32,730 nucleotides of DNA, taken from a virus. The stretch is taken from positions 1 through 32,730 of the IMG/VR virus record IMGVR_UViG_3300047354_000144; one strand, written 5' to 3'. The notes below the pieces were generated by a model. That model did no database searches. It saw only the letters and a list, made by a program, of their open reading frames with translations, and was not told the origin of the DNA. Below, one piece after another: positions 1-32,730 of the stretch; the first letter of the stretch is position 1; every line of letters starts with the position of its first letter. The position numbers and the translations under genes were made by a program.

Positions 1-1062
1 CTCTCCATTCTGGATGAAACGTTCGTAGAAAAGTTTTGAAATTTGGATTGAGTAGTCAAGTTTTCGGACACGATTATCCTCCGTACCTTTATTGTTCTTG
101 AGAACAATGATGTCCTCTATTTCTTGGTGCCAGATTGGGAAGTGGACAGTTGCTGATCCACCTCGGATGCCATTCTGAGTACAACATCTGACAGTGCTTT
201 CAAATTTTTTGAGGAATGGGACAACACCTGTGTGTTGAACTTCTCCATCTCGGATCTTACTGTTGATACCACGGATTCTGCCTGCGTTGATACCGATGCC
301 TGCGCGTTGAGCGACATATCGGCCAATAGCCATATCGCTAGTAAAGATACTGTTGAGGGTGTCATCAACATCAACCAGAACACAACTTGCAAATTGCCGC
401 AGTGGCGTTCGCACTCCTGCCATGACTGGCGTTGGGATGTTGATTCGGTGCTTGCTGATTGCGTTGTAGTATCTTCTGACATAATCTAATCTTCGGGAAG
501 TATCATATTGCTTAAACAATGTAGCGGCAATGAGAATGTACATGAACTGTGGAGTTTCATATACCTCACCAGTGCTACGATCCTGCACTAGGTATTTATC
601 CACTACCTGACGAAGACCAGCATAGGTAAAGATGTAATCACGCTCGTGATCAATAAACCCATCCATGATACCCCACTCTTCTTCGGTATACATTGCCTCC
701 AGAGAGGGGTCGTAGATGCCCTTAGAAGCGCCCGAACGCAGTTGTTCTAGCAGAGTAGGTCTTTGTTCTGGATGCCCCTTGTAGACACTCTTACGAAGAC
801 CAAACAGAAGCAAGCGAGCAGCAACGAATTGATAGTTGGGAGCGTCAAGGCTAATCAGATCATTAGCAGAACGAACAAGAATCTCTTGAACATCTTTAGT
901 TGCAATACCATCAAAGAACTGAAGGTTAGCATTCATCTCTACTTGAGATTCAGATACTCCCGCCAATCCTTTACATGCATGTTCAACCATGACATGTACT
1001 TTATCAAGATTGATTTTCTCTACAGTACCATCTCGTTTCTTTACTGAAAAACCGTTACTCAT
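1..1062 (-). CDS. nrdA: Ribonucleoside-diphosphate reductase class Ia, alpha subunit (N-terminal part)
   Basis: The enzyme reduces ribonucleotides to deoxyribonucleotides, supplying dNTPs for phage replication; NrdB is the radical-bearing partner. The frame is open from the ATG at 1062 to the window edge, giving 354 codons of about 750 expected. The N-terminus (KKRDGTVEKINLDKV) is an ATP-cone of the E. coli NrdA type. Further on, RQFASCVL contains the redox-active substrate cysteine (equivalent to E. coli Cys225), RAGIGINAGRIRG matches the conserved active-site block, and a later stretch reads LKNNKGTEDNRVR, close to E. coli NrdA. The start overlaps the primase stop (ATGA), so the two are probably translationally coupled and driven by the promoter at 2078-2106. 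The C-terminal radical-site cysteines lie outside the window. Confidence 0.96.
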   Translation of the reverse strand, partial: MSNGFSVKKRDGTVEKINLDKVHVMVEHACKGLAGVSESQVEMNANLQFFDGIATKDVQEILVRSANDLISLDAPNYQFVAARLLLFGLRKSVYKGHPEQRPTLLEQLRSGASKGIYDPSLEAMYTEEEWGIMDGFIDHERDYIFTYAGLRQVVDKYLVQDRSTGEVYETPQFMYILIAATLFKQYDTSRRLDYVRRYYNAISKHRINIPTPVMAGVRTPLRQFASCVLVDVDDTLNSIFTSDMAIGRYVAQRAGIGINAGRIRGINSKIRDGEVQHTGVVPFLKKFESTVRCCTQNGIRGGSATVHFPIWHQEIEDIIVLKNNKGTEDNRVRKLDYSIQISKLFYERFIQNGE

Positions 1063-2057
1063 ACTCGCTTCCAATTGTTAAGTGTTAATGTGGCGGATAA
1101 ACCCTGATGTATGTTAGATTCTACCAGGTCTAGGACATTGTGTCCAGCATTTATCATTTCGTTTATGTCCTTTTCCTCAACTACATCTGGCCAGATTACA
1201 ATTTTGTATCCTCTATCTATGACCTTGACCATTCGGGCAATAATTTCTGCGTTGCGTGGTTCATTATCATAAACAAAGACAACATTTCTATCACTACAGA
1301 AGGACCAATCAATGTCTGCTCCAACCATCGCAATTGAATTGTCTATGAATAGACTATCAAATGGTCCTTCTGTAATGTAGATTGTGGAATCTTTATCAGT
1401 GTCGTCAAGTCCAAAGATCTTGGGTTTACTATCGTCAAGAATGATAGTAATGTATCTCATCTTATCTTTAGAGTCCAAAGATCTACCTTGGAATCCTGTC
1501 CAACTCCCATCCTGTATCAACGGAATGATAATTCTTGGGTGCTCAAATTTAGTATTACTGTAAGTTGGTTTTTGTTTGTTGACCCACTCTTGAAATTTTT
1601 CAACGTAGAAAAGTTTATCATAAAACTTTTCTGGGATACCACGCCCAAGAAGATATCCCTTTGCAGGGTGATGATTATTTAGACAAGAAATGGGTGTCAA
1701 ACCCGTAGGCATTTTGACTCGTTTAATGGTTCTTGTCTTGAAATCAAGTTCTGGAGATTTGATGTAGCGTCCAGCACCAGTCAGTCCCTCCTTATAACGC
1801 TCCATGACATAATCGTCATGCAGATCTATGCAATTATCCTTAAGGAAATTGGAGAAGGATCTACCGACACCACAATTATGGCACTTGAAAACTAGGTCAG
1901 TCTTCACGCGAATGAAGTAACCTCGTGCTTTGTTCTTATACTTCTTACTGTCACCGCAGTAAGGACATCTAAAATTCCAGAGACCTTCCTTCTTCCGTGC
2001 AAACTTGTCTAGTCTAGACGACAGAAGGTTGACGTACTTGGTCTCTATGTAGTTCAT
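1059..2057 (-). CDS. 61: DNA primase, T4 gp61-like
   Basis: This primase makes the short RNA primers for lagging-strand synthesis and works with the gp41 helicase (12330-13712). The 332-residue length is close to T4 gp61. A zinc ribbon is visible at the N-terminus (CPYC at 31-34 and CHNC at 59-62). The central segment HPRIIIPLIQDGSWTGFQGR and the later TOPRIM block, with TEGPFDSLFI around 229-238 and DNEPR around 264-268, match the T4 primase pattern of a catalytic Glu followed by an acidic pair. The ATG at 2057 overlaps the end of the upstream gene by 44 bases and sits about 20 bases below a consensus promoter, which supports this start. The stop overlaps the nrdA start. Confidence 0.95.
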   Translation of the reverse strand: MNYIETKYVNLLSSRLDKFARKKEGLWNFRCPYCGDSKKYKNKARGYFIRVKTDLVFKCHNCGVGRSFSNFLKDNCIDLHDDYVMERYKEGLTGAGRYIKSPELDFKTRTIKRVKMPTGLTPISCLNNHHPAKGYLLGRGIPEKFYDKLFYVEKFQEWVNKQKPTYSNTKFEHPRIIIPLIQDGSWTGFQGRSLDSKDKMRYITIILDDSKPKIFGLDDTDKDSTIYITEGPFDSLFIDNSIAMVGADIDWSFCSDRNVVFVYDNEPRNAEIIARMVKVIDRGYKIVIWPDVVEEKDINEMINAGHNVLDLVESNIHQGLSATLTLNNWKRV

Positions 2058-2439
2058 ACGACACCTGCGATGAACCTACTATAGCAGCTGGATCAGATGG
2101 TGTCAACCTGGAGAGGGGTGTTGACAGTTGGAAAACTGTCGCAACAGCAACGGCAATTCCTACAGTCACCCACCTAAATTTTTGAATTTCTCCTACCTTA
2201 TTTTCAACATCATCAATCTTTTGTTCAACTTTTGATAGAAGTTTCATTAAGGTATCATGAGTTCTATCACTTTCATCCAAGCGATTCTCATGACGCTCCA
2301 ACATAATAGCAACTCTATTACTATTCTCGGAGATTCTATCTACGGCGCGTTCTAACTTATCCAACATCTCCTTGGATAGGTCTTCATAAATATCTAATTT
2401 TGCTTCAAGAGTGTTTAGTTTTCCAAGACCAAAAGCCAC
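2014..2439 (-). CDS. Small coiled-coil protein with a membrane segment
   Basis: I do not recognise a function. The 141-residue product has a long charged helical region (about residues 10-90, heptad-like, rich in Leu, Glu, Lys and Arg) followed by a hydrophobic stretch from about 91 to 107 (WVTVGIAVAVATVFQL), then a short polar tail. This is the layout of small phage membrane-anchored coiled-coil proteins such as XhlA-type hemolysins, but that is only a resemblance. The start at 2439 shares a base with the stop of the upstream gene. Its last 44 bases overlap the primase start, and the primase promoter lies within its 3' end. Confidence 0.7.
   Translation of the reverse strand: MAFGLGKLNTLEAKLDIYEDLSKEMLDKLERAVDRISENSNRVAIMLERHENRLDESDRTHDTLMKLLSKVEQKIDDVENKVGEIQKFRWVTVGIAVAVATVFQLSTPLSRLTPSDPAAIVGSSQVSYELHRDQVRQPSVV
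2078..2106 (-). promoter_or_regulatory. Sigma70-type promoter for primase-nrdA
   Basis: On the minus strand TTGACA (2106-2101), a 17-base spacer and TATAGT (2083-2078) form an almost perfect host sigma70 promoter, with an extended -10 TG one base before the hexamer. Predicted transcription would start about 14 bases before the primase ATG. It lies inside the 3' end of the upstream gene. Confidence 0.75.
2123..2140. repeat. Perfect 7-bp inverted repeat upstream of the primase promoter
   Basis: GACAGTT, a 4-base loop (GGAA) and AACTGTC form a perfect inverted repeat, lying about 17-34 bases upstream of the -35 box at 2101-2106. There is no T-tract after it on the minus strand, so it is not an obvious terminator. 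It could be an operator or only an RNA hairpin within the upstream gene. Confidence 0.4.
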
Positions 2440-3266
2440 TAGTTATCTCCGCTACAGAAGGACAAGACACGGTTGAAAGAATCTTGAGATTCTGCACAGG
2501 CATTACTAAACTTTGATTGGTTTCTTTTTTGTGACAGGGAACCAAACCCCTGCATTACTTTACTAGCAACATCTGGAGTTACTTCAAACTCTTCTCCATT
2601 GAGAAACTTGATAGCACCAGCACATTTATTTTCAGCACACTGACTAATCTTAGCAAGATTACCAGAAGGTGTGAATGATTCAGTAGCAGACTTAGGTCCT
2701 GCACCACCAGAAGCAGCACGTTTCATAGATGCTACTTTAGTTGACAATGCTTTTTGCATTTCCTGCTTCTTAAGAGCGATCTTCTTTTTCTCAATCGCAA
2801 TCTTTTGCTGTACTTGCTTCGTTGCAAGTTGCTTTTTCATTTGAGCATCAGCTGGATCTGCTTCCTCAGGAATATTTCTCATAGCCTTCATTCTCTTGTC
2901 CATATAAAACTTAGCAGCTGCTCCAGGGAATACTCTTTCAATATCAACATCGCCCCTGTAACGAGGATTGATAAGAAGACGCATCTTCTGTCTCAATTCT
3001 GATGGGGAACTAGCATAGATGATAGTCTCACCGACCTCAGGGATCGTTACTTTATACTGCAACAGTCTGGAAACATTCTCCTTTACTGTCTTCTTATTCT
3101 TTTTCTGCTTACGATACTCACTAACATAAGGTTGATCTTTAATCTTAGAGAAGGCTTTCTTACGAAAATCTAATACAGGATCAAACCCAGCAACTGGTCC
3201 AGTAGCAGCAGAACTACCACTAAACCCGCCAGTACCAGCACTCATTGTAGGTGACTCGTTAATCAT
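2439..3266 (-). CDS. Lysine/alanine-rich protein of unknown function
   Basis: The 275-residue product starts with a Gly/Ser/Ala-rich segment (about 8-27), followed by a basic region with FRKKAFSKIKDQPYVSEY at 34-51. There is a segment around residues 69-105 that looks folded. A long Lys/Gln/Ala helical stretch (about 140-185, with repeated KKxxxKKQEMQK-type spacing) is probably a coiled coil. The C-terminus has several Cys (about 210-275). No enzymatic motif is seen. It sits in the late, virion-associated block, so a structural or assembly role is possible but is inferred from context only. Its start overlaps the stop of the 120-residue gene upstream by 4 bases. Confidence 0.75.
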   Translation of the reverse strand: MINESPTMSAGTGGFSGSSAATGPVAGFDPVLDFRKKAFSKIKDQPYVSEYRKQKKNKKTVKENVSRLLQYKVTIPEVGETIIYASSPSELRQKMRLLINPRYRGDVDIERVFPGAAAKFYMDKRMKAMRNIPEEADPADAQMKKQLATKQVQQKIAIEKKKIALKKQEMQKALSTKVASMKRAASGGAGPKSATESFTPSGNLAKISQCAENKCAGAIKFLNGEEFEVTPDVASKVMQGFGSLSQKRNQSKFSNACAESQDSFNRVLSFCSGDN

Positions 3267-3625
3267 ATCTTATCTAGTATTTCTTTTATGTCTGGATCTT
3301 CTTCCAGAGATTCCATCCAGCATTCTGGATACCTATTCATCCAATATAAAAATGCTTTAAGTAGTGGCCAATATTCTTTTTCTAATTTGAAAAATAATAG
3401 TGGGGTCGCGGCGTCATCAAATACATTATAAAGTATGACCAAGTGATTGATAATAAGATGGGATCTTAGACTACCCCCACGTAAGTACCTCTTGAATAAT
3501 CTCTTGAGGTACTTAAAGCGTTTCATATCATCATCAAAATCTTCTCTCGTTACTGATTGAGGATTTTCATAATGCTTGATGGCGAACATGACGCTGTTGT
3601 CTTCGTTCAGTTCACCAAATTTCAT
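3263..3625 (-). CDS. Conserved small phage protein, unknown function
   Basis: The 120-residue product is rich in aromatic and charged residues and looks alpha-helical (for example MKRFKYLKRLFKRYLRGG around 34-51 and LEKEYWPLLKAFLYW around 81-95). It resembles a protein that recurs in T4-like cyanophages next to structural genes; I cannot name a function. It begins three bases downstream of the Ig-like gene, and its stop overlaps the next gene by 4 bases, so it belongs to the transcript starting at the late promoter 4279-4286. Confidence 0.75.
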   Translation of the reverse strand: MKFGELNEDNSVMFAIKHYENPQSVTREDFDDDMKRFKYLKRLFKRYLRGGSLRSHLIINHLVILYNVFDDAATPLLFFKLEKEYWPLLKAFLYWMNRYPECWMESLEEDPDIKEILDKI

Positions 3626-3628
3626 TTA

Positions 3629-4249
3629 TCAGCTACTAAAGGTCAGGGTTGCAGCGCCGTCAGAGATGACTTCTTCAGTACCACCTGCAGAGGTGATCTT
3701 GACACGGTACTTATAACCGTCAAGTGAATCATCACCGAGACTACTGTATGCCAGAGTCGCAGTAGTGAAGTCTGCATAGGTTACACCAGTGTCAGTGTCT
3801 GCTGCAATGTTAACCCAACGGGTAGTTGCTGCTGCAGTCTGACGCTGCCAGACATAAGCAAGAGCACCAGGTGTTCCTGTAGTAGAAGTGCTAAGGGTGA
3901 ATGTACCAGCGCCAGAGGAACTAGTAGATGCTGCAGGTTGTGCAGAGATGGTTACTGCCGATGCAACGTCTGCTGCAATCGTGTCATCTGCTTGTGACTC
4001 AGTGCCATCAGGGTTGCTGATGAAGGCAAGACACTCTGCCTTGTGACGAGTATTACCAGCGCCATCGGTGTAGGTCCTATATGCCCACCAACCAGGGCCA
4101 GTGATACCACGAGAAGCATTCTCGTTCAATGCTGCTTCAGCAGCGTCAATAAAAACAATAGTCTCGGTAGCAGAGCCACTGCCGTTACCACGGGCGAGTC
4201 CTGCTTGAGTCTTATTTGCGTTACTGTCAGTTCTCCCGTAAAGAGACAT
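3629..4249 (-). CDS. Virion structural protein with C-terminal Ig-like domain
   Basis: The 206-residue product has an N-terminal domain (1-90, starting MSLYGRTDSNANKTQAG) that resembles cyanophage virion proteins. A second domain (about 95-206) has Ig-like features: a Trp in the B-C region (ALAYVWQRQ, around 128-136), alternating Thr/Ser strands, and DDSLDGYKYRVKITSAGG, which fits the Asp-x-Gly-x-Tyr tyrosine corner of Ig folds. Ig-like domains are common on T4-type capsid and tail surfaces (for example Hoc). A perfect late promoter lies about 30 bases upstream and a terminator precedes it, so it is the first gene of a late transcript. The exact place in the virion cannot be read from the sequence. 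Confidence 0.8.
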   Translation of the reverse strand: MSLYGRTDSNANKTQAGLARGNGSGSATETIVFIDAAEAALNENASRGITGPGWWAYRTYTDGAGNTRHKAECLAFISNPDGTESQADDTIAADVASAVTISAQPAASTSSSGAGTFTLSTSTTGTPGALAYVWQRQTAAATTRWVNIAADTDTGVTYADFTTATLAYSSLGDDSLDGYKYRVKITSAGGTEEVISDGAATLTFSS

Positions 4250-4278
4250 GGGTTACTCCGTATTAATTCCGATATATT

Positions 4279-4286
4279 TATTTATA
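4279..4286 (-). promoter_or_regulatory. T4-type late promoter (TATAAATA)
   Basis: The minus strand reads TATAAATA, the exact T4 late-promoter consensus recognised by gp55-containing RNA polymerase. It lies 30 bases upstream of the ATG of the Ig-like virion protein and directly after a terminator hairpin, which is the expected position. Confidence 0.85.
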
Positions 4287-4308
4287 AAAACAGACCCCCT
4301 AAGGGGTC
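4286..4308 (-). terminator. Rho-independent terminator
   Basis: On the minus strand GACCCC and GGGGTC pair across a 4-base loop, followed by TG and TTTTTAT. It ends transcription of the 65-residue gene and is immediately followed by the late promoter of the next unit; the U-tract and the promoter share bases. Confidence 0.85.
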
Positions 4309-4315
4309 ATGTTTA

Positions 4316-4513
4316 TTATTCTCTTACTGCTAGTGCTTCTTTAACTCTAGCAAACAGTTCATCATCTGCAGTAGTCTTAGTAAGTTTTACTGCTTTACCT
4401 ACAATCAAAAGACACAACTCAACAAGTTTCTCACCCAATTCTGCATCGTCAGGAATTTTTGCAACTGCAGCGTCTACGATTTTGTAAGCAAGGGGAAGTA
4501 GGAAGGATACCAT
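4316..4513 (-). CDS. Small helical protein, unknown function
   Basis: The 65-residue product has a hydrophobic N-terminal helix (VSFLLPLAYKIVDAAVAKI) and a second amphipathic or hydrophobic helix (LVELCLLIVGKAVKL, about 31-45), then a charged tail. It ends just before the terminator at 4286-4308. No family was recognised with confidence. Association with a membrane is possible, but the helices contain many charged residues. Confidence 0.65.
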   Translation of the reverse strand: MVSFLLPLAYKIVDAAVAKIPDDAELGEKLVELCLLIVGKAVKLTKTTADDELFARVKEALAVRE

Positions 4514-4547
4514 AATTTTAGTTATAAGGTGGCCCTCCTATATAGGC

Positions 4548-5609
4548 TCAATCCGATTCGCCAGGTCTTGCTTTGTAAGGATTAGGTTTAGGTGCTCTCT
4601 TGCGTGAAAGATTACCCTTGATCTTATCAACAGGTGTTGGACCTTCGTAACCTTTCTTGCCCTTTTCTTTCTTCTTACCCTGAGGTTGAATCGCTTTCTT
4701 TCTGGAAGACATCAAACCCTGACCAGCAAGACTCTTACGAACCTTTGACATAGCAGATCCAGGTTTGATAGTACCACCCTTCTCGGATGGTTTACCAGTC
4801 TGAGGATCCTTACCAGTCTCTTTAGCATAACGTGTACGCTCATAGAGTTCAAACGCAGCATCAACAAGATTATCCTTAAGGTAATCCATTGATTCATTCT
4901 TTGCTTTCAGGTTTGCCTTACGCATTTGCAGTTCGGCACGACCACCTTTGTCCATTCTACCTTGTGCCTTTGGTTTCTTAGAACCACCAGCAGGTTGTGG
5001 ACCAGCACCACCGTCGTCAACTCTTCTACCATGAGAGTATTTTGCACCGCTACCTTTAGAGTCACCAGAGACCATCTTGCCGCCCTGTGAGCGACCGTCT
5101 TGATACTCTTTCTCAGACTGACCGTGCTTACCCTTATAGAGTTCGGCAAATGTCAAGAGTGTGTTTTCAGTTTCTGCGACTTCTTCTGTGCTTTCTTCTG
5201 AAACTTCTTCTTGACTGCCATACGCTTGGTCTCCTGTAGATTCAAAGTGAGGATTTTTTTGGGATGGAACTTTGTCCATCTCTTTACGAGCTTTCTCATT
5301 ATTCTTTTGACGCTTCTTGGGGTCCACCTCCAGATAAGAATCGTCTTTCTTTTTCGCTTCGCTCATGTCGGCACCTTCGCCATCTTCATCATGGTAGCCT
5401 GTGCCACCACAATGCTTGCATCCTTTGCCTTCGCACTTAGGACACATTTTACCTTTACCTGCAACTGATTTTTGTGCAGGTGTCTTGTCTTCACATTTAC
5501 ACTCTGCTTCACCTGTCTTATCGCAGCACTTTTCCATAAGATCATCCTTCTTAGGGTTGAGCTTAATCTTGGATTTCTTTTCCTCCAAGTATGCATTAAA
5601 GTTTAGCAT
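4548..5609 (-). CDS. Low-complexity protein with cysteine-rich zinc-binding segment and capsid-targeting-like N-terminus
   Basis: Translation is placed at the ATG at 5609, which overlaps the upstream stop (TGATG); the GTG one codon earlier is less likely. The product has 353 residues. Its first ten residues (MLNFNAYLEE) match the spacing of the T4 capsid-targeting sequence, MKTYQEFIAE in IPIII: aromatics at 4 and 7, then L-x-E at 8-10. Residues 28-40 hold four Cys, and about 56-69 form CPKCEGKGCKHCGGTG, half of a DnaJ-like zinc-finger repeat. The rest is Lys/Gly/Asp-rich, probably disordered, except for a helical segment around 238-260. It is probably virion-associated, perhaps an internal head protein; this is inference. 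Confidence 0.75.
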   Translation of the reverse strand: MLNFNAYLEEKKSKIKLNPKKDDLMEKCCDKTGEAECKCEDKTPAQKSVAGKGKMCPKCEGKGCKHCGGTGYHDEDGEGADMSEAKKKDDSYLEVDPKKRQKNNEKARKEMDKVPSQKNPHFESTGDQAYGSQEEVSEESTEEVAETENTLLTFAELYKGKHGQSEKEYQDGRSQGGKMVSGDSKGSGAKYSHGRRVDDGGAGPQPAGGSKKPKAQGRMDKGGRAELQMRKANLKAKNESMDYLKDNLVDAAFELYERTRYAKETGKDPQTGKPSEKGGTIKPGSAMSKVRKSLAGQGLMSSRKKAIQPQGKKKEKGKKGYEGPTPVDKIKGNLSRKRAPKPNPYKARPGESD

Positions 5610-7399
5610 CACTTTTGGTTCTCCTTGTTCAAGGTCTTAACGATCTTCTTAGAACGATCATATGCTTTTTGACGCTGGTCATCAGTCACAGAAGGACTTA
5701 CAACTTCACGACCTAGGTTACCTGCCTTACGGAACATTTTGTTCTTAGGCAAAGGCTTCTTCTCCTCTACGATGTTCTCAATCTCTTCAATAGTAAACAG
5801 TCCAGACTCATAGAGACTTGCAATCTCATCATACTCTTCACCGAGACGCTTGGCGAGTTTATCGCTACCCTTGGATACCAGACGTGATGTCTTACCAACT
5901 GCCTTCTTGACTCCCTTCTTAAGAAGTGAACCAACTTTTCTCAACGCACCACCAACGGCCTTACGTGTGCTACCACTCTCACTACTCCCGCCACCAGACG
6001 ATGATCCGCCACCGCCAGCACTACTAGAAGGTACTGTAGATCTTGTTACACCAGATGATTTCTTAGGTGCTTCTTTTGGTTCCTTAGGTTCTCTCTCCAT
6101 TGATGCAGACTTCTGCTTCTCTTTGGATGCAGAGAATTCACCAGCAACTTTACCAGCAGTCTGTACTGCCTTCTTACCAACCTTCTTAGCACCAGATTTA
6201 ATAGCACTACCTGCTTTCTTAGCAGCACTCTTCAGACGATCCATACGGGAAGGACCAGCAGAAGCAGGAGCAGAATCAGATTTTGCTGCTGCCTTCTTCA
6301 TGGATGCACCAGTGGATAGTCTATCCTTTGCCTGATCTCTACGACGTTGGATCTCCTTAGGATCCATTCTTTCGTCCAAGACTTCAACAGTCTCAAGATG
6401 CTCACAGATTTCAATCAAGTCTTGATCATCTTGTGCCATCTCAAGAATGATTTCTTCCATGACATCAATGAGTTGCTCATCAGTCAGTGCATCAATCTCT
6501 GCTCCAAGAGTTTCCAACTCAGCAAAGTCTGCTTCTGAGAATGCAAATGCTTCGTTCTTAGCACCAGACTTATGACGGACAGTTCCTTTCTCGTCAGTGT
6601 ATGTTTCTTTCTCTTTTCTAGCAGTTACATAACCCACACCAGGGACTACACCAGTTTTACCTGCTGCTCTTGCTGCGTTTCTGTCTGCTGCTCTTTGTGC
6701 TGCTCTCTTACGATTCTTATCGTAAGATGACATTGCCTCATCAAATTCAACCTCTTCTTTCTTGGTTAAGGCGTCTGCTCTTTTTGCTGCTTTGTTTCCA
6801 GTTCCACCATAATGCCTAGACTTAATTGGATTTTTAGCAGTTTTTCGGTTAGGTGGTGTTCCTCCGAGACCATCAACATTAGCACGACCAATATGCTGAA
6901 TATCTTTAACGTTTTGACCTTTACCTGATTTTGCTCTACCAGCAGCAGTGGTGCGAGCATCAAGCATAGATTTCAGTTTTGCTTTACCCTTTTCACTGGT
7001 GATTGCTTCACCAAGAACCTCAGCGTTCTTATCATAGTTGGCGAAGTGCTCGTGCTTCTCAGAAATCAGAATCTCAAGATCTTCAACAGGAACGTTCTCA
7101 TAGATGTACTCCTCATCTTCAATATCGTAATGAGTTACAGTACCATCTTCCAAGAGAGTATGTGCTTCGGGAATAACTGAGTACTCCTTACCTTCATACT
7201 TTACCTGTTTGGCGCAGTCATGACCCTTAGGTTTCTTTTTTCCGCCTTGCTCATCCTTGCCTTTGGCACCTGTGATGATATCAGCTTTAGTTACCTTGTC
7301 ATAAGGGACAGCATTATTGGCAAGATTGCCATCATTGTTTTTCTTTTCATAGACCTGCCGTAAGGCGTCGGTCATGTCTGGTAGTTCGTTGAGGTTCAT
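5609..7399 (-). CDS. Long basic low-complexity protein, probably virion-associated
   Basis: The 596-residue product has three parts. The N-terminal third includes the string LLEDGTVTHYDIEDEEY (82-98), shared in part with the nucleotidyltransferase upstream (DGTVTH). The middle is acidic and helical (about 285-345). The C-terminal half is rich in Lys, Ala and Ser with histone-H1-like spacing (KSAAKKAGSAIKSGAKKVGK), a Gly/Ser linker, another basic repeat, and finally an acidic helix and basic tail. No catalytic motif is visible. It starts 26 bases below a GATAAATA late-promoter-like motif and lies between two other virion-like genes. A DNA-binding internal head protein would fit, but this is unproven. 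Confidence 0.75.
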   Translation of the reverse strand: MNLNELPDMTDALRQVYEKKNNDGNLANNAVPYDKVTKADIITGAKGKDEQGGKKKPKGHDCAKQVKYEGKEYSVIPEAHTLLEDGTVTHYDIEDEEYIYENVPVEDLEILISEKHEHFANYDKNAEVLGEAITSEKGKAKLKSMLDARTTAAGRAKSGKGQNVKDIQHIGRANVDGLGGTPPNRKTAKNPIKSRHYGGTGNKAAKRADALTKKEEVEFDEAMSSYDKNRKRAAQRAADRNAARAAGKTGVVPGVGYVTARKEKETYTDEKGTVRHKSGAKNEAFAFSEADFAELETLGAEIDALTDEQLIDVMEEIILEMAQDDQDLIEICEHLETVEVLDERMDPKEIQRRRDQAKDRLSTGASMKKAAAKSDSAPASAGPSRMDRLKSAAKKAGSAIKSGAKKVGKKAVQTAGKVAGEFSASKEKQKSASMEREPKEPKEAPKKSSGVTRSTVPSSSAGGGGSSSGGGSSESGSTRKAVGGALRKVGSLLKKGVKKAVGKTSRLVSKGSDKLAKRLGEEYDEIASLYESGLFTIEEIENIVEEKKPLPKNKMFRKAGNLGREVVSPSVTDDQRQKAYDRSKKIVKTLNKENQK

Positions 7400-8565
7400 G
7401 TCTTGGCAGCGACCTTATTTCTTTTATTTATCTTTTGTATGAATTGTCCAGGTGTCATTTTGACAACTGACTGAGATAGTTCACTTGTTCCTATTAGTCC
7501 TTGAGGAGTAAAATCAAACCCATGAATATCATTTTTCTCGGTGAGATCTTTCAACCATCCTCTATAGACAGTATCATGCTCATCAATATATATGACATAA
7601 TTAGCACCACGGTTTACAACCTTACCGATAATTCCTGTATTTACATTCTCAATGAATGATCCTACGGGGAAAGCATTACTATTATAGTAGTGTTCTCTGA
7701 GAGATTTCTCATCTAATTTAGGTGCAATCTCATGTAAAACATAAGATGCATCTGCAAAATCCTCAAAGGATTCCATTTGCATGGAAGATCTAACTTCATT
7801 AAAGAGTTCTTTTGTTTCTTTATCAGTTAGTTCTTCAGGAATACCAGAACGGAAAGTAGCAAAGTCATTGTCTGCTGCTGCTTTACGCATCTTAGATGCA
7901 GACATACCATCTACACCATCAGAATCTGGATCTCTATCACCAGCAGATACTACATTGATCTCTTCAAACTCATACAGTTTACCATTATATTTATTGGCAA
8001 GGTTATCAAACTCAGCAACACGATCACCACCAACTACAATATTAACTTCACTATATCCTTCACTATATAAACCTTTTAGCACATCAAAGATAGTCTTATA
8101 CTCTTCATTATTAGTGATGGCATGGGCATGATCAGGATACATCTGACGCATGTAATGCACCTTAGTCTCAGGATCAATAGGATTCTTTTTAGGATCTTGA
8201 GACCTTGATGGATATACTTTATACTCACCACCCTTAGCAGATTGTGCTACACGATCAATGAGTTTTTGATGACCGATAGTAGGTGGATTGAATCTTCCAA
8301 AAGTAATAGACACCGCACCTTTTCCGCCCTCACCTTCGCCTTCTGTAGACTGGGGTTCTGATTCTTGTGCTGGTGGTTGCCCATTCTTAGCTGCCTGCTG
8401 ATCCTTAGAAAGTTCTACCAACTTACCGTTAAGAGATCGGTGAGTTACAGTACCATCGGCAAGACCGTAGTAACCATAACCAACATGCTCTAGTCCTCTC
8501 TTTTGTGCTTCATCCGACGCTCGTGACTTTGCTGCTTCGGATAAGAAGTCGCTAAACTTTTTCAT
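7396..8565 (-). CDS. Nucleotidyltransferase (NMNAT/cytidylyltransferase-like) with capsid-targeting-like N-terminus
   Basis: The catalytic domain spans about residues 84-245. GRFNPPTIGH (90-99) is the (H/T)xGH nucleotide-binding signature; VVGGDRVAEF (177-186) and MSASKMRKA (221-229, equivalent to the ISxTxxR motif) complete the adenylyl/cytidylyltransferase pattern. Members transfer AMP or CMP, and NMN adenylyltransferase is one plausible activity. Residues 1-11 (MKKFSDFLSEA) match the T4 capsid-targeting sequence, with a gp21-type cleavage site L-S-E. DGTVTH at 37-42 recurs in the next gene downstream. A C-terminal domain (about 293-340, FPVGSFIENVNTGIIG) looks like a small beta-barrel. The gene overlaps its neighbours by 4 bases on both sides. 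The substrate is not determined by the sequence. Confidence 0.85.
   Translation of the reverse strand: MKKFSDFLSEAAKSRASDEAQKRGLEHVGYGYYGLADGTVTHRSLNGKLVELSKDQQAAKNGQPPAQESEPQSTEGEGEGGKGAVSITFGRFNPPTIGHQKLIDRVAQSAKGGEYKVYPSRSQDPKKNPIDPETKVHYMRQMYPDHAHAITNNEEYKTIFDVLKGLYSEGYSEVNIVVGGDRVAEFDNLANKYNGKLYEFEEINVVSAGDRDPDSDGVDGMSASKMRKAAADNDFATFRSGIPEELTDKETKELFNEVRSSMQMESFEDFADASYVLHEIAPKLDEKSLREHYYNSNAFPVGSFIENVNTGIIGKVVNRGANYVIYIDEHDTVYRGWLKDLTEKNDIHGFDFTPQGLIGTSELSQSVVKMTPGQFIQKINKRNKVAAKT
7425..7432 (-). promoter_or_regulatory. Late-promoter-like motif (GATAAATA)
   Basis: The minus strand reads GATAAATA, one base from the T4 late consensus TATAAATA, 26 bases upstream of the ATG of the 596-residue gene. 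It lies inside the 3' end of the upstream gene, so part of the match could be chance. Confidence 0.45.
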
Positions 8566-9503
8566 TTATTCCAATTCTTATTTGAGTTAAAGTTTGCCTG
8601 ACTGAATTCCAAACGATTGACCAATTTCACAGAGTGCTTACCAGTAAGAACAAACCCCTCATGATTGATTGGTTGACCTTCAATGTAACATTCTACGGGC
8701 TCATCTGCTACGCCACAGGAGAGCAGGATATCTTTTAATTTCAGGATAATATGATATAAACGGAAAGTCATGGTATTAACTTCCTGCTTATATTTATCGT
8801 CCAAAGTATTGTACAATTCTGAGGCACTAGGAATATAACCAGCACGAACAAATTTGTTGACATGCTTCTTGATGTGCATGGAACAAGTAGCACTAGTAGA
8901 AGTATCGCCCTTAGGAAATTTACAGAAAGGAATCAGAAGTTTTGCTGCCTGAGACAATAGACGAGCACGCTTAGGAACTACCAACGATGCTTTGTGTCTT
9001 AGGAAGCGATACTTATTGTTATGGATAGGTGTTCCAGGAACAACCACATGATCAAGAGGATACTGTTGTGCTGTTGGAGATATCTCTTTGTACAGAGTAT
9101 GAGGAGCAACAATTACATCCTGATTCATAATCTCTGGGAAGAGATACAGTACTGTATTAGGTTTGTAGTAAAGGTTTCCACCAAACCCAATGAAGTCTGC
9201 TTGATAAATTCCACGACATGTACGAGGAAGTGCATAGAAACATGCAGTTAGTATCTGAGCAACGTTACCTGTGTGGTTCTTGACAATATCAGAAACACTA
9301 TAATTGATTAGGACTTTCTTCTTATTGAATACACTCTTAGTGCCAACAAACCACTTACCTTCATTGTATCCAAACACAATGGCAGGAGCACCGTCCCACT
9401 TAGTAGTGACCTTATCAAAATTCACCATAGAATCCAAGACATCATAAGGGTTCACCCCGTTGAGGATGTTGTCTTCTGGATGCTCTAGGTGTTTGTTGGG
9501 CAT
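8562..9503 (-). CDS. Polynucleotide ligase/nucleotidyltransferase-like protein (KxDG)
   Basis: I place the start at the ATG at 9503 (313 residues, GAGAG upstream). The longer frame reaching 9575 would begin inside the hairpin at 9533-9566 and before the likely promoter. Residues 35-38 are K-W-D-G, the adenylation motif I of the DNA/RNA ligase superfamily. QADFIGF (101-107) could be motif III, EGFVL (282-286) fits motif IV, and the Lys of VKLV (292-295) fits motif V. The order is right, but the gap to motif IV is long. This suggests an ATP- or NAD-dependent ligase or other lysyl-AMP enzyme; the substrate is unknown. It overlaps the nucleotidyltransferase gene by 4 bases. Confidence 0.75.
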   Translation of the reverse strand: MPNKHLEHPEDNILNGVNPYDVLDSMVNFDKVTTKWDGAPAIVFGYNEGKWFVGTKSVFNKKKVLINYSVSDIVKNHTGNVAQILTACFYALPRTCRGIYQADFIGFGGNLYYKPNTVLYLFPEIMNQDVIVAPHTLYKEISPTAQQYPLDHVVVPGTPIHNNKYRFLRHKASLVVPKRARLLSQAAKLLIPFCKFPKGDTSTSATCSMHIKKHVNKFVRAGYIPSASELYNTLDDKYKQEVNTMTFRLYHIILKLKDILLSCGVADEPVECYIEGQPINHEGFVLTGKHSVKLVNRLEFSQANFNSNKNWNK

Positions 9504-9526
9504 AGAACTCTCGTCTTTACCCTTAT

Positions 9527-9555
9527 AGTATAGCACGGGAAACCCCCTGTGACAG
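9527..9555 (-). promoter_or_regulatory. Possible sigma70-type promoter overlapping a hairpin
   Basis: On the minus strand TATACT (9532-9527), preceded by TGC (extended -10), lies 17 bases after CTGTCA (9555-9550), a 4-of-6 match to the -35 consensus. The -35 box is within the loop side of the hairpin at 9533-9566. It would start a transcript just before the ligase-like gene. Confidence 0.45.
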
Positions 9556-9566
9556 GGGGCTTGTGC
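9533..9566 (-). terminator. GC-rich hairpin, probable terminator
   Basis: CCCCCTG and CAGGGGG pair across a 3-base loop, with an outer GCAC/GTGC pairing. It begins 6 bases after the stop of the 465-residue gene, as a terminator would, but the following U-tract is only three bases, so termination may be weak or the hairpin may protect the 3' end. Confidence 0.6.
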
Positions 9567-9571
9567 CACTT

Positions 9572-10969
9572 TCAATACAGTTTGCCGAACGGTCCAAAGC
9601 GTTTGCCCTTCTTGGCAGCGATGAATACCATATCAGTCATAAACTCATCTTTTTTCTTCTTTGGCATTGTTACCACAGCGTGAATAAACTTCATGCCCAT
9701 CAGTTTACTAGTTGCAGCGTGAGGTTTAGTCAGGAAAACTGCACTTATATTACCCAGTGCAGTATCAGCATTACTTTCTCCCATCTCAACACCCTTACTC
9801 TTCAGTTTGTTGTATATTTTTTTATAGTCATCAAACTCTTTACTAAACTCTGCTGAGGTTTTGGGATACTTTTTATGATCATTTTCAAAATCAACCTTAG
9901 CATCTTTCAATAGCATCCCAACCATAGCAACTGGTGCCTTACCCATACGGGCAGATGATGCACCCTTCTCTGTAGGTTCAAACTTCAGGTTTGATACCTT
10001 ACTAGTATCATTGCCCTGAATCTGGAAATTATAAACAGCGTTATTGCCCTCTACGATTGCACGAACAGCAAGAGATTGAAACTCCCCTTCACCCTTCAAA
10101 GAAAGATCACACTGAAACTCTTTAGTTTCATAGTTATATGTGTCAGTAAGACCAAGATCATCTACATTATACTTCTGCCACTTTGCAGTCTTACCACTAA
10201 TCTTTTTGAGAGATACACCAACAACCTTCTCCTCATTAAACAACTTCCTAAGAACGGCATTCAATTCTAGAATAGTTTGAGAACCATTACCATCTACAGT
10301 CTCTTCAATAAGTGCTTTGACTGATCGTTCGTTCTGAATCAACCAGATGTCTGCAGGGTTCCAATTATCTTTCTGTGATATACCAAATTTTTCTTTGATT
10401 AGGTTACTAATGTAACCCATGAATCCACCTTCCCTATTGAATTCATCAAACTTAGATGATGAGTATACCTCCAACATCTTCTTTTGTTGAGCATAGTATC
10501 CTTGAATCCACTCGTCACTGATACCAGGATATATTGCTTCCAACTCAGAATACTTTGGATCCTGCATGATGTCCTGCCACTTAGAATACTTTACATTATC
10601 CTGAAGTGCTCTTCTAAAAATCCAGGCAGATCCTAACTCCTGCATTCTAGTTGTCTTTGCATCTGCCGCACCACTACCTGCAGACTTCTTAGCAGATGCA
10701 ATAAATTTTAGTCTATATCCTGCCGCTTCTGTTACGAATCCTTTTGGACCTATCTTCTCTCCAAAGTTGAGAGCGATTGCTTCCATCTCATCTTGATTTA
10801 CTTTGAAACCCCATTGCTTACTTTTAGATCCAGTCCACATAGCGTCTGCATAGATTCCCATTTTACCTCTAGGAAGAGAAGCCAGCATTGCAGTGATGGT
10901 GGGTTTTAAATCTTTAGGTGCTTTCTTCTTTATACCCGCCTTGTCATTTAAGTTGTAAGAGGTTGCCAT
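9572..10969 (-). CDS. Unknown 465-residue protein of the late block
   Basis: I do not recognise a family. The product is soluble-looking, with charged helices. Visible landmarks are LPRGKMGIYADAMWTGSK (32-49), an Ala/Gly/Ser-rich bend near 93-105, KDNWNPADIWLIQNERSVK (200-218), a beta-rich region (about 250-330, including YNVDDLGLTDTYNYETKEF), and a Lys-rich C-terminus (PKKKKDEF and AAKKGKRFGPFGKLY). No membrane segment or signal peptide is present. A CTAAATA late-type motif lies 24 bases upstream, and a hairpin follows the stop, so it may be a single-gene late unit. It could be a virion or accessory protein; nothing in the sequence decides this. Confidence 0.7.
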   Translation of the reverse strand: MATSYNLNDKAGIKKKAPKDLKPTITAMLASLPRGKMGIYADAMWTGSKSKQWGFKVNQDEMEAIALNFGEKIGPKGFVTEAAGYRLKFIASAKKSAGSGAADAKTTRMQELGSAWIFRRALQDNVKYSKWQDIMQDPKYSELEAIYPGISDEWIQGYYAQQKKMLEVYSSSKFDEFNREGGFMGYISNLIKEKFGISQKDNWNPADIWLIQNERSVKALIEETVDGNGSQTILELNAVLRKLFNEEKVVGVSLKKISGKTAKWQKYNVDDLGLTDTYNYETKEFQCDLSLKGEGEFQSLAVRAIVEGNNAVYNFQIQGNDTSKVSNLKFEPTEKGASSARMGKAPVAMVGMLLKDAKVDFENDHKKYPKTSAEFSKEFDDYKKIYNKLKSKGVEMGESNADTALGNISAVFLTKPHAATSKLMGMKFIHAVVTMPKKKKDEFMTDMVFIAAKKGKRFGPFGKLY

Positions 10970-10991
10970 TCATCTTTCTATAGCGCCATTA

Positions 10992-11192
10992 TTATTTAGC
11001 CTTGGCACTATCAATATAGTCTTTCTCAATCTGATATGGTTTCTCTTCTCCAGTCCACAGTTTATAACCCTGCACTATCTCTGGTAGTAACCACTGGTCC
11101 ACCCGATAGCAATGCTTCCAGTTGACAGGATGAGAACAACTCACCACTACAACAGTAAAGAATGCTCGTAGGTGGATCCAGAGACTAAACAT
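10992..11192 (-). CDS. Small probable lipoprotein
   Basis: The 66-residue product starts with a short hydrophobic segment (FFTVVVVSC, about 11-19) ending in a lipobox-like V-V-S-C, which would give a mature lipoprotein of about 48 residues. The mature part has Trp, Tyr and charged residues and no known motif. The start overlaps the stop of the secreted metalloprotease-like gene (TAATG), so the two are probably translated together. A membrane-tethered partner of that protein, or a small outer-membrane lysis lipoprotein, are both possible; neither is shown. Confidence 0.6.
   Translation of the reverse strand: MFSLWIHLRAFFTVVVVSCSHPVNWKHCYRVDQWLLPEIVQGYKLWTGEEKPYQIEKDYIDSAKAK
10993..10999 (-). 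promoter_or_regulatory. Late-promoter-like motif (CTAAATA)
   Basis: The minus strand reads CTAAATA, a shortened variant of the late consensus, 24 bases upstream of the ATG at 10969. It includes the stop codon of the upstream gene, so part of the match is forced by coding. Confidence 0.35.
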
Positions 11193-11866
11193 TACTCTTT
11201 AATATATCCGAAGTCTACCAGATACTTTCTAGTAAGAGCAGTAGGTTCGTAAACCTCCCACATTTTACCACCAGCACATGCTGCGAGAGCATTCATTGTC
11301 ATGTTTTCGGTACGACCTGCCCACTGTGCTTCTGCTTCCCAAGGTACAGCAGACTCAGGGTAAGTGCGTTCTGCCAGCACACGCCAGATCATAGGAACTT
11401 CATCCTCGGGTTTGATGATAGCAATCAGACTATTATCAATCGTGCCTGCCATACAATCTTGTGCTGCATGCCATCCTTCATGACGCATAACCATCATCAG
11501 TGTACCAGGACGACCCATGTGTTTCTTGTTAAGGAAGAAGTTGTTACTCACAGTATGGTATACCCCACGATGTCCTTTGGGGAAATACTTCTCGTCAGCA
11601 AGGAATACATTCACACCAACTTGATTGAGTGAGTGTAGGATGTTATGGAACTCACCAGTGACGCCAGTGAATTCTTCAGTGTTAGCATACTTGTTTGAGA
11701 TATCAAGCATAGAGTATACTTTCACTACATCATCAGTGCATTCACCAAGGAGCATACACCCCATAGCATGTGGTGTGTTGTAGTCTTCTTCGGTGATTGG
11801 TTCTGCTTGCACAGGAATAGCAATCGCTGCTACTACTGCTAGCAAACTCATAATAATGTTTTTCAT
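11192..11866 (-). CDS. Secreted HExxH zinc-metalloprotease-like protein
   Basis: Residues 1-21 are a clear Sec signal peptide (MKNIIMSLLAVVAAIAIPVQA), so the protein is exported to the periplasm. HEGWH (129-133) fits the HExxH zinc-binding and catalytic motif, and WEAEAQW (176-182) supplies possible third-ligand Glu residues about 45 residues later, the gluzincin arrangement. Six Cys are present (37, 43, 138 and others), consistent with disulfides in the periplasm. AAGG ribosome binding (AAGGAGA) lies just before the ATG, which overlaps the mazG stop. Proteolytic activity is an inference from the motif. It could act on envelope proteins or peptidoglycan-linked substrates during infection. No close named family was recognised. 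Confidence 0.75.
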   Translation of the reverse strand: MKNIIMSLLAVVAAIAIPVQAEPITEEDYNTPHAMGCMLLGECTDDVVKVYSMLDISNKYANTEEFTGVTGEFHNILHSLNQVGVNVFLADEKYFPKGHRGVYHTVSNNFFLNKKHMGRPGTLMMVMRHEGWHAAQDCMAGTIDNSLIAIIKPEDEVPMIWRVLAERTYPESAVPWEAEAQWAGRTENMTMNALAACAGGKMWEVYEPTALTRKYLVDFGYIKE

Positions 11867-12327
11867 CGGTCTCCTTCTTTACGGTTTTCTGAACGAGTAA
11901 CTTCAAACTCACCACCAGGGTAACGAGCCATCAGTTTGTTCACATTCATCAGTGCAATCTCATCAAACGATGATCCAAGTGCCATCATTGCTTGAGCAAT
12001 GTACCACATACAATCACCCAGTTCGGTCTTCATGTGGTCAATGTTATCTGCATCATAGGGTTTACCTTGAAACAAAATCTTCTTGACGATCTCAGTAAAC
12101 TCACCTGCTTCTGCAGACAATCCCATGGCAGCAGTCATTAGACGTTGAACATCAGCACCGTTATCTTCAAGAGAACTAAAACGTTCTAGAAAAGAATCAC
12201 TGAACTTTGTTGCATCAGAAGTAACTTCATCTACAAACTCGGTATACTTATCATAGTCTACCTTGGGAATTTCTGAAGTAATATTTTCTTCCTTGACTTC
12301 CACTTTTGCTTGGAATCCTTTAGACAT
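11863..12327 (-). CDS. mazG: MazG nucleoside triphosphate pyrophosphohydrolase
   Basis: MazG-type enzymes hydrolyse (d)NTPs to monophosphates and pyrophosphate. The cyanophage form has been studied as a possible modulator of nucleotide pools or of the ppGpp signal. The MazG fold is visible at about 60-135: GLSAEAGEFTEIVKK (69-83) carries the E-x-x-E-type metal ligands (E73, E76, E79) and KTELGDCMWY (100-109) carries the second acidic pair (E102, D105). The 154-residue length is typical of cyanophage MazG. The N-terminal 25 residues are a polar extension. It lies two bases below the gp41 stop, in the replication operon. Confidence 0.93.
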   Translation of the reverse strand: MSKGFQAKVEVKEENITSEIPKVDYDKYTEFVDEVTSDATKFSDSFLERFSSLEDNGADVQRLMTAAMGLSAEAGEFTEIVKKILFQGKPYDADNIDHMKTELGDCMWYIAQAMMALGSSFDEIALMNVNKLMARYPGGEFEVTRSENRKEGDR

Positions 12328-12329
12328 AA

Positions 12330-13712
12330 TTAGAAATTTAGTTTTGAAAGTTTACCTGTGTTGAACGTCTTAACCAGGTTAATCTGTTCTTCGTCACTAC
12401 CGTGACCAGCGTCCACAATGTTGTTTTGAGCAGACTGCTCCACATCATACAGCCGCATCTTCGCTCTGTCAATACCCACGCAGAATCTCTTGTTGAGATT
12501 CACGTCATTGTATCTATTCTTCAACTGCTTGACCATAATCTGATTCATACCTTCAAGTTCCTCAGTACTAATAAGGGCAAACATAAGATCAGCAGTAGCA
12601 GGGAGACCAAAGGACTCTGAAGTGTCAGTAATGTCCACGTCAGTGCTACCATAACCAGAACGAGTGGTCTGCGTGGCAGAAAAGATAGGGATTTTTGTTT
12701 CAACAGCCAGTCCTCTAAGCTCTTCTGCAACAGACTTAATATAGCTATATGAATTGACAGTACCACCTTGCTTATATCTGCTGGAAGCACATATATTAAG
12801 GTAATCAATGAAAAGAATATCAGGTCTAAATGACTTCTTAAGTGCAAGCTCATTAATAAGGGCTCGGAAGTGTCCACTATGTGCAGCAGTAGTTGGGTAC
12901 TCCTTAATTATAAGTGAACCCTCAGTCTTCTTAGACAGATTGTTAATCTTATTATCAAACATCACCTTGGGCAGAGATGTTAGATCCTGTATGTTGACGT
13001 TGAGAAGATTTGCATCAATACGCTCTGCGATCTTCTCCTCTGCCATTTCCAATGTGATATACAGTACGTTCTTGCCTTGTAGTAATGATGCAGCGGCGCA
13101 GTGACACATAAACAATGATTTACCCACGCCAGTGCCAGCAAGTGCCACATTAAGAGTCTTGTTAGGCACACCGCCTTTCGTAATTTTGTTGAAAAATTCC
13201 AGATCAAAGGGAATTTTCGCTTCAACTTCGTGATAGGAGTCATATCTTTCGTCGGAATCCGATATGTAATCGTGACCGATATGAGCGTCAAAAGAAACAC
13301 CCAATGCCTCACTTAAAATATGAGGGATAGCACCTTTGTCACGATCTTTGTCTTGTCCGTCTGCAATCTTAATTGAAGCCATCAGTGCTAAGTAAATAGC
13401 ACGTTCCTGACACCACTTTTCAGTAGTATCAAACAACCATTGCAAATTGGATTCTTCGTAAGATATATTGTCAACACAATTTCTGATGTCGCCAAACCCT
13501 TCATCAGTGAGATCGGTGCGATTCTCTAACTCAATGAATAGTACTTCTTTAGTGGCAAGACGGTTATATGTATTTATATATTTTTCAATCTCTTGAAAAA
13601 TAATACGACAGTTCTTATCTACGAAATAGTCTTCTTCAATAAATGGGATGGCTTTACGACAGTAATCTTCAGTATAAAGTAGGTTGCTTACAATTAGCAA
13701 TTCAGTGTTCAT
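12330..13712 (-). CDS. 41: Replicative DNA helicase, T4 gp41-like (DnaB family)
   Basis: This hexameric 5'-3' helicase unwinds DNA at the fork and works with gp61 primase. An N-terminal helical domain (1-140) precedes the RecA-like domain. The Walker A motif is GTGVGKS (193-199), Walker B is DILFIDYLN (298-306), and FSATQTTRSG (about 345-354) fits the DnaB-family H3 region with the sensor Gln. The length of 460 residues compares with 475 in T4. It overlaps the oxygenase gene upstream by 4 bases. A TATAAATA string inside the coding sequence (13571-13578) is probably coincidental. Confidence 0.95.
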   Translation of the reverse strand: MNTELLIVSNLLYTEDYCRKAIPFIEEDYFVDKNCRIIFQEIEKYINTYNRLATKEVLFIELENRTDLTDEGFGDIRNCVDNISYEESNLQWLFDTTEKWCQERAIYLALMASIKIADGQDKDRDKGAIPHILSEALGVSFDAHIGHDYISDSDERYDSYHEVEAKIPFDLEFFNKITKGGVPNKTLNVALAGTGVGKSLFMCHCAAASLLQGKNVLYITLEMAEEKIAERIDANLLNVNIQDLTSLPKVMFDNKINNLSKKTEGSLIIKEYPTTAAHSGHFRALINELALKKSFRPDILFIDYLNICASSRYKQGGTVNSYSYIKSVAEELRGLAVETKIPIFSATQTTRSGYGSTDVDITDTSESFGLPATADLMFALISTEELEGMNQIMVKQLKNRYNDVNLNKRFCVGIDRAKMRLYDVEQSAQNNIVDAGHGSDEEQINLVKTFNTGKLSKLNF

Positions 13713-14317
13713 AGGTAGTGAAGATAGGATCCGACGATGTACTTTGGTTTTACCTTACATGGTTTGCCAATGTGGGGGTATTGCCATGTGGGAGGGAAGA
13801 TTAGCAACTTACCCGTTTGTGGTTTGATGTGCTGATGCCAGCGAGGAAAGACTGTCTCCCCTGCTGATGGGTCATTGAGGTACAGGAAGAATGCGAGGTA
13901 TCTACGAGAGGAGTTATAGTCTAGCACATCTACGTGCTCTTTGAACTGATCTGGTGACTTGGGTTGCACACATTTCTCACAAGGATCCTCAGACAGTTTA
14001 GATGGATTGTATTTTTTGATACGAAACTCTTCTAATGCAATGTCATTTTGGAACTGCCAGTCAATATTCATCTCAGTCTTATAGACATCAATGTAATTTA
14101 AGAATATTTTCTGTAGTTTACCATGAAGATCTGCATACTCTCCTCTATCGCTCTGATAGAGTTGGGTAAAATTTAACTGCGTAAATTGTGGACGGGCATT
14201 TTGATCATACTTCTCATGAAGATCTACATTGTTTTCATATAGTTTAATAAGTTCCTTTGCCATTGATGGAGTGACTGCCCCATCATAGGTGCGAACGTAA
14301 TCTTTTAGTTGTCTCAT
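13709..14317 (-). CDS. 2-oxoglutarate/Fe(II) oxygenase, prolyl-4-hydroxylase-like
   Basis: These enzymes use 2-oxoglutarate, O2 and Fe(II) to hydroxylate protein or nucleic-acid substrates. The iron facial triad is visible as H128-x-D130 and H182, with K190 or K192 as a candidate 2-oxoglutarate-binding basic residue. [21 protein letters not shown] (138-158) is the typical P4H core, with the Gly-Glu-Thr turn. The 202-residue length fits a single-domain enzyme. It is inserted between uvsX and gp41, overlapping both by 4 bases, so it is expressed with replication genes. The substrate is unknown. Confidence 0.88.
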
Positions 14318-15324
14318 GCTCCGTACATAAACTCTTTCTGTGCTGCTTCATCCAGTGCCTGCATCACTTCGGCAGTAAAATAAGTATCTGGATCTTTCAG
14401 GATTGCCTTAGCATATACTTTCTTACCATTCATTTCATAACGACCAGCAACATTCTTCCACATCCCTGCTCGCTCACCTAGTTCTAGCAGTCCATAGTAT
14501 TTGTCAAGACCACGATCATAGTAAAGACGTGTCTCAATCTGACTATTCTCTTTGGTCAAACGTGACTTCTGTGCCTTACATTTGATGATGTTACCAACAA
14601 CCTCGGTGCCATCCTTCTCTTTCTTCTTAGAGAGATAGATGATAGTAGAGGATGCATACTTCAGACCACTACCACCTCCCATTTCTTTTGTAGGGTGATA
14701 AGCGCCGATGACATCATAGGTATGATTAGTGACTAGCATAGGTACATCTGCTTTGCCAAGTTTCAAAGTCAGCACACGGAATGCACCCTTGATCAATTGA
14801 CTCTTAGTCATATCACGAACTTGCTTATCATCAGCAACGTCCTGCATCTCTTTGCTAGTGGATAGCATACCCAGAGAGTCCAAGACAAACATCATAGGTT
14901 GACGTTCATCCTTAGGTTGTTCCATGTACTTGTCAAGAATGCGACATGCCTGAGTACGAAACTCTTCAATTGTAGATACAGGTACAATCATCATGCGATT
15001 GGAATCAATACCTCTATCCTCAATCATGCTTCTAGAAATAGCAGATTCAGATTCAAAATAGATTACACCTGCGTTCGGATTAGACTCCAAGAAATGCTGA
15101 ACAATGCCAAGGCAAAAGAAAGTCTTGCCAGTAGACGACTCGCCTGCAATGGCAGTAATCTTGTTCCCAGGAACACCTCCATAGATGCTCCCAGATACCA
15201 GAGCATTAAAGATATGACTGCCAGTATCAATGAAACCACTGGTGTCACCTGCAGCAACACCATCGCTAACCAGTCCTGCGTATTCATTGCCTAGGTCCTT
15301 TACTATGTCTTGTAAAAAGTTCAT
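14314..15324 (-). CDS. uvsX: UvsX, RecA-like recombinase
   Basis: UvsX forms filaments on single-stranded DNA and drives strand exchange, repair and recombination-dependent replication in T4-like phages. The Walker A motif is GESSTGKT (61-68). The Walker B region is MMFVLDSLG (about 144-152), and VTNHTYD (about 197-203) and [16 protein letters not shown] match the RecA L1 and L2/core blocks. It has 336 residues against about 390 in T4, as usual for cyanophages. The gene overlaps the DNA polymerase stop by 4 bases and the oxygenase start by 4 bases. Confidence 0.95.
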
Positions 15325-17810
15325 GAAAATAAGAATTCAAGTGTTGAGATTTTTTCAGGCTGCCAACCCAAGGTGTTCAAGATAACCTTGAAAGGGTCTA
15401 GGAATGACTTTTCAAATTGTAGGTCATAGTCTATACTCTTGTCAAGTCCCAATTCTTTTGGGAACTGACCCATGAATGAAATTACATTTTGATTAATTTT
15501 GTTGGGAGTCTTAAGGTAAATGTATTTTACCTTATCACCATCACGAACAAGTGGATACTTATACGTGAGTTTGTTTGACTTGATATAATGATTATATAGT
15601 AGAGATCCCCGTACATGTATGGGGGTTCCAGAACTAAAGATGGTTACAGGATTGGACCACTTACCTAGATTGTTACATCCACGAGGGAATGCAATCTGAT
15701 CTGGGGGTAAAGATTTAAATTCTTCTCGGAACTTAGCAATAAACTTCTGCATGGCTTCCTCATCTTGCTGCATGATAACCTTAAGTCCGTCCTTAATCAT
15801 TTGACGGCATGGTGCAGGGGTAGATGACTTTACTGCCTCAATACCCATGATCTTAAGTTTGGGTTCGCGGAATCGTACACCCTCAATGTCCCAAGCATTA
15901 AGAATGTATCGCTTCTTAGCAGTCCAGATACCTTTATTAGCGATAGTCTCTCGCTTCATCTGCATCTTTTGGTCGTAGGCGTTGGCGTACGTTGCCAAGG
16001 ATTGATAAGAACGGTCAATAAACGGCTCAAGTTCCAACGTACACACCTTATCAAGGAACGTGACAACGCTCTCATCAGTTTTCTCTCTTCCCTTGTATAC
16101 TTGGTCAACCAAAGGACCCAGATTGAGGTAGATAGAATCAGTATCAGAAGCAATAACATAATCTTCACCGTCAGTTTTTAGAATTCTGTTAAGGTAATCA
16201 TTCATATCATTTTCAATCCAGCGAATGCTTACTTGCCCCGAGAGAGTAATCGCTTCAGCATTTGCCAGATTGAAGTATCGGAAGTATTGGTTTCCGATGG
16301 CACCATAGGCAGAGTTGAGTTGGATCTTTCTTGCCATTTGGATGTTGTTGAATCTTGACACAGATTTTTGTAGTGCCAGGGTTTCCTCAGGTGTGGTGGC
16401 ATCTTCAAGAGCTTGTTTAGCGGCAAGCATGTGCTTCTTGTAAAGTTTTCGTTCATCATAGATCTTCTGCATCATTTGTGGAAGGAAACCATGAATGTCT
16501 TTACGGTATTGAGCACCGTTAGCACACACTGCATAGTCGCCAGATAAATCAATCTCCTTTTTAAGGAGTTTGTCTACAGTAGCGTAGGGATGTTTAGTCT
16601 CAACCAGCGTTTCTGGCGAGATGTTGTACTGCATAATGAGGTGAGGGTATAGGGAGTTGAGGTCAAAACTGACAACCCAGTTATACAGTCCAGGAATAGG
16701 TTCTTTAACATAAGCACCTTCATACTTTTCATCTTTGTTTGCACGTTTCTTAGAGGGTACTACGAGATTCTTGGGTTTAAGATAATTATAGATCAACGTG
16801 TCCCACATACGAACCTGTGAGTACACATCTTCAAAGTTTACCTTAGCATCATATGCCATAGTCAATGCAAGTTCTAGCAAACGCATCTTATCTTCAAGAC
16901 GGTCCACTAGTTCCACGTCCATGATGTTGTAGTCAATGAACTTCTGCCAGTCACGGGTGTAGAAGTCCTTAAAATTATCGTATTCTGAGTGATCTAACTT
17001 ACGTTGACCCAGTTCTACAAATGCAATGTGATCTAAACGATAAGATTCCTGGTTAGTATAAGTAAATTTCTTATACAAGTCCATGTAATCTAGGATAGAT
17101 ACTCCACAAATATCAAATTGAATATTGCGACGACCCTGAATAAACAGTTCTTCCTCATCAACCTTGTTCCAGGGAGATAAAGATTTCATCCACTTCTCAC
17201 CTAGGATACGACTCACACGGCGACAGATGTATGGAATATCGTATAGGTTACAGTTCCAACCAGTAACAATGTCTGGAGTATTTTGCACCCACCAATTGAT
17301 AAAGTGAGTCAACATTTCATGTTCAGTATTGAAGATGTAATGCTCATGCTCACACTCAAACTCACGGATACCCCAGACAGTAAACTTTTTAGAGTTCATA
17401 TCACGGACAGTAATACAGAGCATACGCTCTGCTGCTGCCTCTGCATCAGGGAATCCATTCTCACACTCAACCTCAATATCAATAGCCAGAATATTCATCT
17501 GGTCCGTACGATAATCTATTTCTCCAGGAAAGTTTTCGGAGATGAACTGATATAGAAAACGATCATATCCATGAACTTCTACACCCTCAACATCCTCATA
17601 CTTAGCAGCAAACTGCCTTGCCTCACGAGCGTTTTCAAACTTGAGAGGTTTGACCGAGCGACCAGTAAGTGTCTTATATTTCTCTTCCTTATTACTGGTA
17701 ATAAAAAGAGTGGGAGAAAACTCAGTACGTGACTGAATTCTCTCTCCACCCTCAATGCCTCGGTAAAGAATATTATTACCGATCAGTTGGACGTTTGTGT
17801 AGAAACTCAC
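15321..17810 (-). CDS. 43: DNA polymerase, family B, T4 gp43-like
   Basis: This is the replicative polymerase with 3'-5' proofreading. Exonuclease motif I is AIDIEVE (109-115, D111 and E113), motif II is around [11 protein letters not shown] (184-194) and motif III is YNIMDVEL (294-301). Polymerase motif A is DLNSLYP (383-389), motif B is [13 protein letters not shown] (495-507) and motif C is DTDS (556-559). The C-terminus, ending in hydrophobic residues LEFLFS, fits a clamp-binding tail. The 829 residues make it slightly shorter than T4 gp43 (898), within the cyanophage range, and it is a single intact frame. A consensus promoter lies about 40 bases upstream. Confidence 0.97.
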
Positions 17811-18046
17811 AGGGACTTGTACTTCTTCAGGATCTCGGGGCTTGGATCCACTATACTAAAGATTGAGTCAGATGTCAAGAAGAGATCACGTTGGTCCGCA
17901 TACTGGGGATACTCTTCCAAATTGCCATCTATAATTCTGTAGCATTTTTCAATGAAGCATGACGGTTCTTCATCTAATTCTTCAACATCACCAATTAAAT
18001 AATCATCAAGATTACCGTTCTTAAGTAGAACTACTTTCACTGACAT
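17807..18046 (-). CDS. LSm-like small protein upstream of gp43 (paralogue C)
   Basis: The 79-residue product starts VKVVLLKNGNLDDYLIGDV and ends with a segment matching the two paralogues at 18021-18434 and 25481-25768: a hydrophobic strand, then V-D-P or equivalent, then LKKYKSL. The pattern of a first strand 'VK..R.L.NGE' and a last strand before 'Y' resembles small SH3-like or LSm-like beta barrels, although the fold is inferred. It overlaps the gp43 start by 4 bases and contains the gp43 promoter in its 3' end. The function is unknown; a role in binding replication proteins or RNA is possible. Confidence 0.72.
   Translation of the reverse strand: MSVKVVLLKNGNLDDYLIGDVEELDEEPSCFIEKCYRIIDGNLEEYPQYADQRDLFLTSDSIFSIVDPSPEILKKYKSL
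17850..17878 (-). promoter_or_regulatory. Sigma70-type promoter for gp43 operon
   Basis: On the minus strand TTGACA (17878-17873), a 17-base spacer and TATAGT (17855-17850) match the host sigma70 consensus in 11 of 12 bases. It lies 40 bases upstream of the gp43 start, inside the upstream gene. Confidence 0.72.
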
Positions 18047-18434
18047 TCTGTTTATCCTTTAGGAGTTGTGTATACTGATCAGCAACTTGAGTATGTGGGT
18101 CATACACTGTTACTACTTCATCAATTCGTAAGAAGAACTCACGATTTCTTGAGAGGGGACACCAAGGATAGAGAATGAGAGTAGGTTGTTTTGCTTCTTC
18201 CTCATTTTCTGAGAGGAGTTCAGTCTCATCATCACCCTCAATTTCCTCATCATCAATCAATCCCTCTCCCCACATCGCCATCTCCATCTCTTCACTGTCC
18301 TCTAAGATTACACTATAAGGTTCATTGAATTGAAATGCAACAGCAGTTTTACTGGGATCGTCTTTTGCACTTACCTCTTTGATATCTGCAATGACATCCT
18401 CACCGTTTCTTAGTCTTGCGATTTTTACGGACAT
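18021..18434 (-). CDS. LSm-like protein with acidic insert (paralogue B)
   Basis: The 137-residue product begins VKIARLRNGEDVIADIKEV, very like the paralogue at 25481-25768 (VKLLRIVSGEEIVAEV). It has a highly acidic insertion (about 62-85, many Glu/Asp) and a matching end: FFLRIDEVVTVYDPHTQVADQYTQLL compares with MDHVIYVATAHPSVVAKYNEM. It overlaps the next gene by 26 bases. The function is unknown. The fold assignment is inferred from the strand pattern, not demonstrated. Confidence 0.78.
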   Translation of the reverse strand: MSVKIARLRNGEDVIADIKEVSAKDDPSKTAVAFQFNEPYSVILEDSEEMEMAMWGEGLIDDEEIEGDDETELLSENEEEAKQPTLILYPWCPLSRNREFFLRIDEVVTVYDPHTQVADQYTQLLKDKQNVSESSST

Positions 18435-18630
18435 AATTTTTATGACTAATAGTACTAATTGTTTCGTTTACGATGTTCTTTAAGACTTTGGATGTGTGGG
18501 TATCATTTTGATATGCCACATTTCTAGCATACTCCAAGATATCTTCCATCATATACGAGGGAAGTTCTACTGTCAAGATTTCTCTTTCACCAGAATATCC
18601 TGGAGGAGAACAGTTATAGTAAAAATTCAT
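18400..18630 (-). CDS. Small protein of unknown function
   Basis: The 76-residue product has a Tyr/Pro-rich start (NFYYNCSPPGY), a central acidic helix (EDILEYARNVAYQ) and a strongly basic end (RKNRKTKKR). A good ribosome binding site (GGAG, 7 bases before the ATG) and its place right after the terminator at 18641-18670 support it as a real gene. It overlaps the next start by 35 bases. A sigma70-type promoter lies inside its coding region. No family was recognised. Confidence 0.65.
   Translation of the reverse strand: MNFYYNCSPPGYSGEREILTVELPSYMMEDILEYARNVAYQNDTHTSKVLKNIVNETISTISHKNYVRKNRKTKKR
18548..18576 (-). promoter_or_regulatory. Sigma70-type promoter inside the 76-residue gene
   Basis: On the minus strand TTGACA (18576-18571), 17 bases and TATGAT (18553-18548) match the sigma70 consensus in 11 of 12 bases. 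It would start a transcript about 110 bases before the gene at 18434, the LSm-like paralogue leading into gp43. Confidence 0.6.
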
Positions 18631-18640
18631 TACTTCTCCA

Positions 18641-18670
18641 ATAAAAAGAGACCCCCTAAGGGAGTCTCTT
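18641..18670 (-). terminator. Rho-independent terminator after the beta-barrel gene
   Basis: On the minus strand AAGAGACTCCC and GGGGGTCTCTT pair (one G-U wobble) across a UUA loop and are followed by TTTAT as part of a TTTTTAT run. It isolates the outer-membrane protein gene from the gp43 operon. Confidence 0.88.
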
Positions 18671-18696
18671 CAGTTCCTAGTATATAGGAGGTTTTA

Positions 18697-19068
18697 TCAG
18701 AAGGAGTACTTCAAACCCAACTTCGTTCCGTAACCACGGTCAACGTTGTCGTCACCTGATCCAACGAAGGAGACTTCGCCATATGCTCCAAGAGCATCGG
18801 TCAAACCGATACCAACGCCTGCCTTGCCAGAAGGAACGGTGTCGCTCTCAGCACCGTCAGGGGAGACTACAGTAGCGCCGCCTTGGACGTAGTACGAAGC
18901 GTTCTCACCAATAGCGCCTTCGTAACCCACGTGCAGGTCAGTCGCGGTTCCATTGTAGCTGGATCCCGTGAAACCAGAGTTGGCTTCCACGTTAACGTAG
19001 GGGCCAGCGAAAGCGGCACCAGCAGAGACAGAAAGGGCAGCGGTTGCTGCGAATACAGATTTGATCAT
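18697..19068 (-). CDS. Small outer-membrane beta-barrel protein
   Basis: Residues 1-21 are a Sec signal peptide ending in AAFA, followed by GPYVNVEANSGF. The mature protein of about 102 residues shows alternating polar/hydrophobic strands (DLHVGYEGAIG, ASYYVQGGATVV, AGVGIGLTDALGAYGEVSFVG) and ends in LGLKYSF, a C-terminal aromatic beta-signal used by the BAM complex. This fits an eight-stranded OmpA/Opa-like barrel. The coding sequence is visibly richer in G+C than its neighbours, suggesting transfer from a host. It is a monocistron, with its own consensus promoter, a structured leader and a terminator. A role in altering the host surface is plausible but inferred; no receptor or porin function can be read from the sequence. 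Confidence 0.82.
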   Translation of the reverse strand: MIKSVFAATAALSVSAGAAFAGPYVNVEANSGFTGSSYNGTATDLHVGYEGAIGENASYYVQGGATVVSPDGAESDTVPSGKAGVGIGLTDALGAYGEVSFVGSGDDNVDRGYGTKLGLKYSF

Positions 19069-19174
19069 TTTTGTTTAAAATTTATTTGCTTGTGGAGTTT
19101 AACCCACAGATGATAGAAGACCCGACTAGTCTTCGTTTTTGTAACAACTCGCAATGAATTGCTAGCAAGTATTT
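19069..19174 (-). promoter_or_regulatory. Structured 5' leader of the beta-barrel gene
   Basis: About 100 bases separate the promoter from the ATG. The leader can form a 6-bp hairpin (19116-19121 with 19129-19134, 7-base loop), a 5-bp hairpin (19091-19095 with 19104-19108) and a small GCAA/TTGC hairpin (19151-19162). No clear Shine-Dalgarno precedes the ATG. Control of translation or message stability is possible. No known riboswitch class is recognised. Confidence 0.45.
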
Positions 19175-19203
19175 AGTATAACAGGAGTTGGATTATCTGT
19201 CAA
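19175..19203 (-). promoter_or_regulatory. Consensus sigma70 promoter for the beta-barrel gene
   Basis: On the minus strand TTGACA (19203-19198), a 17-base spacer and TATACT (19180-19175), with an extended -10 TG, give a strong promoter. The end of the -10 box overlaps a CTAAATA late-type string (19176-19170), so the gene might also be read late. Confidence 0.8.
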
Positions 19204-19255
19204 GATGACCGAACTCCAATGACGATATCATATAGGTATGATAAGGTATACTTAT

Positions 19256-19477
19256 TCAGTAGTCCATGGGTCCGCCATAACGGATACAGGTCTTTTTGTT
19301 TTCTGCTGATGATCTACACCACTGTCTAACATAAGAATCTGCATCCATATTCATTGCGTAGTGAGCATGGTTATGTAATGCTCCTATTGTAATCAGGATT
19401 CCAATCGTAATCAGATTATAGTGTGTCGCTGGATGGCACACTATCACTTTCAGGTAGTTGAGAACTTTGGATTTCAT
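19256..19477 (-). CDS. Small single-span membrane protein
   Basis: The 73-residue product has a basic N-terminus, a hydrophobic helix (LITIGILITIGAL, about 22-34), and a periplasmic or cytoplasmic tail with Cys-rich and basic residues (WCRSSAENKKTCIRY). AAAGG lies before the ATG. It overlaps the 3' end of hsp20 by 62 bases. I do not know its function. Confidence 0.62.
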   Translation of the reverse strand: MKSKVLNYLKVIVCHPATHYNLITIGILITIGALHNHAHYAMNMDADSYVRQWCRSSAENKKTCIRYGGPMDY

Positions 19478-19916
19478 AAACCTTTAGTTTCTGGTGATCG
19501 GGAATGACCTTCTGTAATTCTATCACAAGTAGTCCGTCTTGGAAAGAGACCTTCCCAATTTCTACATCATCTGAAAGGTTGAATCCCCTAGCAAATGTTC
19601 TCGTGCTGACTCCACGGTGAACATACTCGTGATCAGGATCAGTATGTTGATGTGGTGCTTTGGATTTGATCAGCAATACATTTGATTCAGTGGACACTTC
19701 TACCGCATCTGGTGACCATCCAGCAAGTGCCATTTCAATGCGCCACTTGATGTTTGATTCTTTCACCAGATTGTATGGAGGATATGCATCGTTTACACTA
19801 CCAATTCCATATGAATGTAGTCTATAAACAATATCATCTAGTCCAATACTATATCTTTCAACAGCATCTACCACGGCATTCATATCTTTTGCCGTGAACT
19901 TTCTCAGTCCAGTCAT
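19416..19916 (-). CDS. hsp20: Hsp20 / alpha-crystallin small heat-shock protein
   Basis: Small heat-shock proteins hold unfolding proteins in a refoldable state; they are common in T4-like cyanophages. The alpha-crystallin domain covers about 55-145: IKWRIEMALAGWSPDAVEVS, then STESNVLLIKSKAP and HRGVSTRTFARGFNLSDDVEIGKVSFQDGLLVIELQK when read in short blocks, with the typical A-x-x-x-n-G-x-L/V-x-I motif as FQDGLLVIEL. The start is set at the ATG at 19916 because AAGGAG precedes it and the CATAAATA motif lies upstream; an in-frame ATG at 19970 would be close to the predicted transcript start. The gene gives 166 residues. Confidence 0.93.
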   Translation of the reverse strand: MTGLRKFTAKDMNAVVDAVERYSIGLDDIVYRLHSYGIGSVNDAYPPYNLVKESNIKWRIEMALAGWSPDAVEVSTESNVLLIKSKAPHQHTDPDHEYVHRGVSTRTFARGFNLSDDVEIGKVSFQDGLLVIELQKVIPDHQKLKVYEIQSSQLPESDSVPSSDTL

Positions 19917-19973
19917 GTATCTACTCCTTATAAAGCGAGTGTGAATTGTGTGGTCCCCGAAGGCAACCAAATT

Positions 19974-19981
19974 TATTTATG
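19974..19981 (-). promoter_or_regulatory. Late-promoter-like motif (CATAAATA) for hsp20
   Basis: The minus strand reads CATAAATA, one base from the T4 late consensus, 58 bases upstream of the hsp20 ATG in the divergent gap. Confidence 0.55.
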
Positions 19982-19992
19982 ACCGAATAAAT

Positions 19993-20005
19993 GTACACTG
20001 TGTAC
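19993..20005. repeat. Inverted repeat in the divergent intergenic gap
   Basis: GTACAC, one base and GTGTAC form a perfect 6-bp inverted repeat between the hsp20 late motif and the plus-strand late motif. Its symmetry and position suit a site for a dimeric regulator, but no regulator is identified. Confidence 0.4.
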
Positions 20006-20017
20006 GGTTATCCAAAC

Positions 20018-20025
20018 ACTAAATA
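20018..20025 (+). promoter_or_regulatory. Late-promoter-like motif (ACTAAATA) for the plus-strand island
   Basis: ACTAAATA on the plus strand, 28 bases before the ATG at 20053, is the best candidate promoter for the three plus-strand genes. It matches the late consensus only in its CTAAATA-like core. Confidence 0.45.
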
Positions 20026-20052
20026 CTAATGACAAACTAACGATAGACTACG

Positions 20053-20553
20053 ATGAAAAAACTCATCCCTGTCGTAATGATTTTAATATCTGCCTCGGCT
20101 GCTCAAGCAGGTGGATTAGTGAGTTCACAATCTTCTAGTGTTCAACTAACTGTTGACGCTGCTAGATCAACTGCCGTAAGAGTAGGCAACTCCTATAGTA
20201 TTTCAGGCACCAATGTTGGCACCTCAGATGGAACAACCGCTGGTGTACTTTCAACTGGCACGATTACCAGTGGAGTATATTCTCCTGGTACGATTTCTGC
20301 AAGTCAACTTTCGGCAACTAACGGAGAGTCATTCTCTTACAGCACTTCCTTTACTCAAGGTGATGCTATCCCAACTGCTGCTCCTACTGTAGGAGATGTT
20401 CCTAACTTCAGTAATGTAACTTCTTACACTGCTGGTTCTGCTGGTTCTCTAGCAGGTACTGTACTTTCTACAGGTGCTCTTACGGTGACAGCTGGTGGAG
20501 CTGGTACTACTGCAACTGGACAATTCGTAAGTGAGATCACTGTAATTGACTAA
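20053..20553 (+). CDS. Secreted Ser/Thr/Gly-rich protein (island gene 1)
   Basis: Residues 1-19 are a Sec signal peptide (MKKLIPVVMILISASAAQA). The mature protein of about 147 residues is almost free of charged residues and is built of Ser, Thr, Gly, Ala and Val in beta-prone repeats, for example AGVLSTGTITSG and GTVLSTGALTVTAG. No Cys and no catalytic motif are seen. It looks like an exported, beta-rich, fibre- or surface-forming protein. It is the first gene of a plus-strand island and is followed after 11 bases by the next gene with a strong AGGAGG ribosome binding site. Confidence 0.78.
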   Translation: MKKLIPVVMILISASAAQAGGLVSSQSSSVQLTVDAARSTAVRVGNSYSISGTNVGTSDGTTAGVLSTGTITSGVYSPGTISASQLSATNGESFSYSTSFTQGDAIPTAAPTVGDVPNFSNVTSYTAGSAGSLAGTVLSTGALTVTAGGAGTTATGQFVSEITVID

Positions 20554-20564
20554 GGAGGATCGCA

Positions 20565-21002
20565 ATGAATACTATGATTCGTTGGTCTGCGATAAGTGCG
20601 GCGGTTGCAAGTGCCATACCTGTAGCTGCCCTGGCGGTCCCCGTAGTCCCAAATTTCACACAGGGCTCAATGACCAGCAGGACGGAGACCACTCAGACGA
20701 TAACTGAGACAATAAATAGCATGGATTATAATACTGGGTATCAGTATTCTGCTACTGGTAATGGCGTTACCGCTAATGGGAACCTGTCACCTGGCACGGG
20801 TTCCACAAATGTAACTATTAATGGAGTGACTTCATCATGGACTGGGGTAACAAACAAACCTACATTCACACAGACGATACCAGGACAAGCGTTTCAATTC
20901 ACAGAAACTTATCAAGGACCTGGTTTAAGCAATCAGACAATTATAAACAGAACCACAGAGGTTACAAGCGTAACCGATACTACAAGTATCTTCTCCCAAT
21001 AA
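20565..21002 (+). CDS. Secreted Thr-rich protein (island gene 2)
   Basis: AAGGAGG lies just before the ATG. Residues 1-24 are a signal peptide (hydrophobic AISAAVASAIPVAALA). The mature part of about 120 residues is Thr/Asn/Gly-rich (TETTQTITETINSM, NGVTANGNLSPGTG) with no Cys and little charge, as in island gene 1. No family was recognised. Its last 166 bases overlap the reading frame of island gene 3 in the +2 frame. Confidence 0.72.
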   Translation: MNTMIRWSAISAAVASAIPVAALAVPVVPNFTQGSMTSRTETTQTITETINSMDYNTGYQYSATGNGVTANGNLSPGTGSTNVTINGVTSSWTGVTNKPTFTQTIPGQAFQFTETYQGPGLSNQTIINRTTEVTSVTDTTSIFSQ

Positions 21003-21736
21003 CATTATTATTCGCGAACCCTTCTTATGCTGAAACTGTTGGTGGTGTGTCTGCTACTGCTTCTCCTGTGGCTAATAGTTCAGGCTCCGTTACAAACCAA
21101 GCTATTCAAGTCCTTCAGGGACCATATATTACAAACACCTACGGTGGAGGTATACAGTGTCAGGGTCCCACTCGCAACTTCACCCCGTATGTAACTGGTA
21201 GTGCATCAGCATCTAAACCATACGAACCTTACTATAATGATCCAGTATATGATGTCAGTGATCTAGATGAAGATGGTTTGATTGATAATCCAGGTGACAT
21301 CCTCTTCCATAAAAAAACTAGAACTGGACAGAAAGATAACTATAGTCTAGGTGTAGGTTTCTCTATGACATGGAGCACACCTACCGATAAAAAATTACAA
21401 GATCTCTGTAAGGAAGCAGCTGCTTCTAACATTGAGATGATGCAGCAAATAACTGCCAACAAAAGATTAGACTTTGAGATTGCAAGACTTAAGAATTGCG
21501 GAACACTAATGAAGGATGGAATTAGTTTCCACCCTAACAGCCCTTACTATAAAATATGTGCTGATGTCGTAGTGCAGAACGTGACTACAATCAAACAGCA
21601 TAGGCATTCAATCCCTAGTCCTACTTCTTCGTCTTCGCCTTCACAGACCGAAGTTTTGCAATCGCTTGATTCCGATCCCTCTGTTCTGCTCGGCGGTCCT
21701 CTACAGACAAGACCTTTAGTTTCTTCCCCCGAATAG
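20837..21736 (+). CDS. Exported protein with Ca-binding-like loop (island gene 3)
   Basis: The frame from the ATG at 20837 encodes 299 residues. A signal-peptide-like segment occurs only at about 44-65 (KRNRYYKYLLPITLLFANPSYA), with the likely mature start at ETVGG. The first 43 residues, polar and in the overlap with gene 2, may not be translated; but no ATG, GTG or TTG is available nearer to the signal. The mature protein has a D-x-D-x-D-G-x-x-D loop (142-150), as in dockerin or thrombospondin type 3 calcium sites, several Cys, a Cys-containing helical region (208-270) and a Ser/Pro-rich tail. The 3' end overlaps the convergent gene by 116 bases. Confidence 0.68.
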   Translation: MDWGNKQTYIHTDDTRTSVSIHRNLSRTWFKQSDNYKQNHRGYKRNRYYKYLLPITLLFANPSYAETVGGVSATASPVANSSGSVTNQAIQVLQGPYITNTYGGGIQCQGPTRNFTPYVTGSASASKPYEPYYNDPVYDVSDLDEDGLIDNPGDILFHKKTRTGQKDNYSLGVGFSMTWSTPTDKKLQDLCKEAAASNIEMMQQITANKRLDFEIARLKNCGTLMKDGISFHPNSPYYKICADVVVQNVTTIKQHRHSIPSPTSSSSPSQTEVLQSLDSDPSVLLGGPLQTRPLVSSPE

Positions 21737-22412
21737 AAGCAACCTTCTTTAAAACTTTCTTCACTGTAGGTTTGATTACCTTTAGAAGAATGTCAGCGAA
21801 TGGTTTAGCAAGCAGTGCAGATGTAGTAGCAACTACAGCAATACCCCCAGTGGTGATAACAACACCAGTTGGGGGTAATCCATTTAATACTTGTGTGATG
21901 ATAGGTACATCACCTACCTCTCGGATACATTGGTCTCCTACCAACTTGTATCCTAATACTTCTTTACGTCCACTATCAAACAGGAACCCCACGGGTTCTG
22001 CATCTAACTGTTCTTGAGTAGGACATTGAATGTTTGCTGCTGATGGTGCAGCTGGTGGTGGAGGAGGTGTAGCCTTTGCTTCGGTATCCGTTTCTTTCTT
22101 AGGTTCAACTGGTTTCACCTGTGGCGGTCCAGTCAAAACCATTTGATTTGGTTCGTAATTAATCGGATTGAAACTAGGAGTACCAGCATCACAGTATATG
22201 ACTGGATCATCATCCACCAATAGATTTTGGTTTTCATTATTGGCAGAGTTTGCTTCAACGCATCCTGGTATATTGACAATAGGGAGTCCTATATTAACAG
22301 TGACAGGTGGGGAACTAAACCGTGAGGTTACAGGTTCTGGATATGTCCCAACCTCAGGTATTTTTAGTTTACCTACTGTAATTTTACTCGTCCCTATCCT
22401 CGGAATATCCAT
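21621..22412 (-). CDS. Proline-rich membrane protein, conserved in cyanophages
   Basis: I use the ATG at 22412, which overlaps the upstream stop (TGATG), instead of the TTG two codons earlier. The 263-residue product begins MDIPRIGTSKITVGKLKIPEVG. It has a Pro-rich acidic stretch (about 95-125, with PPPPPAAP), two Cys pairs, one or two membrane segments (about 185-215, VVITTGGIAVVATTSALLA) and a strongly basic C-terminus (KKVLKKVASIRGKKLKV...). I recall similar cyanophage proteins of unknown function. It is the last gene of the small-membrane-protein block and runs convergently into the plus-strand island. Confidence 0.72.
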   Translation of the reverse strand: MDIPRIGTSKITVGKLKIPEVGTYPEPVTSRFSSPPVTVNIGLPIVNIPGCVEANSANNENQNLLVDDDPVIYCDAGTPSFNPINYEPNQMVLTGPPQVKPVEPKKETDTEAKATPPPPPAAPSAANIQCPTQEQLDAEPVGFLFDSGRKEVLGYKLVGDQCIREVGDVPIITQVLNGLPPTGVVITTGGIAVVATTSALLAKPFADILLKVIKPTVKKVLKKVASIRGKKLKVLSVEDRRAEQRDRNQAIAKLRSVKAKTKK

Positions 22413-23014
22413 CAGCAATCATTGAATACACTACCAACTTGAGAACCAAGCGATGACCCTGCTTTCTGTCCTAGAAGCAATGCCCATCCACCTGCCAACC
22501 AACCCACGTAGGGGATGCTAGCAAGGGCAGGAACAGCGACACCAGCAGCGATAGCACTACCCGCCATTGCACCTTGAGACCGTGCTCCAGCGTCCGCCAC
22601 GATACACTCTATGTCTTTTGCAGACTTTCCCTCGCCGTCTAATGCAGCACCTCCTAGGTTGCGTGTGCCGTCCATAGTGAACTGATCACGACGCCACTCA
22701 TTTCTAACTTCGGATCCACCACCAAACAATCCTCTCCTTTCTTTATCAACTTCTAGAGACCTTTCGGACTCAAGAATAGCAGGATCGTTTGCACGATACT
22801 CAATTTCATATCCATCCTTACCTGCTTTAATAGTATAAGATGAATAATCTCCACGAGGGATATTGATTGTAGGAACCTGAGGAACTTTTGGTTCTTCTGG
22901 TCTGTTAATAACATAACCCAACAAGCCAATATGTGCCAAGGCAAAGAGTCCACCTAGTGTGAACGCAATCGTTTTGACTGGTGACTTGATCTCTACTTGC
23001 TTAGTATCTTCCAT
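22412..23014 (-). CDS. Membrane protein with glycine-zipper C-terminus
   Basis: The 200-residue product has an N-terminal membrane helix (about 14-37, VKTIAFTLGGLFALAHIGLL), a polar domain (45-135) and a C-terminal hydrophobic Gly/Ala segment (about 145-195, GAMAGSAIAAGVAVPALAS ... GQKAGSSLGSQVGSVF) with repeated small-x-x-x-Gly spacing, the glycine-zipper pattern seen in membrane-inserting and pore-forming phage proteins. It ends in Cys. Three bases separate it from the upstream gene. No named family. Confidence 0.7.
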   Translation of the reverse strand: MEDTKQVEIKSPVKTIAFTLGGLFALAHIGLLGYVINRPEEPKVPQVPTINIPRGDYSSYTIKAGKDGYEIEYRANDPAILESERSLEVDKERRGLFGGGSEVRNEWRRDQFTMDGTRNLGGAALDGEGKSAKDIECIVADAGARSQGAMAGSAIAAGVAVPALASIPYVGWLAGGWALLLGQKAGSSLGSQVGSVFNDC

Positions 23015-23016
23015 GA

Positions 23017-23250
23017 TCAGAATGGCAATGCGCCACCAGTTGCAGATGGCAGTTCTGGTACTTCAGGCATTGCAGCGTCTAGCATCCCTGGAAGGGCACT
23101 AGTAACTGCTTCTGTTGCTGCCTTTGTTGCTGCTTCTGTAGCACTCTCAATGAGCGCATCCTTTTGTGTATACAGATAAGCACCACCCCCTACGATAGAT
23201 AAAGAAACTAGACCAGATAACAACGCGATACCGTTAATCAATTTTTGCAT
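23017..23250 (-). CDS. Small membrane-anchored helical protein
   Basis: The start is placed at the ATG at 23250 (GGAGAA upstream), not the longer frame reaching 23322, whose first residues are basic and unlike a protein start. The 77-residue product has a membrane helix (about 5-27, INGIALLSGLVSLSIVGGGAYLY) and an Ala/Thr-rich amphipathic helix (DALIESATEAATKAATEAV), then a Pro/Gly tail. It resembles a protein conserved in T4-like cyanophages; the function is unknown. Confidence 0.73.
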   Translation of the reverse strand: MQKLINGIALLSGLVSLSIVGGGAYLYTQKDALIESATEAATKAATEAVTSALPGMLDAAMPEVPELPSATGGALPF

Positions 23251-23533
23251 CTTTCTTCTCCAATGTAGGTGCTTGTTTTGGTTCATCATCTTCCTTCTTT
23301 TTCTTAGAAGGCATGACACCAAATGTAGCTAACGTCCCAGTAAAGACACTAGCGATAAAAGTTGGATCAATGTTTTTTTGAGGAACGCCTGGAACAGTTA
23401 CATAGTTAAGGGTCAGAATTGCTGCTGACCAACCAAGAATAATAACTCTGACGAGAGTTGATACACCCTCATCCGCCCACTCAAATTTGTTCTCCTCCTT
23501 CTTTGGAGGGTTCTTTTCCTTCTGTTGTTCCAT
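23234..23533 (-). CDS. Small two-span membrane protein (holin-like)
   Basis: The start is set at the ATG at 23533, giving 99 residues; the upstream part of the frame overlaps regA. Charged ends flank two hydrophobic segments, about 25-46 (VSTLVRVIILGWSAAILTLNYV) and 57-73 (PTFIASVFTGTLATFGVM). The C-terminus is Lys/Asp/Glu-rich. Size, two spans and charged tail are compatible with a holin, but no holin family is recognised. It overlaps regA by 53 bases. Confidence 0.7.
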   Translation of the reverse strand: MEQQKEKNPPKKEENKFEWADEGVSTLVRVIILGWSAAILTLNYVTVPGVPQKNIDPTFIASVFTGTLATFGVMPSKKKKEDDEPKQAPTLEKKDAKID

Positions 23534-23969
23534 AAGATTCGGTAGGTATCTTTTTCTTGCCAATGTTATACTTTGACTCAAGTGCCCATTCACCTTTCTC
23601 TTTGTAAGAGATAATCTTAATTTGGCTCAGAGGAGCCTGATCAACAAAGGTATCTTTTTTAGGTACATCTGCTAGTCCCCAATCACATAGTAATTGGACG
23701 ATCCTGTTTCTCCTCTGTACATCATTCTGTGATAGATTGGTTTTCTTGCCATCCAAGGCAAACAACTCTTTGAAATGGACAATATAATACTGCCCCTTCT
23801 TGTGAAGGATGTGGCAGGATTGATATAGTTTCCTTTCTTTTCTAGAAGCAACACCAATACGTGTCAGTGTTTCTCTCACCTTAAGAAAGTCATCAGGTTC
23901 CCTGAGGGTAACCTCAACCATATCATCTTTAGTCCATGGAATCTCCTTGTCTTCGCTCATGTCGTTCAT
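23481..23969 (-). CDS. regA: RegA translational repressor
   Basis: RegA binds the start regions of early T4 mRNAs and represses their translation. The core from about residue 17 matches T4 RegA closely: MVEVTLREPDDFLKVRETLTRIG, then YQSCHILHKKGQYYIVHFKELF, then KIISYKEKGEWAL, in the same order. It has a short N-terminal extension and a longer C-terminus (162 against 122 residues in T4). A GGAGG ribosome binding site precedes the ATG at 23969, which overlaps the end of gp62 by 41 bases. Confidence 0.93.
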   Translation of the reverse strand: MNDMSEDKEIPWTKDDMVEVTLREPDDFLKVRETLTRIGVASRKERKLYQSCHILHKKGQYYIVHFKELFALDGKKTNLSQNDVQRRNRIVQLLCDWGLADVPKKDTFVDQAPLSQIKIISYKEKGEWALESKYNIGKKKIPTESYGTTEGKEPSKEGGEQI

Positions 23970-24351
23970 TATGTCCTCCAGTATTCATTTTATCTTTAAT
24001 ATAGTCAATCTGATCACGAGACAGGATAGTAATTGCTTGCCTTGCTTTCTCTACAGAATACCCGTAGTATTTTTGTACAGTTTCAAGGTCCTCAATCTTG
24101 TCTTTCTTATCCCAAGGAGAAAATCTCTTCTTGGGTCTCACAGTATTTATAAAAAAGTCATACTGAAGTTTGGATGGTAAATTAGACCAACGATTCATCT
24201 CATTGGCATGCATTACAGTATCAATATGATGAGACATACACTTGTTAACAATGTATGCAGGATACTTCTTTTCTGCTGAAGCATCTTGATCCATCAGGTT
24301 CTCTTTGTTCTGATTGATACTGTTAAGATAATCTTTAAGTTGATAATTCAT
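23929..24351 (-). CDS. 62: Clamp loader small subunit, gp62
   Basis: gp62 and gp44 form the T4 clamp loader that places gp45 on DNA. The 140-residue product is shorter than T4 gp62 (187) and matches cyanophage gp62 in pattern: MNYQLKDYLNSINQNKENLMD at the start (given here in part), then KKYPAYIVNKCMS, then LQYDFFINTVRPKKRFSPW, and a helical C-terminus. The VRPKKRF element corresponds to the VPRGKRYGKW of T4. It overlaps the 47-residue gene by 4 bases and regA by 41 bases. A TATAAATA string at 24144-24151 is inside the gene. Confidence 0.88.
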   Translation of the reverse strand: MNYQLKDYLNSINQNKENLMDQDASAEKKYPAYIVNKCMSHHIDTVMHANEMNRWSNLPSKLQYDFFINTVRPKKRFSPWDKKDKIEDLETVQKYYGYSVEKARQAITILSRDQIDYIKDKMNTGGHNERHERRQGDSMD

Positions 24352-24491
24352 TCAAAAACTGCGGTGACACTTACAACTTGTGCTCCTGGATTACGAGCGA
24401 GAGCGACATTACGAGCGTCGTTATAGTCGCGGCAGATTACCTTCTCCTTAAAGACTGTACCTGCCTTATAGAGCGTGACTTCACACGTCAT
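24348..24491 (-). CDS. Small protein of 47 residues between Dam and gp62
   Basis: An ATG at 24491 overlaps the dam stop and the TGA at 24348 overlaps the gp62 start (ATGA). The product starts MTCEVTLYKAGTVFKEKV, continues with DARNVALARNPGAQVVSV and ends AVFE. It has a balanced composition and a beta-alpha-beta-like pattern. The exact overlaps with both neighbours and a short gene of this kind recalled from other cyanophages make it a convincing gene. Function unknown. Confidence 0.78.
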   Translation of the reverse strand: MTCEVTLYKAGTVFKEKVICRDYNDARNVALARNPGAQVVSVTAVFE

Positions 24492-25308
24492 AGTTCATCA
24501 GAATGAGTTCCTTGCGTTCGTGCTGGTCCTTCATGTAGTCACCAACACTTCTCATAGTATAGGTCAGATCGTACTCAGATGCAACCCACCCCTTAAAACG
24601 ATCTCTCACCATTTGGTTTGAGTTGTATGATACCATCTGACGGCAAACATAATTGTCACAAACTGTGGCAAAAGTGTCGTGGTCAAATCCCTTGTGCATA
24701 TCACCCTTCTTACCATACAAGTTATCTTTGATATCGTATGGGGGATCTAGGTATACAAATGCCTCACGGTTATCATCCAGAAGAGCACCGTACTGATAGT
24801 TGGTGATCTGCCAATTCTCAATCAGTTTCTGATATTCTTTTAATTTTTCAATACCTCGCATTGAGAAGTTGGAATCGCTTGCTTGTTTACTGAAGGAAGA
24901 TGCTTCAGTAAGACCAGAAAAACTGCACTTATTAGCAACATAGAAAGCAACACCTCTATCCAGGTTACTTTTTGTTCTGTCATTAATAACATCCTTAGAT
25001 TCTAAAAATAAACCTCTGGCAGATTCTTGATCTGGATATTGAGACTTAAGTTCTTGCAACTTATATCCCAGTTCATACCCATCATCCTGCAATACTTTCC
25101 AGAAGTTTACAAGAGGTTCATACAAATCATTGACCCAAATTTTTAAGTTAGGATATTTTTGGGTAATATAAATGGCGACACTACCGCCGCCAAGAAATGG
25201 TTCTCTGTAAATAGTATAGTCTGAGAGGTCTGGAATATGTCGTGCCATCATTTTTACTGCACGACTCTTCCCACCAGGATAACGAAGAGGAGTTTTTAGG
25301 GAACTCAT
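24481..25308 (-). CDS. dam: DNA adenine methyltransferase, Dam (D12 class)
   Basis: Dam methylates adenine N6 in a short target, usually GATC for this class. The SAM-binding motif is LRYPGGKSR near the N-terminus (8-16), followed by REPFLGGGSVA (35-45) and NDLYEPLVNFW. The catalytic DPPY motif is YLDPPYDI (around 189-196). The 275-residue length matches the family. It overlaps both neighbours by a few bases. Its place between gp44 and gp62, genes that are adjacent in T4, suggests it was inserted into the clamp-loader operon. GATC occurs often in the window. Confidence 0.93.
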   Translation of the reverse strand: MSSLKTPLRYPGGKSRAVKMMARHIPDLSDYTIYREPFLGGGSVAIYITQKYPNLKIWVNDLYEPLVNFWKVLQDDGYELGYKLQELKSQYPDQESARGLFLESKDVINDRTKSNLDRGVAFYVANKCSFSGLTEASSFSKQASDSNFSMRGIEKLKEYQKLIENWQITNYQYGALLDDNREAFVYLDPPYDIKDNLYGKKGDMHKGFDHDTFATVCDNYVCRQMVSYNSNQMVRDRFKGWVASEYDLTYTMRSVGDYMKDQHERKELILMNYDV

Positions 25309-25484
25309 AGATATCCTGGTGCTGGTGCGAGTTCAACAGAATCAAAAATTCTATTCAAACTTTGAGCATAGACACGATACCCAGATCCAACATACAACTG
25401 TCCAAGAACTACAGATACTGTAGCAGCACCCCAGAAGTAATAATAAAATTTAGATTTAACTTGGGCTTTCACTTTGGTTTTCAT
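25305..25484 (-). CDS. Small single-span membrane protein of 59 residues
   Basis: The ATG at 25484 overlaps the stop of the LSm-like gene, and the TGA at 25305 overlaps the dam start, both as ATGA. The product has a basic N-terminus (KTKVKAQVKSKFYYYFW), a hydrophobic segment (GAATVSVVLGQLYVGSG, about 18-34) and an amphipathic tail ending ELAPAPGYL. It looks like a conserved cyanophage protein with no known function. Confidence 0.75.
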   Translation of the reverse strand: MKTKVKAQVKSKFYYYFWGAATVSVVLGQLYVGSGYRVYAQSLNRIFDSVELAPAPGYL

Positions 25485-25768
25485 AGGATTAGTTTTTTCT
25501 CTTCAGGAACAATGACAGATCCATACATTTCATTGTACTTAGCGACAACTGAAGGATGTGCTGTTGCTACATAGATGACATGATCCATGGATAGTGTAAC
25601 ATCTGGATTGTCTGGATCAATAACAGTTGCCCACTGCATGAATCCATAGGTGGTTCCTTGTGGAAGGACTGCCAAGCAGTTCTTTAGAGTGATGAGACCA
25701 TTTTCCCAAGAAACAACCTCGGCAACAATTTCCTCTCCACTAACAATTCTTAGTAATTTTACATCCAT
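25481..25768 (-). CDS. LSm-like small protein downstream of gp44 (paralogue A)
   Basis: The 95-residue product begins MDVKLLRIVSGEEIVAEV and ends with SMDHVIYVATAHPSVVAKYNEM, the same start and end pattern as the two proteins just upstream of gp43 (18021-18434, 17807-18046). The middle (LITLKNCLAVLPQG) looks like short beta strands. The short length and strand order suggest an LSm/SH3-type barrel, but that is inference. The start shares one base with the gp44 stop. Confidence 0.8.
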   Translation of the reverse strand: MDVKLLRIVSGEEIVAEVVSWENGLITLKNCLAVLPQGTTYGFMQWATVIDPDNPDVTLSMDHVIYVATAHPSVVAKYNEMYGSVIVPEEKKLIL

Positions 25769-26712
25769 TACTTAAATTCACACTCCATCATAATGTTGGT
25801 TAGACTTGCAAGGAGATTAATCTCCTGGTCGGCAACAAATGCTGCCTTGTATTGGTACTCAGCAATAATTATAACCATTGCTGCTACCGACTGTTTATTT
25901 AGTTTGGTGCATAGAGTATCATAAATCTTACGATACAGGGAAGTGACATCGTTGTCAATGTTTTGAACTACCCACTTCTTCACTTTAGTAAAGTTGGTCT
26001 CTTTCAATGCACTGACTAGTTCATCTACTGAGGCGTCACTAATGACTGATAAGATCCCACTATCAATTGTACCTACAGCAGAATACTTTTGAAGTTCATT
26101 CAGAACACGACGCCAATCAGGGAAGTACTTCTGAACTACAGATGCAACTACACTAGCATCATACTCAATGTTCTCTTTCTTTAGGATCTCAAGTACACGC
26201 TTAAAGAAAGTACCTGCAAGTATCTTCTTATCTTGACCTGATACACCAAAGTCTACGACCGCACACCGCGAATGCAGAGGTTCAATAATTCGGTTCTTGT
26301 AATTGCAGGTAAAGATGAATCGGCAGTTCTTTTGGAACTCTTCAATTCCTGCACGGAGAAGCATCTGTACATCAGCAGTCGTGTTGTCTGCCTCATCAAT
26401 GATAAGAACTTTGTGACGACTAGTAGAAGTGAGAGACACAGTACTGGCAAAGTTCTTTGCCTTATCGCGAATAGTATCCAAGAAGCGTCCTTCATCGGAA
26501 CCATTAATGACATAATAATCTGCACCTAGTTCATCACATAACGCTTTGGCAACTGTAGTCTTACCGATACCAGGAGGACCAGAGAGAAGCAAGTTGGGGA
26601 TCTCACCATTGTCAAGGAAAGATTGGAAGTTGGTCTTGACTTGCTCAGTCAGAATACAATCTTGAATTTTGAGGGGGCGATATTTCTCCACCCAAAGGAA
26701 GTCATTTGCCAT
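25768..26712 (-). CDS. 44: Clamp loader large subunit, gp44 (AAA+ ATPase)
   Basis: The ATPase opens and loads the sliding clamp together with gp62. Walker A is GPPGIGKT (45-52), Walker B is IIDEAD (104-109) and the SRC motif (148-150) supplies the arginine finger in HSRC. The N-terminal WVEKYRP (7-13) is the RFC-box signature. The 314-residue length is close to T4 gp44 (319). The start overlaps the upstream oxygenase by 11 bases. Confidence 0.96.
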   Translation of the reverse strand: MANDFLWVEKYRPLKIQDCILTEQVKTNFQSFLDNGEIPNLLLSGPPGIGKTTVAKALCDELGADYYVINGSDEGRFLDTIRDKAKNFASTVSLTSTSRHKVLIIDEADNTTADVQMLLRAGIEEFQKNCRFIFTCNYKNRIIEPLHSRCAVVDFGVSGQDKKILAGTFFKRVLEILKKENIEYDASVVASVVQKYFPDWRRVLNELQKYSAVGTIDSGILSVISDASVDELVSALKETNFTKVKKWVVQNIDNDVTSLYRKIYDTLCTKLNKQSVAAMVIIIAEYQYKAAFVADQEINLLASLTNIMMECEFK

Positions 26713-27238
26713 TGTTGATGCAGTTTGAATTGATCTTTTGGATATTATAGTTGCAGCTTATGATCGTCTTTCTTGAACTTGATTGTAGAGGAGGAGATCT
26801 GTGAGGTATGCTAGCAGGGAACACTATGATGTCTCCCTCAACGACATCTGGTTGGAACCTTGTTCGTGTTTCAGGAATCCAGAACTCAGTACAATCAGTT
26901 GGATCTTCCAACTCAATATAGTATACCATACTCAGAGTAGACATGGCGTGGATATGCCATCCATGTGTATCGGATTTGTTGTATTGCTGATACCAACCGT
27001 TATATAAACTAAAATCTGATATACAATAGTGCCGCATCATGTCTTCATAGACAGAATTAAGATTACTATGAAGGAGTCCTAGATATTGTTTTTGATCTAT
27101 GGACAGTTTTTCATAGTAATCTGTTTTTGCAATAGAATCATTGCTATCCTTGAACTCTTTTCCAGGGGAGTATTTAATACTATGGAGTAATCCTGATTTG
27201 AGATCAGGATGTAGTGAAAAAGAGTGCTTGAATATCAT
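26702..27238 (-). CDS. 2OG-Fe(II) oxygenase-like protein (HxH type)
   Basis: I use the ATG at 27238, which overlaps the gp45 stop (ATGA), giving 178 residues; the longer frame would begin inside gp45. WHIHAMSTLSMVYYIEL (94-110), EGDIIVFPASIPHRSPP (134-150) and SRKTIISCNYNI (155-166) are in the order of the TIGR02466/2OG-FeII_Oxy_5 type. The likely ligands are H95 or H97 and H146, with R156 for 2-oxoglutarate; the usual HxD is HxH here. It lies between gp45 and gp44, so it is co-expressed with replication genes. The substrate is unknown. Confidence 0.82.
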   Translation of the reverse strand: MIFKHSFSLHPDLKSGLLHSIKYSPGKEFKDSNDSIAKTDYYEKLSIDQKQYLGLLHSNLNSVYEDMMRHYCISDFSLYNGWYQQYNKSDTHGWHIHAMSTLSMVYYIELEDPTDCTEFWIPETRTRFQPDVVEGDIIVFPASIPHRSPPLQSSSRKTIISCNYNIQKINSNCINNGK

Positions 27239-27903
27239 TGATTTGGTTCTAAGGCAATCCAATAACGTGCGTTGAATTTATTACTACCTTCAAAGTATGC
27301 TACGTTGTGCTTACTTACAGTGACATTATAGTCATCATCAATCAACTTAAGGTTCTCAATCTTAAAGCAATAGCAAAACTCTCCATCACTCTCACCAACT
27401 TCAATAGCAAATGTATTTGAAGTTTCATTCTTCTTATCAGTCACACAAAGTTTTAGCAGTCCGTTGTCTGCATACAAGCAGAGATCAGGAACTCCATAGA
27501 CTTGTCCTGCTCTTGTTAGATCTCGCAGTACAGAAGACGAAAGTTTAAACTTGACATCTTCAGACGGCATCTGAAGTTCTTTGTCTGGTGGTTGTACGAT
27601 TACATCAGGGTCAGAGTAGAAGAAGCGAGTTCGCGACGTTCCACTACTATTGCTGATAGAGAGATACTGAGTGTTACTGGTGTCAAAGTTTGGTTGATCA
27701 AACAAACGAATGCATCCTAGGAACTGAGACAGATCATAGATAGAGATCTGCTTGTCAAAATTCTCCTCAATGTCAGCAGTACACATAATGTTCTTATTAA
27801 CACTGATGGTACTAAGTTTATTACCAGGGTTAATAACAATAGATTTGTTGATGCTACTAAAGTTATTCAGTAGATCAATAGTTTGTTGAGAAAGGACGGT
27901 CAT
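27235..27903 (-). CDS. 45: Sliding clamp, gp45
   Basis: gp45 is the trimeric clamp that holds gp43 on DNA and, in T4, also activates late transcription with gp33 and gp55. The 222 residues match T4 gp45 (228), with the family start LSQQTIDLLNNFSSINKSI, then ADIEENFDKQISIYDLSQFLG (given in part) and a later IENLKLIDDDYNVTVSKHN. It overlaps the DUF3310 gene by 4 bases. Since late transcription uses the clamp, the late motifs in this window link to this gene. Confidence 0.95.
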   Translation of the reverse strand: MTVLSQQTIDLLNNFSSINKSIVINPGNKLSTISVNKNIMCTADIEENFDKQISIYDLSQFLGCIRLFDQPNFDTSNTQYLSISNSSGTSRTRFFYSDPDVIVQPPDKELQMPSEDVKFKLSSSVLRDLTRAGQVYGVPDLCLYADNGLLKLCVTDKKNETSNTFAIEVGESDGEFCYCFKIENLKLIDDDYNVTVSKHNVAYFEGSNKFNARYWIALEPNQ

Positions 27904-28187
27904 TGTGGGTAGTTTTCAGTCGTTTGAGATTTGTCGGAGAAGTGAAGGAGGAGGAGACCGTAGTGTAGGATCTTGATAATGTCACGGCGAGCAGTGCCCT
28001 TACGGTCATAGCGAGAAGCATACTTCAGGATGTTGCTACGGCAGAATGCCTCAGCGTCTCCACATGCTTCAATCAAATCTAACGTTTGAATTGCATCATT
28101 GCCTGCAGAATAGTGTTGCCCATAGGTTCCTGTAATGTAGTCCTTAAGCTCTTTGAGGAGTTCCTCTTCGTTGTATTTGTTTGTCAT
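27900..28187 (-). CDS. DUF3310-type small protein
   Basis: The 95-residue product has HYSAGNDAIQTLDLIEACG (25-43), then CRSNILKYASRYDRKG and RRDIIKILHYGLLLL, the usual order of DUF3310 (a Y-x-x-G type segment, then N-I-x-K-Y-x-x-R). These short helical phage proteins are often encoded near nucleotide-metabolism and replication genes; the function is unknown. It overlaps gp45 and cobS by 4 bases each. Confidence 0.82.
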   Translation of the reverse strand: MTNKYNEEELLKELKDYITGTYGQHYSAGNDAIQTLDLIEACGDAEAFCRSNILKYASRYDRKGTARRDIIKILHYGLLLLHFSDKSQTTENYPQ

Positions 28188-29272
28188 GAAGGTGACAGTT
28201 CACTGACGATTTCTTCATCTGTAGTATACTCGGTTTCTTCTCCTGAGTCAACCATTGAATACAGATCTAGGAAAGATTGCTTGGTGTCATCGTCAAATCG
28301 GTTGATGCAGCAGTTGACTGCTTTAAGACGATCACCAAAGATATCATATGCTTGTGAGATATGTACTAGACGACGGGTGGTGATGATTTCATCAACCCCA
28401 CCATCATAAAATGTTTTGCGGATAGCGTTAGCCCACTTGACTAGTTTCTCTGCAAAGTCAACATCACATCCAACATTCAATAGAATCTTAGATTCTGTGA
28501 CTGCACTTGGATAAGATTGCTCAAATGTAATAGGGAAACGCTCAAGGAATGCTTCGTTCAGCACGTTGGTGCCGATAAAGCGACCGTCATCAGAACCCTT
28601 GCCCTTAGTGTTAGCAGTGGCGATGACGTTGAATCCTTCCATGGGAGTTACATATTTACCAATCTTCTTCAGAAACACCCCTTTACCTTCAAGGATGGAC
28701 TGGAGACAAAGAATTTTGTTGGAAGCAAGGTCAACTTCATCCAGTAGCAGGATTGCTCCTCGTTCAAGTGCTTCAATGACAGGTCCGTTATGCCAAACAG
28801 TTGCCCCATCAACAAGGCGAAAGCCACCAAGCAGATCATCTTCATCAGTTTCAATAGTAATGTTTACACGGATCATCTCACGTCCTGCTTTGGCACATGC
28901 CTGCTCTGCAGAAAGAGTCTTACCGTTTCCAGATAGTCCAGTAATGAACACTGGATAGAAAATATTTGATTTAATTACTTTATATACATCAGCAAAGTTA
29001 CCAAAAGGTACATAGGATTCTTGCTTCAGAGGAACCATAGACTCTGAAGTAACTGCTGCTGGTGCTTGATATGCTTGCTCTAGTTCAGTTACAGACAAGT
29101 CCCACTTGCCGCGGCCAGTTTTATACTTTTCAAGACGCTTGACTACTGTAGGCACAGACACACCAAAGGTGGATGATGCAGAACGAATTGCATCAGAACC
29201 AAATTCATCTCCATATGTCTCTGACAGATAGGAAACGATTGTGTCTGTAGTAAGTTGGGACTTGCGAGGCAT
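28184..29272 (-). CDS. cobS: CobS-like AAA+ ATPase (MoxR/cobaltochelatase family)
   Basis: CobS is the ATPase subunit of aerobic cobaltochelatase in B12 synthesis; cyanophages carry a copy. The 362 residues contain an N-terminal helical region (1-60, recognised as the CobS start with a helix-turn-helix-like look), Walker A GLSGNGKT (112-119), Walker B LLLDEVD (175-181), sensor 1 ATANT (218-222) and LERF (243-246) as arginine finger. A VWA protein encoded at 32064-32730 could be its CobT-like partner. A sigma70-type promoter lies 25 bases upstream, making cobS the first gene of the clamp operon. Whether it acts in B12 synthesis or as another MoxR-VWA machine is open. Confidence 0.9.
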   Translation of the reverse strand: MPRKSQLTTDTIVSYLSETYGDEFGSDAIRSASSTFGVSVPTVVKRLEKYKTGRGKWDLSVTELEQAYQAPAAVTSESMVPLKQESYVPFGNFADVYKVIKSNIFYPVFITGLSGNGKTLSAEQACAKAGREMIRVNITIETDEDDLLGGFRLVDGATVWHNGPVIEALERGAILLLDEVDLASNKILCLQSILEGKGVFLKKIGKYVTPMEGFNVIATANTKGKGSDDGRFIGTNVLNEAFLERFPITFEQSYPSAVTESKILLNVGCDVDFAEKLVKWANAIRKTFYDGGVDEIITTRRLVHISQAYDIFGDRLKAVNCCINRFDDDTKQSFLDLYSMVDSGEETEYTTDEEIVSELSPS

Positions 29273-29296
29273 CGGTTTCTCTCTGTTTACTTTGTA

Positions 29297-29325
29297 AGTA
29301 TAGCAGTTATGGTTTGGGATCGCAA
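29297..29325 (-). promoter_or_regulatory. Sigma70-type promoter for the cobS-clamp operon
   Basis: On the minus strand TTGCGA (29325-29320), a 17-base spacer and TATACT (29302-29297) with an extended -10 TG form a good host-type promoter in the 72-base gap before cobS. Only one consensus position differs in the -10 and two in the -35. Confidence 0.75.
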
Positions 29326-29344
29326 GTAACAGGGTGACAGATGC

Positions 29345-29539
29345 TCAGCTGTCTACCTTGTATCGGATCGTGATCTGATGGTACACTTGATCTCTATCAT
29401 CACTATTATATACATTACAACGTTCTACCTTAGCATCCAATAGTTTCTCAATATTATTGAGTTGCCATTCAGCAGCATACTTCTTGAATCCATCGTCCAT
29501 CCAAGTCTTATTAGAACCTGGTTTGTTAAAGTCATCCAT
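29345..29539 (-). CDS. Small protein, unknown function
   Basis: The 64-residue product is helix then strand: DDGFKKYAAEWQLNNIEKLLDAKVERC, given in part, followed by QVYHQITIRYKVDS. Charged and soluble. The start shares one base with the purS stop, so they are co-transcribed. No family was recognised. Confidence 0.65.
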   Translation of the reverse strand: MDDFNKPGSNKTWMDDGFKKYAAEWQLNNIEKLLDAKVERCNVYNSDDRDQVYHQITIRYKVDS

Positions 29540-29814
29540 TATTCAATACCTTTAGGGAAAGCGTCAATCTCAGTCAGTTCATAATCCCAATCTTCCATGA
29601 CTGTATTAGCATAGAAACGATCAGATAGCATTTCAATTTCTTTCTCAGCATACTCTCTGGTCGGTGCTTCCAACCAAACATCAATCACCTTACCAAGTCT
29701 GAGTTTCTTAATATTTAACTCAGACAATCTTTTACTACCATCTCTCACAGCATTACCAGGAGAGTCATCAACCTGTGATCGTAGTCGGATGAATATCAGT
29801 GCTTTAAATTTCAT
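29539..29814 (-). CDS. purS: PurS, phosphoribosylformylglycinamidine synthase subunit
   Basis: PurS is the small subunit of the FGAM synthase complex (with PurL and PurQ) in purine synthesis, a known cyanophage auxiliary metabolic gene. Start at the ATG at 29814 rather than the TTG two codons upstream, giving 91 residues. The PurS fold is visible: a first strand FKALIFIRLR, the block DSPGNAVRDG, then KKLRLGKVIDVWLEAPTRE and a last block FYANTVMEDWDYELTEI, matching B. subtilis PurS in order (NTVIEDYRYEVEE). It would raise host purine synthesis for phage DNA. Confidence 0.9.
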   Translation of the reverse strand: MKFKALIFIRLRSQVDDSPGNAVRDGSKRLSELNIKKLRLGKVIDVWLEAPTREYAEKEIEMLSDRFYANTVMEDWDYELTEIDAFPKGIE

Positions 29815-29816
29815 AA

Positions 29817-30329
29817 TCAAATCCAGTCAGGTTTGTGGTGTGGTAATCGTAAGTAGTTATCTGAAACCCATGGTTTAGATGCAATGTACATCTTATATGC
29901 AGTGAAAATATCAATGCTTGTATCATACTTATACTCGTCAGGTCCTGCAAAGACAAAAGGAGTATGGTCATCCAAGGATACTTTGGGGATGATTTCGTCA
30001 GCAGCAAGGAGAGTCTTGAAGCAAGTATGGACTTTACCATATCGTGCTGCATACTCTTCACATAAAGCAAACCCATGCTGCAGCAACCAGCGAGCGTTGG
30101 ATACAGTCTCATTTGCCCACTTGGTGCAGGGGTGATTACGAAACGCTCCCTTCTCTGTAGCATAGGGTGTACCGTCTGCCTTAGGCAAAGTACCATAACC
30201 ATGTCCCCACTTGTCTGAGGCGACTATAGCGAGCATCTGGCAGGTCTCCAGGGGCATCTTGACGATGTGCTTGTCTGGTAGAACCCGTGCAGATTTGTAA
30301 GGTGACTCGTCAGTGACAAAGATGTTCAT
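29817..30329 (-). CDS. Conserved phage protein, unknown function
   Basis: The start is placed at the ATG at 30329, overlapping the upstream stop (ATGA), giving 170 residues. It contains RVLPDKHIVKMPLETCQML, NHPCTKWA, SNARWLLQHGFALCEEY and RYGKVH, a pattern that recurs in many T4-like and pelagic phage proteins. The order of KH, Asn-His-Pro and Arg-Tyr-Gly-Lys suggests an active site, but I cannot name the reaction. A relation to pyrimidine-dimer glycosylases was considered but is not supported by clear motifs. Confidence 0.72.
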   Translation of the reverse strand: MNIFVTDESPYKSARVLPDKHIVKMPLETCQMLAIVASDKWGHGYGTLPKADGTPYATEKGAFRNHPCTKWANETVSNARWLLQHGFALCEEYAARYGKVHTCFKTLLAADEIIPKVSLDDHTPFVFAGPDEYKYDTSIDIFTAYKMYIASKPWVSDNYLRLPHHKPDWI

Positions 30330-30535
30330 AGCAAATGCGAGGCAGAGATCACTAGGAGGAATGTAATCATAATAACTACATCCCAAGATTTTGTCCGTAC
30401 GAAGTAAGGAATTGAAATACTATCACCAACCAATTGCAATACAACACCAACTGATGTATTGATATGAAGAATAATAAAATAAGCAACGATCACAAGGCCG
30501 CTGCCTATCACTCTCATCGGGACGAAGAATGACAT
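30326..30535 (-). CDS. Small membrane protein with two hydrophobic segments
   Basis: The 69-residue product has two hydrophobic helices (VIGSGLVIVAYFIIL, about 9-23, and WDVVIMITFLLVISASHLL, about 51-69) separated by a loop with FVRTKS. It looks like a conserved cyanophage membrane protein. The start overlaps the zinc-ribbon gene upstream by about 22 bases. Function unknown. Confidence 0.7.
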   Translation of the reverse strand: MSFFVPMRVIGSGLVIVAYFIILHINTSVGVVLQLVGDSISIPYFVRTKSWDVVIMITFLLVISASHLL

Positions 30536-30648
30536 TTTTTAGATTTTAACCAGCATGGTTTGCAAAGAGGAACCATCATCAACTGAGGACACTGATTTGC
30601 TGGTGTCATCTTACCACACCCAGAGCATTTTGTCTCCCACATTTTCAT
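30514..30648 (-). CDS. Small zinc-ribbon protein of 44 residues
   Basis: The ATG at 30648 overlaps the upstream stop (ATGA) and the TGA ends at 30514. The product has CSGC (8-11) and, later, CKPC (29-32), a two-knuckle zinc-ribbon pattern, and a basic tail ending SKKCHSSSR. It probably binds zinc and may bind nucleic acid or protein. Function unknown. Confidence 0.68.
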   Translation of the reverse strand: MKMWETKCSGCGKMTPANQCPQLMMVPLCKPCWLKSKKCHSSSR

Positions 30649-30944
30649 AATGTTCTCTCAAGTCTATTCGTTGCTTGGTCTGGAAAATCTCTTGGTCTAC
30701 TATCAGTAGCATTATCAGTCTTAGGTGAACCTTCATTCGCCTTCATAGTATGCTGATAGTTTGGTCGTGGGTATCTCATATAAAATGGATCAGGCATCCA
30801 ATATGTTACCTGCCATTCTTGTTCGGGACATAGTTCAAGATGCTTCTCTACACTATGAGAGAAACTACCGAGTTGAATGTATCCATCGTGAGTGATACAT
30901 CTGCCGTTGCCAGCATCAACTACGAACATCATCTTGCTACTCAT
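30645..30944 (-). CDS. Small unknown protein
   Basis: The start is the ATG at 30944, overlapping the stop of the 47-residue gene; the longer frame runs back through that gene in another frame. The 99-residue product has a beta-rich start (MMFVVDAGNGRCITHDGYI, about 5-23), aromatic WQVTYWMPDPFYMRYPRP and a polar, disordered tail. No family recognised. Confidence 0.65.
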   Translation of the reverse strand: MSSKMMFVVDAGNGRCITHDGYIQLGSFSHSVEKHLELCPEQEWQVTYWMPDPFYMRYPRPNYQHTMKANEGSPKTDNATDSRPRDFPDQATNRLERTL

Positions 30945-31084
30945 AGCACTTCTTGCTCTGGGTTGAGATTTTTCACGAATTGCACTGGATTCTTTTCGGA
31001 CTTGTGAACCCAATGATACTGCATACGTTCAAAAATTGGGTTCCATGTGGGGACACAGACATAATCAGACTTTTGCTTTTTCAT
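30941..31084 (-). CDS. Small unknown protein of 47 residues
   Basis: The ATG at 31084 overlaps the end of the 164-residue oxygenase gene by 20 bases, and the TGA at 30941 overlaps the next start. The product contains YVCVPTWNPIFERMQYHWV and ends in LNPEQEVL, with plausible folded-protein composition. It fills what would otherwise be a gap in a tightly packed run. Confidence 0.62.
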   Translation of the reverse strand: MKKQKSDYVCVPTWNPIFERMQYHWVHKSEKNPVQFVKNLNPEQEVL

Positions 31085-31559
31085 CTCTTATGTTATACCA
31101 AATTGCTAATGTATATCTATCAGAATCTTTTACTGTATTAACTCCATGCTCATAACATTTTCCATCAAAATATAATGTTCTACCAGTTTTAGGAGGGACT
31201 TCAATATCATTAACAATATATGTTTCACCACCAGCAAAATCTTGATTTAGATATGTAACTGAAGACAAAACTGTTTTGTCAGAAGATTCATCAAAATGTT
31301 TTGGGTGACCTGAAGTTGGAGGTCGTTTTGCAATCTCACACCATTCAATTACATAAGAAGATTCACGAATAACTTTGAATAGAATGTCTAACACCCGCTG
31401 ATTTGCTGGAGGTTTAATCGTCATTCTATTATAATCTAACCATGGACGATGGTCCTGAGGATTATCTTCATAGAATTCAATTAGGTAATCACAATCTACT
31501 TTAGAGATTATGTTATCAGCAATAATAATTCTATCCCTCACTAATCTCTTTGCCTCCAA
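31065..31559 (-). CDS. 2-oxoglutarate/Fe(II) oxygenase, prolyl-4-hydroxylase-like
   Basis: The 164-residue product carries H88-x-D90 (in KHFDESS), H138 (in CYEHGV) and R148 as candidates for the iron triad and 2-oxoglutarate binding. TYLNQDFAGGETYI (102-115) and PPKTGRTLYF (122-131) match the P4H core. It is the third oxygenase in this window and is not a close copy of the others. It is expected to hydroxylate a protein or nucleic-acid substrate; none is known. Confidence 0.88.
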   Translation of the reverse strand: MEAKRLVRDRIIIADNIISKVDCDYLIEFYEDNPQDHRPWLDYNRMTIKPPANQRVLDILFKVIRESSYVIEWCEIAKRPPTSGHPKHFDESSDKTVLSSVTYLNQDFAGGETYIVNDIEVPPKTGRTLYFDGKCYEHGVNTVKDSDRYTLAIWYNIRDEKAKV

Positions 31560-31978
31560 TCATCAGGTTTATCCTGTTGAAACCAATCTTTAATATCGTC
31601 AGCACTACTAAACCCCTTTCTGTGATTGGATGGATCGGGGTCACCTAAGCCCATCCTATTCAGAAAATCATCGGTACTACCTTCTTCAATTTCTTGAGAA
31701 GATTGTCTTCGTGCTTTTTGTAACCAGTCTCTAGCAGTAGTGTGACTCTTTGCCAACTTCTCTGCCCAGATCATATCATCTAATTTTACCTCTTCACCAT
31801 TTGCAATACATTTACAAATGAACTCTAAGCGCAGTCTGTACTGTGTTGATAACATCTTTGTATTTACATATTTAGTGAATCGGTCGCTATGGTCTCTTGT
31901 CCAGAAGTTGATTTTGATGTTGGGTGTGGATACCCAATCATAAAAGCATTCTTGTATGCCTTCTGGAAGTTTATACAA
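31541..31978 (-). CDS. Conserved cyanophage protein, unknown function
   Basis: The 145-residue product has an aromatic N-terminal part (CFYDWVSTPNIKINFWTRDH), a charged helical centre (DDMIWAEKLAKSHTTARDWLQKARR) and a polar acidic C-terminus. It looks like a real soluble protein. Its start overlaps the upstream 67-residue gene by 115 bases in another frame; an internal ATG at 31855 would remove the overlap but would drop the well-formed N-terminus. Confidence 0.68.
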   Translation of the reverse strand: MYKLPEGIQECFYDWVSTPNIKINFWTRDHSDRFTKYVNTKMLSTQYRLRLEFICKCIANGEEVKLDDMIWAEKLAKSHTTARDWLQKARRQSSQEIEEGSTDDFLNRMGLGDPDPSNHRKGFSSADDIKDWFQQDKPDDWRQRD

Positions 31979-32067
31979 GCTTGCATTTGAGTATTAGCAT
32001 AGACATGACCAGAGTATTTTCTCTCGTCACCCTTGTAATAATACTCAAAGTCCCATCTAGTTTTCAT
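31864..32067 (-). CDS. Small protein, unknown function
   Basis: The ATG at 32067 overlaps the upstream stop by 4 bases (ATGA), a strong sign of a real start. The first 45 residues (WDFEYYYKGDERKYSGHVYANTQ and following, given in part) look like a beta-alpha fold. The last part, which overlaps the next gene, is less convincing (polar Ser/Thr). It is either a true gene with a long overlap or has a shorter functional end. Confidence 0.55.
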   Translation of the reverse strand: MKTRWDFEYYYKGDERKYSGHVYANTQMQACINFQKAYKNAFMIGYPHPTSKSTSGQETIATDSLNM

Positions 32068-32730
32068 GCGATTTGCTCAACAAACTTATTTAGTATAGCT
32101 TTATTGGTCATCTTTGATCCCATATGCTTTTTAAAAGCACGGGTAAGTTCACTGGCAGTAACGGTTTCTCCTTTAACTTTCACATCAATATCTTTGGTGC
32201 TTGCTCCCATATTATGTGATGAGTAAATAAACAACTCAGTGTATCCGTAATTTTTAATAGAACAAAACTTATGCTTTGACCAATGCTTGTCTTGAATCTG
32301 TTGCTCATCATACGTTAGAGTATTCTTGAGGATCCAATTCAAGTCACGTTTGTCACCGATACGAATACCAATCCAATTATAGTCAGTATTGTTCTTGAAG
32401 TATTGAACAATTTCACGGGTAGTATAATTTGCTTCAGTCTTAATTCTTGATGAGTATCCAGTTTTAGGATCTCTCACGATAAAGACTTTGTGACAGTTAT
32501 GGCAAAGATAATCTTGACGGAAGTATGTCTCGTGCTCTGCATAACTTCCAGTCTGGTAAGAGTAATTGAATTGAGTTGTCTCTCGCACATAACTTAGTGG
32601 ATTGGATTCTCCGTCACTAAGAACAATGACGTTAGTCTTCTGAACTTTCTCAATTGCTTTGAATTTCTTTACTACATCTGGAGTACAGATAACTGCATCC
32701 GCTAATGGAGTACCACCAAGTCCATATCGT
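32064..32730 (-). CDS. VWA-domain protein, CobT-like (C-terminal part)
   Basis: The frame is open to the right edge, so at least 221 residues belong to a longer protein; the GTG at 32588 is internal. Near the edge, GGTPLADAV and VIVLSDGES (the T and D of a MIDAS metal site) mark a VWA domain. This is followed by a CxxC pair (YLCHNC, about 76-81 of the visible part) and a mixed C-terminal domain. VWA proteins of the CobT/ChlD type work with MoxR/CobS AAA+ ATPases, and cobS is at 28184-29272. The first Asp-x-Ser-x-Ser motif would lie outside the window. CobT identity is inferred. Confidence 0.75.
   Translation of the reverse strand, partial: RYGLGGTPLADAVICTPDVVKKFKAIEKVQKTNVIVLSDGESNPLSYVRETTQFNYSYQTGSYAEHETYFRQDYLCHNCHKVFIVRDPKTGYSSRIKTEANYTTREIVQYFKNNTDYNWIGIRIGDKRDLNWILKNTLTYDEQQIQDKHWSKHKFCSIKNYGYTELFIYSSHNMGASTKDIDVKVKGETVTASELTRAFKKHMGSKMTNKAILNKFVEQIA

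Follow-up and report, generated by a model that had tools for sequence, protein, structure and literature searches.

The first ten residues of a nucleotidyltransferase (NTase) encoded in a 32,730-nucleotide stretch of phage DNA (the window; IMG/VR record IMGVR_UViG_3300047354_000144), and very probably those of a neighbouring protein, p3, appear to form a capsid-targeting sequence (CTS) of the phage T4 type, through which the precursors would dock to the core, be cut by a gp21-type protease and be kept in the head as mature proteins; we put the probability of this reading at roughly 80%. The NTase (389 aa; 7396..8565, minus strand; phrog_395, PF01467 fold) is an orthologue of the T4-GC190 'cytidyltransferase' and starts MKKFSDFLSEAAK, and p3 (353 aa; 4548..5609, minus strand; phrog_1418, pI 9.3) is a basic cysteine-containing protein that starts MLNFNAYLEEKKSK. 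Their putative leaders, MKKFSDFLSE|A (8536..8565, minus strand; predicted cut before Ala11) and MLNFNAYLEE|K (5580..5609, minus strand; predicted cut before Lys11), are both shaped like the CTS of T4 IPIII, which, like IPII, starts MKTYQEFIAEA in the T4 record and corresponds to them in the aromatic residues 4 and 7, Leu or Ile at 8 and Glu10. A preliminary description of this DNA had drawn this parallel, and both open reading frames, both N-termini and the likeness to IPIII proved correct. Two components of our reading are already known, namely the T4 packaging signal of IPI, IPII and IPIII (Mullaney and Black 1996, as reviewed in PMC9026906) and NMNAT-like proteins in virions; what appears to be new is the joining of them.

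The window is, by its sequence, a piece of Synechococcus phage ACG-2014d or of a near-identical phage; a sequence search found 48 ACG-2014d records that match the NTase at 100% identity over 389 aa. Between the gp41 helicase and gp61 primase genes lies a cluster encoding a 465-aa phrog_1462 protein (9572..10969, minus strand), for which virion protein 90 of S-SCSM1 is a weak match (27%, E 1e-4); a DUF6267 protein (8562..9575, minus strand), whose gene overlaps that of the NTase by 4 nt; the NTase; p2 (5609..7399, minus strand; basic, 596 aa, phrog_764 by PHROG match); p3; a 65-aa protein; a phrog_613 'head protein' (3629..4249, minus strand), whose orthologue was detected by mass spectrometry (MS) in S-SZBM1 virions; a DUF7207 protein; and a phrog_696 protein (2439..3266, minus strand). 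The N-terminus of p2, the third gene within 4548-8565, is unlike the NTase and p3 leaders. Behind its leader, the NTase contains a mini-domain (residues 12-55, GYGYYG...THRS...GKL; 8401..8532, minus strand; alignment and phrog_3561 match), a catalytic domain with GRFNPPTIGH and SASKMR motifs (residues 85-250; 7816..8313, minus strand; Pfam, AF2 model and structure search) and a small C-terminal beta domain (residues 283-345; 7531..7719, minus strand), which forms a separate 91-aa gene starting MKDFREIKNKA and MKNFKRLREEA (S-PM2, S-CAM3), named NrdB-like there. PHROG 455 covers DUF6267 plus the NTase, so that the leader would be internal in some records; p2, p3 and the NTase tail have pieces in common with the mosaic PHROGs 11470 and 22379.

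Counted at one fixed offset within protein sequences, the motif (an aromatic residue at 4, an aromatic one or Leu at 7, a hydrophobic one at 8 and Glu10) had a frequency per position of about 6e-4 to 1e-3, so that only about 0.03-0.05 leaders are expected among the genes of the window; the leaders at the NTase and p3 starts exceed chance. The pattern start-xx-F-xx-[FY]-[LIVMF]-x-E was found at exactly two places in a complete relative (an IMG/VR record of 179,110 bases), the NTase start and the p3 start, and a reversed control pattern gave 1 match per strand. The form F-x-x-F-[LI]-x-E-A occurred once in the window and once in S-SM1, each time where the NTase begins; T4 has two matches, of which one is the gp23 processing site AFGSFLTE|A. 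When all T4 starts were scanned with the strict form, the annotated genes matched included those for IPII and IPIII and gene 61.1 (MKTFKEFIKED), and IPI (MKTFKEFTSTT) and Alt (MELITELFDE) were missed, so that the motif is specific yet incompletely sensitive.

NTases were gathered from 38 IMG/VR loci and from diverse phage records, and the set used to measure conservation held 24 non-redundant sequences (<85% identity), none of them picked by its leader. Phe4 was present in 23/24, Phe7 in 22/24, Leu or Ile at position 8 in 24/24, Glu10 in 23/23 and Ala11 in 22/23, with positions 3, 5, 6 and 9 variable (entropy 1.2-2.3 bits) and a mean entropy of 2.3 bits in the linker formed by residues 56-84. 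The conserved positions are those to which mutants of the IPIII leader assign a role, residues 4 and 7 in targeting and residues 8 and 10 in processing (PMC9026906). Among close orthologues, codon changes at Phe7, Glu10 and Ala11 were all silent, positions 2-4 being too invariant to inform. The leader, or a leader-like start, is kept where the module of residues 12-55 is absent, in S-WAM1, S-SZBM1, S-CREM2 and Melnitz-3, with starts such as MRFRQFIIEA (S-SZBM1), MKNFSSFLTEA (S-CREM2) and MKKFSEIIEA. Free variation of the first 15 residues among homologues, which the preliminary description had set against its own proposal, was not seen in the main lineages, but two lineages have lost the leader: the S-CAM3 NTase begins at the catalytic domain, and that of S-PM2 is the rear part of a fusion whose front is the C-terminal half of DUF6267. 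The S-CAM9 NTase has a distorted leader. A candidate internal fused leader in S-MbCM6 was rejected; the separate NTase gene of this phage starts MKKFSAFLSEA.

Relatives of the NTase (32-59% identity) have been detected by MS in four published virion proteomes, and its association with virions is therefore already known. According to these publications, the proteins detected were T4-GC190, a putative cytidylyltransferase, in S-SM1 virions (Sullivan et al. 2010, PMC3037559); an NMNAT together with the products of the cluster genes 89, 90, 92, 93, 95 and 97 in S-SCSM1 (PMC9602691 and its record); a cytidylyltransferase, the 457-aa product of the adjacent gene and the orthologue of the phrog_613 protein in S-SZBM1 (PMC9146016, Table 1); and ORFs 154 (the NTase), 155, 156 and 160 in S-CREM2 (PMC10665884, Table 3). 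T4-GC190 is SSM1_190, 59% identical to the NTase of the window, and starts MKKFSAFLNEA; the other detected NTases start MKSFLQFLKEA (S-SCSM1), MRFRQFIIEA (S-SZBM1) and MKNFSSFLTEA (S-CREM2). The same publications report few NTase peptides (2 in S-SZBM1, PMC9146016; 3 in S-CREM2, PMC10665884), and the leaderless S-PM2 NTase is given as undetected in the S-PM2 virion, where several known structural proteins were missed too (PMC3037559). The gene at the position of p2, whose product resembles p2 barely or not at all in sequence, was MS-detected in S-SZBM1, S-SCSM1 and S-CREM2. Virion mass spectrometry, by which the preliminary description proposed to look for the two proteins, has thus in effect been run on relatives, finding the NTase orthologue in all four and, in S-SCSM1, two proteins (89 and 92) that share segments with p3. 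That the leader supplies the mechanism of the published NTase association is strongly supported by sequence comparison, the virion MS coming from relatives. The papers describe members of the same orthologous family in purified virions and propose no targeting signal in their accessible portions; the virion data are theirs, whereas ACG-2014d is known from sequence. No report joining a targeting signal with virion NMNAT-like proteins was found in the literature searched, outside which most subscription journals lie.

If the leader is a packaging tag, further enzymes of cyanophage virions should bear it. The SAM hydrolase of the S-CREM2 virion starts MKDFDSFLEE (a cut would leave the predicted new N-terminal peptide FDRDQESLEESSLSR), the APH-like virion kinase of this phage has VKRFDAFLTEE followed by an NTase-type mini-domain, its Cas9-like virion protein has LRFASFMAEA at residues 17-26, and the virion-detected kinase of S-CRM01 begins MISFDQFLSEKK. 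A genome-wide pattern search of S-CREM2 found leader-type annotated starts at ORF6 (the SAM hydrolase), ORF14 (the kinase), ORF136 and ORF154 (the NTase), 4/4 of which are MS-detected. Over the four phages with proteomes, 6/9 leader-type genes were MS-detected, the rate for genes as a whole being about 18% (p about 0.0015, gene totals being approximate); with the NTases removed the count is 3/6 (p about 0.07). The undetected genes, two in S-SZBM1 and one in S-SCSM1, encode proteins of 105-165 aa near terL. The NTase-type mini-domain (8401-8532) recurs in virion proteins, directly behind the leader in the S-CREM2 kinase, within the kinase of S-CRM01 and, near the leader, in the Cas9-like protein, and is perhaps a second packaging or scaffold module.

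Packaging of p3 through a CTS-type leader is moderately supported by sequence, its match to virion proteins being segment-wise: residues 156-257 align with S-SCSM1_89 at 60% identity and residues 253-345 with S-SCSM1_92 at 56%, both of them S-SCSM1 virion proteins. The leader of p3 (for which a GTG start one codon upstream is also possible) has aromatic residues at 4 and 7, Leu8 and Glu10 in the window, in two further loci (L008 and L009) and in P-SSM4. Its orthologues keep ML.F and LxE-K, but the aromatic residue 7 is absent from many of them, and a leader shortened by one residue, which lacks the second aromatic and retains LxE-[KR], is present in S-SM1, S-RIM8, L018, L068, L091 and L165; residues beyond the leader are conserved as well. 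The form ML[NS]FxxYLxE also heads proteins unrelated to p3. The packaging proposed in the preliminary description thus fared differently for its two proteins, being strongly supported for the NTase, by conservation matching the IPIII mutants and by MS in four cyanophages, and moderately for p3, by leader shape, virion homologues and the leader on unrelated proteins; its term 'cysteine-rich' holds for residues 28-67 of p3, which contain 8 Cys and two CxxC motifs.

A scan of IMG/VR DNA for M-K-x-F-x-x-F-[LIVMF]-x-E-A found at least 120 stretches; 120 of the 125 matches listed start ORFs of at least 60 aa, and a fixed-codon version of the leader pattern gave 46 matches, versus 0 for a composition-matched control. 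Among the matches listed, NTases make up 53/120, and the other cargo includes DUF6267, lytic transglycosylase, glucosaminidase, GNAT, DUF5661, DUF6321 and DUF192 proteins and many proteins without assigned function. The p3-type leader likewise heads P-loop kinase-like, Nudix-like and phosphatase-like proteins (named by eye from motifs) and DUF6267 proteins; DUF6267 is found both with and without a leader before its common HLEHLED start, which looks like a natural transplant. We lean towards reading M-[KL]-x-F-x-x-[FY]-[LI]-x-E as a portable address with which T4-like phages of aquatic bacteria would fill their heads with a large repertoire of effectors, most of them undescribed, and with the same modest preference we would count among these adenylyltransferases, kinases, SAM hydrolase, Cas9-like, Nudix-like, GNAT, ADP-ribosyltransferase-like, phosphatase-like and lytic proteins. 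If so, one could tell what a phage injects by looking at residues 1-11 of each protein it encodes. Five p3-type DNA-pattern matches (322 aa, with 148 codons open upstream) were discarded as internal methionines. Several small leader proteins (L184, L186, L190, L223, L226, L086 and L122) share an HxT....I..SGF...GxYGPGVYTS-like pattern and look by eye ADP-ribosyltransferase-like, reminiscent of the packaged T4 Alt; a Pfam scan of L086 and L122 gave no match.

The preliminary description had further proposed an NMNAT role for the NTase, and nothing we found supports this beyond the level of the fold. PF01467 matches at 25.4 bits against a cut-off of 21, and the catalytic domain retains FGRFNPPTxGH and SASKMR. 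The AF2 model, built with alignment rows from the window and IMG/VR only, has a pLDDT of 75 (about 90 in the core); in a structure search it matched NadD (NaMN adenylyltransferase) and PPAT (CoaD) with similar scores, and archaeal NMNAT as well. With these enzymes the NTase has in common the fold, (T/H)xGH and an SxSxxR-like motif, but identity is 13-18%, and the NTase adds the leader, the mini-domain and the C-terminal beta domain. A sequence search of the PDB with the NTase alone gave nothing useful, and a profile search gave weak archaeal matches only. An NAD+ role is hypothesized by the S-SCSM1 (PMC9602691) and S-CREM2 (PMC10665884) authors too. A packaged NMN adenylyltransferase that maintains NAD+ against NAD-depleting defences seems to us unlikely: it accords with the matches to NadD and archaeal NMNAT, with weak NCBIfam matches to the NadD and NadR models and with the NMNAT annotation of the S-SCSM1 virion orthologue, but PPAT structures match equally, the NCBIfam scores lie far below their cut-offs (TIGR00482, 19.2 bits versus 112; TIGR01526, 16.5 versus 341), and Nampt (PF04095), sought in ACG-2014d, S-SCSM1 and S-SM1, was not found, so that NMN would need to be supplied by the host. 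For these reasons we keep the label adenylyltransferase-like; an NMNAT-, PPAT- or other HxGH-type reaction would fit.

Under the CTS reading, Phe4 and Phe7 would dock the precursor to the prohead core late in infection, a gp21-type prohead protease would cut after Glu10, at an L/I-x-E|A site as in gp23, and the mature enzyme would stay in the head among the DNA, with which it could leave; injection is suggested by analogy to the T4 IPs and Alt. The complete relative encodes both a gp21-type prohead protease (79% identical to S-SM1 gp21) and gp23 (84%), with the processing site MLTE|A, and the review suggests that this packaging signal may be of general use in T4-like phages (PMC9026906). As in the T4 IPs, the leader stands at residue 1 with aromatics at 4 and 7, Leu or Ile at 8, Glu10 and Ala11, beside basic partner proteins and a gp21-type protease; unlike them, the proteins carrying it are an enzyme of 389 aa and a basic protein that contains cysteines rather than a small IP, the p3 variant has Lys11, and cleavage is predicted. 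The T4 ADP-ribosyltransferase Alt is likewise an enzyme that uses a nucleotide; it travels in the head, is injected and has an N-terminal propeptide cut by gp21, but its leader lacks the aromatic residue 4 and its fold is another. The leader might instead dock proteins to the scaffold for head assembly or genome packaging, as parts of the core or as DNA-condensing basic proteins, with delivery to the host incidental. The basic character of p2, p3, the 465-aa protein and the phrog_696 protein (pI 9.2-9.8), the many cluster genes whose products are S-SCSM1 virion proteins and the slowing of T4 head assembly by loss of IPIII (PMC9026906) would agree with such a role, which we nevertheless find improbable, since the NTase is acidic (pI 5.4) and the leader cargo has enzymes better suited to the infected cell, such as the SAM hydrolase, kinase, Nudix-like and GNAT proteins. 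That the N-terminus is a mere conserved enzyme helix (residues 4-12 are modelled as one by AF2) and virion detection a contamination (in two proteome papers, highly expressed enzymes are said to possibly co-purify with virions) is very improbable, given that the same 11 residues precede unrelated domains and the motif is carried by T4 IPII and IPIII, that the variable sites coincide exactly with the x positions, and that four independent proteomes detect the NTase.

Enzymes in cyanophage virions have been puzzling, with contamination a standing doubt, and a short leader would explain the presence there of the NTase, the SAM hydrolase, the kinase and the Cas9-like protein. It predicts more cargo in phages that still lack a virion analysis, offers a direct route to the effectors of the first minutes of infection, and would tie the abundant marine T4-like phages to the best-studied phage packaging signal, that of coliphage T4.

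Several other features of the cluster were observed. The phrog_696 protein (2439-3266, minus strand) begins MINE-SPTMSAGTGGFSGSSAATGPVAGFDPVL. In the relative, gp23 has MLTE-APTMAAGTGGFSGGSTATGPVAGFDPVL as its processing site and N-terminal arm, and 26/32 positions agree between the two; the phrog_696 protein may be a basic virion protein bearing a duplicate of the capsid arm, and the same motif is present in virion proteins S-SCSM1 97 and S-CREM2 160. The DUF6267 protein (8562-9575, minus strand), recognized by Pfam, has invariant KxDG and EG motifs (KWDG and EGFV in the window), and its model (pLDDT 88) gave mostly ligase matches, all weak (best E 0.066). It has the look of a covalent nucleotidyltransferase, a divergent one, from the ligase superfamily; in several other phages it bears the packaging leader. 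A 'cytidyltransferase' name is attached to p2 in PHROG 764 and some records, and a domain search of p2 found no such domain. T4 gene 61.1 (L055:18966-19130), which starts MKTFKEFIKEDMVAG and is CTS-like, lies between genes 41 and 61, as does the cyanophage cluster.

Follow-up and report, generated by a model that had tools for sequence, protein, structure and literature searches.

Structured 5' leaders are known from mRNAs of T4-like cyanophages, and the literature searched on such leaders names only others than the one described here, namely wcaG, manA, PhotoRC-II and the glutamine riboswitch (PMC2864571, PMC9964418). In Escherichia coli, the 5' leader of ompA acts as an mRNA stabilizer (Emory 1992 and Arnold 1998, cited in PMC3997798). 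Post-transcriptional control of a cyanobacterial porin mRNA via its 5' UTR has been reported for the Yfr1-som system of Prochlorococcus (PMC6778093). At the protein level, the closest described system is the family Phage_OMP (Pfam PF24653, phrog_417; also DUF680, PhCOG173 and T4-GC 241), whose members are usually annotated as DUF680 domain proteins or hypothetical proteins. The family is already known, without an assigned function, and the PF24653 documentation consulted makes no mention of a leader RNA or a cassette.

The window analyzed here is a stretch of 32,730 nucleotides (IMGVR_UViG_3300047354_000144, positions 1-32,730) and covers part of the genome of a T4-like Synechococcus phage closely related to ACG-2014d, with full-length identity to ACG-2014d isolates across the 4.8 kb surrounding the OMP gene. 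The encoded OMP protein ends in KYSF and matches the Phage_OMP profile at 171 bits (E 1.5e-50; residues 1-123, profile positions 1-122 of 122), exceeding the curated cut-off of 27 bits along the whole domain. It is a full-length family member that does not differ from the family at the protein level. At least 460 phage records contain relatives, and almost all of these phages are cyanophages. The features of the OMP unit are the following:

18643..18671, minus strand: intrinsic terminator closing the unit, a folded hairpin followed by U
18697..19068, minus strand: phage OMP gene, 123 aa (PF24653, phrog_417; annotated DUF680/PhCOG173)
19006..19068, minus strand: signal peptide code MIKSVFAATAALSVSAGAAFA, with a putative cleavage site and constrained codons 2-12
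19085..19137, minus strand: conserved two-hairpin leader RNA, model R1, 53 positions (67.6 bits, E 3.1e-16)
19091..19108, minus strand: hairpin B, YGYRGG/UYYRCR stem with an invariant G-U pair, 3 of 6 pairs compensatory
19116..19134, minus strand: hairpin A, variable 6-bp stem with the conserved loop ANGUCGR, 6 of 6 pairs changed on both sides
about 19143..19163, minus strand: hairpin 1, from a single-sequence fold, adjoining the putative transcription start
19175..19203, minus strand: sigma-70-type promoter, TTGACA-17-TATACT with extended -10 (TG), 11 of 12 matches

As a preliminary description of this DNA had proposed, the OMP gene is a self-contained unit; it has its own promoter and its own terminator and is found in varying neighborhoods. 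Its genomic slot varies across phages and includes hsp20/gp43, td, psbD, pstS (near the OMP gene in S-TIM5) and glycosyltransferase genes. The consensus promoter given in that description is confirmed at 19203-19175 on the minus strand and its type is conserved, with sigma-70-type promoters scoring at least 10 in 63% of 127 distinct upstream regions compared to 2.9% of dinucleotide shuffles. The T4 late-promoter word TATAAATA is found in 52% of the same 127 regions and in 0.7% of dinucleotide shuffles; the exact word is absent from the window's own leader, which reads TATACTAAATA. Early expression, as initially suggested, is not supported given the frequency of this late-promoter word and is best regarded as uncertain. 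The distance between promoter and leader is variable among relatives, ranging from 8 to over 60 nt. The predicted -10 element is separated from stem A by 8-12 nt in many relatives; in the window the gap measures about 40 nt and is occupied by hairpin 1. No pho box (CTTA-N7-CTTA) with fewer than two mismatches was found in the 232 nt upstream of the gene in the window, and no NtcA box in the window's upstream region. The expected terminator is present at 18643-18671, just outside the interval 18697-19203 covered by the preliminary description. It was not listed by a simple terminator scan and was seen by folding, and an intrinsic terminator is located within 110 nt downstream of the gene in 61 of 62 distinct relatives compared to 2% of shuffles.

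A host origin of the OMP gene is not supported. The gene is indeed richer in G+C than the window as a whole (54.8% and 41.2%, respectively), with the excess visible in GC2 (0.52; Ala/Gly) as well as GC3 (0.53 versus about 0.40), and is in part high in G+C by amino-acid composition. The host derivation initially proposed is not borne out, since a single genome scan returned just two contigs, from MAGs of unrelated bacteria (Rhodobacteraceae and Lewinella), and no true host homologue. Both contigs also carry the phage leader and therefore probably represent phage contamination. An earlier study likewise reported no homologues of the OMP gene (DUF680) in its hosts (PMC6224464). Elsewhere in the window, beside hsp20, three ORFs are encoded at 20053-21736 (plus strand) on the strand opposite to the OMP gene, two of them overlapping (phrog_564, phrog_650/DUF6322 and phrog_848); the first has a signal-peptide-like start and the gene at its place in ACG-2014d is annotated OMP1. 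At 11192-11866 (minus strand), the window encodes an exported-looking 224-aa protein of phrog_591, function unknown and without a Pfam match, containing an HEGWH motif similar to the metalloprotease HExxH.

Covariation among relatives shows that the leader is selected as an RNA structure. The leader of the window is about 100 nt long and folds into the three hairpins noticed previously, at -25.4 kcal/mol (z -2.9), with 2 of 200 shuffles equally good. A pattern of about 53 nt is shared by 80 relatives and consists of a hairpin with a free stem and the loop ANGUCGR, followed by CAUC, a second hairpin and AG. For covariation analysis, we used 44 relatives in a MAFFT alignment made without fitting to any structure. 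Paired cells amount to 94.7% in these sequences compared to 77.8% in shuffles and at most 56% with slid partners, and the covariation score is 0.558 instead of 0.222 (shuffled) or at most 0.20 (slid). Two-sided changes are observed in 9 of 12 pairs, bearing out the leader as a real structured element, and RNAalifold recovers both hairpins A and B unaided. The loop GUCG is present in all 44 aligned leaders, and hairpin B, flanked by invariant CAUC and AG, has 100% of cells paired with the G-U pair found in 44 of 44 sequences. We sought additional leaders with a pattern that ignores stem A; this independent set comprises 64 new leaders, 91% of which can form stem A, compared to 13% of shuffles. 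Compensatory changes in the leader exceed the shuffle and slide controls, with further evidence from the porin clade described below. The hairpin conservation in related phages on which the preliminary description had staked its case holds for hairpins A and B and only loosely for hairpin 1, which is conserved by position and not by sequence. The 42 nt equivalent to hairpin 1 have a mean z of -2.08 in 86 relatives without an adjacent promoter. In four leaders (L024, L026, L045 and L060), stem A is kept via compensatory changes and the GUCGA loop is lost, with GACAAC-like loops found instead.

Inspection of the fold and the alignment revealed no expression platform, neither a leader terminator nor a sequestered Shine-Dalgarno sequence. 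The four-way junction of the window's single-sequence fold, closed by a UUGCU/AGCAA stem, is not conserved in relatives, and alifold yields no structure worth noting that extends into the coding region. An upstream ORF starting at an AUG in the loop of some leaders was rejected as not conserved. The sole candidate for a terminator within the leader (19116-19134, plus strand) corresponds to hairpin A read on the opposite strand and was likewise rejected. A Shine-Dalgarno sequence is absent in the window, as described earlier, but many relatives carry AAAGGT or GAGGT at that site. Searches of the window against 4227 Rfam families gave no match at gathering score, and searches around three leaders gave only chance-level matches to unrelated families (E at most 10).

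The leader is found once per genome across a range of cyanophages. A covariance model built from the leader alignment (R1) has a single match in the window (67.6 bits) and matches the upstream regions of 80 of 82 relatives. Eleven of 15 isolate genomes contain R1 in one copy each, directly upstream of the OMP gene and nowhere else. Strong scores span isolates of at least 8 genera, with weaker yet credible matches in S-TIM5, P-SSM3 and P-TIM68. No leader is present in the T7-like phages S-RIP2, S-TIP37 and P-SCSP-R27W or in ACG-2014f, nor ahead of the second OMP paralogue that six phages carry, and all of these leaderless OMP genes encode other signal peptides. Exceptions are one OMP gene with the signal peptide and no leader (L078) and one with the leader and an MKQF signal peptide (L122). 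A function as a general export signal or regulon element was rejected based on the single copy per genome. Several cyanophages carry a second PF24653 gene of the GPYVESKHEFKG type (L315-L320), leaderless and with an MKA or MKK signal peptide.

The shared distribution of promoter, leader RNA and signal-peptide code suggests that the three form a portable 5' cassette. A pattern match led to a phage contig where the leader is located ahead of a 490-residue OprB/SLH porin unrelated to the OMP protein. The leader is present in 14 of 80 phage-borne relatives of this porin, all 14 with an OMP-type signal peptide (MFKSA..AATLAATPLVAGAAFAEPY), while the remaining 66 possess no leader and other, mostly host-like signal peptides (e.g. 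MKLKQLMLAPVALGMVAPVAANA). The occurrence of the leader together with the same signal-peptide type before an unrelated porin, and of neither in the other 66, indicates portability, and this comparison of sequences draws its strength from a single porin family in which both states occur. Positions 1-30 of the Phage_OMP profile match the N-termini of leader-bearing porins. Counting each distinct N-terminus once gives an agreement of leader and signal-peptide type of 32:1 versus 1:34, counts that are not independent by descent; the one odd leader-bearing N-terminus reads MIIKS for MIKS and is of the same type. Within the OMP gene, fourfold-site identity is 0.76 for codons 2-12 compared to 0.43-0.63 elsewhere, which fits constraint on the 5' coding RNA. 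The leader-bearing porin is flanked by glycosyltransferase and hli, like the OMP gene in S-PRM1 and P-TIM68, and this shared slot suggests an in-place replacement of the mature part between OMP and porin. No separate OMP gene was found on the leader-bearing porin contigs, which are fragments. Overall, at least 136 viral contigs encode cyanobacterial-type OprB/SLH porins, and among isolate phages only 6 records match. Leaderless phage porins with host-like signal peptides (L245-L314) have other 5' UTR types in common, either TGTCGTTTAGTACTAAAA or a TTAAGAATT..AATTCTTAA hairpin followed by TGTCCTATAGTACAAACAAA, that look like further conserved leaders.

Structure prediction indicates that the OMP protein is probably an exported beta-barrel-like protein bound for the host outer membrane. 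The signal peptide recognized earlier is of the Sec type by sequence, with M-I-K-S, a hydrophobic Ala-rich core and an AFA-G junction, and corresponds in the predicted model to a helix at residues 3-14 followed by a break. The C-terminal aromatic beta-signal is likewise present, with F123 invariant in 60 sequences. The model (mean pLDDT 80, pTM 0.65) consists of the signal helix and six strands. Its best PDB structure matches are the small barrels of the OmpX/Ail/OmpA type, among which phage lambda Lom is also counted, with OprF at Z 10.7, OmpA at 10.3, OmpX at 9.9 and Ail at 9.5, in addition to NspA. These matches (Z 9.5-10.7) superimpose at 3.3-4.1 Å over 103-112 residues with about 14% identity. 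Foldseek gave a weak best E of 0.0097, and a PDB sequence search with the OMP protein returned no match. Avidins and autotransporters are weak fold matches to the model (Z about 7). Small outer-membrane barrels possess eight strands, the lowest number known for single-chain barrels in this membrane, whereas the OMP model has six. An OmpA/OmpX-type fold class is likely based on the model, but a closed monomeric barrel is not established because of the lower strand number. The original assignment as a beta-barrel outer-membrane protein is supported in the form of an exported, OMP-like beta protein.

The OMP gene is costly on some hosts and dispensable in culture. Passaging of S-TIM4 on Synechococcus WH8102 yielded 13 mutations in the DUF680 gene, many of them disruptive; within each population, their frequencies added up to about 100% (PMC6224464). 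This S-TIM4 gene carries the R1 leader (67 bits). In the ACG-2014d isolate Syn7803US113 (KJ019077.1 129213-129676; L337), an exact 95-bp tandem duplication frameshifts the OMP gene, which is intact in about 46 sister isolates. The passage mutations together with this frameshift indicate both cost and dispensability, and fit an envelope-modifying protein whose value varies with host and setting.

We propose, with middling confidence, that the OMP gene is run by the portable 5' cassette, that its exported barrel-like protein probably alters the host envelope and that the leader acts after transcription. The conserved cassette would comprise the sigma-70-type promoter, often together with a late promoter, the cis-acting two-hairpin leader and the signal-peptide code, with the unit closed by its own terminator. 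The exported protein would probably reach the host outer membrane and change the envelope during infection, helping on suitable hosts and exacting a cost on others. The leader would act in cis on its own mRNA, most likely protecting the 5' end against host ribonuclease and determining how strongly the mRNA is translated, by analogy with the E. coli ompA leader. As no attenuator or sequestered ribosome site is visible, the most economical interpretation is 5'-end protection combined with translation-level control. The conservation of loop and linker speaks for a bound factor, of host or phage origin, for which the invariant loop and flanks may form the site. An invariant loop, CAUC linker and G-U pair would not be required in a pure 5' shield, and their conservation points to specific recognition.

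Such recognition could also mean that the leader is a sensor that turns the gene on or off when loop, linker and hairpin B are occupied by an RNA-binding protein, a host small RNA or a specific ligand. This is possible though doubtful: invariant unpaired residues (GUCG in 44 of 44 leaders, CAUC and AG) lie beside a freely varying stem A, and host porin mRNAs are sRNA targets in this group, as in the case of Yfr1 on PMM1119 and PMM1121 (PMC6778093), but the leader lacks a visible expression platform, the four leaders mentioned above have lost the GUCGA loop and, unlike in a regulon, the leader does not recur before genes of another class in these genomes. More speculative, and in our view rather unlikely, is a new class of sensing RNA, so far confined to cyanophages, that would read a host or infection signal, gate envelope remodeling and be passed on as a cassette of leader and signal peptide. 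That the leader is instead a DNA element, a regulator or recombination site with incidental hairpins, is highly improbable. Its proximity to the promoter and the movement of the 5' segment between genes would fit, but stem A is free in sequence with pairing kept, the promoter distance varies and the invariant G-U pair as well as G-C to G-U changes are signatures of RNA. The invariance of this pair in 44 of 44 sequences is explained by RNA and not by DNA.

Regarding the protein, a tentative alternative to exclusion is that it lets nutrients or solutes pass in the infected cell, as a channel or a surface factor. Other phages have an OprB-family porin under this cassette at the same genomic slot, the S-TIM5 gene is near pstS and a role in phosphate limitation was proposed by earlier authors (PMC6224464), but a monomer of about 101 mature residues with six predicted strands is unlikely to form an open pore and the window's 232 nt upstream contain no pho box with fewer than two mismatches. 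Superinfection exclusion through a protein inserted early that masks or alters the receptor, as raised in the preliminary description, appears unlikely; the predicted small OMP-like fold near OmpX and Ail, the sigma-70-type promoter and the host-dependent cost in the S-TIM4 passage agree with it, but an early need would be expected and the T4 late-promoter word is also found in one leader out of two. Quite unlikely, too, is a minor virion component. LC-MS of CsCl-purified S-SZBM1 particles detected the OMP protein with 2 peptides (PMC9146016) and the S-SZBM1 gene carries the same leader (R1, 66 bits), but the S-TIM4 protein was counted among those not associated with particles (PMC6224464) and vesicles in the lysate could bring an abundant outer-membrane protein into particle preparations as a contaminant.

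The leader is widespread, outside Rfam and tied to one gene without known function, and is common to OMP and porin via a segment joining RNA and signal peptide. It represents a defined, testable element for phage control of envelope proteins, and the published experimental evolution of S-TIM4 indicates that the OMP gene matters for fitness on a particular host. If the sensing-RNA reading were true, the invariant loop and linker would read a signal that times or gates envelope remodeling, and unrelated envelope genes would exchange the cassette. The OMP leader differs from the cis-RNAs described in cyanophages in its gene, its two-hairpin architecture and the lack of an Rfam match. The Yfr1-som pair, in contrast, is a host system with an sRNA acting in trans. 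Similar to the ompA leader, the OMP leader would place hairpins near the predicted 5' end of an outer-membrane protein mRNA with no need for an expression platform, and the two may share their mode of action. This likeness need not reflect homology, and unlike in the ompA leader, loop and linker of the OMP leader are conserved in sequence.
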